Source: Thermococcus sp. P6 (GTDB lineage: Archaea > Methanobacteriota_B > Thermococci > Thermococcales > Thermococcaceae). From it: a DNA stretch of 64,000 nt. Each line of letters opens with the position of its first letter. The stretch's first letter is position 1. The notes beneath the pieces are model-generated. The model was not told where the DNA came from and did not search any database. It saw nothing but the letters and a program-made list of their open reading frames with translations. Of this stretch, positions 1 through 64,000 are shown in pieces. The position numbers and the translations under genes were made by a program. The stretch spans positions 1-64,000 of the forward strand of contig NZ_CP015104.1 of NCBI RefSeq assembly GCF_002214525.1. The letters are read 5' to 3'.

Positions 1-458
1 TCATAGACGCCGACGGTTTAAAGGCCGTAAACCCGGGAGTTTTAGACGGTAAAAGGTTCATCCTAACGCCCCATGCCGGCGAGTTTAAGCTTCTCTTTGG
101 AGTTAAGCCGGAAGGTTCACTCGTCGAGAGGGCTGAGGTGGTGAGGAAGAAGGCGGAGGAAGCTGGGGGTGTTATCCTCCTCAAAGGTCCCTACGACATC
201 ATAAGCGACGGGAAAACTTGGAAGTACAGCAGAACGGGCAACCGGGGGATGACCACCGGTGGAACGGGAGACGTTCTGGCGGGCATCGTTGGGTCCCTTC
301 TGGCGCTCGGCAACGAACCGCTTAGAGCTGCTTCCGCCGGGGCCTTCCTCAACGGTCTCGCCGGGGACATGGTTAAGGAGGAGCTCGGCGAGAACTTCAC
401 GGCTCTGGAAGTTGCCAGAAAGGTTCCCCATGCCGTTAAGCGGGTTTTGGAGTTTTGA
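1..458 (+). CDS. nnr: NAD(P)H-hydrate dehydratase domain (Nnr/YjeF C-terminal), 5' truncated by window edge
   Basis: C-terminal part of an ADP/ATP-dependent (S)-NAD(P)H-hydrate dehydratase, the metabolite-repair enzyme that dehydrates damaged NAD(P)HX. The open frame runs in from base 3. In order it shows a DADGLK segment, TPHAGEFK, LLKG and the glycine-rich TTGGTGDVLAG near the end; these are the substrate- and nucleotide-binding motifs of this ribokinase-like fold, and the last one carries the catalytic Asp. In archaea this domain is usually fused behind a YjeF N-terminal epimerase domain, which would lie outside the window. The stop at 456-458 is followed by the convergent amylase gene. 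The family call is firm; only about 150 residues are visible. Confidence 0.93.
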   Translation, partial: IDADGLKAVNPGVLDGKRFILTPHAGEFKLLFGVKPEGSLVERAEVVRKKAEEAGGVILLKGPYDIISDGKTWKYSRTGNRGMTTGGTGDVLAGIVGSLLALGNEPLRAASAGAFLNGLAGDMVKEELGENFTALEVARKVPHAVKRVLEF

Positions 459-524
459 GCAGCTTTTCAGTCGTCTTTTCATTATGCTGTTACGTGAAAA
501 TAAAACAGGAAAGGTAACGGACGT

Positions 525-1898
525 TCAGCCGATTCCGCAGTAGCTCCAGACCGAGTAGCCGTACTGACCGTTTGCCGGGTCGTGAGCCGGGGCCTCAAGG
601 TAGACCCAGCCGCTCGAGGACACGTACCTGTCCACCCAGCCACCGAGGTTGCCGGTGTACTCGTGTATGCATGAACCCGCGAACTTCGGAACGTAGACCC
701 ACCTTCCCGTTCCTTTAGAACCGAGGTTGATGTAGGTTATCAGTCCGGGTTTGTTCCCGTAACCGTTTCTCACGAATATGAGCTCGTCGCTGTCGTAGTA
801 AACTATGCTCGTGCTGCCCCCGGCCAGGTGGTCGTGTATCCAGATGAGGTTCTTCAGCCTGTCTTTGTTGAGCCACTCCTCGTAGTCCCTGTAGAATATC
901 GTTGGCTGTCCCTCGTAGGTGAGAATAAAGGCGTACGCCGGGTATTTGTTCCAGATTATGTCCGTGTCGTGGTTGGCCACGAAGGTTACGGCCTTGAAGG
1001 GGTCCCGGGAGACGACGGTCCCTCCGTTCTTGAGGGCATCAACGAGGGAGGGGATGTTATTGTTATCGAAGGCCTCGTCCATCCTGTAGTAGAGCGGGAA
1101 GTCAAAGACCTTGGCACCGCTCGAGTAGGCCCAGTTGAGGAGCGCGTCCACGTTGGTATCCCAGTACTCACCGACGGCCCAGCCACCCCACCAGTCCAGC
1201 CAGTCCTTGACGACCCAGGGACCGTAGCCCTTAACGTAGTCGAAGCGCCAGGCGTCGATGCCGATGCTCCTGAGGTAGGCAGCGTAACTCTCGTCGCTTG
1301 CCCAGAGCCAGTGCTGATCCCAGCTCTTGGCGTGGCATATGTCCGGAAAGCCCCCGAAGGTCCCGGAATCGGCCGCTTCGAGTTCGTTTGGATGGAAGTC
1401 TAGGTAGTTGGCGGTGTACTTCCCAGAGGCGACCTTTGAGAAGTCCGTCCACGTGTAGTCGTTTACGAAGGGGTTCCACTCGAGATCGCCGCCGGAACGG
1501 TGGTTAATCACAACATCCGCTATAACCTTAATGCCGTAGGCGTGAGCGATATCTATCATGTTCACGAGCTCTTCCTTCGAGCCGAACCTCGTTTCCACGG
1601 TTCCCTTCTGGTAGTATTCTCCGAGGTCAAAGAAGTCGTAGGGATCGTAGCCCATGGAGTAGCCGCCGCTGGCACCTTTGCTCGCCGGCGGTATCCATAT
1701 CGCTGAAATGCCCGCGCTGGCCCAGTCGGGTATCTTCCGGGCGATGGTGTCCCACCAGATTCCCCCGCTGGGAACGTCCCAGTAGAAGGCCTGCATTATA
1801 ACGCCACCGTTCTCGAGGCTCTCCGCTTTCGCAGGAACCGCCAAAACGCTCAGCGCAACTAAAAGCACCAGGAGTGCAACACCGACCTTCCTTCCCAT
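525..1898 (-). CDS. amyA: Secreted thermostable alpha-amylase (GH13)
   Basis: Extracellular endo-acting alpha-amylase of 457 residues, close to the length of the secreted Pyrococcus/Thermococcus enzymes. Residues 1-25 form a signal peptide with an AKA cleavage site. The GH13 conserved regions are complete: DVVINH (about 128-133), [11 protein letters not shown] with nucleophile Asp220, AVGEYWD with acid/base Glu244, and FVANHDTD with Asp311. The C-terminal about 100 residues form the usual beta domain. The ATG is preceded by GGTGATAAGCC. The promoter carries a glycolytic-motif operator (separate entry), so expression should respond to maltodextrin or glycolytic state. The product would start breakdown of external starch, whose fragments 4-alpha-glucanotransferase (43330) can process in the cell. 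Confidence 0.97.
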
Positions 1899-1918
1899 GG
1901 CTTATCACCCCGTTGCTC

Positions 1919-1950
1919 AGAGTGTATCACCGACGGTGAAATATTTAAGC
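1919..1950 (-). promoter_or_regulatory. Amylase promoter with Thermococcales glycolytic motif (TGM)
   Basis: Read on the minus strand, a TATA element GCTTAAATAT (1941-1950) is followed by TTTCACCGTCGGTGATA (1925-1941). This matches TATCAC-N5-GTGATA at 11 of 12 fixed positions. The expected transcription start is about 1920, so the operator sits between TATA and start. For TrmBL1/Tgr regulators, an operator downstream of TATA is the known arrangement for repression when maltodextrin is absent. Confidence 0.8.
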
Positions 1951-2050
1951 TTTGTCATTATTGTTCATCGAAGAGCATGATAGATCACCATCTTTGAACC
2001 GAAAAATGAAACAGGATGTTCCATCGGAAGGTTCCGTACAAAAAGAAGAC

Positions 2051-2608
2051 TCAGAACGAGATGAGTTCCTTAACTCTCCTGGCCTTTTCACACAGCCCGC
2101 AGCTCTGGAGGAAGACCAGCATGTTCAGGAGGTGGAAGAGCTCTATCTCCGTCAGCTCTATCTCCGCTCTGGATATCTTCCCTATCACCGGCAGGGAGTT
2201 GAGTTCTATCTCGTTCAGAACTTCCTTCAGGAGTTCTTTGAGCTTTTCCCGGTCTCTTATTTCGAATCCCGCCTTTTCGAGAATCTTCACGAGCTTTTCC
2301 GCCTCCACCTGCAGGTAGGCCTCCCTGAACTTTTCAATGCTTTCGTCAGGGCCCGTCTTTATGAGGAAGAGCCTTGCGCTCCTTGTGTAGACCTTCTCGT
2401 TTCCCCTGATCTCAAGCTCCTCCACGAGCCCCGCGGCTTCCAGCCTCTTCACGTGTCTGTACACAGTCGTCCTGTCCTTTCCAATGGCGTCGCTCAGCTC
2501 GTTGATCGTCATGGGGCTCTTTCTAAGGAGCTGGAGGATTTTGAAGCGTGTTTCCTCCGAAAGGACCTGCACCGTTTCGGGGTCCGTGATGATGAGAACT
2601 TCCCTCAA
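2051..2608 (-). CDS. Winged-helix (ArsR-like) transcriptional regulator
   Basis: DNA-binding protein of 185 residues. The N-terminal half is a winged helix: the segment around ETRFKILQLLRKSPMTINEL leads into a recognition helix DRTTVYRHVKRLEAAGL and a wing ending at about residue 75. The C-terminal half is helical and charged and is probably a dimerisation or sensor part of unknown ligand. The start is a TTG behind GGAGG; no better-placed ATG exists. It is the last gene of a three-gene operon (3508 to 2051), and its first lines resemble the first gene of that operon (ITDPE, then a winged helix), so the two regulators look like distant paralogues. The target is unknown. Confidence 0.85.
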   Translation of the reverse strand: MREVLIITDPETVQVLSEETRFKILQLLRKSPMTINELSDAIGKDRTTVYRHVKRLEAAGLVEELEIRGNEKVYTRSARLFLIKTGPDESIEKFREAYLQVEAEKLVKILEKAGFEIRDREKLKELLKEVLNEIELNSLPVIGKISRAEIELTEIELFHLLNMLVFLQSCGLCEKARRVKELISF

Positions 2609-2609
2609 C

Positions 2610-2915
2610 TCAGTACTCCTCCAGCCTGTCCTGAGGTGTCTCGCTTTCCTCTATGATCTTTTTACCCGCTGCCACCTCGTCTATGCTGTGCACAACACCG
2701 CCAAACTCCTCTATCGTGCTCGCTATCTTCTCGTAGTCAAGGTTGTCGCCCATGAGGGTTATCTTGACGTTCTCCGTCTCCCTGTCTATCTCAACAAGGG
2801 TTATGTTGACCCCTTCAACTCCCTCGAGCTCGCTGAGGCCGAGGGCCAGGGCGGTCACGCTCGGCTGGTGCGGCTTAAGCACGTCCAGAACAAGCAATCT
2901 TATTCCTCTGGCCAT
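2610..2915 (-). CDS. DUF211 domain protein
   Basis: Small protein of 101 residues from the archaeal DUF211 family, a ferredoxin-like alpha/beta fold whose biochemical function is not established. Visible features are MARGIRLLVLDVLKPHQPS at the N-terminus, an internal GVEGVNITLVEID strand pair, and a C-terminal acidic tail (EESETPQDRLEEY). It lies between two winged-helix regulators with spacings of 17 bases upstream and 1 base downstream, so it is translated from the same mRNA. This makes it a candidate effector or partner of those regulators, which is inference only. Confidence 0.85.
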   Translation of the reverse strand: MARGIRLLVLDVLKPHQPSVTALALGLSELEGVEGVNITLVEIDRETENVKITLMGDNLDYEKIASTIEEFGGVVHSIDEVAAGKKIIEESETPQDRLEEY

Positions 2916-2932
2916 ACCTATCGCTCCGGGTT

Positions 2933-3508
2933 TTACTTTTTAAGTATTTTGCCGAGCCGCCTGAGGAGTTCGAGCGCTTCCTCGTCTCTGCCCATCCTCG
3001 CCATGGCGAGCCACTCGATGGCGTGGATTATGTCTTCGTTTGAGAACTCCCTGACGGCCTCTTCGTTCTTTTCTATTTCGTGGGATATCTCTGTTTTGAA
3101 CTCGTGCTCCTTTTTCAGAAGTCCGTCCATCGTGTTGAGGAGTTCTTCATCGTCGAAGCTGTAGCCGAGGGCCTTGAACACCTCAAGCTTGGTCTTTAAC
3201 CTCGAGCGGGCAAGGTAGCGGAGCTCTTCATCGCCGAGGTACAGGTTGATGTAGAACGCATCTGCGGTTCTTCCGTAGTACTTCTCCACGAGGTTGCCCT
3301 TCATCTCCGTCCTCTTGACCTCAACGAGCCCTGCGGCTTTCAGCTTCTCGATGTGGTGGTATATGGTCTGGGGCGTCTTGTCGAGTATCTCGCTGAGCTG
3401 GGATATGGTCATCTCCCTGTTGCGGAGGAGGCCGAGTATCTTCCTCCTCGTGTCCTCGAGGATCAGTTTTATTACCTCGGGGTCGGTTATCACCTTAACC
3501 TTTGCCAT
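2933..3508 (-). CDS. ArsR-type winged-helix regulator (PH1932-like)
   Basis: Transcriptional regulator of 191 residues. It begins MAKVKVITDPEVIKLILED and continues with a helix-turn-helix (MTISQLSEILDKTPQTIYHHIEKL) and a wing ending in EKYYGRTADAFYI. The C-terminal 110 residues are helical. The sequence closely resembles the structurally studied Pyrococcus horikoshii PH1932 group, from memory. I chose the ATG at 3508 because GGTGACCGGG sits directly before it; the frame stays open upstream, but that stretch is promoter. The gene heads the operon with DUF211 and a second regulator. The TATA candidate is GAGTTATATGG (minus strand, about 3556-3565). Confidence 0.88.
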   Translation of the reverse strand: MAKVKVITDPEVIKLILEDTRRKILGLLRNREMTISQLSEILDKTPQTIYHHIEKLKAAGLVEVKRTEMKGNLVEKYYGRTADAFYINLYLGDEELRYLARSRLKTKLEVFKALGYSFDDEELLNTMDGLLKKEHEFKTEISHEIEKNEEAVREFSNEDIIHAIEWLAMARMGRDEEALELLRRLGKILKK

Positions 3509-3555
3509 CCCGGTCACCCAATTTAAACGTTCTAATGGTCCTTTTAGCGTTATAC

Positions 3556-3677
3556 CATATAACTCTTTTGCTTCCGTTAGGTTTATATACGCACGCATGC
3601 TGGATAAAATATCCATATGAGGATACCCACCGATGGGAAGGCTTAAATACGCCCTCCCGAAAAACCTTCGGAGGTGG
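3556..3677. promoter_or_regulatory. Divergent promoter region between regulator operon and acetyl-CoA synthetase
   Basis: The minus-strand promoter has TATA at about 3556-3565, giving a start near 3535. The plus-strand promoter has AAGGCTTAAATACG (TATA about 3641-3651) with an expected start near 3670 and a strong GGAGGTGG binding site at 3670-3677. A further TATA-like TTTATATACG lies at about 3580-3590 and could serve either strand. No gene is visible between 3509 and 3681. Confidence 0.55.
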
Positions 3678-3681
3678 CAGG

Positions 3682-5094
3682 ATGCAGGTTCCGGATCTCG
3701 ATTTCCTGTTTTACCCGAGGAGCGTGGCTGTCATTGGAGCCTCAAACGTTCCCGGAAAGGTAGGAAACGCCATAATGCGCTCCATAACCCTCAAATTCGA
3801 TGGAAAGGTCTACGCGGTGAACGTTAGGGGTGGAGAAATTGAGGTCAACGGGAAGCGGTTCAAAGCTTACAGGAGCATTCTCGATGTTCCGGACGAGGTT
3901 GATGTCGCCGTTATAGCGGTTCCCGCGAGGTTCGTTCCGGACGTCATAGACGAGTGCGGTGAGAAGGGCGTTAAGGGTGCAGTGGTCATCTCCGCCGGCT
4001 TTAAAGAAGCAGGAAGGGTTGATCTGGAGGAAGAGCTCGTCAGAAGGGCCAGAAAGTGGAACATCCGGCTCGTAGGTCCGAACTGTCTTGGAGTCACCAA
4101 CCTCGAGAACGGTTTCGACTGCAACTTCAACCCGCCGGAGAGACAGGCCAGACCGCTGGCTGGAAAGATAGCCTTCATGAGTCAGAGCGGAGCCTTCGGG
4201 GCGGCCATTCTGGACTGGGCCTCCAGCCACGGTATAGGCATGAGCAAGTTCATCAGTCTGGGGAACATGGCGGATCTGGACGAGAGCGATTTCATGGCCT
4301 ACCTGAGCCATGATGAGAAAACAGAGGTTATAACCGGCTACATTGAGGGCGTGAAGGACGGAAGGAAGTTCTTTAACGTGGCCAGAGAGGTTACACCGAG
4401 CAAGCCCGTTGTTATTCTCAAGGCCGGAAGGACGGAGGCCGGGGCGAGGGCCGCTTCGTCCCACACGGGCTCTCTGGCGGGATCTTACAGAATCTACGAG
4501 GCAGCATTTGAACAGAGCGGTGTGCTGAGTGCGAGCAGCATGCGCCAGCTCTTCAACTACGCGAAGGCTCTGGCCATGCAGAAGCCCGCCGGAGGTGCAA
4601 AGGTTGCGATCGTCACCAACGGTGGCGGTGCGGGGGTTATGATGAGCGACGGCCTGCTCGAGAGGGGGATGGAACTTGCCGAACTCGACAAAGAAACGAT
4701 GGAAAAGTTCGCGAGGGCCATAAGGGAAGGCCACCTCCCAGAGCACATGAGCTACAGGAACCCGGTGGACGTTATCGGCGACGCTCCCTCAAGCAGGTAC
4801 GAGGTAGCGATGCGTTACGCCCTCGAGGATCCGAACGTTGATACGCTCGTCGTTATAGCGCTCTTCCAGAGCCCGGCGCTCGATGATGGAATCGTCGATG
4901 CCATGGTGAGGATGAGAGCGTACAACAAGCCGATGGTCTTCGTTGCCCCCGGTGGGGAGTTCCCGGAGAGGATGGCGAGGAGGATAGAGAGGGAAGCCGG
5001 CGTTCCGGTTTACGAGACCGTCGAGGATGGGGTCGACGCGGTGTACGCACTCGTCAAATACGGTGAATGGCTGAGGGATAACGGAAAGCTCTGA
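3682..5094 (+). CDS. acdA: Acetate--CoA ligase (ADP-forming), alpha subunit
   Basis: Alpha subunit of an ADP-forming acyl-CoA synthetase, which in Thermococcales makes ATP from acetyl-CoA or aryl/branched acyl-CoA during peptide and sugar fermentation. It has 470 residues. The N-terminal CoA-binding Rossmann domain starts at LFYPRSVAVIGASNVPGKVG. The central ligase domain carries SSHTGSLAGSY with the predicted phospho-histidine at about 261, and succinyl-CoA-ligase-like domains follow (TNGGGAGVMMSD, MSYRNPVDVIGDAPS). The start ATG follows GGAGGTGG. The beta subunit is not adjacent, which is common in this order, where several alpha and beta paralogues are scattered. Acyl specificity cannot be read from the sequence. 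Confidence 0.92.
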   Translation: MQVPDLDFLFYPRSVAVIGASNVPGKVGNAIMRSITLKFDGKVYAVNVRGGEIEVNGKRFKAYRSILDVPDEVDVAVIAVPARFVPDVIDECGEKGVKGAVVISAGFKEAGRVDLEEELVRRARKWNIRLVGPNCLGVTNLENGFDCNFNPPERQARPLAGKIAFMSQSGAFGAAILDWASSHGIGMSKFISLGNMADLDESDFMAYLSHDEKTEVITGYIEGVKDGRKFFNVAREVTPSKPVVILKAGRTEAGARAASSHTGSLAGSYRIYEAAFEQSGVLSASSMRQLFNYAKALAMQKPAGGAKVAIVTNGGGAGVMMSDGLLERGMELAELDKETMEKFARAIREGHLPEHMSYRNPVDVIGDAPSSRYEVAMRYALEDPNVDTLVVIALFQSPALDDGIVDAMVRMRAYNKPMVFVAPGGEFPERMARRIEREAGVPVYETVEDGVDAVYALVKYGEWLRDNGKL

Positions 5095-5226
5095 GCTTTC
5101 CCCGGTTTTGCCCGTTTTTTAAATTCCAGCGGTTTTCCCTTCTTTACGGGGCGGAATCTTCCCGCCTCTCATAGCGATGGTTCTCCATGGAAGAACTCTC
5201 AGTGGCTATCCTATGACTTCCAAAAA

Positions 5227-5349
5227 CTTTAAATTACTCGCCTTCCTTTTCCACTCCATGCCCGGTGGTCGTTTTTGGTCCCGGTGAAGTTCCCTTCTTC
5301 TCGGGCTTAGCTGGGGGTTTCCTTTTGGATGGAAAGGGAGGTGTTTTAA
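5227..5349 (+). promoter_or_regulatory. trpS promoter and 5' leader with possible SD-masking hairpins
   Basis: TATA element ACTTTAAATTA centred near 5231 predicts transcription start at about 5257-5258, giving a leader of about 92 bases before trpS. The SD is GGGAGGTG (5336-5343). TCCCTT (5291-5296) can pair with AAGGGA (5334-5339) over the SD. CCTTT (5321-5325) can pair with AAAGG (5333-5337), and TTTCC (5318-5322) with GGAAA (5331-5335); these pairings exclude one another. The stretch 5095-5226 holds nothing I recognise. Confidence 0.45.
5258..5287 (+). CDS. Putative leader peptide MPGGRFWSR upstream of trpS
   Basis: A nine-codon ORF, MPGGRFWSR then TGA, with its ATG at the predicted transcription start, so it would be translated leaderless. 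Its seventh codon is Trp and the next gene is tryptophanyl-tRNA synthetase. It has no SD of its own, as expected for a leaderless start. A ribosome waiting at the Trp codon (5276-5278) would reach roughly the bases that can pair with the trpS SD. The ORF and promoter spacing are seen; the regulatory role is inference. A short ORF with one Trp can also occur by chance. Confidence 0.3.
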   Translation: MPGGRFWSR

Positions 5350-6501
5350 ATGGACGACTTTAAGGTCACCCCATGGGACGTTGAGGGTGTCGTGGACTAC
5401 GACAGGCTTATAGAGGAGTTCGGAACGAGCCCCCTGACGGATGAACTGCTCGAGAAAACCGCAATGCTCACGAAAAGTCAGTTGCCGATCTACTTCAGGA
5501 GGAGGTTCTTCTTCTCCCACAGGGATTACGACCTCGTTTTGAAGGATTACGAGAGGGGAAACGGATTCTTCCTCTACACCGGCAGGGGTCCAAGCGGGCC
5601 GATGCACATAGGCCACATAATACCCTTCTTCGCCACGAAGTGGCTTCAGGAGAAGTTCGGAGTGAACCTGTACATCCAGATCACCGACGATGAGAAGTTC
5701 CTCTTCAAGGAGAGGCTGAGCTTTGAGGACACGAAGAGGTGGGCTTACGACAATATACTCGACATAATAGCGGTGGGCTTCGATCCCGACAGGACGTTCA
5801 TCTTCCAGAACAGCGAGTTTACCAAGATTTACGAAATGGCCATACCCATAGCGAGGAAGATAAACTACTCTATGGCCAGAGCCGTCTTCGGCTTCACGGA
5901 TCAGAGCAAGATAGGGATGATATTCTATCCGGCCATACAGGCGGCTCCTACCTTCTTCGAGAGGAAGAGGAGTCTCATCCCGGCCGCCATAGATCAGGAC
6001 CCCTACTGGCGCCTGCAGAGGGACTTCGCCGAGAGCCTCGGCTATTACAAGGCCGCGGCTTTGCATTCGAAGTTCGTGCCCGGGCTGATGGGTCTCGAGG
6101 GAAAGATGAGCGCTTCGAAGCCTGAAACGGCCGTTTACCTCACGGACGATCCGGAGGAGGCGGGCAGGAAGATATGGAAGTACGCCCTAACCGGAGGGAG
6201 GGCCACGGCAAGGGAGCAGAGGGAGAAGGGAGGCAATCCAGAGAGGTGCGTCGTCTTCAAGTGGTTCGAGATATTCTTTGAGCCTGATGATAAGGCTTTG
6301 CTCGAGAGGTATCACGCGTGCAAGAACGGGGAGCTCCTCTGCGGTCAGTGCAAACGCGACCTCATAAAGCGCGTTCAGGAGTTCCTGAGGGAGCACCAGA
6401 GAAAGAGGAAAGAGGCAGAGAAGAAGATCGAGAAGTTCAAGTACACGGGCGAGCTTGCCCGGGAGCAGTGGGATAAGGCAATCCCGGAGCCGTTGAGGTG
6501 A
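5350..6501 (+). CDS. trpS: Tryptophanyl-tRNA synthetase
   Basis: Class I aminoacyl-tRNA synthetase of 383 residues, the archaeal/eukaryotic length class. Motifs are GPSGPMHIGH (HIGH at 86-89) and GKMSASKP (KMSKS-type loop at 252-256), with the archaeal AIQAAPTFFE and DQDPYWRLQRD segments that bind Trp and ATP between them. The C-terminal part holds a CKNGELLCGQCK segment and a charged helix. The ATG follows GGGAGGTG at 5336-5343. It stands alone, transcribed towards a convergent gene remnant. The leader may be regulatory (see neighbouring entries). Confidence 0.96.
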   Translation: MDDFKVTPWDVEGVVDYDRLIEEFGTSPLTDELLEKTAMLTKSQLPIYFRRRFFFSHRDYDLVLKDYERGNGFFLYTGRGPSGPMHIGHIIPFFATKWLQEKFGVNLYIQITDDEKFLFKERLSFEDTKRWAYDNILDIIAVGFDPDRTFIFQNSEFTKIYEMAIPIARKINYSMARAVFGFTDQSKIGMIFYPAIQAAPTFFERKRSLIPAAIDQDPYWRLQRDFAESLGYYKAAALHSKFVPGLMGLEGKMSASKPETAVYLTDDPEEAGRKIWKYALTGGRATAREQREKGGNPERCVVFKWFEIFFEPDDKALLERYHACKNGELLCGQCKRDLIKRVQEFLREHQRKRKEAEKKIEKFKYTGELAREQWDKAIPEPLR

Positions 6502-6502
6502 T

Positions 6503-6988
6503 TTACCTCTTTAACTTTGACCTTAACCTTTCGAACCCCAGAAACCCGAGCACCGCTATAAGGGATGCCATGCTCAAATAGCGGAGTGGCGAGTAGGGGT
6601 CTCTGAAAACCAGCCTCACCTCGTGCTCCCCGGCAGGGAGATCGAGTTCGATGAGGCCGAACCCCTCGTCCTTTGAAACCTCTATGGCCTTTCCATCAAC
6701 GTAGGCCTTCCAGTGCGGGTAGTAGTTCTCGCTTACAAGGGTTGCCGTGCTCCCCTCGGAGGCGTACCTAAAGACGATCTCCCCCGTCCGAAACTTCCAC
6801 GAGATGGTATTCAACCTCTGGGCGTCGAGCTCCTCGGGGAAAGTTACTCCCGAATCCTGAAACCTCGAGGCCAAGCTTTCGGCCAGCCTCCGGTGGCTGT
6901 AAACAGAGGGAACAACGTTCCAACTCCAAAAGAGCCCGACGCCAGAACCTGAACTTTGGGCGAATGATTCATCGGGCTTCCGATCGAT
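6503..6988 (-). pseudogene. C-terminal remnant of a large membrane protein (YfhO-like tail)
   Basis: The open frame runs from a stop at 6989-6991 to 6503 and lacks any ATG or GTG; the only start-like codon is TTG at 6874. The translation looks like the tail of a polytopic membrane glycosyltransferase-type protein: an internal SSGSGVGLFWSWNVVPSVY segment, then ENYYPHWKAYVDGK and LPAGEHEVRLVFRDP (the beta domain typical of YfhO/oligosaccharyltransferase-like C-termini), then one membrane helix and LRSKLKR. Members of such families have several hundred residues with many N-terminal helices, all missing here. The FAH gene promoter occupies the point where the rest should be. I read it as a decayed fragment; a 123-residue protein from the TTG is less likely. 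Confidence 0.55.
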
Positions 6989-7026
6989 TTATAACCCGGT
7001 TTTCCAATTATAGCCGGGTGATTGAT

Positions 7027-7704
7027 ATGGTTCGTCTTCCCTTCAGGGATGGATTTTACGAGCTCAGACCGGGCAAGATAATATGCCTTGGAAGGAACTA
7101 TGCTGAGCACGCTAAGGAATTGGGTCATGAAATCCCGGAAGAGCCCGTCATATTCCTGAAACCCCCTTCTTCGTTAATAGGCCCAAATAGGGCTATAATA
7201 CTCCCCAGAAAAAGCAAAGAGATTCATCATGAGGTAGAGCTTGCGGTGATAATTGGAAAGAGGGGGAAGAACATCTCAAGAGCAAAGGCCATGGAGCATG
7301 TGCTTGGGTATACAATTTTAATGGATATAACGGCCCGGGACCTTCAATGGGAAGCAAAGAAGAAGGGCCTTCCGTGGACGGTAGCGAAGGGCTTCGATAC
7401 CTTTGCACCCGTCGGCCCGAGGATTGTTGACAGAAGGGAGCTGGATGTTAATGACCTTGAAATTGGCTTAAAAGTTAATGGAGAAATCAGACAGCTCTCA
7501 AGGACGAGCAGGATGATCTTCAAGATCCCGGAGATACTCGAGTACGTCTCAGGCATAATGACCCTTGAAAAAGGCGATATAATAGCCACGGGGACGCCTG
7601 CTGGTGTTGGTCCGCTGAGACACGGCGATAAAGTGGAGGCATGGATAGAGGGCATAGGAACCCTCGAAGAGGACGTCATAGCCGAAGGCTCGATCCTCTG
7701 CTGA
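7027..7704 (+). CDS. Fumarylacetoacetate hydrolase (FAH) family protein
   Basis: Metal-dependent hydrolase, decarboxylase or isomerase of the FAH superfamily, 225 residues. The fold starts with GKIICLGRNYAEHAKELG and continues with PVIFLKPPSSLIG. The divalent-metal ligands are in HHEVELAVIIGK (the Glu pair) and in DITARDLQW (Asp). The substrate loop has KGFDTFAPVGP and the C-terminal motif is GDIIATGTPAGVGP. Members act on oxaloacetate, acylpyruvates or 2-hydroxyhepta-2,4-diene-1,7-dioate; the substrate here cannot be told. The ATG at 7027 follows GGTGATT, and a TATA GATTTATAAC lies about 35 bases upstream. It is monocistronic, facing phoU. Confidence 0.93.
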   Translation: MVRLPFRDGFYELRPGKIICLGRNYAEHAKELGHEIPEEPVIFLKPPSSLIGPNRAIILPRKSKEIHHEVELAVIIGKRGKNISRAKAMEHVLGYTILMDITARDLQWEAKKKGLPWTVAKGFDTFAPVGPRIVDRRELDVNDLEIGLKVNGEIRQLSRTSRMIFKIPEILEYVSGIMTLEKGDIIATGTPAGVGPLRHGDKVEAWIEGIGTLEEDVIAEGSILC

Positions 7705-8310
7705 CTAAACCCTCTTTCCGCTTTTTACGTAGGCAGCTTCGCCCGCTATGCTCCTTGCATGATCGCTCATCCTTTCGAGGTGCCTGATTATCAGGGCCTC
7801 GATGGCGGTGCACTTGCTCATCTCCTGATTGAGCCTCTCGAGGGAGTTTATGTAGGCTTCGTCAACATCGTTGTCCATTTTGATAACCTCCCCCACGAGG
7901 ACCTCGTTTTTGTACATAAAAGCTTCTACGGCCTTTTCCACCATATCCCTGACGGTTTTGAGGGTTTCTTTTGCCCTTCCAAATTCGCAGTCAACTCCGG
8001 TTATCTTTAGGGTTCTTTCTATCTCCATTGAATAGCGTGATATCCTGTAGAGGTCGTAGCTGACGTCTATGGAGGCCTGAATGTACCTTAAATCGGAGGC
8101 CATGGGCTGGTACCTTACCAGAAGCTCGGTGCCTATGTCGAGAAGCTCTTCCCTTAAGAGGCGCAGTTTGCTGGATTTTTCCTCCATATTATTGATCTTT
8201 CCCTTCCAGAGGTCTTCGACTGCGTTGAGGCATTCGATCGTCGTCTCGCTCATCTCCCTCAGGATTTTATCCATCTGCTTCAAGCCGATATCGAGTAACT
8301 TCCTCATCAT
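7705..8310 (-). CDS. phoU: Phosphate transport regulator PhoU
   Basis: Cytosolic helical protein of 201 residues made of PhoU-type three-helix units. Each unit carries acidic and Asp-rich helix ends that bind metal clusters in characterised PhoU, for example [18 protein letters not shown] and the final [22 protein letters not shown]. PhoU damps phosphate uptake through the Pst transporter. It is the last gene of the pst operon and overlaps the pstB stop by ATGA. No PhoR/PhoB pair is in the window, so PhoU probably acts directly on the transporter or through another regulator. Confidence 0.93.
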
Positions 8311-9062
8311 AAAACCCCCGTAACGTATTTTTCAGTAAGCTCGTGTTCAGGGTTCTCGAACACCTTCTTGGTCGGACCCGTCTCTATCAGTTCCCCCAGA
8401 TAAAGGAAACCGACGTAGTCGCTGACCCTCGCGGCTTGGTGGGGCGAGTGGGTTACAAGGATTATCGTGTAGTCCTTTTTGAGCTCGAAGAGGAGCTCTT
8501 CTACCTTGGCCGTTCCAACCGGATCTATGTTGGCTGTGGGCTCGTCCATGAGTATTATCTTGGGCTTCATGGCTAAAGCTCTCGCTATGACGAGCCTTTG
8601 CCTCTGGCCGCCTGAGAGGTTGGAGGGATAATCTCTCAGCCTGTCCTTGACCTCGCCCCAGAGGGAGGCCTTCTTCAGGGCCCATTCCACCCTTTTATCC
8701 AGCTCCTCTTTTGAAGAGACGAGTTTATTCAGCTTAACCCCGAGGGCAACGTTTTCGTAGATGGTCAGGTGGGGGAAGGGGTTCGGCTCCTGAAACACCA
8801 TCCCCACGTTTTTTCTGATCTCTATGGGGTCAACGTCCGGTGAATAGATGTTTTTGCCGTATATCCTTACCTCCCCCTCCACCCGGGCTTCTTCCCTGAG
8901 TTCGATTATCCTGTTCAACGTTCGCAGGAACGTTGACTTTCCACAGCCGCTCGGCCCCATCAGGGCGAAGATGCATTTTTCGGGTATCTCAAGGCTAACG
9001 CCCTTTATAACGTGGTTTTCGCCATAATAGACGTGAAGATCCCTGGTTTCGACGGCGTTCAT
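8307..9062 (-). CDS. pstB: Phosphate ABC transporter ATP-binding protein PstB
   Basis: ATPase of the high-affinity phosphate importer, 251 residues. Walker A is GPSGCGKST (36-44), the Q-loop is [13 protein letters not shown], the signature is [10 protein letters not shown], and Walker B is [14 protein letters not shown] with the switch His in LVTHSPHQA. The [15 protein letters not shown] stretch is typical of PstB rather than other ABC ATPases. Start ATG at 9062 overlaps the pstA stop by four bases and has GGAGGTGAAGTT before it. Confidence 0.97.
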
Positions 9063-9892
9063 AACTTCACCTCCCTCATACTTAACCTGAGTGGAATGAA
9101 CACGGCCAGGAATATCAGCATCAAAACCAGCGATGCCCCCCAGGCCATCTCGTGATCGGCCCTGCTCGGGCTCTGAACGAGCTGGTATATCAAGAGGGGT
9201 ATCGCTCCGGCCGGTTTTGTTAGCGAGAACGAGTAACTCTCATAGCGTCCGCCGACGGTGAAGAGGAGCGGTGCCGTTTCCCCGGCCACCTTCGCAACCC
9301 CCAGAAGCATTCCCGTTAGTATGCCGCGCTTTGCCATCGGTGCGAGGACCCTTATGAGAACCTTGAACCTCGTCAGTCCGAGGGAGTAAGCAGCTTCTCT
9401 GTAGGTTGAGGGTATCTCGCGCATGGCCTCGTGGGTGTAAATTGTCACGTAGGGAATTAGGATGATGGCCAGGGCCAGCGCACCGGATAAAGCAGAGTAC
9501 GTTCCCATTGGAACGACTAAAATCTGCATTACGAACACCCCAACGAGTATGGTTGGGAACTCGAGCATTATCTGGAGCAGGACCTTCACCCACCTTCCAA
9601 GCGTGCTGTTCGGAAACTCGTAGGCGTAAAGACCTATGAAAAAGGCTATTGGGACACCGAGGAGGCTGGCCATGAAGGTCAGGAAAAAGGTGCCTGCAAT
9701 GGCCGGCCCTATTCCACCCTCAGAGAGGGTTCCAAGCAGAAAGTTCATCCCCCCGCTGGACAGGGTGTGGAACCCCTTCAGGAATACCGTTAGTATGATG
9801 TGGAAGAGGGGCAGCACCGCGAGGAACGTCAGGCTGCCTATGAGCGCAAGGAAAAGTTTTTCTTTCCCCTTCCTCAGTTCAAATTCTGACAT
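9059..9892 (-). CDS. pstA: Phosphate ABC transporter permease PstA
   Basis: Membrane permease subunit, 277 residues with six predicted helices. It carries the ABC-permease coupling (EAA) loop [30 protein letters not shown] in the second half, which contacts PstB. It starts at an ATG behind GGTGGGAGAAG and overlaps the end of pstC by 14 bases, so the two permease subunits are translationally coupled. Together PstA and PstC form the phosphate channel. Confidence 0.96.
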
Positions 9893-10796
9893 TCTTCTCC
9901 CACCCCCTCATGAGTTTTAGTCCGGCTAAGTTGATGAGCAGGCCTATCAGGAAGAGGGCCAATCCCGCGGCGTAGAGGGTTGAGGTCATGTACCTGTAGA
10001 TGAAGGCGTTACCGAACTGGTTTGCTATGAGGGACGAGATCGTATAACCGGGGGCAAAGACTCCGAGGGTCATGTTGAAAGTGTTCCCTATAACGAGAGA
10101 AACGGCCACCGTCTCACCTATGGCCCTCCCGAACGCTAAAATCAGGGCGGAGATTATGGCGGGCTTTATATAGCCGAGCAGGACCTTTGCCGCCTCGTAC
10201 CTCGTCGCTCCAAGGGAATACACGGCTTCGATATAAGTCTTCGGCACCATGGCGTAGGCTTCCCTTATTATTGCGGAAGCAAAGGGCGTCACCATTATGC
10301 CCAGAAGAACTCCCCCCGCTAAATAGCTGTAGCCGGTAACGGGCGGGTAAGAGAAGAGGGGGATAAAGGAGAGGTGATCGTAAAGGGGTACCATCACGTG
10401 ATCTCTCAGGAAGGGAACGAGAAAGAAGGCTCCCCATATGCCGTAGATTATGGTGGGCAAACCGGCCATGATGTCCGAGGTGATTATCAGGGCGTTCTTG
10501 ATTCTCTTTGGGGCGTAGTCAACCACGAAGATCGAGTAACTTATGGCGAGCGGTAGTGCTATCAGTACCGCTATGAGGGAGGTGTAGATGCTTCCCCATA
10601 CGGCCGCTGCCAGCCCGTAGTTCTCCTTCGATGCCTCTTCGGCGGCCTTCCACACGTTGCTCATGTAAAGCCCGACTCCGAACCTTTTTATGGCCGGGAG
10701 GGCGTTTATGAAATAGGTTACGAGCATTCCCGCAAACAGAACGAAGACGAGCGCAACAGCCAAAGTCGCAACGGTTTTGAATCCATCCCGCTTCAT
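9879..10796 (-). CDS. pstC: Phosphate ABC transporter permease PstC
   Basis: Second permease subunit of the phosphate importer, 305 residues with about six membrane segments. Recognisable PstC stretches are LPLAISYSIFVVDYAP, IMAGLPTIIYGIWGA and the coupling loop EAVYSLGATRYEAAKVLLGY, followed by ILAFGRAIGETVAVSLVIG. The ATG at 10796 follows GGTGATGGAAG and overlaps the stop of the isomerase-like gene by ATGA, so that gene is firmly inside the operon. Confidence 0.96.
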   Translation of the reverse strand: MKRDGFKTVATLAVALVFVLFAGMLVTYFINALPAIKRFGVGLYMSNVWKAAEEASKENYGLAAAVWGSIYTSLIAVLIALPLAISYSIFVVDYAPKRIKNALIITSDIMAGLPTIIYGIWGAFFLVPFLRDHVMVPLYDHLSFIPLFSYPPVTGYSYLAGGVLLGIMVTPFASAIIREAYAMVPKTYIEAVYSLGATRYEAAKVLLGYIKPAIISALILAFGRAIGETVAVSLVIGNTFNMTLGVFAPGYTISSLIANQFGNAFIYRYMTSTLYAAGLALFLIGLLINLAGLKLMRGWEKNVRI

Positions 10797-11557
10797 CTTC
10801 CATCACCCTGCAGACGTTTGATCGAGTCTTTCACGGAATCAAGGCTTGAAAACCTTCTAATCTCCAGTATCGCGTAGTCTGGCTCCGTGTTTTTGATTAG
10901 CCTTTCCACGTAACCCCATCCCATCAGCCCCTCACCCGGTGGCAGATGCTCGTCCCATCTCCCGTGGTTGTCGTGGATGTGCACTTCAAGAACGTCTGGA
11001 AGGAGGAACTTCTCGAGTGGATAGCCCAGTTTAAAAGCCGTTAGGAAGGCATGTCCCGTATCAATGCACGTAGATACTCCGTACTCCCTGAAGGAGGTTA
11101 TCTCGTGGGGAAACACTCCGATCCGCGATCCGGTTAAGTTCTCCATGACAAGCCTTACGCCGTAATCCTGGGCCAATGAGGATAACTCCTCGACCTGTTT
11201 CATCGTGTTTATGTAGGCTTCGTGGTAGCCCTTCCTTATGTCCCCTCCATGGAGGACAAGAACCTTCGCGTTGAGTTCGCTGGCGATCTTCAGCACGTTC
11301 TTCATTGTTATGATATTACCCCTACTGTACCTCCCGAGGTCGACACTCGTTCTCTTTCCGTCGGAAGTTGGAGCATGAACCGTGAAATCGACGCCAAGAC
11401 CGAGGAGGTTCTTTAGAATTTCCCCGTTTATTCCGTTTTTATCAAGAACCGGGGCGTCATCAAAGTTAAGCTCCACAAGGCTCACTCCAAGTTCGTCCAG
11501 AGAGAAGCCCTTTCCACTCACCTCCCTGATAATATGGGAGTTCAGACCAACCTCCAT
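10793..11557 (-). CDS. Sugar phosphate isomerase/epimerase-like TIM barrel protein, inside the pst operon
   Basis: AP endonuclease 2 / xylose isomerase-like TIM barrel of 254 residues. Candidate metal ligands lie on successive strands: FTVHAPTSD, VLVLHGGD, LVMENLTG (Glu), STCIDTGHAFL (Asp and His), EVHIHDNHGRWDEH and ILEIRR (Glu). That is the ligand pattern of sugar isomerases and epimerases. The start ATG at 11557 has GGTGGTTGCC before it. It lies between pstS and pstC and overlaps pstC by four bases, an unusual position that suggests a role in phosphorylated-compound metabolism under phosphate limitation; this is inference. The substrate is unknown. Confidence 0.85.
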   Translation of the reverse strand: MEVGLNSHIIREVSGKGFSLDELGVSLVELNFDDAPVLDKNGINGEILKNLLGLGVDFTVHAPTSDGKRTSVDLGRYSRGNIITMKNVLKIASELNAKVLVLHGGDIRKGYHEAYINTMKQVEELSSLAQDYGVRLVMENLTGSRIGVFPHEITSFREYGVSTCIDTGHAFLTAFKLGYPLEKFLLPDVLEVHIHDNHGRWDEHLPPGEGLMGWGYVERLIKNTEPDYAILEIRRFSSLDSVKDSIKRLQGDGR

Positions 11558-11588
11558 GGCAACCACCGGAAAAATAAAGAATAGAAAC

Positions 11589-12752
11589 TCAGCCGGTTTC
11601 TATCATATCAACGGCCTTCAGCCCTATCTGGGCCACTTCGGGAGGAAGACCTACGTAGCCCGGTGCTATGTTCTCTTCCTTCTGTCCCTCCGTCAAAACC
11701 CACCTGAGGAACTCCTTGATGGCCTCTGCCTTCTCCTTGCTGTAGTGCTTTCCACCCTTGTTCTGCCAGACGAGGATGTGGGTGAACGCAACAATCGGGT
11801 AGGAGTTATCTCCGGGAGCGTTCAGGAGCTGGGCCGTATCCTCTTTATAACCCTCCGTTGGACCGGGAATGAAGGATTTAACCCCTGCTACGGCTGCCTT
11901 AATGGTCTCGTCTGTGGGTTTTACGAAGTTTCCGGCCTTGTTTTTGAGGGCAGCTACGTTAAGTTTCTCCTCTATCGCGAAGGAAAGCTCGGTGTAGGCT
12001 ATGCTGTATTTAGTGCTCTTTAGGGCTTGGACAACACCCGGGTTGCCCTTTCCACCTATGCCCCTTCCGAGCTTGTCAACGGGCCAGTCGACGAGCTTTC
12101 CAGCCCCAACCTTCTCTTTCCACTCGGGACTTACGACGGAGAGATAGGTGGTGAATATAGCGGTTGTTCCACTTGAGTCGCTCCTGTGCACGACGATTAT
12201 CTTCTCGTGGGGGAGGTTGACGTCAGGATTCAGGGATTTAATCGCCTGATCGTCCCAGTATTCGATCTCTCCCATGAATATCTTCGCCAGAGTTTCCCCA
12301 TCGAGTTTGAGCTCGCTAACGCCGGGAACGTTGTAGGCGATGACAACCGCTCCAACGATCTCGGGGAACTGCAGCGGCTGGTCACCCGTCCCGAGGAACT
12401 TCTTCCATGTTTCCTCCTTAACCGGCGGGTCGGTCCTTCCTATGTCGGTCAATCCTTTGAGGAAAGCGTCCTGCCCGTGACCGCTTCCACCGCCCTCGTA
12501 CTCTATCTTAACATCCGGGTGGGACTTCATGTATACGCTGATCCACTTCTGAATCTGGTACTGCGGGAAGGTCGCCCCGGTTGTTCGGAGCGTTATTACC
12601 TTGGCGGAAGATGCGGTTGTAGTTGATTTCGAAGTGCTCGGAGTGGAAGTCGAGGGAGTTCCGGTTGCGTTTTCTTTGCTCCCCACACAGCCACTGGCGG
12701 CAACCGATACCGCCAGCAGAAAAACTATCAATAGAGACACTATACGTTTCAT
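11589..12752 (-). CDS. pstS: Phosphate-binding lipoprotein PstS
   Basis: Substrate-binding protein of the phosphate importer, 387 residues. A lipobox ASGC places the lipid-modified Cys at 22, followed by a Ser/Thr-rich linker (about 30-50) that tethers it to the outer face of the membrane. The binding domain starts at LRTTGATFPQYQIQKW and shows the PstS stretches GGGSGHGQDAFLKGLTDIGRTDPP and VHRSDSSGTTAIFTTYLS, with phosphate contacts through Ser, Thr and Arg. ATG at 12752 follows GGTGAAGCCC. It is the first gene of the pst operon. Confidence 0.96.
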   Translation of the reverse strand: MKRIVSLLIVFLLAVSVAASGCVGSKENATGTPSTSTPSTSKSTTTASSAKVITLRTTGATFPQYQIQKWISVYMKSHPDVKIEYEGGGSGHGQDAFLKGLTDIGRTDPPVKEETWKKFLGTGDQPLQFPEIVGAVVIAYNVPGVSELKLDGETLAKIFMGEIEYWDDQAIKSLNPDVNLPHEKIIVVHRSDSSGTTAIFTTYLSVVSPEWKEKVGAGKLVDWPVDKLGRGIGGKGNPGVVQALKSTKYSIAYTELSFAIEEKLNVAALKNKAGNFVKPTDETIKAAVAGVKSFIPGPTEGYKEDTAQLLNAPGDNSYPIVAFTHILVWQNKGGKHYSKEKAEAIKEFLRWVLTEGQKEENIAPGYVGLPPEVAQIGLKAVDMIETG

Positions 12753-12761
12753 GGGCTTCAC

Positions 12762-12800
12762 CGTTCTCCCGTAAACCTACTGCCATATAAAGGTTTTCGC
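12762..12800 (-). promoter_or_regulatory. Promoter of the pst operon
   Basis: On the minus strand GCGAAAACCTTTATATGG gives a purine-rich BRE followed by TATA (12784-12792). The start would fall near 12762, leaving about ten bases before the pstS ATG with its GGTGA site. Further upstream (12805-12850) the DNA is AT-rich with TATATA-like runs up to the end of trm14; no clear inverted repeat for a phosphate regulator is visible. Confidence 0.65.
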
Positions 12801-12853
12801 AATAAAATATATGTTGAGCCATAAAAAGATGTGTTGCCTATAATCTATATAGT

Positions 12854-15021
<2,168 letters not shown>

Positions 15022-15401
15022 TCCGGATCACCTTTATCTCGAAGATCACGGTGCCCCCGTCCGTGTAGGGTTTCCCCGGATCGGGACACTGAACGTAGGC
15101 TTTTCCCTCCTTTCCAAGGCCTATCTCTTCAGGTTTAACACCTTTTCGCAGTGCGACCATGTAGGGCAGCAGGGACGCAAGGGCGTGGGTGCACAGGGCA
15201 TCGCTCTCGTCGAGCTTTATCTCGGGTCCTTCCACGATTATCCTGTCGCCCGGTTTAAAAACCGGACACCTTCCCCGTATCTCTTTCACCCTGATCTCCA
15301 GCCTTTCCACGGCCATCACCGAAACCTAAATAAGGAGCAAGGTTCAAAAGGTTATCCGGATTGAAGTATCCTTAAGATAATTGCTAACGGTGGTGCCCAA
15401 C

Positions 15402-16847
15402 GTGTCCGAGGATATTGAGGAGAAGATCCGACGTCTTAGAGAGCTTGGGCGGGCCAGCGCGGAACCCGGGACCCCCCAACCCCCCGAGTCCTTGAAGCCG
15501 CCGAGAAGGAAACCTCCCAAAAGGCCCCGTTCCCTTGGTACCCTCAGGGAGAGGGAGAGGAGAAAGCGCATTCTCATAGGTGCATCGATCGTTATAATTC
15601 TCATTTTGATAGTGTCCATAGGTGCCTACGTTTACATCCAGAACCGTGCGGCCAGCGAACTCACCCGTGCAAAGGAGAAAAAGCTCGCCGAGGTCAAGTC
15701 TTACTTCAAACCCGGAAGCGAGATCATGAACACGACCTTCGGAAAGAACGCCTATGACGAACTGCTCAGAAAGATAGAATCCGCCGAGACGGTTGAGGAA
15801 GTTAACGCCATAGACGTCAAATCGGCCTACGAGAACGCATGGAGTCAGTATCAGGCGTACCTCGAGGAACAGAGACGCATTGAGATGGAACGCCAGCTCA
15901 ACCAGACCAAGAGGGAGAAGGTAACCGAGATCGAGTCTCAGTTCAGCCAGCTTCTCGCCATGCCGCTGCCGGATGACCTCAAGAAGAAGGCCATCGATAC
16001 CATGAAGGGCCTTGAGGAACAGGTTATGAGTGCCACCAGCGAGGATCAGGTCAACTCGATCAGTGCCGATCAGTACCTTCTCCAGCTCTGGAAGGAGTAC
16101 TACTACTACCTAATAGATGAGATCCCAACCCAGAACGTTATCCTTGAGAGGGATAACACCAAGAAGATAGTCACCAAAGCCGAAGCGAAGGCCACCATAG
16201 CCGGACTGCTCGACTACAGGGAAGTGATGCAGTATAAGGTCTCCAGAATTGAGTACGTTGATATCGCCCTCGTCCTTCCGAGGGACAGGATAAACGGCGC
16301 CTTCCTTGCCCCGGGAGACAGGATAATGATATTCGCCCGTAACGCCACCGGTGCGTCCTTCAAGGAGATAGTCAACGAGGGGTACGTTGAGCTCGTCCTC
16401 CTTCCGACTCAGGCGGGTAGCATATCGGTCAACGAGGCCCAGAGCCAGACGAGTTCTTCAAGCAGTGATTCCTCAACCCAGTATTCGGAGCAACACAACA
16501 CCCAGTACACCCCCGGAGGCAATTCCATAACCAACGGGCAGGCCATAAGTGATGTTTACAGCAACACCCAGAGTGCCACGCAGAGTGCCTCGGCGAGCTA
16601 CAGCTACAACGTTGACCTGACGGAGATCCTGAAGGCCATAGCGGCCGGCAAGATTCAGGCGGGTGACGACGTTAGGGAGCAGCTCAGATCCTACGGCTGG
16701 GAGATCGTTGACCTCGAGAAAGAATCCGGCATGCTCGTGCTCGATCCGGACGCCCAGTTCCTCGTGATATTGAAGGTTCCCTCGATGTTCGTCCCGGACA
16801 TACTCTCCAACCAGCAGTACATTTACGTCGCCAAGGTAACCACCTGA
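15402..16847 (+). CDS. DUF515-type membrane protein, first gene of a type IV pilus/secretion-like operon
   Basis: Protein of 481 residues. A basic, proline-rich cytosolic N-terminus (1-55) leads to one membrane helix (about 58-80), so the bulk lies outside the cell. Residues about 85-230 are helical with coiled-coil character (repeated AKEKKLAEVKSYF-like and QLNQTKREKVTEIESQF stretches). A beta domain follows, with SAF/flagellar-basal-body-like LAPGDRIMIFA. A Ser/Gln/Thr-rich low-complexity segment lies at about 340-400 and a final globular part ends in YIYVAKVTT. It resembles archaeal DUF515 proteins found beside type II/IV secretion genes. The GTG start at 15402 follows GGTGGTGCCC. Confidence 0.75.
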   Translation: MSEDIEEKIRRLRELGRASAEPGTPQPPESLKPPRRKPPKRPRSLGTLRERERRKRILIGASIVIILILIVSIGAYVYIQNRAASELTRAKEKKLAEVKSYFKPGSEIMNTTFGKNAYDELLRKIESAETVEEVNAIDVKSAYENAWSQYQAYLEEQRRIEMERQLNQTKREKVTEIESQFSQLLAMPLPDDLKKKAIDTMKGLEEQVMSATSEDQVNSISADQYLLQLWKEYYYYLIDEIPTQNVILERDNTKKIVTKAEAKATIAGLLDYREVMQYKVSRIEYVDIALVLPRDRINGAFLAPGDRIMIFARNATGASFKEIVNEGYVELVLLPTQAGSISVNEAQSQTSSSSSDSSTQYSEQHNTQYTPGGNSITNGQAISDVYSNTQSATQSASASYSYNVDLTEILKAIAAGKIQAGDDVREQLRSYGWEIVDLEKESGMLVLDPDAQFLVILKVPSMFVPDILSNQQYIYVAKVTT

Positions 16848-16857
16848 GGTGATCGCC

Positions 16858-17829
16858 ATGAAGTCCGTTGCGGCATCCCTCTTCATCCTTTTATTAGCCT
16901 CCTCTCTGGTTAGTGCAGCCACCTACTCCCTCCCCGGGGGAACCTACAACAACATTGGGGTCATGGGGGAAGTCCTTGTAGACCTCAACGTGACCCTTCT
17001 GAACATCGCCCCCTTCCCCAAGTTCGTTATAGTAAACCCGCGCTACGACTTCACCGTTTACAGGCTTGATAAGGGAGAGAGCGTTACCTCCTTCCTTTCG
17101 AACGACACGGTCTTTCAAAGCATCTCAAACGCTCAAAGAACGACCCTGAACTACTACACCGGCTTCTGGATAATGCCCTACGAAACGGTTGTGGTCAACT
17201 TCAGGATAACCTCCAACCACTCCTACGTCATTCCGGCCTTAGATTATCGGACGGTTTGCGGTGATTACGCCAAAATAACCTCCGTGGAGTACAACGGAAG
17301 CAACCTCAGCGAGGGCGTCGTTCAGGGACTCGATGACATCGGCGTTTTGACCTGTGGTGTCCTCTACCCCCAGCTTATAAACACCCCGAAGGTCATCTAC
17401 CTCAGGGGTATGTTCCCCATTAACGACGGCTACGTTAAGATCCTCAAATACGAGGGGGACGTTACCTTCCGCCTGACCAACGTTCCCAACGAGGCTGGAA
17501 TCTTCAACACCTTCTTTGCGGTCGCGATACCGGTCATCTTCAACGGGGCGAACGTTACTGACTTCACCCCCAACTACACCATGACCTACAAAGAATACAT
17601 GGAGGAGTTCGTGTGGAGGTATAAGGGACTCAACCGGCCCCAGAGGTCCCAGCCGGTCTTTCCCTCCGTCCCCGGAATGTTTCAGCTTTCAGATAGCCTG
17701 ATAAGCGGAATCCCCGTCGGGGTCTCGGGACCCGGATCGGAGAGGAGAGTTGATTTCGACTTTCCGGTATGGATAGTGTTCATGGGCAGGAGCGTGGACA
17801 TAGCCTATCACGTCAGCTGGAGAGGGTGA
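16858..17829 (+). CDS. Secreted/pseudopilus-locus protein of unknown function
   Basis: Protein of 323 residues with an N-terminal signal sequence (hydrophobic SLFILLLASSLVSAA to about 20) and an otherwise extracytoplasmic, beta-rich, Asn/Tyr/Thr-rich sequence with several N-glycosylation sequons (NVT, NGS, NYT). Three Cys-containing stretches (RTVCGDY, VLTCGVL) could form a disulfide. No known domain is recognised. It lies between DUF515 and the secretion ATPase with gaps of 10 and 6 bases, so it is probably an outer component of that machine. The ATG at 16858 follows GGTGATCGCC. Confidence 0.75.
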   Translation: MKSVAASLFILLLASSLVSAATYSLPGGTYNNIGVMGEVLVDLNVTLLNIAPFPKFVIVNPRYDFTVYRLDKGESVTSFLSNDTVFQSISNAQRTTLNYYTGFWIMPYETVVVNFRITSNHSYVIPALDYRTVCGDYAKITSVEYNGSNLSEGVVQGLDDIGVLTCGVLYPQLINTPKVIYLRGMFPINDGYVKILKYEGDVTFRLTNVPNEAGIFNTFFAVAIPVIFNGANVTDFTPNYTMTYKEYMEEFVWRYKGLNRPQRSQPVFPSVPGMFQLSDSLISGIPVGVSGPGSERRVDFDFPVWIVFMGRSVDIAYHVSWRG

Positions 17830-17835
17830 ACACCC

Positions 17836-19782
17836 GTGCCCGAAGAAGGGAAGAAAAAGAAGAAAGCCATCTCGTGGATCGATGAGATAATCAGCGGAGA
17901 GGAGATTCCCCTTGAGAACATACTGAAAAAAGATACGGAAGAGGTTAAACCGGAAAAGAAAAAAGAAGAACTCCCCCTGTTCGGCGGCGGGGGTATTGAG
18001 GATATTATAGGCGGGTCAGCCCCCAAGAAGGGTGTAAAGGAGGAACCCGTAAAAAGTACACCAACCAGCCTTGAGGAGCTTTTGGGAAGGCCTTCGTCGG
18101 AGGGGACCCGGGGAGCGGACATTCTGGGCGGTATAATCGGAGGAGGTAAAGCGACCCCTCCGAAAAGGAAGGAGAAGAAACTCCCTCCGGAGAAACCCGA
18201 GCTTCCGGTTAAATCAGGGTCGTCTTCCATTCTTCAGGATATACTGGGCGCTCCAGCCAGTCCGGAGACCTCTTACGTCAGAAATGCTCAGGTTCTCGAC
18301 GCCTACGGGAACGTTAGAATACTCCGGGTGAAGGGTGAGGCCGTTCCGATATACGAGATCCGCCTTCCCAAGCTGAACAGGGAAGAGGAGGAGTTGCTCA
18401 AGAGGATAAGGGACAGGGCTATAACGGAACTTCAGATAGATCCGGCTGCCTTTCCGAACGTTGAGGAGCGCAGGCGCATCTTCATGAAAGCCGTTAGGGA
18501 GATGATCAAAGAGGCGGCGCCCACCTTCTCCGAGGGCAGGATCGAGGTCCTCGCTGAGATGGTGGTTCAGTCGATGATAGGCTACGGCAAACTTGATCCC
18601 CTCGTTCGCGACGACAACCTCGAGGAGATAATGGTCATAGGAACGGGCAAACCGGTTTACGTCTGGCACAGACGCTTCAACATGTGTAAGACCAACGTGG
18701 TTTTTCAGGAGGAAAGGGAGATACTCAACATAATAGAGCGCATTGCGAGGGAAGTCGGCAGGAGAATAGACCAGCAGAGTCCCCTTTTGGATGCCCGTCT
18801 CCCGGATGGGAGCCGTGTGAACGCCACGATTCCTCCCATCAGCCTTGAGGGTCCGACGATAACCATCCGCAAGTTCAAGAAGGACCCCCTCACGATAATC
18901 GACCTCATAAAATACGGAACGTTGAACACCGACATCGCGGCCCTTCTGTGGATATTCGTCGACGGTCTTGGCGTTAAACCGGCCAACCTTCTTGTGGCCG
19001 GGGGCACCGGCTCGGGAAAGACCACCACGTTGAACTCCCTTGCGATGTTCATCCCCCCAAGCGAGCGTGTTATAAGCATAGAGGATACAGCAGAGCTTCA
19101 GCTTCCCGTTGAGCACTGGGTGAGGCTCGAGACGAGACCCCCCAACGTCGAGGGGAAGGGAGAGGTAACGATGGACGATCTCGTGAAGAACACCCTCCGT
19201 ATGCGTCCGGACAGGATCATAGTTGGAGAGGTCCGCGGTCCCGAGGCCAGAACGATGTTCACCGCTATGAACACGGGACACGATGGGTGTATGGGTACGG
19301 TTCACTCCAACAACGCAAGGGAGACGATAGTTCGCCTTGAAAGTCCTCCTATGAACGTTCCCAGGATAATGATACCGGCTCTGGACCTCATCATAATGCA
19401 GGTGAGGTTCCAAAGCAGAAAGAAGGGAGTTATAAGGCGTATCACGGAGATTGCCGAGGTGTCGGGTATAGAGGCGGAGAGCGTTCAGCTGAACAAACTC
19501 TACAAATACGACCCGGCCAAGGACGAGCTTGTTTCCACAGGAGTGCCCAGCAGAACGCTCAACACCCTCGCACATCATACGGGAATGAGCATATCCGAAC
19601 TGGAACTCGAGAAGGAGAAGCGCAAGATAGTCCTTGATTGGATGATAGAACAGGGCATCAGGAGCATTGAAAAAGTTGGACATTACATAAAACAGTTCTA
19701 CATAGACGAGGAGGGTCTGTTAAAGAAGATCGAGGCCCAGAGTAGCGTTGAAAAGAGCAGAGAGATCAAAAATCTGATCTAA
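17836..19782 (+). CDS. Type II/IV secretion system ATPase (GspE/TadA family)
   Basis: Motor ATPase of 648 residues. The first about 150 residues are low-complexity (Lys/Glu/Pro/Gly) and probably flexible. An N1D-like region follows, then the RecA-like core: Walker [12 protein letters not shown] (about 390), Asp box SIEDTAELQ, Walker [17 protein letters not shown] and His box [14 protein letters not shown]. Such ATPases power assembly of archaeal type IV pili or related filaments at the inner membrane face. GTG start at 17836, whose GGTGA site is the end of the preceding gene. It is followed ten bases later by its membrane partners. Confidence 0.93.
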
Positions 19783-19792
19783 GGTGATGGTT

Positions 19793-20857
19793 ATGGGTAT
19801 ACTTAGCCCAATCACGAGTTTTTTGGAACGGCTCGGGGGAAAGACGATCGAAGTAACGGAGAAACCCCTAAAGAAAATCCCCAGAGGTGCCAGCGTTCAG
19901 GAAAGGCTCAGGACTCTTAAAAAACTTCAGGAAGAGGTCCAAAAAGAGAAAACCGAAGAGGAGAGGGAAAGGGAAATCGAGGAGGTACTTGAATGGCGTA
20001 AAGAGGAGCTCCAGAAACCTTTCTCCGAGAGGCTCGCTGATGCGGTATTACGCCACTTCCACGGGCCGGTTAGATCCCTCACGAACTCACTCAAGGGTCT
20101 GGACGAGGATCTCTACCGGGCGAGCATACTGATGCCGAAGGAGAAGTACGTTGCGCTAATGCTCGGCGTTGCAATTTTCGCCGGAATTTTCGGTTTCCTG
20201 TTTGCATACCTGCTCTACATGCCACTGGATACCTCACTCCTGGTGGCGCTCCTTGGATTCATGGGTGGTTTTATGTACATGCGTTACTATCCGAAAATGG
20301 TCTGGAAGCGCAGGGTGGTTGAGGTTGAGAGGGCTTTACCCTACGCCCTGAGGCACATGGGGTCCCTTTTGGGCGCCGGCGTGGGTATCGCCGAGGCCAT
20401 GCTCTCAGTTGCGAAGGCCGACTACGGGGCTCTCTCTGAGGAGTTCGATCTCATGATCAGGGACATGAGGACGGGCTCGTCCTTTGAGGATGCACTCTCA
20501 AAGTTCGAGGAGAAGATGGGCTCGGAAAACGTCAGCCGTGTCGTCAAGCAGATACTCAGGGCGGTAAAGTTCGGTGGAAACCTCTCGGACATACTCTACA
20601 AGATGGCCGAGGATTTCTCCTTTGAGTACCGGATGAAGCTCGTTGAGTACGTGCAGAAGGTAAACGGTATATCCTTCATCTACATGTTTCTCACGATAGT
20701 CATGCCCACGATGTTCGTCATTGGAATACTGGCCGGGTCGGTGATGGCCCAGCAGTTAATAATGCCCCCCGAAACCCTTGCTATTATCCTGCTCTTCGCG
20801 TTCCCGTCCCTCTCCCTGATAATAGTCAACATGATCAAGAGGGGAGAACCGAGGTGA
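19793..20857 (+). CDS. Type II secretion F-family membrane protein (TadB-like)
   Basis: Platform protein of 354 residues. A charged, coiled-coil N-terminal region (about 25-80, EEREREIEEVLEWRKEEL) precedes two membrane helices, a cytosolic GspF domain with HMGSLLGAGVGIAEAML and KFGGNLSDILYKMAEDFS, and two further C-terminal helices ending in NMIKRGEPR. The ATG at 19793 follows GGTGATGGTT. It pairs with the next gene to form the membrane base for the ATPase, a two-gene arrangement typical of archaeal Tad/Epd-type pili. Confidence 0.88.
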   Translation: MGILSPITSFLERLGGKTIEVTEKPLKKIPRGASVQERLRTLKKLQEEVQKEKTEEEREREIEEVLEWRKEELQKPFSERLADAVLRHFHGPVRSLTNSLKGLDEDLYRASILMPKEKYVALMLGVAIFAGIFGFLFAYLLYMPLDTSLLVALLGFMGGFMYMRYYPKMVWKRRVVEVERALPYALRHMGSLLGAGVGIAEAMLSVAKADYGALSEEFDLMIRDMRTGSSFEDALSKFEEKMGSENVSRVVKQILRAVKFGGNLSDILYKMAEDFSFEYRMKLVEYVQKVNGISFIYMFLTIVMPTMFVIGILAGSVMAQQLIMPPETLAIILLFAFPSLSLIIVNMIKRGEPR

Positions 20858-20862
20858 AACCG

Positions 20863-21759
20863 ATGCCGGGTAAACTGTCCCCTGCACTGACAGGGATCAT
20901 CAGGAGAATACTTCCAGAGCGCTGGCTTAAGAGGTACGAGCTTTTCATCTACTCAGCCGGTATGAACTTCCTCGCCGTGGAATACCTCGTGGTTTCCCTG
21001 CTCTCCGCCCTGATAGGTGCCCTCGTGGTCTGGCTGTTCAGCACCCTCTACGCTCTGGTTACCTTCGTCGGGATCTTCGTGGCCATGGCCTTCGGTTATC
21101 CCTACCTGAGGACCGGCATGCGCATAGAGGAAATGGAGAAGATGCTCCCGGATGCGTTCTTCTACCTTGCGAGCTCTCTCAGGTCGGGAATATCCTTTTC
21201 AGAGGCACTGGAAGATCTGACGACGGCAAAGTTCGGCGCTCTAACGGACGAGTTCAGGAAAACCGTCTCGGAGATAAAGAAGGGCCGATCGACCGCTGAT
21301 GCACTCCGCGCCTTTGCCCTCAGGAACAGGAAATCCCCCGTCCTCTACCGTTCGATGATGATAACCATTGAGGCCCTTGAAAGGGGTGCTCCCATGAGCG
21401 ACGTTCTGGTGTACGTGGCAAACGACGTGAGGGAGATACTCAGGATAAAGCAGGAGAGAAAGGCCTCCACGGGAATGCAGACCATGTTCTTCATAGTGGC
21501 CAGCGGTATTGTGGGTCCCCTCATACTTGGAGTGGTGGCCAAGATCATGGTTGAAATGGGCACGGGAACACTGTCCTCCATAGACACCGTTAGAACCATA
21601 CTGCTGGCCTTCGTGGTCCTTCAGGCCGTGGTTTCCGGTCTTGGAATAGGGGTGATCAGAGAAGGGAAATATTTAACAGGCCTGAAGTACAGCCTGCTGC
21701 TCCTGTTGATGGGAGTGGTCGTGTTCCAAGGCGCCTCAAGCCTCAACATCGCCTTCTGA
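20863..21759 (+). CDS. Type II secretion F-family membrane protein (TadC-like)
   Basis: Second platform protein, 298 residues. Two N-terminal membrane segments precede a GspF-like cytosolic domain (FYLASSLRSGISFSEALEDL, SEIKKGRSTADALRAF, IEALERGAPMSDVLVYVANDVREILR), and three hydrophobic segments end the protein. The ATG at 20863 has GGTGAAACCG before it and overlaps the end of the previous gene's region (stop 20857), so the pair is coupled. Its 3' end overlaps the convergent FKBP gene by 24 bases. Confidence 0.88.
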   Translation: MPGKLSPALTGIIRRILPERWLKRYELFIYSAGMNFLAVEYLVVSLLSALIGALVVWLFSTLYALVTFVGIFVAMAFGYPYLRTGMRIEEMEKMLPDAFFYLASSLRSGISFSEALEDLTTAKFGALTDEFRKTVSEIKKGRSTADALRAFALRNRKSPVLYRSMMITIEALERGAPMSDVLVYVANDVREILRIKQERKASTGMQTMFFIVASGIVGPLILGVVAKIMVEMGTGTLSSIDTVRTILLAFVVLQAVVSGLGIGVIREGKYLTGLKYSLLLLLMGVVVFQGASSLNIAF

Positions 21760-22230
21760 GGTCTCTTCTTTACCTTTCTGGACGTCCACGACCTCTATCT
21801 CGAACACGAGGGTCTTTCCCGCGAGGGGATGGTTGAAGTCGAGGGTAACCTTATCGCCCTCCACCTTCGATATCCTTGCTATCCCCGAGTCGGTCATGAC
21901 GTACATTTCCTCAACGGGCTCGAGACCTGCCTTGGTGAACTCTTCCGTCGGGATCTCCACGAAGAGGTCTGGACTCGGCATGCCGTAGGCCTTTTCGGGG
22001 GGAACCTTAACGGTCTTCTTCTCCCCGGGTTCCATACCGATCAGCGCCTCGTCAAGACCCCGAATCAATTCGCCGGTTCCGACGTTGATTCCGAGCGGAC
22101 CGTACTCCCTCTCCTCAACGTATATGTCGTTTTCCCTGGCGACGTCCTCGTAACTGGTGTCGAAAACCTCACCGCTCTCAAACCTTCCCACGTAGTTGAA
22201 CACCACAAAATCTCCTGCTTCAATCTTCAT
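21736..22230 (-). CDS. FKBP-type peptidyl-prolyl cis-trans isomerase with IF domain (SlyD-like)
   Basis: Cytosolic folding helper of 164 residues. The FKBP half is split by an insert: FVVFNYVGRFESGEVFDTS and GELIRGLDEALIGMEPGEKKTVKVPPEKAYG are FKBP motifs. The residues between the two FKBP parts (FVEIPTEEFTKAGLEP... to LDFNHPLAGKTLVFEI) make the insert-in-flap chaperone domain known from archaeal short FKBPs. There is no membrane segment. I chose the ATG at 22230 because it begins MKIEAGDFV; a TTG five codons upstream is possible. The promoter TATA is GGTTATAAG at about 22275. Confidence 0.92.
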   Translation of the reverse strand: MKIEAGDFVVFNYVGRFESGEVFDTSYEDVARENDIYVEEREYGPLGINVGTGELIRGLDEALIGMEPGEKKTVKVPPEKAYGMPSPDLFVEIPTEEFTKAGLEPVEEMYVMTDSGIARISKVEGDKVTLDFNHPLAGKTLVFEIEVVDVQKGKEETSEGDVEA

Positions 22231-22297
22231 TTTCTTCAACTCCAAAACTGCCTGAAGACCTTTCTTCCGGTCGCTTATAACCCTTTTGGTTCTTGGA

Positions 22298-22789
22298 TTA
22301 CTCCTCAGGTAGGAGGTAGTAGAGGTAGTGTGGCCTGTTCGTTAGTTCGTCTATGAAGACCACCGTCCCGGCCTTCGGAGGCTTAAAGTAGTGGACTTCG
22401 CCCTTTCTCGTGGTTACGGCTGCAAATGCGTCTCCCTTCCTTACCCTGTTTCCCACGCCGGCGATCAGCGTCTTGGTGTACCCCTCGACCGGCAGGATCA
22501 TCAGCCTGTCCCCTTCCCTGAGGTATATCCTCGTTCTTCCGTCCGGAAGGATCAGCACCGCGTCCCTTAGCATTTTCCCTTCCATCCTGTCCACGTGGAG
22601 ATAGAAACGGTCGTAGACATCCCTGGCCAGAACCTTAGCTTCTTCCAGCTCGATGAAGTCCGGGAGGGTTTCTCCCCTCTTCAGCCACACCTCAACGTTT
22701 CCTTTGATTATCAGGCAGTCCCTCAGGGCCTTGTTTTCCCCGATGCATTCCTCCGGGGAGGTTCTAACGTAGAGCTTCGGCATCGCCAT
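22298..22789 (-). CDS. DUF2118 family protein
   Basis: Archaeal conserved protein of about 163 residues. The N-terminal half (PKLYVRTSPEECIGENKALRDC) is unique to the family. The C-terminal half looks like a biotinyl/lipoyl-type beta barrel (LIAGVGNRVRKGDAFAAVTTRKGEVHYFKPPKAGTVVFI) but without the modified Lys. The function is unknown. The start is ATG 22789 (MAMPKLY) or ATG 22783, the latter with GAGG six bases upstream; the frame stays open further but overlaps the divergent promoter. It shares one palindromic TATA (CTTTTAAACC, about 22823-22833) with the gene at 22854. Confidence 0.85.
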   Translation of the reverse strand: MAMPKLYVRTSPEECIGENKALRDCLIIKGNVEVWLKRGETLPDFIELEEAKVLARDVYDRFYLHVDRMEGKMLRDAVLILPDGRTRIYLREGDRLMILPVEGYTKTLIAGVGNRVRKGDAFAAVTTRKGEVHYFKPPKAGTVVFIDELTNRPHYLYYLLPEE

Positions 22790-22853
22790 CCTCTTACCAC
22801 CACCCTCACATCGCTGGTAAAAACTTTTAAACCTGTTCCCTTCACATTCCCCG

Positions 22854-23687
22854 ATGAGGATGTCCGCTCGCTTAAGGTTCTCCCTCATACTTGGAGTCCT
22901 GCTCTCCCTCATGACGCTCATGATGGATTACAGCGCTGCCACCTCGGAAATTCCGCGCGGGGGTGAGGCCTCCTGGGCGGGCGTTCTTCTGATGGTTCTG
23001 GCCACGGCGGGGCTGCTCATCATACTGGGCCTGTTCCTCGGGTGGAGGGATCCCTTCAGGCGGGATGAGGGCTTTGCCATAGACTTCAGGAGTTACCTGA
23101 CCATTATCGCGGCCGGTGTCATCGTGGTTCTCCTCCTTCGCCTCATCGTGGCCTTCCCGGGGGAGATTAAAAAAACCATCTCCAATTACTCGACCACGGG
23201 GCTGCATCATCTTACAGTACCCACAGTGCCCCGCAACGTTACCGAATCGGCGGGACGTTCTATGAGCCAAGTTTACGTCCCCTATGCTCTTCTCCTTGCC
23301 GCGGTGGTGGTTTTTATCTACCTCGCTTTCATCCAGTACCGGGGGTATCTAAGGAGGAAGGAAAAGGTGGAGATAAAGCTTAAAGCCGAGCTCTTTGACA
23401 GGAAACTCGACGACCTCGGTCTGGATGCCTTTAAGGATCCGGGTGAGGCCGTGATCGGGATCTACAGGAACGCGGTTCTCTGGCTCGATTACCTTGGGAT
23501 CCCCTACGAGGAGAGCTGGACCCACTGGGAGCATGCGAGCCGTGTGGGTTACATGCGCGACGCCTTCGTTGAGCTCACCGGGCTCTTTGAAAAGGCGAAG
23601 TACGCCCCCGAGAGGGTAAGCTGGAAAGATGCCGAGAAGGCCCTCGAGGCCTATCTGACCATGCGGAGGGGTGTGCATGAGGGTTAG
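22854..23687 (+). CDS. DUF4129 domain membrane protein
   Basis: Membrane protein of 277 residues. Three hydrophobic segments (about 8-25, 42-62, 80-100) and a fourth at about 145-162 precede a cytosolic C-terminal DUF4129 domain (EAVIGIYRNAVLWLDYLGIPYEESWTHWEHA... ELTGLFEKAKYAPERVS). DUF4129 usually accompanies transglutaminase-like and MoxR/DUF58 proteins, as here. The ATG at 22854 lies about 25 bases after the TATA centre, so it may be leaderless; ATG 22860 is the alternative. It is the first gene of the MoxR operon. Its role is unknown. Confidence 0.8.
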   Translation: MRMSARLRFSLILGVLLSLMTLMMDYSAATSEIPRGGEASWAGVLLMVLATAGLLIILGLFLGWRDPFRRDEGFAIDFRSYLTIIAAGVIVVLLLRLIVAFPGEIKKTISNYSTTGLHHLTVPTVPRNVTESAGRSMSQVYVPYALLLAAVVVFIYLAFIQYRGYLRRKEKVEIKLKAELFDRKLDDLGLDAFKDPGEAVIGIYRNAVLWLDYLGIPYEESWTHWEHASRVGYMRDAFVELTGLFEKAKYAPERVSWKDAEKALEAYLTMRRGVHEG

Positions 23688-24123
23688 ACCCGTCATCCTG
23701 GCTTTTCTGTTTCTCATACCAGCTTTCATAGCGGGTTCTTACCTCGTTAGATGGCTCTTCGTTCTGATCACGGGAGCGTTTTTGATATTCCTTCTCTTCG
23801 GCTTTGAGATTAAGGTCTCGCTTCCCGGAGGGAAGCCCGGGCGCGGGATGAACATAAGGACGGACGTTGAGAGAACCGCGGCTCTGATAGACAAAGCCAG
23901 AAGGGGCAGGATAGCCCGCTCCCTCATCGAGGAGAGGATCATGGAGGTATACTCCACCCTCTCGGACAATCCCGGCAGAGCTTTCAGGGGGCTGGCTTCG
24001 GAGCCCAACGAAACGATAAAGACCCTTCGCTCGGAGGGAGATTTTCTCGATAACCTTGAAAAGGCCCTGAAGATTATGGAGGAGGATCTCAATGAAGCTG
24101 GAAGAGGTAAGCCTGAAGAGTAA
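23677..24123 (+). CDS. Small membrane protein of the MoxR/DUF58 cluster
   Basis: Protein of 148 residues with two adjacent N-terminal membrane helices (about 4-45) and a soluble charged tail (about 50-148) of helices (MNIRTDVERTAALIDKARRGRIARSLIEERIMEVY). It overlaps the previous gene by 11 bases and the next by 32, so the three are translated together. It is not assigned to a named family by me; similar proteins sit next to moxR in Thermococcales. It probably helps anchor the MoxR ATPase or its client at the membrane, by context only. Confidence 0.75.
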   Translation: MRVRPVILAFLFLIPAFIAGSYLVRWLFVLITGAFLIFLLFGFEIKVSLPGGKPGRGMNIRTDVERTAALIDKARRGRIARSLIEERIMEVYSTLSDNPGRAFRGLASEPNETIKTLRSEGDFLDNLEKALKIMEEDLNEAGRGKPEE

Positions 24124-25045
24124 GGCGGTCCTTGAAGAGGTGAAGAAGGCCATAGTGGGAAAGGACGAGGTGCTGAAGCTGATCCTGACAACCGTTCTGG
24201 CCAACGGGCACGTACTCCTCGAAGATCTGCCCGGTCTGGCCAAGACGCTCATGGCCCGGAGCTTCGCGGCGGCCCTCGGCGCGGGTTTCAGGCGCGTTCA
24301 GTTCACGCCCGATCTACTGCCGGGCGACATCCTCGGTGTGAGCGTCTTCAACCAGAAGACACTGGAGTTCGAGTTCAGGAAGGGGCCGATATTCACGAAC
24401 GTTCTCCTCGCGGACGAGATCAACAGGGCGCCCCCGAAGACCCAGAGCGCTTTGCTCGAAGCGATGCAGGAGCGGCAGGTAACCGTCGAGGGAAGAACCT
24501 ATCCCCTGGAGAAACCCTTCATAGTGGTGGCAACCCAGAACCCCATAGAGCAGGAGGGAACCTACCCCCTCCCTGAGGCCCAGCTCGACCGCTTTCTGGT
24601 GCGCCTTAGAGTCGGATACCCCGGCAAGATGGATGAGATCGAGATACTCCGCAGGAGGATGGCCCGGAAGAAGGAGGACGTGGACATAAGGCCCGTTCTT
24701 ACCGCCGAAGAGGTCGTCGAGATGCAGAGAGCAGTGGAGGATGTCTACGTCAGCGATGCGATCCTCGAGTACATAACGGATATAGTGATCGCCACCCGGG
24801 AGAACAGAAAGGAGATAGAAGTGGGGGCATCCCCGAGGGGAAGCCTCGCCCTGCTCAGGCTTTCGAGGGCCTACGCGGCAATTCAGGGCAGGGACTATGT
24901 AATTCCGGATGATGTAAAGGCCGTTGCAGTCCCCGCCCTGAGCCACAGGCTGATCCTCAGGAGGGAGCTGTGGTACACCAAGGTGGGTCAGGAGAGCGTG
25001 ATGGAAAAAATCCTCGAGCGCGTCCCGGTTCCAAAGTTCGAGTGA
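24092..25045 (+). CDS. MoxR-family AAA ATPase
   Basis: AAA+ chaperone-like ATPase of 317 residues. Nucleotide loop LLEDLPGLAKTLMARSFA (the MoxR variant of Walker A), Walker B NVLLADEINRAPPKTQSALLEAMQERQVTV, sensor VVATQNPIEQEGTYPLPEAQLDRFLVRL, and sensor 2 ASPRGSLALLRLSRAYA. MoxR proteins, together with DUF58/vWA proteins encoded next to them, remodel or insert metal into partner enzymes. The ATG follows GGAGGAGGATCTCA. Confidence 0.95.
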   Translation: MKLEEVSLKSKAVLEEVKKAIVGKDEVLKLILTTVLANGHVLLEDLPGLAKTLMARSFAAALGAGFRRVQFTPDLLPGDILGVSVFNQKTLEFEFRKGPIFTNVLLADEINRAPPKTQSALLEAMQERQVTVEGRTYPLEKPFIVVATQNPIEQEGTYPLPEAQLDRFLVRLRVGYPGKMDEIEILRRRMARKKEDVDIRPVLTAEEVVEMQRAVEDVYVSDAILEYITDIVIATRENRKEIEVGASPRGSLALLRLSRAYAAIQGRDYVIPDDVKAVAVPALSHRLILRRELWYTKVGQESVMEKILERVPVPKFE

Positions 25046-25054
25046 GGTGGAAAG

Positions 25055-26350
25055 TTGCAGGTCCAACCCCCGCTCTACGGCCACACCGTTCCCGATGAGG
25101 AAAGGGAAGCGAAGCCTTCCGACGGGATGCTTCCAACCGAGAAGGCGGAAGAGGCACTCATAGCCCTCTGGGTCATGGTGATGCTGACCTTCCTCTTCCT
25201 CCGCTGGGAGCTTGTCTACCTCACTCTCCCCCTTATATGGATCCTTTTCGTGGCCGTGTTCTTCTTCAAGCCGCGCCTCGACGTTGAGGTGGAGAGGTCG
25301 ATTCCCCACCACCGTTTCCTCGAAGGAAGCGAGGTCGAGATAACCCTCCGCCTCAGGTCCCGTGAGAGGATACCCACCCTCAAGCTCTTCGAGGACCTCC
25401 CGCCGGGTCTCGAGCTCTTGGATGGCAGAACTGAGCTGGTTCTGTCCCTCAAACCCGGTGAGGAGCGGGAGGTAAGGTACAGGGTTCGGGTCAGGCGGGG
25501 AATTCATGAGTTCAGGGGCGTAAGGCTGAGCTACCGGGATCCCTTCGGCTTCTTCAGGGTCGACAGGGAGGTCGAGCTCTACGACGAGATGGTGGGGGTT
25601 CCCGTTATCACGGACGTTCCAACGCCCTACTCGACGAAGGGAACCAAGATAACCGCGGGCCCCTTGCCGAGCCCGAGGGTGGGTGAGGGGGTCGAGTTCC
25701 ACGCCATAAGGGACTACCGGCCCGGCGACCCGCTCAGGATAATCAACTGGAAGGCCACCGCGAGGACGGGGAGGGTGATGTCCAACGAGTACGAGAGCGA
25801 GAGGAAGGTGGACGTTATACTGATAGTGGACGCCTCCTACAGGGGTGCTCCAGTCTTTGACCACCTTATCAGGGCGGCAGCTTCCCTGATGCTCAACGCC
25901 CTGAAAAACGGAACCAGTTTCGGTCTTCTCCTTGCCGAGGACGTTCCGCTGTGGGTCCGCGTTGACTACGGCAGGAGGCACTTTTTCAGGTGCATAGACC
26001 TCCTGAGCACGGCAAGGCCGGATAGAAACAACATGATAGCCTACCAGGTCGAACACCTCATAAAGAGCCGCTTTCCTGCAAGGGCCCAGTTGCTTTACTT
26101 TTCCCCGCTCCTCACGGAGGAGAGTGCTGATGCCCTTGAGACGATGGCACGCTACGGCTACAACGTGGTTGTTATAAGTCCGGACCCCTACACGGCCGTA
26201 AAGCCAAAGGGTCGCGAGGAGGAGCTTGCCCTTAAGCTTTTAACGCTCGAGAGAAAGGCGAGGCTGAGGAAGATGTTGGCCTACGGGATCATCGTGGACT
26301 GGGACGTGAGAAAACCCCTCGAGGCGGCCATAGAGGAGGCGATCCCATGA
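25055..26350 (+). CDS. DUF58 domain protein (MoxR partner)
   Basis: Protein of 431 residues. Two membrane helices near the N-terminus (about 35-70) precede a beta-sandwich region (VERSIPHHRFLEGSEVEITLRLRSR) and the DUF58 motif GEGVEFHAIRDYRPGDPLRIINWKATART. A von Willebrand A-like domain follows (KVDVILIVDASYRGAP). The start is a TTG at 25055 behind GAGGTGGAAAG; ATG at 25124 has no ribosome site and would shorten the N-terminus. It is the expected partner of the MoxR ATPase ten bases upstream. Confidence 0.9.
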   Translation: MQVQPPLYGHTVPDEEREAKPSDGMLPTEKAEEALIALWVMVMLTFLFLRWELVYLTLPLIWILFVAVFFFKPRLDVEVERSIPHHRFLEGSEVEITLRLRSRERIPTLKLFEDLPPGLELLDGRTELVLSLKPGEEREVRYRVRVRRGIHEFRGVRLSYRDPFGFFRVDREVELYDEMVGVPVITDVPTPYSTKGTKITAGPLPSPRVGEGVEFHAIRDYRPGDPLRIINWKATARTGRVMSNEYESERKVDVILIVDASYRGAPVFDHLIRAAASLMLNALKNGTSFGLLLAEDVPLWVRVDYGRRHFFRCIDLLSTARPDRNNMIAYQVEHLIKSRFPARAQLLYFSPLLTEESADALETMARYGYNVVVISPDPYTAVKPKGREEELALKLLTLERKARLRKMLAYGIIVDWDVRKPLEAAIEEAIP

Positions 26351-26769
26351 AGGTCGGGAGAAACCTGTACTCCCTCCTCCCGCTGGCCCTCCTCTTCGTC
26401 CTCCTCGGGATGGAGGATGCCAGAACCCTGTTGCTCATCCCCCTGGGCCTCATGGCCGTTCAATGGTACTTCACCGGCATGCTCTTCCTGCTCGCTACGG
26501 CAGGGTTCCTCATCTACACGTGGAGGGGAGGCCTTTACGGATTAACGGTGATGGCCCTCAGCGTTCTCGCCGTTGAGATGGGGTACCTCGACAGGGAGCG
26601 GGCTCCGGGGGAGCACTATCTCGTCCTCCTCTCGGCGGTGGCCATGTCCTTTCCAACCTACCTTCTGATGAAAACCCTGTCGCCCGTACTCCCGAGGTTG
26701 GAAGTAACGGCCCTCGCAGCGCTCCTGCTCGTGGTTCTCTACTCCTTTACCCGTTTCGTGGCCTCCTAG
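26347..26769 (+). CDS. Small polytopic membrane protein
   Basis: Hydrophobic protein of 140 residues with four or five membrane segments (about 10-40, 45-60, 65-85, 95-112, 118-138). It has almost no soluble part. The start overlaps the DUF58 stop (ATGA) with GGAGGCGATCCC in front, so it is the last gene of the MoxR cluster. No family is recognised. Confidence 0.7.
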   Translation: MKVGRNLYSLLPLALLFVLLGMEDARTLLLIPLGLMAVQWYFTGMLFLLATAGFLIYTWRGGLYGLTVMALSVLAVEMGYLDRERAPGEHYLVLLSAVAMSFPTYLLMKTLSPVLPRLEVTALAALLLVVLYSFTRFVAS

Positions 26770-27596
26770 ATGCTCCAGCTTCCCATCTTCTTCAGGACTT
26801 CCCTTGCCCTTCTCAGCCCGGTCTCGACGCACTTCTCGAGGGGTTCGCCTCTGGAATACTGGGCCAGAAAACCGCCGGCGAAGGCATCACCCGCTCCAGT
26901 TGGATCGACAACCTCCTTCGGATTCACCGGAAGCGCCGGGAACTCCCTGGATCTCCCGTCGTAGAGGAGAACCCCTCTCTCACCGCGCGTTATCACCACA
27001 ACTCCTGCGCCCCACCCGTGCATCCTTCTGGCGGCTTCCTTCACTTCCGGGGCTCCGGTTATCGTCAGCGCCTCCCTCTCGTTCGGGAAAACCACCTCAG
27101 CTCTGGAAACTATCTCCCTCATGAGTTCCGGTTTTTTCATGTAGTCCTCCATGTAGGTCGGGTTGAAATCGACGCTTACCCTTTTGCCTTCGAGCCTCTT
27201 CAGGACTTTGAGCTGCTCCTCCGGTGGGAGGGGGGCCACGTGGAACATGGCCTCCATGTACTCCTCTGGAATAGGGGTTTCTCCCATGTTGACGGCTACC
27301 CCGGCTTCCACCGGCGCTTCCACGCTCCCGTCCTCGTTGTAGATCATGTATATGTGCATGGTCCTTCCGGGCAGAATCAGAACGCCCTTGATGTCAACAG
27401 CCGAAGCCAGCCTCTCGAGCCATTCCTTCGGAAAGTCCTCGCCGATTTTTGTTATCAGGCCCACTTTTGCACCCGCCAAGGCTGCTGAGGTGGCCACCGC
27501 AGCCGCTGCCCCCCCGGGGTAGAGCATCTCCTCCTTCCCCGGAAACCTGATGTGATCTATCGAAACGTGACCGAGTACTGCCAGATCAACCCCCAT
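26766..27596 (-). CDS. PfkB-family carbohydrate/nucleoside kinase
   Basis: Ribokinase-fold kinase of 276 residues. N-terminal motif LYPGGAAAAVATSAALAGAKVGLITKIGEDF and C-terminal motif DPTGAGDAFAGGFLAQY with the catalytic Asp of GAGD; the ATP site is VVITRGERGVLLYDG. Members phosphorylate sugars, nucleosides or 2-keto-3-deoxygluconate, and the acceptor cannot be told. The ATG at 27596 begins MGVDLAVLGHVSID; the longer open frame upstream runs into the promoter region. Its 3' end overlaps the convergent membrane protein gene by four bases. Confidence 0.9.
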   Translation of the reverse strand: MGVDLAVLGHVSIDHIRFPGKEEMLYPGGAAAAVATSAALAGAKVGLITKIGEDFPKEWLERLASAVDIKGVLILPGRTMHIYMIYNEDGSVEAPVEAGVAVNMGETPIPEEYMEAMFHVAPLPPEEQLKVLKRLEGKRVSVDFNPTYMEDYMKKPELMREIVSRAEVVFPNEREALTITGAPEVKEAARRMHGWGAGVVVITRGERGVLLYDGRSREFPALPVNPKEVVDPTGAGDAFAGGFLAQYSRGEPLEKCVETGLRRAREVLKKMGSWSI

Positions 27597-27668
27597 GCGA
27601 ACCCCCTTCCCTACTCCACTGGGTCCCTTAAGCGATTTCCGGTCAGCTTCGTTCAGATGACCGTCGAA

Positions 27669-27721
27669 AAGGTTAAAAGGCCGGCTCCCCACCTTATCCT
27701 CAGGAGTCAAAAGGGGTGATG
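27669..27721 (+). promoter_or_regulatory. Promoter of the carboxypeptidase gene
   Basis: CGAAAAGGTTAAAAGG gives a BRE and TATA (about 27669-27679) with a start near 27700, followed by GGGGTGATGGAC before the ATG at 27725. The divergent kinase promoter may use CGCTTAAGGG (minus strand, about 27627-27636), which is weaker. Confidence 0.5.
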
Positions 27722-27724
27722 GAC

Positions 27725-29218
27725 ATGGAGAGCGTATTCCAGAACGAGACCGTTAAGGAGATATTGAAGAGGTACAGGCGCATCTGGGCAATAGGACATG
27801 CCCAGAGTGTTCTCGGCTGGGACATGGAGGTTAACATGCCTAAGGAAGGCATCCTGGAGCGTTCCACAGCCCAGGGAGAGCTGTCCGTCCTCTCGCAGGA
27901 GTTTCTTTTAAAGCCCGAGTTCGTTCAGCTCGTGGAGAAGGCGGAGGGCCTTGAGCTCAACGAGTACGAGAGGGGCGTTGTGAGGGTTCTGAGCAGGCAG
28001 ATAAGGATAAACAGGTCATTCCCTCCGGAGTTCCTGAGGGAGATGAGCGAGGTAACGAGTCAGGCTACGAAGGCGTGGGAGGAGGCCAAGAAGAAAGACG
28101 ACTTCTCCCTCTTCGAGCCGTGGCTCGACAGGATAATCGATCTGGCGAGGAGGGCAGCGGAGTACCTCGGCTACGAGAACGAGCCCTACGACGCCCTGCT
28201 TGACCTCTTCGAGGAGGGTCTCACCACCCGGGAGGTGGAGGCCACCTTTGAAAAACTGGAGAAGGACCTGAAGCCGCTCCTTGAGAAGATTCTTGAAGCC
28301 GGCAAAGTCCCCAAGGAGCACCCGCTCGAGAAGGAACGCTACGAGAGGGAGCACATGGAGAGGGTAAACCGCTGGATCCTCGAGAGGTTCGGCTTCCCGC
28401 TCGGTATCCGCTCCCGTCTGGACGTGTCTGCCCATCCCTTCACCACGGAGTTCGGGATAAGGGACGTGAGGATAACCACGAGGTACGAGGGCTACGACTT
28501 CAGGAGGGCAATACTGAGCACCGTCCACGAGTTTGGCCACGCACTGTACGAGCTGCAGCAGGACGAAAGGTTCATGTTCACCCCGATAGCCGGAGGGGTA
28601 AGCCTCGGAATCCACGAGAGCCAGAGCCGTTTCTGGGAGAACATAGTGGGCCGCTCGAAGGAGTTCGCGGGATTGATACATCCGGTGCTCAGGGAGAACC
28701 TCCCCTTCATGGCCGGCTACACACCCGAGGACGTTTACCTGTACTTCAACATGGTCAGGCCGGACTTCATCAGGACTGAGGCTGACGTCGTCACCTACAA
28801 CTTCCACATACTCCTGCGCTTCAAGCTCGAGAGGATGATGCTGAGCGAGGACGTAAAGGCGAAGGACCTTCCGGAGCTCTGGAACGATGAGATGGAGAAC
28901 CTCCTCGGCATAAGGCCGAAGAGCTACACCGAGGGAATCCTTCAGGACATCCACTGGGCCCACGGGACCATCGGTTACTTCCCGACCTACAGCATAGGGA
29001 CCCTCCTGTCGGCTCAGTTCTACTACCACATGAAGAAGGACCTCAACGTGGAGGAGCACATCGCCCGTGCCGACTTTGAGCCCATAAAGGCATGGCTTCG
29101 CGAGAGGGTCCACAGATACGGCTCCATCTACCCGCCCAAGGAGCTCCTGAAGAAGGCCATCGGCGAGGGGCTCAACCCGGACTACTTCGTAAGGTGGGTG
29201 AAGGAGAGGTATCTCTGA
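27725..29218 (+). CDS. Thermostable carboxypeptidase, M32 family
   Basis: Metallocarboxypeptidase of 497 residues, matching the length of Thermus and Pyrococcus M32 enzymes. It is mostly helical, with the zinc motif HEFGHALYE (HExxH at about 268-272) and the downstream HESQSRFWEN giving the third ligand. Other family signatures are DVSAHPFTTEFGIRDVRITTRY and HWAHGTIGYFPTYSIGT. It removes C-terminal residues from peptides in the cytosol, serving peptide fermentation. The ATG at 27725 is chosen because GGTGA lies five bases before it. Confidence 0.96.
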   Translation: MESVFQNETVKEILKRYRRIWAIGHAQSVLGWDMEVNMPKEGILERSTAQGELSVLSQEFLLKPEFVQLVEKAEGLELNEYERGVVRVLSRQIRINRSFPPEFLREMSEVTSQATKAWEEAKKKDDFSLFEPWLDRIIDLARRAAEYLGYENEPYDALLDLFEEGLTTREVEATFEKLEKDLKPLLEKILEAGKVPKEHPLEKERYEREHMERVNRWILERFGFPLGIRSRLDVSAHPFTTEFGIRDVRITTRYEGYDFRRAILSTVHEFGHALYELQQDERFMFTPIAGGVSLGIHESQSRFWENIVGRSKEFAGLIHPVLRENLPFMAGYTPEDVYLYFNMVRPDFIRTEADVVTYNFHILLRFKLERMMLSEDVKAKDLPELWNDEMENLLGIRPKSYTEGILQDIHWAHGTIGYFPTYSIGTLLSAQFYYHMKKDLNVEEHIARADFEPIKAWLRERVHRYGSIYPPKELLKKAIGEGLNPDYFVRWVKERYL

Positions 29219-29219
29219 C

Positions 29220-29558
29220 CTACTCCACCCACCCGATGGGCTCCACCTCTATGGCCACAACGCCGTACTTCCTTTCCTTTTCCTCGGGATAGAAGCGGCG
29301 GTACACTTTTACGCCCTCTTCCACGTTTTCAACGCCCGGAAGGACGTTCTCTATACCCTCCCTCTCCAGCATCTCCCTGAAGGAGGAATAAATCCTGACG
29401 TCCTTTACCACGCACATAAGCCTGTTCTCGAAGATTATCGTGTCTCCCGGTTGTATCTTCCTTCTCTTCTCGTCGTACAGTCTTCCTTCGATCCTCTTTT
29501 TGCCCGTGGCTATGGCCATCAGGTACTCCTCCCTGAGGCCCATCCTCCACGTTGCCAT
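29220..29558 (-). CDS. ASCH domain protein
   Basis: RNA-binding PUA-like protein of 112 residues. The ASCH signature is visible as MGLREEYLMAIATGKKRIEGRLYDEKRRKIQPGDTIIFEN, where the GKKRIEGR segment lines the pocket. The C-terminal part (VYRRFYPEEKERKYGVVAIEVEP) is also typical. ASCH proteins are thought to act in RNA processing or as hydrolases of modified nucleosides (YqfB); the role here is open. ATG at 29558 follows GGTGATGGG. Confidence 0.88.
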   Translation of the reverse strand: MATWRMGLREEYLMAIATGKKRIEGRLYDEKRRKIQPGDTIIFENRLMCVVKDVRIYSSFREMLEREGIENVLPGVENVEEGVKVYRRFYPEEKERKYGVVAIEVEPIGWVE

Positions 29559-29567
29559 CCCATCACC

Positions 29568-30680
29568 TCACAGGAGCGTTCTGATTATCCGGGGACTGAC
29601 CCTTATCAGTCCGGCGAGGAGCTTCGGCCTCTTCAGGATGGCCTTTGCGGTCTTAACGTGGTCATCGAAGTCGGCCTGCGATTCTATTACCTCCCTCGCC
29701 TCCTCGCTCCCGAGTATCTCAAAGACCCTCTCGATGGTATCCTGATCCATGCCGAGGAAGAGCTTTCTGAAACGGAGCCCGAAGCTTATCCCCTTCTTCA
29801 CGAAGGAGCACTCCCGCTCGTATTCCTCCAGCCTTCCGTTCAGGAGGGCCTTTCTAAGGGCGTGGGCGCAGTACATCCCGTAGACTATCCCTCCGGCCGT
29901 TGTGGGCTTTATCTGGAGCGCCGCGTCCCCAATGAGGGCCACGTTACCCCTGACCCACGGCTTTCTCCTTCCGAACCCGACGCTCCCGGCCTTGAACTCC
30001 ACCACGGAAGCGGGCCTCAGCATCTTTAACCTCAGGAACCTGTAAATGGCTCTAAGGCTCCCGAACGTCCCCACCCTTGCGAGGTCCTCCCTCACCGGAG
30101 CCACCCAGAAGAAGAACTCCGGGTTTAGATCCCTGTTGACCCATACCTCGACGAAGTCCCTCCGGAAGTTCCCGACGACTTCAACCTCGTAGCCGCTCAA
30201 AAATTCGGCCTTCGTTTCCGCTCCAATCGCCTTTGCCACGGTGCTGTTGAGCCCGTCGGCCCCTATGTAAAAACCTGCCCCCAGCTCAATCCTTTCCCCG
30301 AACCTCTGGAGGACCGCCCTTCCGTTTTTGAAGCCCACGAAGGTCGTCCCCATGTAGTAATCTACGCCCTTCTTTACGGCCCTCTCGGCCAGCGACTTCT
30401 CGAGAGTCTTTCTGTCCACGAGATAGGCCTGTGGAGACTTCCTTTCCACCTCAAAGCTCTGGATCCTCGAGTAGAACACCGCCCCCCGGAGTTCGTTCAG
30501 AACGGCATCCTCCGGAAGGCCGAACCTCCTGTAGTTCTCGGCCCCTATTATGCCCGTGCAGGCCTTACCCCCGAAGGATCCCTTCTTCTCCACGAGTGCA
30601 ACTTTAAACTCCCCCGCGAGCAGGCTGGCGAGGTAGTTGCCGACGGGTCCACCGCCGATGATAAGGACGTCGTACTCCAT
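29568..30680 (-). CDS. FAD-dependent oxidoreductase, geranylgeranyl reductase family
   Basis: Flavoprotein of 370 residues. FAD-binding GGGPVGNYLASLLAGEFKVALVEKK opens the Rossmann fold; GGKACTGIIG, FYIGADGLNSTVAKAIG and NVALIGDAALQIKPTTAGGIVYGM are further flavin contacts of the GGR/PHBH group. GGR proteins saturate isoprenoid chains of archaeal lipids; the window does not show whether this paralogue acts on lipids or on another isoprenoid. The C-terminal helical tail (about 300-370) is family-typical. ATG follows GGGGAGGGAGA; promoter TTTTAAAACC is shared divergently with pcp. Confidence 0.88.
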   Translation of the reverse strand: MEYDVLIIGGGPVGNYLASLLAGEFKVALVEKKGSFGGKACTGIIGAENYRRFGLPEDAVLNELRGAVFYSRIQSFEVERKSPQAYLVDRKTLEKSLAERAVKKGVDYYMGTTFVGFKNGRAVLQRFGERIELGAGFYIGADGLNSTVAKAIGAETKAEFLSGYEVEVVGNFRRDFVEVWVNRDLNPEFFFWVAPVREDLARVGTFGSLRAIYRFLRLKMLRPASVVEFKAGSVGFGRRKPWVRGNVALIGDAALQIKPTTAGGIVYGMYCAHALRKALLNGRLEEYERECSFVKKGISFGLRFRKLFLGMDQDTIERVFEILGSEEAREVIESQADFDDHVKTAKAILKRPKLLAGLIRVSPRIIRTLL

Positions 30681-30740
30681 TCTCCCTCCCCAGGAGGGGT
30701 GGGTTTTAAAACCTAAAAACCTAACCTTTCCGGTGGTGTT

Positions 30741-31346
30741 ATGAAGGTCCTCGTAACAGGCTTCGAGCCCTTTGGAGGCGAGAGGATAAACCCCTCGTGG
30801 GAAGCCCTGAAAGACCTCCCGGAGGAAGTAGAGGGTGCCCGGTTGATAAAGCGCAGGCTCCCGGTTACCTTCAGGGGCGTTCGGAGGGTTCTCCCGAGGT
30901 TGATCGTGGAGGAAAAGCCGGATGTTGTGGTGCTGACCGGACAGGCCGGAGGGAGGCCCAACGTGACGGTGGAGAGGGTTGCGATTAACGTTATGGACAG
31001 CAGGACCCCTGACAACGAGGGCTTTGCCCCGGAGGACGAACCGGTGTTTGAGGGTGCCCCGGCAGCTTACTTTTCAACGCTTCCGGTAAAGGCCATCGTG
31101 GATGCTCTGAGAAAGGCAGGAATCCCGGCAGGGGTTTCCAACACCGCCGGAACCTACGTCTGCAACGCCGCGATGTTCACGGCGCTCCACACGATAGCCG
31201 TTGCGGGAATGGAAACGAGGGCAGGTTTCGTTCACGTCCCCTTCAGCCACGGGCAGGTCCTTGAAAAGGCGAAACCCTCCATGAGCCTTGAGACGATAAG
31301 GAAGGCCATTGAGGTCGCCGTTAGAACTTCGCTGATGGTCCGGTAA
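30741..31346 (+). CDS. pcp: Pyrrolidone-carboxylate peptidase (pyroglutamyl peptidase I, C15)
   Basis: Cytosolic cysteine peptidase of 201 residues that removes N-terminal pyroglutamate. It starts MKVLVTGFEPFGG. The triad is Glu79 (NVTVERVAIN), Cys141 (AGTYVCNAAMF) and His165 (FVHVPFSH). Length equals that of the family. ATG follows GGTGGTGTT. It has its own promoter, TATA TTTTAAAACC (about 30704-30713), and a CCTAA repeat (30712-30725) between TATA and gene. Confidence 0.97.
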   Translation: MKVLVTGFEPFGGERINPSWEALKDLPEEVEGARLIKRRLPVTFRGVRRVLPRLIVEEKPDVVVLTGQAGGRPNVTVERVAINVMDSRTPDNEGFAPEDEPVFEGAPAAYFSTLPVKAIVDALRKAGIPAGVSNTAGTYVCNAAMFTALHTIAVAGMETRAGFVHVPFSHGQVLEKAKPSMSLETIRKAIEVAVRTSLMVR

Positions 31347-31389
31347 TCTTTTTAAACCCCCTCCGAAGCCCCTTATAGAAGCCCTCAGG

Positions 31390-33375
31390 GTGAGGCCTAT
31401 TCTGATACTTGGCGTGGATATAATAGGTGAGAACCCCAAGAGGTTTGCCGTCGTGAGCTGGTTCAACGGCCGGCTTGAAAAGAAGGGGGAGTTCACCCTC
31501 TATCGACTCATGCGCTTCATCCAGTCCAAAAGGCCGGACGTAGTGGCCATGGACAGCATCACCGAACTGGGGCAGGACCTGAGGAAGTTTCTTAGATCGT
31601 TACCGGCTGGGACGAAGCTCGTTCAGGTGACCGGCAGGCCGGGTGAGGGGAGAACCCTTCAGAGTCTCGCGAGGGAGCACGGGATAACGGTTACCGACAG
31701 GTTCGATCCTTACGAGGAGGCGAAGCTTTCGGCCCTTCTCGCGAGCAGGGGGGTTGGTTACGAGGTTCTCGCCTTCGAGGACGAGGTGAGGGTGAAGGTC
31801 ACGAGGGGCAGGAGCCACGGGAAGGGCGGCTGGAGTCAGGACCGCTACAGGAAGCGCGTTCACAACCTCGTCAGGGATAAGGTGAGGGATATAAGCGAGA
31901 GGCTCAGAAGGGCCGGGATACCCTTTGATCTGGAGGTCAAGGAGAAGGATTACGGTCTGGCCCGGGGTGAGTTCAGGGTGTACGCCGGGAGGGAGGAGAT
32001 CGCCGGGCTCATAAAACCCATGAGGGGGGGAGACGTTGAGGTCAGGATATATCCCGTGGAGAGATCGGAGCTTGGCTTCGCCCCGCTCAGGGGGGAGGAG
32101 GCGATACGCAGGAGAAAGAGCATCATAGTCGGTATAGACCCCGGGATAACCGTTGGAATAGCCGCGATAGATCTCAACGGCCGTATCGTTGCCCTTCACA
32201 GCGAGAGGAACATGCCCGTGGGCGAGGTCTTCAGGTTCATAAGCGACGTCGGGCATCCGCTTATCGTGGCCACCGACGTGAACCCGGCCCCGGGCTTCGT
32301 TGAGAAGATCGCCCGATCCTTCAAGGCTTCCCTCTTCGTTCCCCCCGAGAGCCTCCGGGTTGAAGAGAAGAAAGAACTCCTGAGGAACCTTGGGGTAAGG
32401 GTTGACGATGATCACCAGCGCGATGCACTGGCCGCGGCCTACAAGGCATACCTGCGGCTGAAACCGAAGCTCGAGCACATCGATGCCAGACTTCACGAGA
32501 GGGGCCTTGAGGGTAAGTCCGAAGAGGTTAAGGCTCTGGTCCTTCAGGGCTACAACCTCGGCGAGGCCATGCAGAGGGTCACGCTCCGTGAAAGGCCCGC
32601 GGAGGAGGAACCTGAAGGGAAGCCGGAAGTGGACGTGAGACCCTACGTCAGGAAAATCCGCGAGCTGGAGAGGAAGATAGAGCTTCTCGAAAGGGAAAAC
32701 GCCGAGCTTAAGGGCATAATCCGGGAGCAGAGAAAGACCATCGGCAGGCTCGAGAGGAGGATAGCGGATTACGATGAAGAAGTCAGGAAAAAGGTTCTCC
32801 GCGAGAGGGAGCTCGAGGCGAAGGTCAAGCGTATAGACCTGCTTGAAAAACAGCTCCGCGAGGCCCGTGAGGTAATAGAGCGCCTGAGCAGGCACCTAAC
32901 CACGGTGAAGAGAATGAACGTGGTTGAGGTGAGGGGGTCCGCGGTTCCGCTTAAGGTCCTCAGGATCCTGAGCTGGAGGGAACTCGAAAGGATAGAACGG
33001 GAAGTGGGCATCAGGCGGGGAGATGTGCTGTACGTTATCAACCCGGCAGGAGCAGGAAGGGGAATGGCCGAGGAGCTCGTCGAGAAGGGTATCCGGGCGT
33101 TGATAACCGAGAAACCCCTGCCAGGGGAAGTCGTGGAGGTTCTCAGGGAGGCCCACGTTCCCTTCTTTACCGGCGAAGAACTCAACGTTAAGCGGGTGGA
33201 TGAGTTTGCGGTGGTGGAGAGGGAAACGCTCGAGAGGGCCATTGAGGAACTCCTTTCCAGATGGGAGGAAGAGGACAGGGAGAGGGAAGCTGAGAGGATC
33301 CTTCAGCTGGTCGAGGAATACCGGCTCGAACGCGTCAGGGAGCTGAGGAGAAAGGCGGAGGAGGAACGCAGGTGA
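31390..33375 (+). CDS. DUF460 protein with RuvC/RNase H-like core and coiled coil
   Basis: Conserved archaeal protein of 661 residues (COG2433 type). The N-terminal domain (1-120) starts ILILGVDIIG and repeats an RNase-H-like first strand. A second RNase-H fold at about 245-360 has the full RuvC pattern: VGIDPGITVGIAAID, then a Thr-Asp strand (VATDVNP) and DDDHQRDALAAAYKAY with the last acidic residues. A long coiled coil (about 415-510) and a C-terminal domain follow. A nuclease or structure-binding activity is plausible but unproven. The GTG start has no clear ribosome site; it may be read from a short leader (TATA CTTTTTAAACC at about 31348-31358). Confidence 0.85.
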   Translation: MRPILILGVDIIGENPKRFAVVSWFNGRLEKKGEFTLYRLMRFIQSKRPDVVAMDSITELGQDLRKFLRSLPAGTKLVQVTGRPGEGRTLQSLAREHGITVTDRFDPYEEAKLSALLASRGVGYEVLAFEDEVRVKVTRGRSHGKGGWSQDRYRKRVHNLVRDKVRDISERLRRAGIPFDLEVKEKDYGLARGEFRVYAGREEIAGLIKPMRGGDVEVRIYPVERSELGFAPLRGEEAIRRRKSIIVGIDPGITVGIAAIDLNGRIVALHSERNMPVGEVFRFISDVGHPLIVATDVNPAPGFVEKIARSFKASLFVPPESLRVEEKKELLRNLGVRVDDDHQRDALAAAYKAYLRLKPKLEHIDARLHERGLEGKSEEVKALVLQGYNLGEAMQRVTLRERPAEEEPEGKPEVDVRPYVRKIRELERKIELLERENAELKGIIREQRKTIGRLERRIADYDEEVRKKVLRERELEAKVKRIDLLEKQLREAREVIERLSRHLTTVKRMNVVEVRGSAVPLKVLRILSWRELERIEREVGIRRGDVLYVINPAGAGRGMAEELVEKGIRALITEKPLPGEVVEVLREAHVPFFTGEELNVKRVDEFAVVERETLERAIEELLSRWEEEDREREAERILQLVEEYRLERVRELRRKAEEERR

Positions 33376-33405
33376 GACGATGGCCGTCCGGAAGTCCCCT
33401 GAACC

Positions 33406-34377
33406 CTATTCAACCCTGAAGGTCAGGCCCCTCTCCCTTGCCCTTTTCTGAACCTGAAGCCTGAAGGAACAGGCCTTGCAGATCTCACCCGTCGTCGGCT
33501 GGCCACATATCTTACAGCGGTTCAGCTCGCTCGTCTTCTTCGTGTAGGTCCGGGCTATCAGCGGGAACAGCCTGTCGTAACTCCTCAGGATCTGGTACTT
33601 CGTGCCCGGATGCTTCTCCTCCATCTCGTTTATCCAGTCCCTTATCTCGGCCCTAAACGCTTCTACCGCGTACGGACACTCGCTCAGATCCACCTCTATG
33701 CCGTTTAACGTGGCGTAGAGCACTATCTCCTTCTCGGGGATCTCGCGGAGCGGCTTTATTCTGGGGACGAGTTCTGGGTGTATCTCCTCGTAATAGGGCC
33801 CCGTCCTTCCGAGCCGGGCTATGTCCCCCCTGAGGATGTTCATCAGGAACATCTGAACCTCATCGTCGAGGTTGTGCCCGACCGCCAGCTTATCCGCCCC
33901 GACATCCTTAGCGGCGTAGTTGAGGAGCCAGCGCCTCCATACGCCACAGTAGGAGCAGGCCCCAACCCTCTCGCCCTTCTCAAAGCTCCCCATGATCTCG
34001 ACGGTCTCATCGAGGGAGAAGCCGATGTACTCCTTGAAGGAATACACCCTGTGCTCTATTCCAAGTCTCTCCGCGTTTCTCTTTGCCACCTCGACGCTTT
34101 TGGGCCTGTAACCGGCTATCCCCTCATCGATGGTTATCGCAACGAGCTCGAAGGGAAACCTCTCCCTAAGTTTGGCGAGCAGGTGCATAAGAACCACGCT
34201 GTCTTTGCCCCCCGAAACCCCGACGGCTATCCTCTCGCCCCGCTCGATGAGGTTGTGCTTCTTCACGGTCTTCCTGAACTTCCTCTCGATCATCTCGTTG
34301 AAGTGTCTCCTGCAGTAATACCTTCCGCTGTAACGCGCGTGGTAGACGGCCCTGCCGTTGCACTTCGAGCACTTCAT
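33406..34377 (-). CDS. ncsA: tRNA 2-thiolation protein, NcsA/Ncs6 (CTU1) type
   Basis: ATP-pyrophosphatase-type tRNA thiolase of 323 residues. N-terminal and C-terminal zinc fingers (CxxC at 3-6 with Cys22; CKICGQP and CKAC at the end) flank the PP-loop SGGKDS (55-60). Catalytic or Fe-S cysteines are Cys141, Cys144 ([11 protein letters not shown]) and Cys234 (LSECPYA). The [10 protein letters not shown] and [19 protein letters not shown] stretches fit the Ncs6/CTU1 branch that thiolates U34, unlike the TtuA-type paralogue at 45296. The sulfur donor is presumably a ubiquitin-like protein encoded elsewhere. Confidence 0.85.
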
Positions 34378-34406
34378 ACTCCCACCAGCCTGAGAAGAAC
34401 CTTGAA

Positions 34407-35540
34407 CTAACCGGCGAGGCCCGCCAGTGCCGGCCAGAGGTTGAGGCCGAGCAGGAACAGCCCGATCCCTATGGTGAGGTACCTGACCGGATCGGCCAAT
34501 CTCCGGGGGAGGTAGGCCCTGACAACGTCATCGAGCATCCTGCCTCCGTCGAGGGGAACCAGCGGAAAGAGGTTCATCAGCCCTATCCCGAGGTTGAGTA
34601 CGTATATCCAGTAGAGGGCAAAGAACAGGGGTAGGATTACGCTCTCGTGGCCAACCTTTGATGTAACGTTCTGAGTCGGATACACCCCGATGTAGCCCTT
34701 TTCCGGATCGTCGGGATGGGCGCCGAGTTTCAGGTTGACGTTCAGCTCCTTCCCGTCCCTTAGTATCGTGAGGGTGACCACCTGCCCGGGCTTCGTGGTG
34801 TTCATGAAGTTCATGAACTTCTCCATGTCCGGTATCCGCTCCCCGTTAATGGCCGTTATCACGTCCCCCTTTTGAAGCACGCCGAAGGCGGGTCCGTCCT
34901 CAACGACCCCCGAGACGAGAACTCCGGAAGGCTGAAGGACGGGCGCTATAGCCAGGTTTATGAGGATGAGCGTCAGAAAGGCCGTCACGATGTTCGCCAT
35001 GGATCCCGCACCGTAAACCCGGAGTCTCGAGCGTAGGGGGGCCCTTTCGAGCGCCTCCTCGTCCGGCTCCACGAAGGCACCGGGGATGACGGCCAGAAGA
35101 ACCAGCCCCACGGACTTAAGGGGCAGATCGTCGGCCCGGGCCACTATTCCGTGGCTCAGTTCGTGGACCACCATAACGACCACGAGCCCAATGAGGCCGT
35201 ACCAGAGGGGTATCGTAACCCCCGGGATAACGAGCTGGACTCCGGCCTGCCCTCCGTGGCTTTGAACCGTTTTTATGGCCGTCTTCAGCAGGGCGTAGAA
35301 GACGTAGGCCATGCCAGCAAAGCCGACCGCTATGCCCGCATCGGCGTAGGCTCTCCAGAAGCGCCGGGACCTTCTGGCTATGGAATCTATAAGGCCGAGC
35401 AGTCTTTTGGTCCTCCACATCGCGATGAACATCTCAACCGTGAGGCCCTCTTCCCTCTCTCCTCTCCTTCCGAAGAGACCATACAGAACGATCCAGAAGG
35501 CAGTGATGCCGATGATTATCTGAGTGAGCGTGCCGTTCAT
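34407..35540 (-). CDS. Site-2-type membrane metalloprotease with PDZ domain (M50)
   Basis: Intramembrane zinc protease of 377 residues. Six or so membrane segments surround the active site HELSH (126-130) in MVVHELSHGIVA and the second metal motif NLFPLVPLDGGRML near the C-terminus. A PDZ domain (about 195-275; VLQKGDVITAINGERI) separates the two. These proteases release membrane-tethered regulators. ATG 35540 begins MNGTLTQ and follows GGTGGCCAAA. The natural substrate is unknown. Confidence 0.92.
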   Translation of the reverse strand: MNGTLTQIIIGITAFWIVLYGLFGRRGEREEGLTVEMFIAMWRTKRLLGLIDSIARRSRRFWRAYADAGIAVGFAGMAYVFYALLKTAIKTVQSHGGQAGVQLVIPGVTIPLWYGLIGLVVVMVVHELSHGIVARADDLPLKSVGLVLLAVIPGAFVEPDEEALERAPLRSRLRVYGAGSMANIVTAFLTLILINLAIAPVLQPSGVLVSGVVEDGPAFGVLQKGDVITAINGERIPDMEKFMNFMNTTKPGQVVTLTILRDGKELNVNLKLGAHPDDPEKGYIGVYPTQNVTSKVGHESVILPLFFALYWIYVLNLGIGLMNLFPLVPLDGGRMLDDVVRAYLPRRLADPVRYLTIGIGLFLLGLNLWPALAGLAG

Positions 35541-35595
35541 TTTGGCCACCTGATGAAGCTTTCCAAGGGTGAGTTTAAAAAGTAATCGGGGCAAC

Positions 35596-35684
35596 CGTTT
35601 TAAGTCCCCGGGAGAACTTCCCATGCGATGATGAGTGATGGGCGAACCGACCGATGAGGATGGAAAGGTGATCGCTGAGCAACC
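35596..35684 (+). ncRNA. C/D box sRNA gene A with own promoter
   Basis: C box ATGATGA (35628-35634), a 12-base guide GTGATGGGCGAA, D' box CCGA (35647-35650), C' box TGAGGA (35655-35660), a 14-base guide ending AAAGGTGATCG, and D box CTGA (35675-35678). A TATA element GTTTTAAG starts 30 bases before the C box (TTTTAA at 35598-35603). The RNA probably spans about 35622-35683. The D guide pairs over nine bases with the 3' end of 16S rRNA (CGATCACCT), which is also the SD-pairing site, so this may be coincidence. The D' target is unknown. Variant D' and C' boxes make it weaker than gene B. Confidence 0.65.
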
Positions 35685-35770
35685 CTTTTAAGGCCCATCC
35701 AAAACCTTTTTTGGGATGATGATTTCAGCCTTGTCTGAGGCTCGTGATGATGGAGTGACGGACTGACCGC
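35685..35770 (+). ncRNA. C/D box sRNA gene B, guide for two 16S rRNA sites
   Basis: A textbook archaeal C/D sRNA: C box ATGATGA (35716-35722), guide TTTCAGCCTTGT (12), D' CTGA (35735-35738), spacer GGCTCG, C' TGATGA (35745-35750), guide TGGAGTGACGGA (12), D CTGA (35763-35766). TATA CTTTTAAGG starts 30 bases before the C box, as in gene A. The D' guide matches archaeal 16S CAAGGCTGAAA and the D guide matches CCGTCACTCCA, by my recall of Thermococcales 16S. The fifth-base rule predicts 2'-O-methyl groups at equivalents of E. coli G902 and U1406. Confidence 0.85.
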
Positions 35771-35772
35771 CT

Positions 35773-36930
35773 TTACCCTTTTTCCAGTAACGCCGAGCGT
35801 AGGTCCCTCAAAAACTCCTCCAGATGCTCCCTCCTGACGTGGGGCATTATGACTATCCTTATGTAGCCCCTGTGTGCGCTTATGCCCCACCCCCTCTCCT
35901 TCAGCTTTTCCTCGACTTCCTCAAGGTTCGGCGTTCCGAACGAGACGATGTTGAGCACAGGTTCCCGGATCAGGTAAACGCCGGGAATCCTCTTTAGCTC
36001 GCCGGCAAACCACCTGCTCAGCTCCATGGCGGTCTTCACGATCTCCCTGTAACCTTCGAACCCGAGGTGCTTTATCATGGCCCACACGGCCAGGGTGTTC
36101 GCGCCGGGCCGGGTTCCGGTTATGGTCGCCTGCCACACCTTTCCCCCCGCGAGGTAAGGTGCCGGGACGCTTATGGCCTCGAGGAACTTTTTCTCCCTGA
36201 AGATTATCCCGCCGGCGGGGATGGGAACCATGCCCATCTTGTGGGGGTCTATCGTCACGCTCATAACCCCCCTGAGCCTGAAGTCAAAGTCCGGAAGGTC
36301 GTATCCGAGCTCCTTTGCGAAGGGTATCACGAAACCACCGAAGGCCGCGTCCACGTGGAGAGGCAGGCCGTAATCGAGGGCCAGATCGCTCAGCGATGGA
36401 ATATCATCCACGACGCCGAGGCCTGTCGTTCCTGCTATTCCAACTATTCCTATCGTGTCCTCGCTGATCCTGTTCTCGACGTCCTTAACATCGACCGAAT
36501 AATCCTCCTTCAACCTCGCCCGGACGAGCCTTACCCCGAGCATCTCGCCGGCCTTCAGGAAGGAGAAGTGGGCACTCTCGGGGATTATAAGCTCGGGTTT
36601 CTCCACATCACTCAGGTTCCTGAAGGCCCTCACCGCCAGAATGTTGGCTTCGGTACCCCCCGAAACCACGTGTCCGTAGCCCTTTTCCAGCCCCAGAAGG
36701 TTCGAGAGCATTTCAATGACCTCTTCCTCGATCTTTCTGCTTCCGACGTGCAAACCCGGGTCGCCGAGGTTCCGGTCTATGTACCTCCTCACGACCTCGA
36801 TCGCGAGGGGATGCGGCTGGGTGCACATCGAGCCGAGTATCCTGCCGGAATCGAAGGTCAGATCCTGAGATGTTTTTTTCTCAAGCTCCTCCAGAACTTC
36901 TCGTTCGCTCGCTCCTTTTCTCGGGAACAT
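35773..36930 (-). CDS. mfnA: L-tyrosine/L-aspartate decarboxylase (MfnA type)
   Basis: PLP-dependent decarboxylase of 385 residues in the archaeal group II family. The cofactor Lys lies in MSVTIDPHKMGMVPIPAGG; other PLP contacts are VVSGGTEANILAVRAFRNL and LHVDAAFGGFVIPF. In methanogens the enzyme makes tyramine. In Thermococcales the homologue has been reported to act as aspartate 1-decarboxylase giving beta-alanine for CoA, which I consider more likely here. ATG at 36930 follows GGTGGGAGA. The convergent sRNA gene B ends within a few bases of its stop. Confidence 0.92.
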   Translation of the reverse strand: MFPRKGASEREVLEELEKKTSQDLTFDSGRILGSMCTQPHPLAIEVVRRYIDRNLGDPGLHVGSRKIEEEVIEMLSNLLGLEKGYGHVVSGGTEANILAVRAFRNLSDVEKPELIIPESAHFSFLKAGEMLGVRLVRARLKEDYSVDVKDVENRISEDTIGIVGIAGTTGLGVVDDIPSLSDLALDYGLPLHVDAAFGGFVIPFAKELGYDLPDFDFRLRGVMSVTIDPHKMGMVPIPAGGIIFREKKFLEAISVPAPYLAGGKVWQATITGTRPGANTLAVWAMIKHLGFEGYREIVKTAMELSRWFAGELKRIPGVYLIREPVLNIVSFGTPNLEEVEEKLKERGWGISAHRGYIRIVIMPHVRREHLEEFLRDLRSALLEKG

Positions 36931-36961
36931 TCTCCCACCGTCCCTTCTTTCCACAGGAGGT

Positions 36962-38137
36962 TTAAGTCCTTATCCTTTCGAGGTACTTCTTAAAGAAAAC
37001 CGGGGTCGTCAGCGCTGTGAGCATCGACACCGCTATGAAACCGGCGAAGAGAACCTGATCTATGAGCCCGGCATTGAGCCCAAAGGTCAGTATGGCCAGC
37101 TCCAGGCTTCCCCTTCCACCCATTCCTATGCCGATGAGTATGGAGTTCCTCCAGTCAAGGCCGGAGAGCCTGCTACCCAGACCGCATCCGATGAGTTTTC
37201 CGGCCACGGCCGAAAGGTAGAGCACCCCGATGAGCATGGGACTAAGGTCCCTTACCGGTGGGTTGAACATCAGTCCAACGTAGATGAAGAAAAGGGGGAT
37301 GAAGAACTCGGTCAGGACCACCTGAAGGTTCCCGATAAGCGCGTTCAGTTTTATCCTCGGGATCACGAGCGGGTCTCTCTTCTCCTTCAGGCGACTTATC
37401 ATAAGGCCTGCCAGATAGGCCCCTATTATCTGGTTGAGGCCGACCCACTGCGCTATTATGGAGAGCGAGAAGGTAAGGATGAGGGTGAACGTGAAGAACA
37501 CGTTGAGGTTCCTGAAGACCGAATTGAACCACTTCGCCCTCTTGAGCAGGTATTCCGAGGCGATGAGGACGGTCCCTATGAAGGCGAATATCTTAACCGT
37601 CAGGATTCCCAGGGAGGAAGCGCTGAGTCCTCCGCCGGCGAGTGCGGTTACTATTCCTATGAGGTAGACCGCCATTATGTCGTCGGCAAAGGCCGCGCCC
37701 ATGAGGATGGACGAGATCTCCCCGGTAACGTGCTCCCTCGCCAGAACGCCGCTCGTTACCTCTATTGCCGTGTTGCCGAGGGCCACTCCCACGAATATCG
37801 CCGCGGTGATGCTCCCGCTAAAGTAGAGCACCGTCAGAAAGCCCAGCGCGAAGGAGAACGCAACTCCCAGGCTCGCCACGATCAGGGCTTTCACGGTGTT
37901 GTGGGCTATGGCCGAGAAGTTGCTCGTCAGTCCCATGTACAGCATCATCATTATCAGCCCGAAATCGGCCAGAACCCGGAGTTCATCGGTGGGTTCTACA
38001 AGGCCGAGCAGGAACGGTCCCAGAATTATGCCCGTGAGGACGTGGGCCACTATGGGGTGGATGTCCAGCTTCTCGAAGAGCCATTCAATGCTCTTGGCCG
38101 TCACGAGGAGAACGGCCAGCGATGGCAGGAACTCCAC
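36962..38137 (-). CDS. Cation:proton antiporter (CPA2 family)
   Basis: Polytopic membrane protein of 391 residues with about twelve helices. The CPA2 features are IVAHVLTGIILGPFLLGL near the start, ALGNTAIEVTSGVLAREHVTGEISSILMGAAFADDIMAVYLIG with the ion-binding Asp-Asp, and GGRGSLELAIL near the end. It likely exchanges Na+ or K+ for protons. It precedes a small TIGR00304 membrane protein gene (upstream, 1-base gap) in one operon. It is more divergent from the two tandem antiporters at 49770-52044 than those are from each other. Confidence 0.92.
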   Translation of the reverse strand: MEFLPSLAVLLVTAKSIEWLFEKLDIHPIVAHVLTGIILGPFLLGLVEPTDELRVLADFGLIMMMLYMGLTSNFSAIAHNTVKALIVASLGVAFSFALGFLTVLYFSGSITAAIFVGVALGNTAIEVTSGVLAREHVTGEISSILMGAAFADDIMAVYLIGIVTALAGGGLSASSLGILTVKIFAFIGTVLIASEYLLKRAKWFNSVFRNLNVFFTFTLILTFSLSIIAQWVGLNQIIGAYLAGLMISRLKEKRDPLVIPRIKLNALIGNLQVVLTEFFIPLFFIYVGLMFNPPVRDLSPMLIGVLYLSAVAGKLIGCGLGSRLSGLDWRNSILIGIGMGGRGSLELAILTFGLNAGLIDQVLFAGFIAVSMLTALTTPVFFKKYLERIRT

Positions 38138-38138
38138 T

Positions 38139-38384
38139 TCATCCCCTCCTCGTCAGCAGAAAGCCTATTATCCAGAGGGCCATGAGGATTATAGCGAGCA
38201 CCGCTGCAACGCTTGCACCCCTCCCCCTTCCGAAGATTATCGGTATCGGGCCTATCATTATCACCCCTCCGCCCTCCACCTCCCCATCACCGAGGCTGGA
38301 TATCACAGTTCCTATGAACACCAGCAGGAAGCCGAGGAGTATCATTCCAAAGCCGGCCATCACGAGGAGGGTTCCCCTGTCCAT
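38139..38384 (-). CDS. DUF131/TIGR00304 small membrane protein
   Basis: Protein of 81 residues with two membrane helices (about 5-28 and 58-77) separated by the short family signature GGGVIMIGPIPIIFGRG. It belongs to the archaeal DUF131 (TIGR00304) family of unknown function. It lies one base upstream of the antiporter gene and is therefore likely co-expressed; a regulatory or accessory role for that transporter is only inferred from position. Confidence 0.85.
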   Translation of the reverse strand: MDRGTLLVMAGFGMILLGFLLVFIGTVISSLGDGEVEGGGVIMIGPIPIIFGRGRGASVAAVLAIILMALWIIGFLLTRRG

Positions 38385-38418
38385 ACACCGGATTTTTCCC
38401 CAATCCCTTTTTAAAACT

Positions 38419-38431
38419 TAACGTTTAAATT
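38419..38431 (+). promoter_or_regulatory. Promoter of the HAD/dolichol-kinase-like pair
   Basis: TTAACGTTTAAATTC contains a TATA centred near 38425, giving transcription start at about 38450, right at the ATG at 38452. The mRNA is probably leaderless. Confidence 0.5.
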
Positions 38432-38451
38432 CGGTGGGGGAAGTGGAATAC

Positions 38452-39150
38452 ATGCTGGTGCTCGTTGACCTCGATGATACCCTGTGCAACACGTGGGATG
38501 CCAGCAGGTACGCCGTGCTCCGCCTCATCCCCTTCCTGCTGAGGAGGCGTAAGTTCAGGGCATTCCTCTACATACTCACCGCCCGCTACCGCGAGCTGGA
38601 GCAGTCGAAGGAGCTCCATATTCTGGATCTGGACAGGATCATCGAGAGGGTCATGGAAAAGGTCTATTCCCGGGTTCCCCGGGAGGAGCTTGAGGAGATG
38701 GAGAGGCTCGTGGATGGGGTCTTCTTCTCCAACCTCAGGCTGTTTCCGGACGCCATCCCTTTCCTCGAGGGGTTGAGGAGGATGAACGCACGGGTGGTCC
38801 TTGTAACGGACTCCTCCACCAGATGGCAGAGGAAAAAGCTTGAATACCTCGGCATAAAGGACTACTTCGATGCCCTGATAATCAGCGGGGAAACCGGTTA
38901 CAGCAAGCTTGAGCCCCACAACTTCCGCCTTGCGAGGCGACTCTTTCCGGGAGAAAGCGAGGTTTACGTTGTCGGGGATCGGGACGATACAGACATGAGG
39001 GGCGGGAAGGGGATAGGTGCCACGACGATACTCGTGAGCAGGGGTTACTTCAAGGGAAGGCTCGCGAAGCACGCCGACTACGTGGTGAAGGACCTCAGGG
39101 AGGCTCTGGAGGTGATCGAGCGTGAGCATAAAAATCGAGCTGAAGCGTAA
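38452..39150 (+). CDS. HAD-superfamily hydrolase
   Basis: Haloacid dehalogenase-type phosphatase of 232 residues. Motif I is LVLVDLDDTLCNT (nucleophile Asp in DLDDT), motif II VVLVTDSS, motif III Lys in SKLEPHNF, motif IV VYVVGDRDDTDMRGGKGIG. The helical cap (about 25-105) is of C1 type. The substrate cannot be named. ATG 38452 is taken over a GTG at 38434 because it fits the promoter spacing and the GTGGAATAC before it. It overlaps the next gene by 29 bases. Confidence 0.9.
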   Translation: MLVLVDLDDTLCNTWDASRYAVLRLIPFLLRRRKFRAFLYILTARYRELEQSKELHILDLDRIIERVMEKVYSRVPREELEEMERLVDGVFFSNLRLFPDAIPFLEGLRRMNARVVLVTDSSTRWQRKKLEYLGIKDYFDALIISGETGYSKLEPHNFRLARRLFPGESEVYVVGDRDDTDMRGGKGIGATTILVSRGYFKGRLAKHADYVVKDLREALEVIEREHKNRAEA

Positions 39151-39769
39151 ATCTCTTCATCTCTCGGGCCTCCTCGTTCCCCTATCTTATCTCCTCTTCG
39201 GCAGAGCGCTTACCCTGACGATCGTCGGCACGGCTTTTTTCCTCTTCGTGGCCCTCGAACCCTTCAGGATAATCGAGGAGATGAGGGACAGAATCAAAAG
39301 AAGGCTCAGGGTACACGTTGACGGGGCCCTTCTCGGACGGGTTGAAAATCTGGAGAGGCAGATAGACGAGATAACCCGGAAGCATGAACGGAACCGCGTG
39401 GCGGCTCACATCTACTTCACCTTCGCCGCCTTCATAGTGGTTTACTTCTTCCCCAGGGAGATAGCGGTGGGGGCGATCACCGTCGCAACGGTAGGGGACG
39501 CTCTGGCTGCCATAATAGGAAGATCCTTTGGCAGGCACAGGTTCCCCAACGGTAAGAGCCTCGAGGGGAGTCTCTCCTACTTCATCTCCGGCTTTCTCGT
39601 TCTCTGGCTCCTCATGGATCCATTTTCAGCCCTTTTCGGGTCCCTCGTCGGGACCCTCGTGGAGTTCTACGGTTTTCCCCCCGGGAGAGATCCCGGAGAT
39701 CAGCTCGACGACAACTTCTCCAACCAGCTGGCGATTGCCCTAATCCTCTACCTTCTGAGCCTGTTTTAA
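39122..39769 (+). CDS. Dolichol/polyprenol kinase-like membrane protein
   Basis: CTP-dependent lipid-kinase-like protein of 215 residues with about six membrane helices. Family motifs are the early ELKRKSLHLSGLLVPLSYLL and the catalytic stretch VGDALAAIIGRSFGRHRFPNGKSLEGSLSYF. Members phosphorylate dolichol, phytol or diacylglycerol; in archaea a role in dolichyl phosphate for protein N-glycosylation is likely. GTG start at 39122 follows GGAGGTGATCGAGC and lies inside the HAD gene. The neighbouring phosphatase could act in the same lipid cycle (inference). Confidence 0.88.
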   Translation: MSIKIELKRKSLHLSGLLVPLSYLLFGRALTLTIVGTAFFLFVALEPFRIIEEMRDRIKRRLRVHVDGALLGRVENLERQIDEITRKHERNRVAAHIYFTFAAFIVVYFFPREIAVGAITVATVGDALAAIIGRSFGRHRFPNGKSLEGSLSYFISGFLVLWLLMDPFSALFGSLVGTLVEFYGFPPGRDPGDQLDDNFSNQLAIALILYLLSLF

Positions 39770-39792
39770 AGGGGGAAGAAAAGGGAAAAGAA

Positions 39793-42700
39793 TCACTCTA
39801 TGGTAACCGTGGCGAACTCCGTGAAGGTGTCCGCATCGCCCCACTCGTCTCCGGGTGCCTTGTCCTTAACGGCCTCCTGAAGCGGCAGGGAATCAACCGC
39901 GGAATCTCCGCCACCCTGTCCGGTCACGTAGGCGACCACGTTCACCTTCTCCGGCTTTCCTTCGAGGGCGCTCCATGGAATGGCTATCTCGAGCGTCTGG
40001 AGGCCGTTCTCAGCACCACCGGTGTAGGCGTAGAATCCCGTCCACTTGAGCTCCTCGTAATTCCAGGCGCTTCCGTCCCAGAGAATGAGCTGTGCACTGG
40101 TTATGTTGCTCGTTCCCTTGTCCCCGAAGAACTCACCGTTCCAGAAGAAGTAGAGCTCAGCGTCAACTCCACCGGTGAAGCTCACCTTCCTGCCCCATGC
40201 GTCGGTGCCCGTTGTGTAGCCTCCTTCTTTGTAGTCGAGGGCTATACCGTAGGCAACCCTCCATGAGGCCTTGTTTTCGGTGGTGAGGGCTATGTAGAGG
40301 AACTGGTCGTCGTAGTCAACGTAGAGGGCCTTGAGGTTGGCACCGTCCTGTCCGTAGTGGCTTTCATCCACCGCTACCGGCTGGACGTTCCAGTCGTCGA
40401 GGTTGCCGTCTATGGTCTTGGTCAGGTTCTTGGCGAGCTCCTCCATGTGCTTCTTCCTCTCGAAGTTTTCGCCCTGGACCTCTTTCAGCATCGCCTCCAT
40501 CTGGCCCACTATCTTTTTCATTCCGGTGTACGCCCCGTATATCTTGAGGGAGCCAACCAGTGCGTAGTTGGGGCTGTCTATGAGCGTTTTGCCTTCGTTG
40601 TAGACCTTCAGGAGGTCCATAACACTGTTTTCGAGCTTCTGGAGTTTCTCATTCATTTCATCGCTCAGGGGCATGCTCTGGAGCTGCTCCATTAGGTCGC
40701 TGTAGCGCTCGTAGTAAATCTGGAAGTAATTGGTTCCGTAGTACTTGTTGAACACTATGAAGGAGTTCTGGTAGCTTATGATCCTCTGTATCCTGGCGCT
40801 TAGCAGGCTCGCACCTTCAACGATGTTGTTCATTCTGATCTTGACGTAGTAATCGGGGATGTTGTCCGTCAGCTCCTTCGTGGTGTTCTCCTCCTTGCTT
40901 ATCGTGTCAACCATGTCGCTTATGCCGTCGTTGGCAAAGTCGTTTCCGAAGTTCCATACCCCTTCGCCGTAGCTGAAGCCGGTTCCCACCTGGAAGGTGA
41001 ACTCCCTGGCCCCTTCGAAGAGGCTCAGCGGAACCCTCACTTCGACGGTGTTCTTCGTCAGGTCAACGCCCACCGTCGCGTCATTTACCGTAATCATGTT
41101 CCCGTCGGGATCCACGAAGTACAGCAGGGATTTCTTGCCCGTTCCGGCGGGGGCAACCGCTGACGTCTGTCCGGTGTACTGATCTCCTCCGAGGTTCACG
41201 GCCATCTGGACGTCCCACTGGATGACCCCATCGGTGTCCATCTCGCCGGCGAACGGGGTCGCCCCTCCCTCCTTGTAGTCTATCGGGACGGCTATGAAGG
41301 TTGCACCGTTGTCGCCGATCTTTATGTTGCTCATGTTGGCGAACCTGAAGAGGAAGTAGACGTAGCGGTCGTCCTTGGTCACCCCAACCTCCGTTAGGTC
41401 GGCGTGGGATGATGTTCCGCCCGGCAGGTACTGGTCTTTGTCGTGCCTCTGGTCGTTGGGGGCGTCGCTCCATATGAAGAACCCGTCTTGGACGGTGTAT
41501 GAATCCGGATCAAGGGTGACCGCGGGCCAGTCCTCCGGGTTTCCGTCCACATCTATGTTCCCCACCCATACCACGTTTACGTTTGTGGTGAACTCGTTGT
41601 TGCTCTCACTGGCCTCGGGTATGAGGTTATCCTCGTCAACAACGGCCCGTATCGTATAGGTTCCGGTGGCGTTTGGGATCCAGCTGAAGGTGAACCCTTT
41701 GCTCTCTCCCGGGTTGAGGTCGGTTGTCCAGTTGGTGTAGAGGGTGTTGTTGATGTAAACCCTAACGCTCGCGTTGATCGCTGGAAGGGAACCCTCGTTT
41801 TTGACGGTAACGTTGTAGACCGCGGTCCTGTTGAGGCCCACAACGCCCGGTCCGCTCACGCTCACCGTTAGATCGGCCATGAGGAACCACTCGCAGGTGA
41901 GCATGTTGGTGAATACGTCTTGGTCTCCCCATTCTCCTCCGATGTTATTGTAGTCTATGGCCGGATCTACGGGCAGGGAATCAACCGCAGAACCACCAGA
42001 TCCGGTTATCCATGACATGATCGCAAACCTGGAGTGCTTGCCTCCGAGGGCGCTCCACGGTATTTTTATCTCCACCGTCTGGAGGCCCGTTGAGGTGTTG
42101 CCCGTGTAGGCAAAGCTTCCGCCCGCGTCCGCGATGCTTCCGTAGGTCCAGCCGCTTCCAGTCCACGTGTTGAAGTTGTCCGTGCCCATTCCGCTGTCCC
42201 AGCCCCACCAGAAGTAAATCTCGTAATCGGGGGCAAAGCCGTTGGAGAAGCTGACGCTCCTTCCCCATGAATCGCTGTTTCCAGTGTAACCGTTCCCCGT
42301 TCCGGGGTCAACGTCTATTCCAATTCCGTAAGCTACATCCCAGCTTCCTGTATTGTTCGTTTTTATTGCGATGTAGAGGTACTGGTCGTCCCACGAAACG
42401 TACATCCTATCAAGGTTCGCTCCGACCTGTCCATTATCCCGACCGGTAACCATTACATCGGATTCACTCCAGTCGTCGAGGTTGCCGTCTATGGTCTTGG
42501 GAGCCACCGAGACCAGGGCCATGCTGGTGAACACGTCCTGGTCCGTCCATTCTCCTCCGATGTTATTGTAGTCTATGGCCGGATCAACGGGCAGGGAATC
42601 AACCGCAGAAGAACCATCGCCTCCAGCCACCCAGGCCATTACCGCCACTTTTTCAGGCTTGCCTCCGAGGGCGCTCCACGGTATTTTTATCTCCACCGTC

Positions 42701-43209
42701 TGAAGGCCCGTTGAGTTGTCGCCCGTGTAGGCAAAACTTCCACCCGCGTCTGCAATGCTTCCGTAGGTCCAGCCGCTTCCAGTCCACGTGTTGAAGTTGT
42801 CCGCACTCAATCCGCTGTCCCAGCCCCACCAGAAGTAAATCTCGTAATCAGGGGCAAAGCCGTTGGAGAAGTTTACCTTCCTTCCCCATGAATCGCCGCT
42901 TCCGGTATAACCGTTCCCGGTTCCGGGATCAACGTCTATTCCAATTCCGTAAGCCACATCCCAGCTTCCTGTATTGTTCGTTTTTATTGCGATGTAGAGG
43001 TACTGGTCGTCCCACGAAACGTACATCCTATCGAGGTTCGCTCCAGCCAGACCGGTATCCTTACCGGTGGCTATCAGATCCGAGGCCGTCCAGTCGTTCA
43101 GACTTCCGTCCACTATCTTGGTCCCGTACATGGCACTTGCAAGATGGCCGGCCGGCACAACACCAAACAGGAGAAGGGCCATCAACACCAACGCAGACTC
43201 CTTTTTCAT
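39793..43209 (-). CDS. Large secreted repeat protein with glucodextranase-C-like modules and CARDB domain
   Basis: Exported protein of 1138 residues with a signal peptide (cleavage near GHLASA, about 26). Order: repeat 1 (about 30-235), repeat 2 (238-435), a CARDB-type Ig domain (445-545), a related but divergent module (548-780), a helical stretch (790-930), and repeat 3 (933-1138). The repeats start (I/K)DG(N/S)L(D/N)DW and contain LDRMYVSWDDQYLYIAI and VEIKIPWSALGGK, as in DOMON-like C-terminal modules of glucodextranase and amylopullulanase. No catalytic domain is visible. It is probably a surface alpha-glucan-binding protein; it lies divergent to 4-alpha-glucanotransferase. ATG 43209 follows GGAGGTGTGTAGGG. 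Confidence 0.85.
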   Translation of the reverse strand: MKKESALVLMALLLFGVVPAGHLASAMYGTKIVDGSLNDWTASDLIATGKDTGLAGANLDRMYVSWDDQYLYIAIKTNNTGSWDVAYGIGIDVDPGTGNGYTGSGDSWGRKVNFSNGFAPDYEIYFWWGWDSGLSADNFNTWTGSGWTYGSIADAGGSFAYTGDNSTGLQTVEIKIPWSALGGKPEKVAVMAWVAGGDGSSAVDSLPVDPAIDYNNIGGEWTDQDVFTSMALVSVAPKTIDGNLDDWSESDVMVTGRDNGQVGANLDRMYVSWDDQYLYIAIKTNNTGSWDVAYGIGIDVDPGTGNGYTGNSDSWGRSVSFSNGFAPDYEIYFWWGWDSGMGTDNFNTWTGSGWTYGSIADAGGSFAYTGNTSTGLQTVEIKIPWSALGGKHSRFAIMSWITGSGGSAVDSLPVDPAIDYNNIGGEWGDQDVFTNMLTCEWFLMADLTVSVSGPGVVGLNRTAVYNVTVKNEGSLPAINASVRVYINNTLYTNWTTDLNPGESKGFTFSWIPNATGTYTIRAVVDEDNLIPEASESNNEFTTNVNVVWVGNIDVDGNPEDWPAVTLDPDSYTVQDGFFIWSDAPNDQRHDKDQYLPGGTSSHADLTEVGVTKDDRYVYFLFRFANMSNIKIGDNGATFIAVPIDYKEGGATPFAGEMDTDGVIQWDVQMAVNLGGDQYTGQTSAVAPAGTGKKSLLYFVDPDGNMITVNDATVGVDLTKNTVEVRVPLSLFEGAREFTFQVGTGFSYGEGVWNFGNDFANDGISDMVDTISKEENTTKELTDNIPDYYVKIRMNNIVEGASLLSARIQRIISYQNSFIVFNKYYGTNYFQIYYERYSDLMEQLQSMPLSDEMNEKLQKLENSVMDLLKVYNEGKTLIDSPNYALVGSLKIYGAYTGMKKIVGQMEAMLKEVQGENFERKKHMEELAKNLTKTIDGNLDDWNVQPVAVDESHYGQDGANLKALYVDYDDQFLYIALTTENKASWRVAYGIALDYKEGGYTTGTDAWGRKVSFTGGVDAELYFFWNGEFFGDKGTSNITSAQLILWDGSAWNYEELKWTGFYAYTGGAENGLQTLEIAIPWSALEGKPEKVNVVAYVTGQGGGDSAVDSLPLQEAVKDKAPGDEWGDADTFTEFATVTIE
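41905..43122 (-). repeat. Tandem duplicated module (repeats 1 and 2) in the surface protein gene
   Basis: Two modules of about 200 codons lie head to tail: repeat 1 at 42505-43122 and repeat 2 at 41905-42498. Long stretches match base for base, for example CCGATGTTATTGTAGTCTAT at 42558 and again at 41938, and CGATGTAGAGGTACTGGTCG at 42991 and 42370. Such similarity at third positions points to recent duplication or gene conversion. A third, more diverged copy lies at 39793-40413. Confidence 0.85.
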
Positions 43210-43221
43210 CCCTACACACCT

Positions 43222-43315
43222 CCACTGGTGTACGTCCTAAGACTATAATCACCGCTGGTGACTACATGGGCAAAAAGGTTTATATGCTTTTCCTATCATA
43301 TCACCGGTAGTGATA
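43222..43315. promoter_or_regulatory. Divergent promoter with glycolytic-motif operators
   Basis: For 4-alpha-glucanotransferase (+): TATA GTTTATATGC (43278-43287) and, at 43299-43315, TATCACCGGTAGTGATA, an exact match to the Thermococcales glycolytic motif and a palindrome, straddling the expected start near 43309. For the surface protein (-): TATA GATTATAGT (43242-43250) with a weaker operator AATCACCGCTGGTGACT (43247-43263) that overlaps the upstream side of that TATA. The first site should allow TrmBL1/Tgr repression; the effect of the second is open. Confidence 0.75.
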
Positions 43316-43329
43316 ACGGAGGTGGTCTC

Positions 43330-45279
43330 ATGGTGAACTTCATATTCGGTGTCCACAACCATCAGCCCCTCGGTAACTTCGGCTGGGTGCTGGAAGATGC
43401 CTACAGGCGTTCCTATGGGCCCTTCATGGAGACGCTGGAGGAGTATCCGAACATGAAGGTGGCCCTTCACACGAGCGGACCCCTTCTGGAGTGGCTGAAT
43501 GAAAATAAGCCGGATTACATAGATCTGATAAGATCCCTCGTGAGGAGGGGCCAGCTCGAGATAGTGGTCGCTGGCTTTTACGAGCCCGTTCTGGCGGCCA
43601 TTCCAAAGGAGGACAGGGTGGAACAGATAAGGCTCCTCAGGGAGTACGCCAAAAAGCTTGGCTACGAAGCGAGGGGCGTCTGGCTCACCGAGAGGGTATG
43701 GCAGCCCGAACTGGTTAAATCCCTCAGGGAAGCAGGGATAGATTACGTTATCGTTGACGACTACCACTTCATGAGCGCGGGCCTGAGCAAGGAGGAACTT
43801 TTCTGGCCCTATTACACGGAGGACGGTGGGGAGGTAATAACCGTCTTCCCGATAGACGAGAAGTTGAGGTACCTGATACCCTTCAGGCCGGTCGAGAAGA
43901 CCGTTGAGTACCTCCATTCCCTCGACGATGAGGACGAGAGCAAGGTGGCGGTTTTCCATGACGACGGCGAGAAGTTCGGGGTCTGGCCGGGAACCTACGA
44001 GTGGGTTTACGAGAAGGGCTGGCTCAGGGAGTTCTTCGACAGGATCTCGAGCGATGAGAGGATAAACGTTACGCTCTACTCCGAATACCTCAACCGCTTC
44101 AAGCCGAGGGGATTGGTTTACCTTCCCATAGCTTCCTACTTCGAGATGAGCGAGTGGAGCCTCCCGGCAAGGCAGGCAAAGCTCTTCGTCGAATTCGTGG
44201 ATAAACTGAAGGAGAGGGGAGAGTTCGAGAGGTACCGCGTCTTCGTCCGCGGTGGCATCTGGAAGAACTTCTTCTTCAAGTATCCGGAGAGCAACTACAT
44301 GCACAAGAGGATGCTCATGGTGAGCAAGGCCGTTAGGGATAACCCCGAGGCAAGACGGTACATCCTAAGGGCCCAGTGCAACGATGCCTACTGGCACGGC
44401 GTCTTCGGGGGCGTTTACCTGCCCCACCTCAGACGGGCCGTGTGGGAGAACATCATAAGGGCCAACACCTTCGTTTCCACCGGGAACTTCGTCAGGGACG
44501 TGGATTTTGACGGACGCGATGAGGTCTTTCTGGAGAACGAAGGCTTTTACGCCGTCTTCAAGCCATCCTACGGTGGAGCCCTCTTCGAGTTCAGCTCAAA
44601 GGGAAGGGCCGTGAACTACAACGACGTCATTGCGAGGCGCTGGGAACACTACCACGACGTCCCCGACAGGGCCCCCGAAGAGGATGGGGAGGGAGTTGCG
44701 AGCATCCACGAGTTCAGCAAGAGCATTCCGGACGAGATAAGGCGTGAGCTGGCTTACGATAGCCATCTAAGGGCGATCCTTCAGGATCACTTCCTCGATC
44801 CGGAGACCGGGTTGGAGGAGTACCGTCTCGCGAGGTACCTCGAGCTCGGCGACTTCATCAACACCCCCTACGATTACAGGGTTTCGGGGGATTCCGTAAG
44901 CCTATGGCGCGATGGAAGGGTCTCCGGAAGGCCCGCGAGGGTTGAGAAGTCCTTCACTCTGGAGGATGATGGCTTCGTTGTGGACTACACCGTAAGGAGC
45001 GATGAGGCTCTCTTCGGCGTCGAGATGAACCTCGCGGTTCACAGCGTTATGGAAAAGCCCGGCGAGTTCAGGGCGGAGCGCTTTGAGGTCAACGATCCCT
45101 ACGGCATCGGAAGGGTTGCTATAGAACTCGAGGGGGAAGCCCTCGTCTGGAAGTACCCCGTAAGGACTCTGAGCCAGAGCGAGTCGGGATGGGACTTCAT
45201 ACAGCAGGGCGTCAGCTACACCATCCTCTTCCCGGTTGAAAACGAGCTAAAGTTCAGGCTCCGCTTCAGGGAGCTCTGA
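43330..45279 (+). CDS. 4-alpha-glucanotransferase (GH57)
   Basis: Cytosolic amylomaltase-like enzyme of 649 residues, close to the Thermococcus litoralis enzyme. It begins MVNFIFGVHNHQPLGNFGWVL. The GH57 nucleophile is Glu121 in VWLTERVWQPE and the acid/base is Asp212 in VAVFHDDGEKFGVWPG. The C-terminal half is the beta-sandwich of the family. It moves maltodextrin segments between chains, making them suitable for phosphorylase. ATG 43330 follows GGAGGTGGTCTC; a GTG one codon on is an alternative. Regulation by the palindromic operator at 43299-43315 is expected. Confidence 0.95.
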   Translation: MVNFIFGVHNHQPLGNFGWVLEDAYRRSYGPFMETLEEYPNMKVALHTSGPLLEWLNENKPDYIDLIRSLVRRGQLEIVVAGFYEPVLAAIPKEDRVEQIRLLREYAKKLGYEARGVWLTERVWQPELVKSLREAGIDYVIVDDYHFMSAGLSKEELFWPYYTEDGGEVITVFPIDEKLRYLIPFRPVEKTVEYLHSLDDEDESKVAVFHDDGEKFGVWPGTYEWVYEKGWLREFFDRISSDERINVTLYSEYLNRFKPRGLVYLPIASYFEMSEWSLPARQAKLFVEFVDKLKERGEFERYRVFVRGGIWKNFFFKYPESNYMHKRMLMVSKAVRDNPEARRYILRAQCNDAYWHGVFGGVYLPHLRRAVWENIIRANTFVSTGNFVRDVDFDGRDEVFLENEGFYAVFKPSYGGALFEFSSKGRAVNYNDVIARRWEHYHDVPDRAPEEDGEGVASIHEFSKSIPDEIRRELAYDSHLRAILQDHFLDPETGLEEYRLARYLELGDFINTPYDYRVSGDSVSLWRDGRVSGRPARVEKSFTLEDDGFVVDYTVRSDEALFGVEMNLAVHSVMEKPGEFRAERFEVNDPYGIGRVAIELEGEALVWKYPVRTLSQSESGWDFIQQGVSYTILFPVENELKFRLRFREL

Positions 45280-45295
45280 TTTTAATCTTTAGTTC

Positions 45296-46219
45296 TTAAC
45301 CCTCTCTAACCCTGAACTCCAGCGGTTTTTCAAGCCCCCAGAAGCGACAGAAGGAGCAAACCTCCCCGTTGGAGGGCATTCCGCAGACCTTACATTCCCT
45401 GAGCTCCCTCTCGTCGAGGCGGGCCCTGAAAAGGTCCCTGTTCCTGAGGTAACCCTTGACGAAGTTCACCTTTGTCCCGGGCCTTTCCTCCTCCATGGCG
45501 TTCAGAATGTTCTTGTACTTGAGGGTGGTGGCTCCCACAGCATGAGGACATTCATCCATGAGGTACTTTATCCCCTCCGCCAGAGCGTAGGCCACGATCT
45601 CCCGCTCAGTTAGTTCATAGAGGGGTTTAACCTTCTTTACGAGCTTTCCATTGAACTGTGAGGGTGTTACAGGCCCCTGCTTGGCTAGATAATCCGTGTT
45701 CCAGTTCATCAGGCTGGCGAATATGAAGCTCGCCTCGTCGTCGAGGTTGTGGCCGGTGGCGACGGCATCGAACCCGTTGTCGTAGGCGAATTTGTTGAAG
45801 ATGTACCTCTTCGTCAGCCCGCAGTAGGAACAGACCGGCCTCCTGGTTCTGACTTCCCCGATTCCCTTACCGAGAAGCTCCTTAACCCGGACGACGTGGA
45901 GGGGAACCTCAAAGGCCTCGCACTGTTTCCTTGCGTATTCCTCGCTCTTCTCCGAGTACTCCCCTATTCCGAGGTTGATGTGAAGGCATTCGATATCGTA
46001 GCCGAGTTTTTTGAGAACGTAAGCTGTGACGGCCGAGTCCTTACCCCCGCTCACGACAGCTAAGACCCTCTCATCCGGTTTGAGGAGCTTATACCTCTCT
46101 ATGGTTCTCCGGACCTTCCGCTCGAAGTATTCGATAAAATGCTCCCGACACAGGTAGGTCCTTGGGTAGTGGAGCTTGATAAAAGCCGGTCTCCCGCATA
46201 ACCTGCACTTCACCGTCAT
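45296..46219 (-). CDS. ttuA: tRNA-5-methyluridine(54) 2-sulfurtransferase TtuA
   Basis: tRNA thiolase of 307 residues that makes 2-thio-m5U54 (s2T), which stabilises tRNA at high temperature. Zinc fingers are at the N-terminus (CRLCGRP with Cys24) and C-terminus (CKVCGMP, CSFC). PP-loop SGGKDS at 57-62; Fe-S or catalytic Cys130, Cys133 (RRPVCSYCGLTKRYI) and Cys224 (MDECPHA). LHINLGIGEYSEKS and KQGPVTPS match the TtuA branch of Thermus and Pyrococcus. It is a paralogue of the protein at 33406, which fits the U34 branch. ATG 46219. Confidence 0.9.
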   Translation of the reverse strand: MTVKCRLCGRPAFIKLHYPRTYLCREHFIEYFERKVRRTIERYKLLKPDERVLAVVSGGKDSAVTAYVLKKLGYDIECLHINLGIGEYSEKSEEYARKQCEAFEVPLHVVRVKELLGKGIGEVRTRRPVCSYCGLTKRYIFNKFAYDNGFDAVATGHNLDDEASFIFASLMNWNTDYLAKQGPVTPSQFNGKLVKKVKPLYELTEREIVAYALAEGIKYLMDECPHAVGATTLKYKNILNAMEEERPGTKVNFVKGYLRNRDLFRARLDERELRECKVCGMPSNGEVCSFCRFWGLEKPLEFRVREG

Positions 46220-46244
46220 TCCCGTTCCCTCATAGACAGTCGCT

Positions 46245-46826
46245 TCAGCGGGGCGATTTTGCTATTCTGGTCTTTCCGTCGTTCTCCACAACGAGAACCC
46301 TCGTAAAGGTTTCCTCAAGCAATGCCAGATAGCTCCTGTCGGCTATCTCCCTGTTTACAAAGTAGAAGGTTTTCCTGTTCGGGTTTCCAAGGAAGGCCGA
46401 TGCAAGGTTGGCCAGAGACAGGATGAGGCGTCTGTCACCGCCCTGTATTGGGATAACCCTCTCGGGGTTCAGTATCACCGTCACCGTCCCGGGGTTTTCG
46501 GAGTAGTACTCCTTCAGTTTCTTAGTGAATATGGTCAGGAATATCCCCGGATCTTTGTGGGGGTTTAACTCAAGGACCACCCTCCCCCAGTTGGAGATAC
46601 CGCCGGCCTTTATTCTGGCGATGCTCATTGGCACCTGAAGCCCCGCGGCGTTGAGCCACCCGAGTACGGGCAGGAGCGAGTCTATAATGTCCACGACCAG
46701 TATCTTTTCCCATCCGTAAGTTTCGCCTATGGTGTGGAAGAGAAGGGGATGATTGGAAAGCGAGGTGTGTTCTATGAGCACGCTTTCGCCTTTCTCTATC
46801 CCCCGAAGGTACTCTCCAAACTTCAT
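46245..46826 (-). CDS. DUF257 family protein (second of pair)
   Basis: Thermococcales-specific family protein of 193 residues. It begins MKFGEYLRGIEKGESVLIEHTSLSNHPLLFH and contains KILVVDIIDSLLPVLGWL and a final VLVVENDGKTRIAKSPR. The strand-helix order resembles a RecA/KaiC-like fold, but there is no Walker A motif where one would be expected (EHTSLSNHP). Function is unknown. ATG overlaps the stop of the preceding DUF257 gene by four bases, so the two are co-translated and may form a heteromer. Confidence 0.8.
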   Translation of the reverse strand: MKFGEYLRGIEKGESVLIEHTSLSNHPLLFHTIGETYGWEKILVVDIIDSLLPVLGWLNAAGLQVPMSIARIKAGGISNWGRVVLELNPHKDPGIFLTIFTKKLKEYYSENPGTVTVILNPERVIPIQGGDRRLILSLANLASAFLGNPNRKTFYFVNREIADRSYLALLEETFTRVLVVENDGKTRIAKSPR

Positions 46827-47416
46827 TCGACCACCCCCGGGGATTTAAGAATGCTGACCTCCCGACCGGAAACCCTGAGAACGTACTCCGAGTCCTGCTC
46901 GAATCTCTTCGTGAGGTATTCCGAGGCTACGTCCGTGTTCAGGAACAGAAAAGCCATATAGTTCCTGAGCGGCAGGTATCGTCTGTGTACCACCTCGAAG
47001 TACCTCTCTACCTTCGGTGGATCGTCGAGGAAGGTGAACGAGAACTTCTCCACTCCAAGTACTATTGTATGATCCCTGCTCCTCTCCGGCACTTTCTTTG
47101 CCACCCTTGAGTACAGACCGATGTGGCGTTCAAAGTCCTCTATCACGTCAACTCTACCGATCACCATGCCGCTGTTGATCCTTCCCCTTTCTTTTATCAC
47201 CGGAACATCATCCACCTCAAGCTCCATCCCCGAGAACCTCAGGTTCTGAAGGAAGATGTGGAGCGTATCCCATACGTCAACCACGAGCGGGGTTATTCCC
47301 ATCTTCCTCCAGCCGGTGAGTATATCGTAGAACACCCTCTCAGGGTGGTCCCTTGAGCCGTATTCCACGAGAACGTTGCCAGTTTTCATTGGAAGTAGCC
47401 TTTTGATTGTATCCAT
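46823..47416 (-). CDS. DUF257 family protein (first of pair)
   Basis: Protein of 197 residues, paralogous to the next gene: MKTGNVLVEYGSRDHPERVFYDILTGWRKMG and PLVVDVWDTLHIFLQNL align with the corresponding parts of its partner, and both end with VLRV/VLVV-type strands and a short basic tail. It too lacks a nucleotide loop. I chose the ATG at 47416 (MDTIKRLLP) because GGGGGGAGCC stands before it. Promoter: TATA GCTATATAGG (minus strand, 47450-47459), inside the end of the FAD dehydrogenase intergene. Confidence 0.8.
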   Translation of the reverse strand: MDTIKRLLPMKTGNVLVEYGSRDHPERVFYDILTGWRKMGITPLVVDVWDTLHIFLQNLRFSGMELEVDDVPVIKERGRINSGMVIGRVDVIEDFERHIGLYSRVAKKVPERSRDHTIVLGVEKFSFTFLDDPPKVERYFEVVHRRYLPLRNYMAFLFLNTDVASEYLTKRFEQDSEYVLRVSGREVSILKSPGVVE

Positions 47417-47466
47417 GGCTCCCCCCAAGTTTGCCTTATCCCGTTTGCCCTATATAGCTTTTGCCC

Positions 47467-48918
47467 TCAACCATCACTTTCGATCTTTGCCTTCCAGTTG
47501 CCGGGTTTCCTGAAGTCTTTTTCCGTGTAGAGACCTTCCTTTTTGAGTATCCCCCTCGCCGCCAGAATCCCTGTGGCGGCGGCGTTAACGATGTCCCTGC
47601 TAAGGCCCACACCGTCTCCGGCAACGAATATTCCCTCGATGCTCGTCTCGAGGTTCTCATCGACCTCAACTTTCATGGCGTAGTATTTTATCTCCGGGGC
47701 GTAGAGCAGAGTGTGATCGCTGGCCACCCCCGGAAGAACCCTGTCGAGCTTTTCCAGTCCTTCGAGGATGTTGGTAACGACTCGATGCGGCAGGGCCATG
47801 GCTACGTCCCCCGGGGTAACGTGCTTCAGGGTTGGCTCCACATCACTCCGCCTTATCCTTCCCCACGTGCTCCTCCTTCCGCGCCTCAGATCGCCGAGCC
47901 TCTGGAGTATCGGTTTCCCTCCGCCTATTGTCGTTGCAAGCCGGGCTATGCTCTTCCCGTAGGCGGTGGTGTCCTCAACCGGCTCCGTGAGTTCGATTCT
48001 GCTGAGAAAGGCGAAGTTGGTGTTGTTGCTCTTCTTCCCGTGCATGGAGTGGCCGTTCACCCCAACGTAACCGTCGTAGCGTTCTTCAACGACGAAACCG
48101 TTTGGATTGGTGCAGAAGGTCCTCACGAAGTCGTCGTAGGTTTCGGTGTAAATGTGGAACTTGGGGTCGTGGTTTATGCTCGTTATGGGCTCCATGACTA
48201 TGGCCGGCACCTCTACCCTGACGCCCACGTCTATCGGCCCGTGCCTCGCCCTGATGCCGATCCTTTCGGCGACTTCCTGAAACCAGTCCGCCCCTCCCCT
48301 GCCGGGGGCCACTATCACGTACCTCCCCTTTATCTCAAAGGTGTCCTTTCCCCGTTTCACCCTCACGTAGCCCTTTCCTACGTTCAGTGCCTTTGTCCAG
48401 AGCATGAACTCCACGCCTTTGCCCTCGAGGTGCCTTTTTATGTCTGCTATTACCTCGGGCGTTCTGTCCGAGCCTATGTGCCTCTGGATTATCGGTATGA
48501 ACTTCACCCCTGCCTGCGCCGATCTCTGTTCCCAGTACCTCACCTGCTCGGGGTCGCCCCTGAACAGGTCCTTCGGGCCCTTATGTTTGAGGAAGATCTG
48601 ATCGACTTCCCAGACGAGCTGCCACGCGTAGTTCTCATCGCCCGTGAGCTCCCTCAGATCACCGCCTATGTCGGGTCTCAGGTTTATCGTGCCGTCGCTC
48701 AGGCCACCCGCACCACCGACGCCGCTCATCACATGGCAGGGCTGACAGCCTATGCAGTACCCGAGCTCGTACATCGGGCACGTCCTCTGGTCGATGTCCC
48801 CTCCCTCGTCGATTATCAGAACCCTAAAATCGCTCCTTTCGGCCAGCTCGTAGGCCGCAAACAGTCCTGCCGGGCCGGCACCTATTATAACAGCATCGTA
48901 TGTTTTTCCGGAAACCAT
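47467..48918 (-). CDS. FAD-dependent dehydrogenase (COG2509-like) with N-terminal Cys cluster
   Basis: Flavoprotein of 483 residues. FAD loop VIIGAGPAGLFAAYELA (about 10-26) is followed by an unusual Cys-rich insert CPMYELGYCIGCQPC (Cys at about 47, 55, 58, 61), then GVGGAGGLSDGTINL. The last third has FVAGDGVGLSRDIVNAAATG, the second FAD contact. The Cys pattern could hold an Fe-S cluster or act in redox, as in other COG2509 dehydrogenases. The substrate is unknown. The ATG at 48918 has only a weak AAGGGA site; TATA (minus strand) AATTTTTAAGGG lies at about 48946-48957. Confidence 0.85.
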   Translation of the reverse strand: MVSGKTYDAVIIGAGPAGLFAAYELAERSDFRVLIIDEGGDIDQRTCPMYELGYCIGCQPCHVMSGVGGAGGLSDGTINLRPDIGGDLRELTGDENYAWQLVWEVDQIFLKHKGPKDLFRGDPEQVRYWEQRSAQAGVKFIPIIQRHIGSDRTPEVIADIKRHLEGKGVEFMLWTKALNVGKGYVRVKRGKDTFEIKGRYVIVAPGRGGADWFQEVAERIGIRARHGPIDVGVRVEVPAIVMEPITSINHDPKFHIYTETYDDFVRTFCTNPNGFVVEERYDGYVGVNGHSMHGKKSNNTNFAFLSRIELTEPVEDTTAYGKSIARLATTIGGGKPILQRLGDLRRGRRSTWGRIRRSDVEPTLKHVTPGDVAMALPHRVVTNILEGLEKLDRVLPGVASDHTLLYAPEIKYYAMKVEVDENLETSIEGIFVAGDGVGLSRDIVNAAATGILAARGILKKEGLYTEKDFRKPGNWKAKIESDG

Positions 48919-48983
48919 GTTTCCCTTGGTGGGATTCCGTGCGTTCCCTTAAAAATTTTTTGGCAGGTTTGTGGTTAATAACG

Positions 48984-49115
48984 GTGAAAAAATCTCAAAA
49001 ATTTAACATTAAAATGGTAATTAAAGGGAGGCTGGACCTTCTCTTCATCGCGCTTTTACTTTCGATAACCCTCCACCGGAATCTGGATTTCATCTACATC
49101 ATCCCCCTTCCGTAA
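48984..49115 (+). CDS. Possible small hydrophobic protein (43 aa)
   Basis: The 266-base gap between the FAD dehydrogenase and CBS gene holds one candidate: a GTG-started ORF of 43 codons (or 33 from ATG 49014) with one membrane-like segment LDLLFIALLLSITL and a Pro-ended tail. A TATA CTTAAAAATTT centred near 48955 would place transcription start close to the GTG, so it might be leaderless. The region is AT-richer than its surroundings. I know no homologue; it may be a decayed sequence. Confidence 0.2.
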   Translation: MKKSQKFNIKMVIKGRLDLLFIALLLSITLHRNLDFIYIIPLP

Positions 49116-49184
49116 AACACGTGAAGCCGGCAAACTTCCGAAACCTTTAAGGGGAGATGGGACAAGGTAGACGCTGGTGTAAAC

Positions 49185-49745
49185 ATGCCCGGAGAGGGTT
49201 TCAAGAAAGCCAGGTCAGAGAACGCCAAATCAACGAAGCTGAAGATCATCCACACCAAGAGGAGGCTTCTTCACCTTAAGAGGAAGGAGGAGATCGGTTA
49301 CAACGTTCGCTACATCTCCAAAGTTCCCGTGAAAGTCGTCATGAACAGGGACATCCTGCTTCTCCATCCGGAGGATTCCCTTTCAAAACTCATCCGGAGC
49401 CTCAGGGGAGAGGAGACCTCGGCGGTGGTCGTTGACGATGAGGGAAGGCTCCTTGGATTCATAACTATGAAGGACCTCCTCCACTTCTTTGAGCCCCCGA
49501 AGGGGTACTCCGTAGTTGGTCTGGGGCTCCTTAAAAAGTACTCCGTGAGCCATGGCTCGCTCGTTAAGGATGTTATGGTAAGGAAACCCGTAACCATCCA
49601 CGTTGACGACGATCTCGGACGGGCGATAAGGGTAATGCTTGAAACCGGAAAGCATCACCTTCCGGTCATCGATAATGAAAACCGCGTACACGGTGTGCTC
49701 GAGGTTAAAGACATCGTAAGACTCATCAGGATAGTCTCTGCCTGA
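49185..49745 (+). CDS. CBS-domain protein
   Basis: Protein of 186 residues. A basic N-terminal stretch (1-45, Lys/Arg-rich, possibly nucleic-acid or membrane-surface binding) is followed by two CBS repeats (MNRDILLLHPEDSLSKLIRSL... and MVRKPVTIHVDDDLGRAIRVMLETGKHHLPVIDNENRVHGVLEVKDI). CBS pairs bind adenine nucleotides as energy sensors. It lies 24 bases before two antiporter genes and may modulate them, by context only. ATG follows GGTGTAAAC, with TATA ACCTTTAAGGGG at about 49143. Confidence 0.9.
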   Translation: MPGEGFKKARSENAKSTKLKIIHTKRRLLHLKRKEEIGYNVRYISKVPVKVVMNRDILLLHPEDSLSKLIRSLRGEETSAVVVDDEGRLLGFITMKDLLHFFEPPKGYSVVGLGLLKKYSVSHGSLVKDVMVRKPVTIHVDDDLGRAIRVMLETGKHHLPVIDNENRVHGVLEVKDIVRLIRIVSA

Positions 49746-49769
49746 TCCTGAACTCAGGGGGTGGTAATC

Positions 49770-50912
49770 ATGGACGTCTTCCTGGAACTGGCACTGATAC
49801 TCATAGTTGCGAAGCTCTTCGGATACCTCACCCTTCGCTTCGGCTTTCCAGCGGCTTTAGGACAGCTGCTTGGGGGCATCCTGATAGGTCCTTCCCTTCT
49901 TTCCCTGGTTGCCTACGACGAGAGCGTGAAGCTCATCGCCGAACTCGGCGTTGTCATGCTCCTTTTCCTTGCCGGTCTGGAGACCAACATTGAGGAGTTC
50001 AAGAGCGTTGGAGTTCCGGCTTTTCTGATCGCGGTTCTCGGTGTGGTGACTCCCTTCATTCTGGGCTACATCGGAGCCCTCGCCTGGGGTTATTCGAACA
50101 TACAGGCGCTCTTTCTTGGCGGAGTTCTAACGGCTACGAGCGTTGGCCTTACGACCAGCATCCTAATGGAGATGAAGAAGCTGGGGACGAGGGTCGGGAC
50201 GACCATCTTAGCTGCCGCGGTTGTAGATGACGTTCTCGGTATAATAATCCTGACCGTCCTCGTCGCGATGAACACGAAGGGAAGCGTTTATCCGATGGAC
50301 GTACTGATAATCCTCGGCGAGGTCGGGCTGTTCTTCCTCCTCGGTATCATCCTTGGCAGCCCCGCGGTTAAGGAGGCCCTCAAGATCTCCGAGAGGATAA
50401 ACGTTCCGGAAACCCTTACGGCATCCGCCATAGCCATAATGCTGATCTTCGCCTACATAGCCGAGCAGTTCCAGCTGGCGGGGATAACCGGGGCTTACCT
50501 CGCCGGCCTCCTCGTTGGGGGAAGCTCTGAAGCGAGGGAAATAACAAGAAAAACCCTGACGATCGGCTATTCCCTCTTCATACCTGTTTTCATCGTCAGC
50601 ATAGGCGTGGAAACTAACGTATGGGTCTTCGAGCACGTTGGGGCCTTCGCCCTCGTCTATGCAATCATCGCCATAGTCGGTAAGATAGTGGGCTGCGGTA
50701 TAGGGGGCCTGATTTCGGGCTTCAAAGCAGGCGAATCCATCCAGATAGGGGTTGGCATGATCCCAAGGATGGAGGTGGCTTTGATAATAGCCAACATAGG
50801 CCTCAGCGAGGGCGTCTTCGATAGGGGGACCTTCTCCATACCCGTGAGCATGGTGATGATCACAACCCTGATAACGCCTTTCCTCCTTAAATGGGCGTTC
50901 TCGAGGGATTGA
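49770..50912 (+). CDS. Cation:proton antiporter (CPA2), first of tandem pair
   Basis: Membrane protein of 380 residues with about twelve helices. The transport motif TTILAAAVVDDVLGIIILTVLV carries the paired Asp, and AGITGAYLAGLLVGGSSEAREI and GVGMIPRMEVALIIANIGLSEG are CPA2 signatures with a conserved Arg/Glu in the last. It exports Na+ or exchanges K+ against protons. ATG 49770 follows GGGGGTGGTAATC. It ends one base before its paralogue starts. Confidence 0.93.
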   Translation: MDVFLELALILIVAKLFGYLTLRFGFPAALGQLLGGILIGPSLLSLVAYDESVKLIAELGVVMLLFLAGLETNIEEFKSVGVPAFLIAVLGVVTPFILGYIGALAWGYSNIQALFLGGVLTATSVGLTTSILMEMKKLGTRVGTTILAAAVVDDVLGIIILTVLVAMNTKGSVYPMDVLIILGEVGLFFLLGIILGSPAVKEALKISERINVPETLTASAIAIMLIFAYIAEQFQLAGITGAYLAGLLVGGSSEAREITRKTLTIGYSLFIPVFIVSIGVETNVWVFEHVGAFALVYAIIAIVGKIVGCGIGGLISGFKAGESIQIGVGMIPRMEVALIIANIGLSEGVFDRGTFSIPVSMVMITTLITPFLLKWAFSRD

Positions 50913-50913
50913 C

Positions 50914-52044
50914 ATGGAGATACTGCTGTTGATATCGCTGATGCTCGCAACGGCAAAACTGATGGGTTACCTGTTCGAGAGAATGGGCCAGCCGGTGGTT
51001 CTGGGCCAGATCTTCGGGGGACTGCTCATAGGGATCTTTTTTGACACCAATCCAGTTATAGGACAGTTCTCCAACCTCGGCGTCCTCCTCCTGCTTTTCA
51101 TAGCGGGTCTTGAAAGCGAGCTGGAGGAGTTCAGGCGCGTTGGCAGGCAGAGCGTTGTGGTTGCCGGTACCGGGGTTCTGGTGGCCTTTATCTTCGGGTT
51201 CGCGGTTGCCTACTTCTTCGTTCCCATCCACGAGGCCGTTCTCTACGGGGCCATGATGACTCCCACGAGCGTCAGCATAACTGTCAGGGTCCTCATGGAA
51301 CTCAGGAAGCTCAACACGAAGGAAGGAACGACCATCTTAGCTGCTGCGGTTGTCGATGACGTCCTTGGAATCCTCGTGCTGACCGTTGCCCTCTCGATAA
51401 TAAGGGGCGGGGAGATAAACTACGCAACCCTCGCGGAGGTCATCGTTTCCGTCTCTCTCCTCCTGTTCTTCTTTCTCTACTTCGGACCGGGACTGGCCGA
51501 CCGGACTTTCAGGGCGATCTCCCGCATCGACCTTCCGGAGTCAGAGACGGCCTTTGCCCTCGTCTTCCTGATAGTCTTCGCCTACCTCGCCGAGCACCTT
51601 AACCTCGCCTCGATCCTCGGTGCCTATCTGGTGGGTCTGGCCCTCGGTCAGAGCAGCAGAAAGAAGGGTATAATGGACCATATGAACGTTCTGGGATACT
51701 CCCTCTTTATACCCCTCTTCTTCGTTGAGGTGGGCATGAGGATTGAGCTGGGCTACATACTCCACGCGGGCCTCTTTGCCGTTATCTACACCGTGGCAGC
51801 GATATTGAGCAAGGTCCTCGGATGTGGTCTTGGTGCCAGACTTTCCGGCTTCAGCTGGGATTCCTCGCTGAGAATCGGCATCGGCATGATTCCAAGGATG
51901 GGTGTTGAGCTCGCCATGCTCGCCGTGGCGATGGGGAGTGGCCTCATAGGTGGTGATGCACTCACCGTGGCCATTCTCATGGTCTTCGCCACAACCATCA
52001 TAACGCCCCCTCTCCTCAAGTGGCTCTACTCCCATAGGCCTTAG
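50914..52044 (+). CDS. Cation:proton antiporter (CPA2), second of tandem pair
   Basis: Membrane protein of 376 residues, clearly paralogous to the preceding gene (TTILAAAVVDDVLGILVLTV, SILGAYLVGLALGQSS, GIGMIPRMGVELAML). In the last motif Gly replaces the first Glu-side residue of its partner (PRMGVELA against PRMEVALI), which may affect ion preference. The ATG lies one base past the upstream stop, so the pair is coupled and might form a heterodimer. Confidence 0.93.
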   Translation: MEILLLISLMLATAKLMGYLFERMGQPVVLGQIFGGLLIGIFFDTNPVIGQFSNLGVLLLLFIAGLESELEEFRRVGRQSVVVAGTGVLVAFIFGFAVAYFFVPIHEAVLYGAMMTPTSVSITVRVLMELRKLNTKEGTTILAAAVVDDVLGILVLTVALSIIRGGEINYATLAEVIVSVSLLLFFFLYFGPGLADRTFRAISRIDLPESETAFALVFLIVFAYLAEHLNLASILGAYLVGLALGQSSRKKGIMDHMNVLGYSLFIPLFFVEVGMRIELGYILHAGLFAVIYTVAAILSKVLGCGLGARLSGFSWDSSLRIGIGMIPRMGVELAMLAVAMGSGLIGGDALTVAILMVFATTIITPPLLKWLYSHRP

Positions 52045-52074
52045 GTTTATAAACCTCCCATCGAAGCGGTGAAC

Positions 52075-52689
52075 ATGGGCGAGTTGCTTTCGATACTAAG
52101 CTCCGCACTCTTCATGCTCATCATGATAGACCCGAGCGATAAGGTACTCCTCGTTAGCCTCCTCAGAGAGGATTTCCACATAGAGGACATAAAGACCCTC
52201 ATCGTAAGGGCGAACCTGATAGGCTTTCTCCTGCTCCTCACCTTCGCCGTCACGGGACAGATAATCCTTCAGCAGATCTTCCACATCGATATAAACGCTC
52301 TGAGGGTTGCCGGCGGCTTCGTGCTCTTCAAGATAGGCCTCGAGGCCCTCGAGAGCGGGGGGATGCTGACACTGAAAAGGGAGAAGAACATCCTCGCCCT
52401 TGCTGCCGTTCCCGTTGCGACACCTCTTATAGCCGGACCGGCCGCGATAACGACGGCGATAACCCTTACGGCCGAGAAGGGCCTCTATCACGCAACCGTA
52501 GCTATATTCATAGCCATACTGCTCACGGCCTTCACTATGTTCATAACCCTTTACGTCATCAAAAACGTTAGTAAGACCACCCTCGGGGTCTTCGTAAGGA
52601 TAATCGGTATGTTCACGATGGCCATAGGTGCCCAGATGATGGTGGAGGGAGTGGTGGGGATATACCTTCTCATGATCTCGGCCGCCTGA
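52075..52689 (+). CDS. MarC-family integral membrane protein (SnatA-type)
   Basis: Protein of 204 residues with six membrane helices of the MarC/UPF0056 family, with signatures [17 protein letters not shown] and [31 protein letters not shown] Thermococcus member (SnatA) was reported as a small neutral amino acid transporter, so amino acid transport is a fair guess. ATG 52075 lies 25 bases after the TATA GTTTATAAAC centre (about 52050), suggesting a leaderless mRNA; a GTG at 52069 is an alternative. Confidence 0.9.
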
Positions 52690-52743
52690 GTTACCCGGGT
52701 TAAACTTTTAATCCCCCCGGTTTTTCTAAGATGGGGATCGTCG

Positions 52744-54057
52744 ATGGCGGTTAAGCTCGAAAGGATTAAGGGTACAAGGGACCTCCTGCCGGAAGAGATG
52801 GCTGCGAGGAGATGGGTGTTCGAGAGGATACGTGAGGTGTTCGAACGCTATAACTTTCACGAGGTCCTCACACCGACGTTTGAGTACACCACCCTGTTCC
52901 AGCTGAGGAGCGGTGAGGAGGTGGTGGAACAGCTCTACGCCTTCGAGGACAAGGGTGGTAGGAAAGTCTCCCTGCGACCGGACATGACCTCGAGCGTTGC
53001 AAGGCTCTACGTGAACTCCTTCCAGAACGCTCCAAAACCCGTGAAGTGGTATTACATAGCCAACATGTTCCGCTACGAGGAACCTCAGAGCGGGCGTTAC
53101 AGGGAGTTCTGGCAGGCCGGGGTGGAACTCCTTGGGAGCGATAGGGTTGAGGCGGATGCCGAGGTTATAGCGCTCTTCGTTGAGAGTTACCTGAACACCG
53201 GCCTCAGGGACTTCACCGTCAACATCGGCGACAGGGTTCTGCTGGATGAGTTCGCGAGGATGCTCGGCGTTAAAGACGACGTCGGCCTGATGAGGCTCAT
53301 AGACAAGAAGGACAAGCTCAGCAGGGAGGATTTCATCTCAGCCCTGAGGGACTTCGGGCTAACCCGTGAGGGGATCGATAAGGTTCTCTCTCTGATTGGG
53401 ATCAGGGGGAAGCCCGATGAGGCTCTTCCAAAGGCGGAGGAGCTCTTCACGGGCAGAGGGGCTGAGGAGGAGATCAAAAGGCTCTACGAACTGGTGGACC
53501 TGCTCGATGCCTACGGTGTTAAGGATCACGTACTCGTGGATCTCGGCATCGCGAGGGGCTTTGATTACTACACGAGCGTGGTTTTTGAAGCGATGGTTCC
53601 AAACGATCTCGGCATAGGCTCCGTTGGGGGCGGCGGGAGGTACGACAACCTCATAAGCGTTTTCGGGGGTAAACCCACGCCCGCCACGGGTTTTGCAATA
53701 GGGATCGAAAGGCTTATCCCGATCCTCGAGTGGAAGGGCCTCCTCCCGGAGCCAAAGCTCAGACCGGACGTTTACCTCATCCCGATAGGGGATGACCCGG
53801 AGGTGAAGAGGACCACCGTGGGTCTGGTTTCGTCCCTCAGGAGGGCGGATGTAAGGGCCGACTACGAGCTTAAGGGCAGGAAGCTGCGGAAGGCCCTTGA
53901 ACACGCCGGAAGGCTTGGCGTCCCCTACGTGATCCTGATAGGAAGGCGGGACCTGACTTCGGGAAGGGTCGTTGTGAGGGACATGGAAACGGGCGAGCAG
54001 AAGGACGTGGAGGTTGGAGCCGTTGTATCGTTCGTCAGGGAACTCCTGAGGGGTTGA
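52744..54057 (+). CDS. hisS: Histidyl-tRNA synthetase
   Basis: Class II synthetase of 437 residues. It begins with IKGTRDLLPEEMAARRWV (typical of HisRS) and has motif 2 YIANMFRYEEPQSGRYREFWQAG. The histidine-specific loops are ARGFDYYTSVVFEA and GSVGGGGRYDNLISVFG, with motif 3 GFAIGIERLI and a C-terminal anticodon-binding domain (about 335-437, VYLIPIGDDPEV...). Start ATG after GGGGATCGTCG; a TATA ACTTTTAATCC lies at about 52704. Confidence 0.97.
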   Translation: MAVKLERIKGTRDLLPEEMAARRWVFERIREVFERYNFHEVLTPTFEYTTLFQLRSGEEVVEQLYAFEDKGGRKVSLRPDMTSSVARLYVNSFQNAPKPVKWYYIANMFRYEEPQSGRYREFWQAGVELLGSDRVEADAEVIALFVESYLNTGLRDFTVNIGDRVLLDEFARMLGVKDDVGLMRLIDKKDKLSREDFISALRDFGLTREGIDKVLSLIGIRGKPDEALPKAEELFTGRGAEEEIKRLYELVDLLDAYGVKDHVLVDLGIARGFDYYTSVVFEAMVPNDLGIGSVGGGGRYDNLISVFGGKPTPATGFAIGIERLIPILEWKGLLPEPKLRPDVYLIPIGDDPEVKRTTVGLVSSLRRADVRADYELKGRKLRKALEHAGRLGVPYVILIGRRDLTSGRVVVRDMETGEQKDVEVGAVVSFVRELLRG

Positions 54058-54141
54058 TCACCCCCTCGCCTTCCTTTTCATTCTCCACGCCTCGATCCTT
54101 CTCACGAAGCAGCGCCACTTCAGGTATGTTTAATGGATAAC

Positions 54142-54226
54142 GTTATTAACCATGGGATACAAAGACTCCGGGATGATGAGTCTGGAGCCCCCTGATGGAT
54201 GAGGAGGTTTCGCGGGGCTGACCGGT
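54142..54226 (+). ncRNA. C/D box sRNA gene C abutting the small coiled-coil gene
   Basis: C box ATGATGA (54173-54179), guide GTCTGGAGCCCC (12), D' CTGA (54192-54195), spacer TGGA, C' TGAGGA (54200-54205), guide GGTTTCGCGGGG (12), D CTGA (54218-54221). A TATA-like TTATTAAC begins exactly 30 bases before the C box, as in genes A and B. The D' guide is complementary to CTCCAGA, the form expected of a tRNA-Trp(CCA) anticodon loop. The D guide pairs over nine bases with 16S CGCGAAACC. The D box ends five bases before the next start codon. Bases 54058-54141 hold nothing recognisable. Confidence 0.8.
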
Positions 54227-54484
54227 ATGATAAGGGAAAGGGTCTGTAGGAAGTACCTAGAGGAAATAGAGAGGCTCGAGCGCTCCCTTCGGGAGCTTGA
54301 GGATCAGCTGACCGAGGTCAAGATGCAGCTCAGGCTGAAGGTGGACGAAGCGAACCGCCTCGCCATAGAGAACGCCAACTTAAGGCACAGGCTCGAGGTC
54401 CAGAGGAGGACCTACAACAGGATGGTTGAGCTTTTGAAGGAGATAAAGTTTCCTATAATCCTGCTCAACGACGACGATGAGTAG
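54227..54484 (+). CDS. Small coiled-coil protein
   Basis: Protein of 85 residues that is almost entirely one coiled coil (EEIERLERSLRELEDQLTEVKMQLRLKVDEANRLA..., heptads over about 10-65), followed by LLKEIKFPIILLNDDDE with an acidic end. It has no ribosome site of its own near the ATG: the D box and end of sRNA gene C lie directly before it. No family recognised. AlaRS starts 51 bases later. A scaffold or adaptor role is possible, but nothing in the sequence shows which. Confidence 0.65.
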   Translation: MIRERVCRKYLEEIERLERSLRELEDQLTEVKMQLRLKVDEANRLAIENANLRHRLEVQRRTYNRMVELLKEIKFPIILLNDDDE

Positions 54485-54535
54485 CGAAAGTCTTTTTAGA
54501 GCACCCCTTAATGGGTCGGTAAGAAGGTGAGGCTT

Positions 54536-57259
54536 ATGGCGATGGACATGACCACCAGAATGTTCAGGGAAGAGGGATGGGTAAGGAAGAGATGTAAGGT
54601 CTGCGGAAAGTTCTTCTGGACGCTCGATCCGGACAGGGAAACCTGCGGGGACCCGCCGTGTGACGAGTACTCCTTCATAGGAAAGCCGGGAATACCGAAG
54701 AAGTACACCCTCGAGGAGATGCGGGAAACTTTCCTCGGGTTCTTTGAGGAGCACGGCCACGGACGGGTGAAGCGTTTCCCGGTGCTGCCGAGGTGGAGGG
54801 ACGACGTTCTTCTCGTTGGAGCAAGCATAATGGACTTCCAGCCGTGGGTTATAAGCGGTGAAGCCGATCCTCCGGCGAATCCCCTCACGATAAGCCAGCC
54901 CTCGATAAGGTTCACTGACATAGACAACGTGGGGATAACGGGCAGGCACTTCACGATATTCGAGATGATGGCCCACCATGCCTTCAACTACCCCGGAAGG
55001 CCCGTTTACTGGATGGACGAGACGGTTGAGCTCGCCTTCGAGTTTTTCACCAAAAAGCTGGGCATGAAGGCTGAGGACATAACCTTCAAGGAGAACCCCT
55101 GGTCCGGTGGTGGAAACGCGGGGCCGGCCTTTGAAGTTCTGTACAGGGGTCTGGAGGTGGCAACCCTCGTCTTCATGCAGTATAAGAAGGCCCCCGAGAA
55201 CGCGTCGGCCGGAGAGGTCGTGGAGATCAAGGGGGAGAAATACGTTCCCATGGAGACGAAGGTCGTTGACACGGGATACGGTCTCGAGAGGCTCGTCTGG
55301 ATGAGCCAGGGGACTCCTACTGCTTATGATGCGGTTCTCGGTTACGTCGTCGAACCTCTGAAGAGGATGGCCGGGATCGAGAGGATAGACGAGAGAATAC
55401 TGATGGAGAACTCCAGACTCGCCGGGATGTTCGACATCGAGGACATGGGCGATCTGAAGGTTCTTCGTCGTAAGGTGGCCGAACGCGTCGGCGTAAGCGT
55501 TGAGGAGCTTGAAAAGGCTGTCAGGCCCTACGAACTGATCTACGCCATAGCGGACCACACAAAGGCTCTGACCTTCATGCTGGCCGATGGGGTTGTGCCC
55601 TCCAACGTCAAGGCGGGTTACCTCGCGAGGCTCCTCATAAGGAAGAGCATAAGACACCTCCGGGAACTCGGTCTGGAGCTCCCGCTGTCCGAGATAGTGG
55701 CGATGCACATAAAGGCCCTCTCGCCAACTTTCCCCGAGTTCAGGGAGATGGAGGAAACAATCCTCGACATGGTCAACGTCGAAGAAAAGCGCTACGCTGA
55801 GACCCTGAAACGGGGAAGCGATCTCGTGAGAAGAGAAATCTCCCGCCTGAAGAAGGCCGGAGAAAAGAAGATACCCCTCGAGGACCTCATACTTTTCTAC
55901 GAGAGCCACGGACTGACGCCCGAGATAGTAGCAGAGGTGGCCCGGGAGGAAGGGATAGAGGTAGAAATCCCGGACAACTTCTACACCCTCGTTGCGAAGG
56001 GAGCGGAGAAGACCCGGAAGGAGGCCAAAGAGTATGCCGTCGACTTCGAGCTCGTCAAGGACCTCCCCGACACGAGGACGCTCTACTACGAGGATCCCTT
56101 CATGAAGGAGTTCGATGGCACCGTGCTGAAGGTCATAGACGACTGGGTCGTTCTCGACGGGACGGCCTTCTATCCCGAAGGGGGCGGTCAGCCCTGCGAT
56201 CTCGGTGAGCTGAACGGGGTAAAGGTGCTCGACGTCCAGAAGGTCGGGAAGGTGATCCTCCACAGGGTCGAGAAGCCTGAAGCCTTTTCAGAGGGCCAGA
56301 AGATCCACGGAAGGATCGACTGGGAGCGGAGGATAGGGCACATGCGCCACCACACGGGGACTCACGTTCTCATGGGTGCCCTCGTCAGGGTCCTTGGAAA
56401 GCACGTCTGGCAGGCCGGCTCGCAGCTCTCAAAGGACTGGGCCCGGCTTGACATAGCCCACTACAAGCGCATAAGCGATGAGGAGCTCAGGGAGATCGAG
56501 CGTCTGGCCAACCGCGTGGTTATGGAGAACAGACCGGTACGCTGGGAATGGCTTCCGAGGACCGAGGCGGAGCAGAAATACGGCTTCAGACTCTATCAGG
56601 GAGGGGTCGTCCCGGGAAGGATCATCCGCGTCCTTAAAATCGAGGATTGGGACGTTCAGGCCTGCGGTGGGACTCACCTGCCGAACACCGGCCTCATAGG
56701 TCCGATAAAGATCCTCAGAACGGAACGCATACAGGATGGGGTGGAGAGGATAATCTTCGCCGCCGGTGATGCGGCCGTAAAGTGGATGCAGGAGACGGAG
56801 GAGATACTCAGGAAGACGGCTGAAATCTTCCGCGTTCCACCGGAAAAGGTCCCGGAAACGGCCGAGAGATTCTTCAACGAGTGGAAGCAGGCCAGAAAAG
56901 AGGTCGAAAGGCTCAAGAAGGAGATTGCCAGACTCCTTGTTCACGAGCTTGAGGAGAGGACGGAGAGAATCAACGGAAGGGAATTCATAGGGGCTACGGT
57001 TGAGGGCTCTGTGGGACACCTCAGGGAGATCGCGGAGAGGCTCAGGAAGGACGACCGCGTTGTCGTCCTCTTCAGCAGGGAGGGACACTTCGTGGTTGCC
57101 GTGGGTAACTCCCTTGAGCTGAAGGCAGGGGATCTGGCGAGGATCATAACGAAAGTCGCCGGCGGAGGTGGCGGCGGAAGGAAGGAGCTCGCGCAGGGCA
57201 GGGTAAAAAACGTTTTGAAGATCGGGGAAGCCCTCGAAGAGATTAAAAAGACCCTTTAA
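54536..57259 (+). CDS. alaS: Alanyl-tRNA synthetase
   Basis: Archaeal-type AlaRS of 907 residues. N-terminal catalytic domain with a Cys4-like zinc stretch ([23 protein letters not shown]) that is special to archaeal AlaRS, class II motifs ([37 protein letters not shown]), the editing domain [17 protein letters not shown] (HxxxH about 604) and [10 protein letters not shown] (Cys about 710), then a coiled C-Ala domain ending [17 protein letters not shown] 54536 follows GGTGAGGCTT; the GTG nine bases upstream is that ribosome site. Confidence 0.97.
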
Positions 57260-57368
57260 TTTCTTTAATTCCCGGATTTTATCCTTTTCAGGGGTTAAGG
57301 TTCCTGAGGTCTTCCAGCAATTTTCAGCGGGATCTCTGGGATTTTAAAGAAAAACGGGAAAGGGAAAC

Positions 57369-57620
57369 TCAGAGCTTATCCCCAAAGACCCTGAGCGCAA
57401 CCACGATCGCAGCTCCAAATGCTATGGGTACCGGGTGGAGTGTGGCCGATATCAGGCCCACTACGGCCAGAACCGCCCGGACCTCCTTCCTCAGGTTCTT
57501 CTTGAACCATCCCGTTAGAGCTATTGCGAGTATGTACATCACGAGGAGCGTCGCCGCCAGCTCGTAGAGTACCTTAAGGGCGGTGCTCATCGTCCATGGG
57601 TGCACGGTTATCAGGAACAT
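57369..57620 (-). CDS. Small membrane protein downstream of tRNA-Lys
   Basis: Protein of at least 83 residues with two or three membrane segments (LKVLYELAATLLVMYILAIALTGWF, then KNLRKEVRAVLAVVGLISATLHPVPIAFGAAIVVALRVF). The start is uncertain. ATG 57620 lacks a ribosome site, and the frame continues open upstream through a plausible, partly hydrophobic stretch (VKYALAGYVGPYIYF) up to the tRNA gene, but without ATG, GTG or TTG there. The frame that runs on through the tRNA is an artefact. No family recognised. Confidence 0.55.
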   Translation of the reverse strand: MFLITVHPWTMSTALKVLYELAATLLVMYILAIALTGWFKKNLRKEVRAVLAVVGLISATLHPVPIAFGAAIVVALRVFGDKL

Positions 57621-57733
57621 CTCAGGGTGCGTGAAGTATATGTAGGGTCCGACGTAGCCCGCCAGGGCGTACTTGACCGCGTTTAACGCTGTCTTCCAGA
57701 CTTCTGAAAAAGGTTCGAAGAAGGGTTTTTTTC

Positions 57734-57811
57734 TGGCGGGCCGGACGGGATTCGAACCCGCGGCCACGGGGTTAAAAGCCCCGCGCTCTAACCAGGCTGA
57801 GCTACCGGCCC
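57734..57811 (-). tRNA. tRNA-Lys (anticodon UUU)
   Basis: On the minus strand: acceptor GGGCCGG pairs with CCGGCCC; D arm GCUC...GAGC; anticodon arm CGGGG-CUUUUAA-CCCCG, anticodon UUU; T arm GCGGG-UUCGAAU-CCCGU (one G.U pair); discriminator G and an encoded CCA. No intron. An upstream TATA GCTTATAAGAG (about 57838-57848) predicts a start near 57818, typical for archaeal tRNA genes. Confidence 0.97.
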
Positions 57812-57837
57812 ACACCCCGGGGAAAAATGCAGGAACG

Positions 57838-57898
57838 CTCTTATAAGCTTTGCCCTTCCTCGATGCAAAAACTACTTAAATATTTTTGGGTAACCTAA
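57838..57898. promoter_or_regulatory. Divergent promoters of tRNA-Lys and DtxR gene, with palindromic operator
   Basis: Minus strand: TATA for tRNA-Lys at 57838-57848. Plus strand: TATA CTTAAATAT (57874-57882) with expected start near 57904. Between them and the gene lies TTTGGGTAACCTAA (57885-57898), which fits the pattern TTnGGnTAnCCnAA and its own reverse complement. A DtxR-type repressor binding here would block its own gene. The palindrome resembles known DtxR/IdeR/MntR sites in its GG...CC...AA core. Confidence 0.5.
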
Positions 57899-57911
57899 CA
57901 GGGTGATGACT

Positions 57912-58358
57912 TTGAACCTGAGCAAGAGGGAAGAGGAGTACATTGAGGCGATGTACATCCTGTACAGGAACAAGGGCGTTATAAGGATCAAGGACATCTC
58001 CAGAATGCTGAATGTAAAGCCCCCGAGTGTCGTAGATGCTCTTAGACGGCTCAGTGAGAGGGGACTCGTGGATTACGAGAAGTACGACAGGATACTTCTC
58101 ACGGAAGAGGGCAAGCGCGTGGGCAGTGAGATATACTCAAAGCACCTCCTCCTTACGAGCTTCTTCGCCGATATTCTCGGCGTCCCACGGGAGACGGCCG
58201 AGAAGGACGCCTGCCAGTTCGAGCACTACGTTAGCGAGATAACGGTCGAAAGGATAAGGGACTTCGCAAGGTTCATCAGGGAGGAGTGTCCCGACGTCCT
58301 TGAGAGGTTCGTTAGTAATAGAAAAGGGGAGGAAGTTCAAAGGGAGGAACGCGGTTAA
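57912..58358 (+). CDS. DtxR/MntR-family metal-dependent transcriptional regulator
   Basis: Metal-sensing repressor of about 148 residues. An N-terminal winged helix (KREEEYIEAMYILYRNKGVIRIKDISRMLNVKPPSVVDALRRLSERGLVDYEKY) is followed by the dimerisation and metal domain: EHYVSE and the preceding acidic helix (ETAEKDACQFEHYVSEIT) hold Asp, Cys/Glu and His ligands of the primary site. It probably controls Fe or Mn uptake. I chose TTG 57912, five bases after GGTGA; ATG 57906 is an alternative. Its 3' end overlaps the convergent permease gene by four bases. Confidence 0.88.
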   Translation: MNLSKREEEYIEAMYILYRNKGVIRIKDISRMLNVKPPSVVDALRRLSERGLVDYEKYDRILLTEEGKRVGSEIYSKHLLLTSFFADILGVPRETAEKDACQFEHYVSEITVERIRDFARFIREECPDVLERFVSNRKGEEVQREERG

Positions 58359-59692
58359 AAGAGCCCTCCGAGGTAGGCGAAGTAAATCGCGAACACCGCC
58401 GCCAGAACGTACATGAGCGGATGGAGCTCCCTTGCCCGTCCGCTGAAGAGTTTCAGCAGGGTGTAGCTGATGAACCCGACGCCGATGCCGTGGGCTATCG
58501 AGTAGGTGTAGGGTATAGTAACGAGCACGAGGAACGCCGGAATGGCCTCGGTGTGGTCTGAGAAGTCGATCTCCTTGACGGCGCTTATCATGAAGTAACC
58601 CACTATGACGAGGGCCGGGGCCGTTGCGAAGGCGGGTATGGCCTGCGCCAGAGGTGCTATGAACAGTCCTATGCCGAGGAAGAGCAGGCCTGTAACGAGG
58701 GACGTCATCCCGGTTCTTCCGCCCTCTTCTATTCCAGCGGCACTCTCGATGTAGGTCGTAACCGTAGATGTTCCGAGGATGGCTCCAACCGTTGTTCCCA
58801 CGGCATCGGTGAGGAGAACCTTTTCGGCATCGGGCACCTTCCCGTCCTTCGTCAGAAAGCCCGCCTTGGCGCTCAGCCCCGTTACCGTTCCCAGCGTGTC
58901 GAAGAAGTCCACCATGAAGAAGGCGAAGATAACCCCTATGGCCCCGACGTTGAGGAGTCCCTTAAGGTCCATCTTCATGAAGGTGTAGCTGAGTTCCGGG
59001 GTCGAGAATACGTGGTCAGGCCACGGGGCGAAACCCGTTATCCAGCCGAGGACACTTGTCGTCAGGATCGATATGAGCAGTGCCCCCCTGATGCGGAGGG
59101 AAATCAGAAGGGCCGCAAGGAACAGGCCGAAGAAGAAGAGAAGGGTCTCCCCCCTGAGCAGGGCAGCGTCGTTAAGCCCCGTGGAGTTAAGCACCCCGGC
59201 CTCGGTTACGGAGGCGGTTAAAAGGCCGACGTCGTTCAGGCCTATGAGGGTCAGGAAGAGACCTATTCCGGCACCGACGGCGTACTTCTGGCTTATCGGA
59301 ATGGCGTGGATCACGGCACTTCTGACCTTTGTAACGCTGAGAACTATGAAGATCAGACCCTCAACGAAAACCGCGGCGAGGGCGACGCGCCAGTCGTAGC
59401 CCATATGCAGGACCACGTTGTAGGCGAAGTAGGCGTTCAACCCCATTCCCGGGGCAAGGGCGAAGGGTTTTTTAGCGTATAGGGCCATTAGGATCGTTGC
59501 AAAGCCCGAGGCGAGGGCCGTGACGGCTACGAGTGAGTTGAAGGCCTCCTTACCCATGGCATCGCTGAGTATGGCCGGGTTAACGAAGAGGATGTATGCC
59601 ATCGTCATGAAGGTCGTTATTCCGGCGAGCACTTCGGTTCTCATGTCCGTGTTGTACTTCTCAAACTCGAAGTAGTCCTCAAACCACCCCAT
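58355..59692 (-). CDS. NCS2-family purine permease (AzgA-like)
   Basis: Polytopic membrane protein of 445 residues, about 13-14 helices. The AzgA signatures are GITTFMTMAYILFVNPAILS, ALAPGMGLNAYFAYNVV, VGAGIGLFLTLIGL, and FMVDFFDTLGTVTGLSAKAGF plus TVTTYIESAAGIEEGGRTGMTSL. It imports hypoxanthine, guanine or adenine with protons. ATG 59692 follows GGTGGTGCTC. Its promoter (59702-59785) is AT-rich with TATA GTTATAAAAACC (minus strand, about 59742-59755); no clear operator is seen. Confidence 0.93.
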   Translation of the reverse strand: MGWFEDYFEFEKYNTDMRTEVLAGITTFMTMAYILFVNPAILSDAMGKEAFNSLVAVTALASGFATILMALYAKKPFALAPGMGLNAYFAYNVVLHMGYDWRVALAAVFVEGLIFIVLSVTKVRSAVIHAIPISQKYAVGAGIGLFLTLIGLNDVGLLTASVTEAGVLNSTGLNDAALLRGETLLFFFGLFLAALLISLRIRGALLISILTTSVLGWITGFAPWPDHVFSTPELSYTFMKMDLKGLLNVGAIGVIFAFFMVDFFDTLGTVTGLSAKAGFLTKDGKVPDAEKVLLTDAVGTTVGAILGTSTVTTYIESAAGIEEGGRTGMTSLVTGLLFLGIGLFIAPLAQAIPAFATAPALVIVGYFMISAVKEIDFSDHTEAIPAFLVLVTIPYTYSIAHGIGVGFISYTLLKLFSGRARELHPLMYVLAAVFAIYFAYLGGLF

Positions 59693-59785
59693 GAGCACCA
59701 CCCCATTGATTAACTGCTCTCTGCTAAAAACTGGTTTTTTTAAAGGTTTTTATAACATAAAAATGTCAAAAATTGAGAGGAGGTA

Positions 59786-60787
59786 TCACTCGAGAACCGA
59801 GAAGTGCCTCACCTCAACCCCGACCCTATCAGGAAGGGCCTCAACGTCGAAGGGAAGCTCACTCAAAAAGCGCTCCGCGATGATAACCTCGTCGCCCACT
59901 CCGAGCTTTAACCTTACCCTGCCGGGCAGAAGCTCGTGGTCCAGAACCTCCGCGCCATCGCCGGGTTTTAAGTAGACGCTCTCAGGCCGGAAGAATATCC
60001 TAACCGGACCGTTTTTCCCCACCTTGAAGCACAGCTTTCCGGCGCAGGCCATCCCCCCTTTCGCCTCAAGGTCGAGTATGTTGCTCAGGCCCAGAAACCG
60101 GGCCACGAACTCGGTCCGCGGGTGGTAATAGAGCTCCAGAGGTTTACCAACATCCTCAACCCTTCCGACGTTCATAACGGCTATCCTGTCGCTTACCGCC
60201 ATGGCCTCCTCCTGGTCGTGGGTCACGTAGATTACCGTGATTCCGAGCTCGCGCTGGATCATCCTTATCTCTCCCCTCAGGCGTTCCCTTATCTTCGCAT
60301 CGAGGTTGCTCAGCGGCTCGTCGAGGAGGAGAACCTCGGGCTCTATCACCAGCGCCCTCGCCAGAGCCACGCGCTGTTGCTGGCCCCCCGAGAGCTGTTC
60401 TGGATAGCGGTTTTCGAGGCCTTCCAGTCCGACGAGCTCGAGGGCCCGCTTAACCCTCTTTCTGATTTCGCCCCCCGGGAGTCCCTTCATCTCGAGACCG
60501 AAGGCCACGTTCTTGAAAACCGTCATGTGTGGAAACAGGGCGTAATCCTGAAAGACTATCCCAGTTCCCCGTCTGTAAGGCGGTAGATCGTTAACGGGCC
60601 GCCCGTCGAAGAGCACCTCCCCCCTATCGGGCCTCTCGAACCCGGCTATTATCCTGAGGGTTGTCGTTTTCCCGCAACCGCTCGGGCCGAGAAGGGTGAG
60701 AAGCTCGCCGTCCTTCACGCTTAGATCGATCTCAAGCCTGAAACTCTCCCACTCCTTCACGATACCCCTCAGCTCTACCCGAACCAT
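59786..60787 (-). CDS. ABC transporter ATP-binding protein (FbpC/ThiQ-like)
   Basis: ATPase of 333 residues. Walker A GPSGCGKTT (34-42), Q-loop GIVFQDYALFPHMTV, signature QLSGGQQQRVALARAL, Walker B VLLLDEPLSNLDAK and the switch VIYVTHDQEEAM, followed by a C-terminal TOBE-like domain (about 250-333). It matches the family that pairs with large two-domain permeases for Fe(III), thiamine, sulfate or tungstate. It overlaps the end of the permease gene by 13 bases. No binding protein gene is in the window, so the substrate is undecided. Confidence 0.9.
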   Translation of the reverse strand: MVRVELRGIVKEWESFRLEIDLSVKDGELLTLLGPSGCGKTTTLRIIAGFERPDRGEVLFDGRPVNDLPPYRRGTGIVFQDYALFPHMTVFKNVAFGLEMKGLPGGEIRKRVKRALELVGLEGLENRYPEQLSGGQQQRVALARALVIEPEVLLLDEPLSNLDAKIRERLRGEIRMIQRELGITVIYVTHDQEEAMAVSDRIAVMNVGRVEDVGKPLELYYHPRTEFVARFLGLSNILDLEAKGGMACAGKLCFKVGKNGPVRIFFRPESVYLKPGDGAEVLDHELLPGRVRLKLGVGDEVIIAERFLSELPFDVEALPDRVGVEVRHFSVLE

Positions 60788-62406
60788 GCCTCTTCACCGA
60801 CCCTTTCGATTATCAGGAATGCGAAGGTCGAGACAACCATGAGGAGAACCGCCAGTGCCGAGGCCGGACCGAACTGTCTCGATCCGAGGAACTTGTATAT
60901 CGCCACGGTCATGGTCGTGTACTCTGGCTTGGCGAGCATGTAGGTGGCACCGAGCTCGGCTATGCTCATTGCGAAGGCGAATATCGCCCCCACGATGACC
61001 CCTCCGAGGGCCAGCGGGAGCTCCACCCTGAGAAAGGCCGTCCATTCCTTTGCCCCAAGACTTAGGGCCGCCTCCCGGAGGTTCGGCTTTATCTTCTTCA
61101 GGGACGTTGAGACCGCCCTCAGGACGAAGGGATAGGCTATAACCGTGTGGGCCGCGATTATTATCCACGGCGTGAAGTAGAGGGGCGTGGCGTGAAAGAG
61201 CCGTATGTAGCCGAGGCCGAGGGTTACGGCCGAGCTGCCCAGCGGGAGCATTATCAGAACGTCGAAAAGCCTCTTTCCCCTGAAGTTCCAGCGGTGGAGA
61301 GCGTATGATACGGGAAGTGCCACGAGAATCGAGAGAAAAACCGTCGCCGCACCAAAGGTGAGGGAGTTCCTCACGACGTCGAGCGTTGTGGTCCCGAACA
61401 TCGGGTTGTACTCCGGGGAGAGCATCCTCCTGTAGTTCTCAAGGCTCCATGAGTCGTTGAAGCGCAGGGAATCGTAGAGAACCGCCAGCAGGGGCGATAC
61501 TATGAAGATGAAGACGATCAGGGAATAAAGGCCCACAAGGAGGCCTTTAATGCTCAGCCAGTCACGTCTCGTGAAGGGAATCGGCTTTCTAAAAACCCTC
61601 TGCTCCTCGCGCCGGGCGTAGGCGTCGAGGGCCCTGAGGTAGAGGTACATGAAGCCCATACTCAGGGTTATCTGGATTATGGCCACGGCGGCGCCGGTTC
61701 TGAAGTCGAGCAGGACCATTATCGAGGTGAATATGTCCACCTCCATCGTGGCGTAGTGGTAACCCCCGATTATGAGGGGAATCGAGAAGCTAAGGAAGCA
61801 GAAGACGAAGGTGAGCATCGCCGAGGCAAAGATGGCCGGCGAGATCAGCGGCAGGGTAACCCTCCAGAACAGCCTCCACCCCCTCGCCCCCAGCGACATG
61901 GCGGCCTCCTCGTAGTGCGGGTTCACCCTCTGCCACAGGGAGGAGACCATGCGCACCACCACGGGGAAGTTGTAGAAGGCGTGGGCGAGGAGTATGCCCT
62001 TCCACGAGTAGACTATCCCCAGGTCCCGCCCTATGATGTCCGTCAGTATTCCGCTCTTCCCGAAGAGGAGTATGAACCCCAGGGCCACCATAACGCTCGG
62101 CATGACGAAGGGAACCGTCAGAATGGCCTTTACGAGCCCCTTTCCCGGAAAGTCGTACTTCGCGAAGATATAGGCCCCGGGAAGGCCCAGTAAAAGGGTC
62201 AGGAGCGTTGAACCGATGGCCTGGCTTATCGTGAAGAGGATGACCCTCCGGTGGTATTCGTTCGAAAGAACCGAGAGGAGGTAACGAAGGGTAAAACCAC
62301 CATCCCAGAGGCCCGTTTTCAGTATGCTGGCTAAGGGAAGGTAGAAGAAGACCAGCAGGAACGTTATGGGAACCAGCAGGAAGATCTTCGAAAGCCTCGA
62401 CATCAT
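60775..62406 (-). CDS. ABC transporter permease, duplicated (FbpB/ThiP-like)
   Basis: Permease of 543 residues made of two ModB-like halves, each with about six helices. Each half has its own coupling loop: EEAAMSLGARGWRLFWRVTLPLISPAI and REAALSLGAKEWTAFLRVELPLALGGV. This fused form is typical of iron(III) and thiamine importers. Start ATG at 62406, exactly 25 bases after the centre of TATA TTTTATAAG (about 62431), so the mRNA may be leaderless; ATG 62403 is the next option. An operon with its ATPase; the solute-binding gene is elsewhere or lost. Confidence 0.9.
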   Translation of the reverse strand: MMSRLSKIFLLVPITFLLVFFYLPLASILKTGLWDGGFTLRYLLSVLSNEYHRRVILFTISQAIGSTLLTLLLGLPGAYIFAKYDFPGKGLVKAILTVPFVMPSVMVALGFILLFGKSGILTDIIGRDLGIVYSWKGILLAHAFYNFPVVVRMVSSLWQRVNPHYEEAAMSLGARGWRLFWRVTLPLISPAIFASAMLTFVFCFLSFSIPLIIGGYHYATMEVDIFTSIMVLLDFRTGAAVAIIQITLSMGFMYLYLRALDAYARREEQRVFRKPIPFTRRDWLSIKGLLVGLYSLIVFIFIVSPLLAVLYDSLRFNDSWSLENYRRMLSPEYNPMFGTTTLDVVRNSLTFGAATVFLSILVALPVSYALHRWNFRGKRLFDVLIMLPLGSSAVTLGLGYIRLFHATPLYFTPWIIIAAHTVIAYPFVLRAVSTSLKKIKPNLREAALSLGAKEWTAFLRVELPLALGGVIVGAIFAFAMSIAELGATYMLAKPEYTTMTVAIYKFLGSRQFGPASALAVLLMVVSTFAFLIIERVGEEAWFG

Positions 62407-62473
62407 CCTCTTCTGGAACCTTCACCTTATAAAATTTTGATTGAGGTCGATGAAGCGCCCGGGAGAAAATGGA

Positions 62474-63319
62474 TCAGACCTTTATCTCCTCGTATTTCCT
62501 CTTCATCAGGAGGGCGTCTCCCTCGATGTTCGGGCTCTCGCTTATCACAACCCCCTTCACCCTGAACTCCTTGAGAACCCTCATTAGGTCCTCCCAGTTC
62601 ATATCGCTCTCCTGAAGGTTCAGGTGGTTCCTCTCACCCTTTGAGGTGTAGTTTATGCCGCTTATGTGGATGTGCATGTTGTCGAGTGCATCCCTGCCGA
62701 GGCGGTCCTCCATAAAGCTCAACACCTCTCGCCACTCCTCTGCGGTGTTGAACTTCCCCCCGTTTCTGGCGTGGCAGTGGGCGAAGTCTATGGTCGGCAG
62801 AACCATCTCGAGCTCCTCGCTCAGTTTAACGAGTTCCTTCAGGCTACCGAACTGGGTTGGCTTGCCCGTTATCTCCGGCCTTACCCAGACCTCAACGCCC
62901 CCCTCCTGAAGGGTCTTTACGACATCTTTCAGCTCCGCCTTTATCCTCTCGTAAACCCTCTCGGGGTTCTGTTTGAGGTAATAACCCGCGTGAAAGACGA
63001 CGCTCCAGCCACCCGCCTGATGCAGCCTCTCCGCGCTCTCGATTATTCTCCTCTTGCTCGCCTCCACCTTGGCCTTCTCCTTTGCGTTGAGGTTGATGTA
63101 ATACGGAGCGTGTGCCGTGAGCACAACATCATGCTTTCTGGCAACGTACTTTACTTTCTTCGCAAGTTCCGGCTTCAGGTTAACCCCTCTGACGAACTCA
63201 AGCTCCATAGCATCCAAACCGAGGTTTCGAACCTGAATTATACCGTTTATCGTCGAGCGTTTCGGGGTTGACAGGGGTATCCCGGCCGTACCGAATCGGA
63301 GTCTCTCCATTCTGAACAC
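62474..63319 (-). CDS. Endonuclease IV/AP endonuclease 2-like TIM barrel protein
   Basis: Xylose-isomerase-like TIM barrel of 281 residues of the archaeal endonuclease IV group. Likely metal ligands: His in LTAHAPYYIN, His in VVFHAGYY, Glu in RPEITGKP, Asp/His in TIDFAHCHARNGG, His in HIHISGI, Glu in VISESP. It is predicted to cut at abasic sites. GTG 63319 is chosen because GGTGG stands five bases before it; ATG 63310 (MERLRFGTAG) is possible. The promoter (TATA CTCATAAACC, complement, 63351-63360) includes a perfect TTAGG-AAAA-CCTAA palindrome at 63337-63350. Confidence 0.88.
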   Translation of the reverse strand: MFRMERLRFGTAGIPLSTPKRSTINGIIQVRNLGLDAMELEFVRGVNLKPELAKKVKYVARKHDVVLTAHAPYYINLNAKEKAKVEASKRRIIESAERLHQAGGWSVVFHAGYYLKQNPERVYERIKAELKDVVKTLQEGGVEVWVRPEITGKPTQFGSLKELVKLSEELEMVLPTIDFAHCHARNGGKFNTAEEWREVLSFMEDRLGRDALDNMHIHISGINYTSKGERNHLNLQESDMNWEDLMRVLKEFRVKGVVISESPNIEGDALLMKRKYEEIKV

Positions 63320-63359
63320 GGTCACCACCGCAGAAATTAGGAAAACCTAACTCATAAAC

Positions 63360-64000
63360 CTATCGTTCGATATCCTGCCCGAGGATACTTTCGAGTTTTG
63401 AGAGGCTTTCCCGTAGTTCCTCCTCGAGGTGCTCCAGCCGGTTCTTCAGTTTCCTCAACTCGACCGCCTTCTCCTCCAGGAGGTGCTGAAGCTCCCAGAT
63501 CCCCCTTTCCCGCTCTTCTCCCCCGGAAAGGATTTCCCTGCGTTTCTCTTCCAGTTCGTGGAGCCTCTCCTTCTTCCTTTTGATCTCCCCGGATTTCTCT
63601 TTGAGGTTTTCCATCAACCACCTAGCCCTCTTTCTGTACTTTGCCTCCAGTTCGGGATAGACCCTCTGGAGCAGGGAGACGAATTCGTCGGGCCTTTCAA
63701 GGGCCACCCCGCTGTCCTCCACGAACCGGCTGGCTATTTCATCTTTCAAGCGCATTCTCCTGAGGGGTTTCTGAAGCTTCGAGGCCCTCGAGCGGAGGTC
63801 TATCTCGGCACTTCTGATGGACGATGATAGGTCCTCCATTTCCCTTTCAAGCTCCTCCAGTCCCTGCAGGCGATAAAAGTCCTCCAGTTCCTTCTTCCTG
63901 TTTTCCAGTTCCCCTTTGAGGGCCAGAGTTTCCCTCTCAAGCTCTGAAATACGTTCTCTGGTTTCCTTTTCTTCGGTAATGATTTCCTCCAGCCTGAGGT
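63360..64000 (-). CDS. Coiled-coil protein, 5' end beyond the window
   Basis: C-terminal at least 213 codons of a long coiled-coil protein. The frame is open to base 64000 with heptad-rich EELEREMEDL..., two helical stretches (ELEEKRREILSGGEERERG and LEEKAVELRKLKNRLEHLEEELRES) and a short globular-like part between (FVEDSGVALERPDEFVSLLQRVYPELEAKYRKRA). It resembles SMC- or Rad50-like or other structural coiled coils in composition only, and no head domain is visible. The true start is outside. Its stop abuts the promoter of the endonuclease-like gene. Confidence 0.8.
   Translation of the reverse strand, partial: LRLEEIITEEKETRERISELERETLALKGELENRKKELEDFYRLQGLEELEREMEDLSSSIRSAEIDLRSRASKLQKPLRRMRLKDEIASRFVEDSGVALERPDEFVSLLQRVYPELEAKYRKRARWLMENLKEKSGEIKRKKERLHELEEKRREILSGGEERERGIWELQHLLEEKAVELRKLKNRLEHLEEELRESLSKLESILGQDIER

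Follow-up and report, generated by a model that had tools for sequence, protein, structure and literature searches.

A Trp-codon leader upstream of archaeal trpS as a candidate programmed +1 frameshift switch

The tryptophanyl-tRNA synthetase gene (trpS) of Thermococcus sp. P6 is preceded by a nine-codon open reading frame (ORF) containing a Trp codon, and the question raised by this locus is whether the leader senses tryptophan supply and, if so, how the signal would reach trpS. We explored it in a window of 64,000 nucleotides, the whole stretch of DNA analysed (contig NZ_CP015104.1, positions 1 to 64,000). An earlier note had proposed a Trp-sensing leader switch here; the positions it gave for the TATA box, the nine-codon ORF, the Trp codon and the TCCCTT and AAGGGA motifs were all correct on direct reading, and the locus reads as follows:

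5220..5236, + strand: BRE (CCAAAAA) and TATA box (CTTTAAATTA), by direct sequence reading; a AAAAACTTTAAAT-type box is conserved
5258..5287, + strand: frame-0 leader ORF MPGGRFWSR and stop (ATG CCC GGT GGT CGT TTT TGG TCC CGG TGA), predicted leaderless, conserved in 83/83 Thermococcaceae leaders
5264..5269, + strand: internal Shine-Dalgarno (SD) motif GGTGGT, proposed frameshift stimulator; GGTG[AG]T in relatives
5270..5272, + strand: three-base spacer CGT (E-site codon), NGY across Thermococcaceae
5273..5278, + strand: proposed slip site TTT|TGG, with UUU (Phe) in the P site and UGG (Trp) in the A site
5285..5287, + strand: frame-0 stop TGA, predicted exit under plentiful Trp-tRNA
5277..5363, + strand: +1 frame past the slip site, GPGEVPFFSGLAGGFLLDGKGGVLNGRL and a stop that overlaps the trpS start
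5291-5296, + strand: TCCCTT, four bases after the leader stop, by direct sequence reading
5334-5339, + strand: AAGGGA, the proposed partner of TCCCTT, by direct sequence reading
5337..5343, + strand: trpS SD GGAGGTG; a GGaGGTg-type element is conserved in the alignment
5350..6501, + strand: trpS, tryptophanyl-tRNA synthetase, 383 aa (NCBIfam NF008924 tryptophan--tRNA ligase, 734 bits)

Since the TATA box lies a median of 23 bp upstream of the transcription start site in T. kodakarensis (PMC4247193), transcription is predicted to start at about the leader ATG, and the leader ORF is probably leaderless. Positions 5095-5420 gave no Rfam 15 family match up to E = 5, and a near-match DNA search in plasmids found none. 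Elsewhere in the window, Rfam matches were the C/D box sRNAs sR1 (35624-35680), sR60 (35712-35768) and sR23 (54171-54223), and a tRNA-Lys (57737-57811).

Gathering trpS loci from the family Thermococcaceae provided 83 leaders, which were anchored on the trpS start. The conserved short Trp-containing ORF that the earlier note had looked to as support was present on alignment, in the form M-x-G-[GD]-[CRG]-[FL]-W-x-x-stop, in 83/83 of these leaders, which come from related genomes and so are not independent samples. Trp is invariant at codon 7 (83/83) and occurs at codon 9 too in 62/83; judged by this comparison, the conservation of the ORF and its Trp is far above chance. The distance from TTTAAA to the leader ATG was 29-30 nt in 75/83, the remaining 8/83 values reflecting the script's choice of a TTTAAA closer to the ATG. 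The ORF ends in TGA (73 leaders), TAA (7) or TAG (3), and one leader (L158) contains additional in-frame codons; this stop-codon variety and the in-frame insertion are as expected for a translated frame. The conserved ORF is most simply read as a putative Trp-tRNA sensor.

The tightest conservation in the leader is found at the nucleotide level. Among the 82 leaders in the nine-codon register, codon 3 is GGT (82/82), codon 4 is GGT or GAT (82/82) and codon 6 is TTT (80) or CTT (2), with TGG next, and the third-position T of codons 3, 4 and 6 is invariant. The resulting GGTG[AG]T fits the ribosome-binding consensus of T. kodakarensis, GGDGRD (PMC4247193), but sits within an ORF, and the gap between this hexamer and the slip codon is exactly 3 nt in all Thermococcaceae trpS leaders.

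Frame 0 ends 2-4 codons past the slip site, the Trp codon counted, in 83/83 leaders and the -1 frame ends at varying places within 2-14 codons after TTT|TGG, whereas in 83/83 the +1 frame reaches the trpS start, staying open for 20-36 codons. Measured from the first trpS base, the +1 stop ends at 0 to +17 nt in 82/83 leaders and at +43 in L130; in 10 leaders that are one base short before trpS, it is a TGA directly abutting the trpS ATG. The probability that all +1 frames are open by chance, calculated over 13 representatives that share less than 60% identity within the segment, is 10^-5.9. Selection at the amino-acid level was sought in the +1 segment and not found (RNAcode-like z = -0.8), so that it is only the openness of the +1 frame that speaks for it, and what appears to be selected is this openness up to trpS, i.e. 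coupling. Both the GGDGRD-type SD within the leader ORF and the open +1 frame go beyond the earlier note. Two -1 readings of the Thermococcaceae leader were rejected on the same comparison of the -1 and +1 frames: a second upstream ORF from a TTG in the -1 frame (MALV..), an idea prompted by a TTG located 11 nt downstream from where GGTG begins, and a -1 hungry-codon shift.

In three loci of another Thermococci family (L179, L180, L181), the trpS leader differs (GTG ATC TTC TTG GGA TGG). It is leaderless by TATA spacing, and its -1 frame (G_GGA_TGG) is open to a trpS overlap in 3/3, which hints at a -1 version.

We regard it as very likely that the trpS leader responds to Trp-tRNA supply as a switch based on programmed +1 ribosomal frameshifting. 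The ribosome would initiate at the leaderless ATG (5258) and arrive at TTT|TGG; with ample Trp-tRNA, it would decode UGG and terminate at the TGA. With Trp-tRNA in short supply, the A site would stay empty at UGG, the SD GGTGGT, which precedes the P-site codon at a distance of 3 nt, would pair with 16S rRNA to form a strained complex, and tRNA-Phe would slip from UUU onto the overlapping UUU. Translation in the +1 frame would run 28 codons to the stop inside the trpS start region, and trpS would be translated by coupling, either because ribosomes terminate there and then reinitiate or because they are delivered locally to GGAGGTG. The sign of such a response fits physiology, Trp-tRNA scarcity leading to more TrpRS and more Trp synthesis. 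We infer the slipping, its dependence on Trp-tRNA and the coupling from what can be read directly in the DNA, namely the cassette, its frames, its Trp specificity and the set of genes behind it.

The cassette extends beyond the Thermococcales. When 62 more distant archaeal trpS loci, all from one scan of genome contigs, were scored, 16/62 carried GGTGRN or GGGGAT, then 3 nt, then YTTTGG, exactly in register. The +1 frame is trpS itself (fused) in 16/16 of these cassettes, and frame 0 is a short ORF, e.g. MTGDLLWP, MGEYLWL or MMGDRLWQR, each followed by a stop. In contrast, TTTGG sites without an SD among the distant trpS loci showed no such pattern. The slip codon in these other archaea is mostly CTT_T, and the L044-type cassette, GGTGAA TAT CTT TGG C, is close to the textbook prfB cassette. 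The carriers are MAGs named Thermoproteota/Crenarchaeota (L020-L026, L028), Geocrenenecus and Aigarchaeota-like archaea (L044, L050, L055, L061), Methanodesulfokora (L062), Pelearchaeum (L065, L067) and, in addition, L045.

The Methanodesulfokora cassette, seen in a single MAG and built on GGGGAT, has no ATG, GTG or TTG in the trpS frame between the upstream stop and the conserved N-terminal motif, and the next possible start codon lies 91 nt into trpS. Frameshifting looks obligatory for TrpRS there, unless the MAG is wrong, and the predicted trans-frame TrpRS would be expected to begin MMGDRLGSVSPWEV.... In archaea with the +1-trpS fusion more generally, TrpRS would be a frameshift product, and the occurrence of the cassette in several archaeal phyla or classes suggests an ancient alternative to attenuators and T-boxes.

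Additional cassettes came from a family-wide pattern search. Before trpC, the pattern GGTGRN-NNN-TTT-TGG, with an SD-led frame-0 start and TrpC in the +1 frame, was present in 14/15 genomes with trpC, the one trpC without it being L213. Frame 0 is short (MTGDGFWPEQGN, then a stop); its upstream SD precedes the frame-0 start by 10-12 nt in the 11 script-scorable loci and can be seen in place in the other three. The predicted trans-frame TrpC would be expected to begin MTGDGFGLSRAI....

Upstream of trpB2 (TIGR01415), an ATG precedes the first TGG by 18-24 nt in 65/68 leaders, each of which has between one and four serial cassettes, mostly two or three; L285/L286 are trpB2 loci without a cassette, and L256 is unmatched by the strict first-cassette pattern. 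The spacing between cassettes, scored regardless of frame, is 1 mod 3 in 108/112 cases over many distinct lengths. Each copy sits in the frame reached by the preceding +1 slip, and the chain ends at the trpB2 start: following the +1 shifts leads to a final stop at -1 to +20 nt of the start in 62 leaders (at +4, as GAATGA, in 53 of them) and into the trpB2 frame in 3. The trpB2 leader of Thermococcus sp. P6 itself (L277, C1:166560-167123) has two chained cassettes and a third out of register, and its second shift already arrives at the trpB2 start.

Two further elements were observed in the trpB2 leaders. Most of them (L229-L296) contain a conserved ATTCCCTC..CTTTTGGGA motif, a short inverted repeat about 30-60 nt before trpB2, which is missing from the short two-cassette leaders. 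Around the predicted transcription start, a conserved GATGCNCCATGA contains a pair of ATGs that differ in frame, and the earlier one, close to the start site, opens a short ORF (e.g. MRHDGQE, then a stop) ending in GGAGTGA inside the SD of the first cassette.

A sodium-dependent transporter (NF037979) has the cassette in 12/13 close homologues, 9 of them with two copies and 3 with one or more, and its +1 stop falls just beyond the start codon. The transporter loci L340-L351 carry one or two Trp cassettes in the leader. That this protein carries Trp is a guess from the company of its gene. The P6 genome keeps the trpS cassette and the trpB2 leader, and a trpC search in it gave nothing above background (best match 22% identity, E 8.5e-4); Thermococcus sp. 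P6 is possibly a Trp auxotroph.

With trpC, trpB2 and the transporter under control of the same cassette as trpS, these genes would form a Trp regulon. We think it probable that this regulon (trpS, the trp operon, trpB2 and the transporter) depends for its control wholly on hungry-codon +1 frameshifting, trpB2 acting as a translational AND gate. Ribosomes would get to trpB2 only by shifting frame two or three times in a row, at one Trp codon after another; the probabilities of these shifts would multiply, sharpening the reaction to Trp starvation until it is steep and nearly all-or-none.

A programmed +1 frameshift could also operate at a fixed ratio, the Trp codon being merely part of the slippery sequence, and comparative data indeed reveal a cassette, not a response. 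However, by its genomic distribution the cassette is to be regarded as Trp-specific: it is found before trpS, trpC, trpB2 and one transporter, with TGG every time. When AGGRGTGANNGYTTTT was followed by a non-G base, only 14 scattered matches were found in 94 genomes, near the reversed-pattern control and thus at background level, and cassette-like matches outside the Trp set (four genomes) lie inside genes and have neither a frame-0 start nor the leader architecture. Tandem TGG cassettes, moreover, make little sense at a fixed ratio, which we consider very unlikely.

The +1 ORF could instead begin at a plain alternative start codon, leaving the frame-0 ORF as a by-product. On sequence alone this would be possible at trpC and, except in L062, at trpS, where suitable +1-frame codons exist: every GGTG-type trpS cassette contains, as part of that motif, a GTG that precedes TGG by 11 nt, and in most trpC cassettes an ATG precedes it by 8 nt. 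Yet the GGGGAT cassette of Methanodesulfokora has no start codon to offer in the trpS frame, and at trpB2 a plain start is ruled out for the second and third cassettes because their +1 frame, traced back to the preceding stop, lacks a start codon in 56/63 and 39/42 cases, respectively. The trpC SDs are positioned for the frame-0 start, the trpS leader ATG keeps a fixed distance to the TATA box, and the 3-nt SD-slip spacing is invariant, all of which argues against a by-product and makes a plain start very improbable.

The earlier note had envisaged that a ribosome pausing on the Trp codon would shield TCCCTT, which could otherwise pair with AAGGGA and mask the trpS SD. Its sensing part, a TATA-positioned leader ORF with a Trp codon, is conserved; the masking part was not borne out. 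All 6 pairs are kept in only 2/62 gap-free aligned relatives, the modal number of pairs among these 62 scorable leaders being 3, and RNAalifold found no conserved structure (-1.5 kcal/mol at 37 C and 0 at 85 C). SD masking also fails to explain the third-position T, the internal SD, the open +1 frame, the in-frame archaeal fusions and the trpB2 tandems, every one of which is accounted for if ribosomes shift to +1 at the Trp codon, and we give masking very little credence. Weaker still is a TnaC-like nascent-peptide arrest sensing free tryptophan, which the short peptide might favour, given its conserved residues and the presence of Trp at one or two of its codons, but which is hardly credible with so short a peptide, variable residues 2, 4, 5 and 8, and constant features that are nucleotides at third codon positions.

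Attenuators and riboswitches in Archaea were described in the 2014 T. kodakarensis transcriptome study as having no direct experimental support in vivo (PMC4247193). TK0271 is a transcription activator of the trp operon, and the paper on it leaves leader, attenuation and trpB2 unmentioned (PMC6737238). Our search of the open-access literature gave no report of a Trp frameshift cassette. If the frameshift reading is true, starved-codon frameshifting, known for decades with no recognised functional use for starvation-specific products (2016 review, PMC5009743), would acquire one, and Archaea would possess a ribosome-based amino-acid sensor. Archaeal ribosomes would then employ internal SD-stimulated +1 shifting, as RF2 does, serial frameshifts would be a way of sharpening a response, and TrpRS and TrpC annotations that start at an internal codon would need correction. 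A Trp gene set with a dedicated cassette makes the question directly testable in the genetically tractable T. kodakarensis.

Among known systems, bacterial trpL attenuation uses a short ORF with Trp codons to sense Trp-tRNA through a stalled ribosome. The trpS leader ORF likewise holds codons of the regulated amino acid; in contrast to trpL, no conserved alternative hairpins or terminator were found at the trpS leader, and the predicted readout is the frame, not RNA folding. Programmed frameshifting by an archaeal ribosome has been described for Sulfolobus fucA1 (PMC8211752), which differs from the Trp cassette in being a -1 shift at a slippery heptamer, with a possible stem-loop, in a single gene and with no amino-acid sensing; besides fucA1, a review of archaeal recoding lists a few predictions, among them a single +1 case from a virus of haloarchaea (PMC8211752). 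In hungry-codon frameshifting, observed in E. coli and mitochondria, an empty A site at a starved codon leads to slippage of the P-site tRNA (PMC5009743, PMC8211752); unlike what we propose for the archaeal cassette, this slippage is reported as an error or side effect, and of its use for starvation-specific products the 2016 review states that "no examples are known" (PMC5009743).

The closest parallel is the autoregulatory +1 frameshift of bacterial release factor 2 (RF2, prfB), whose A-site UGA is a stop codon read by the product of that very gene and in which the shift occurs at CUU_U or, in a minority, at UUU_U, with an internal SD and the product carried by the +1 frame (PMC5009743). The Trp cassette shares with RF2 an early, short frame-0 ORF, an SD upstream of the slip codon, a slow A-site codon, a slip codon that re-pairs after the +1 shift (UUU_U or CUU_U, in Thermococcaceae and the other archaea), an SD-slip spacing that matches in the 16 other-archaea loci, and a product in the +1 frame, fused in 16 trpS and 14 trpC loci. 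It departs from RF2 in being archaeal and in preceding genes other than prfB, in having sense UGG rather than stop UGA in the A site, in a proposed signal that is Trp-tRNA and not a release factor, and in occurring before several genes and in tandem serial copies, while in the Thermococcaceae trpS leaders the +1 frame terminates where trpS begins and would be coupled, not fused. By analogy, the Trp cassette would operate in the manner of RF2 without being RF2; mechanically, RF2 offers a close precedent, and the new elements would be the sensor, the regulon and the serial logic.
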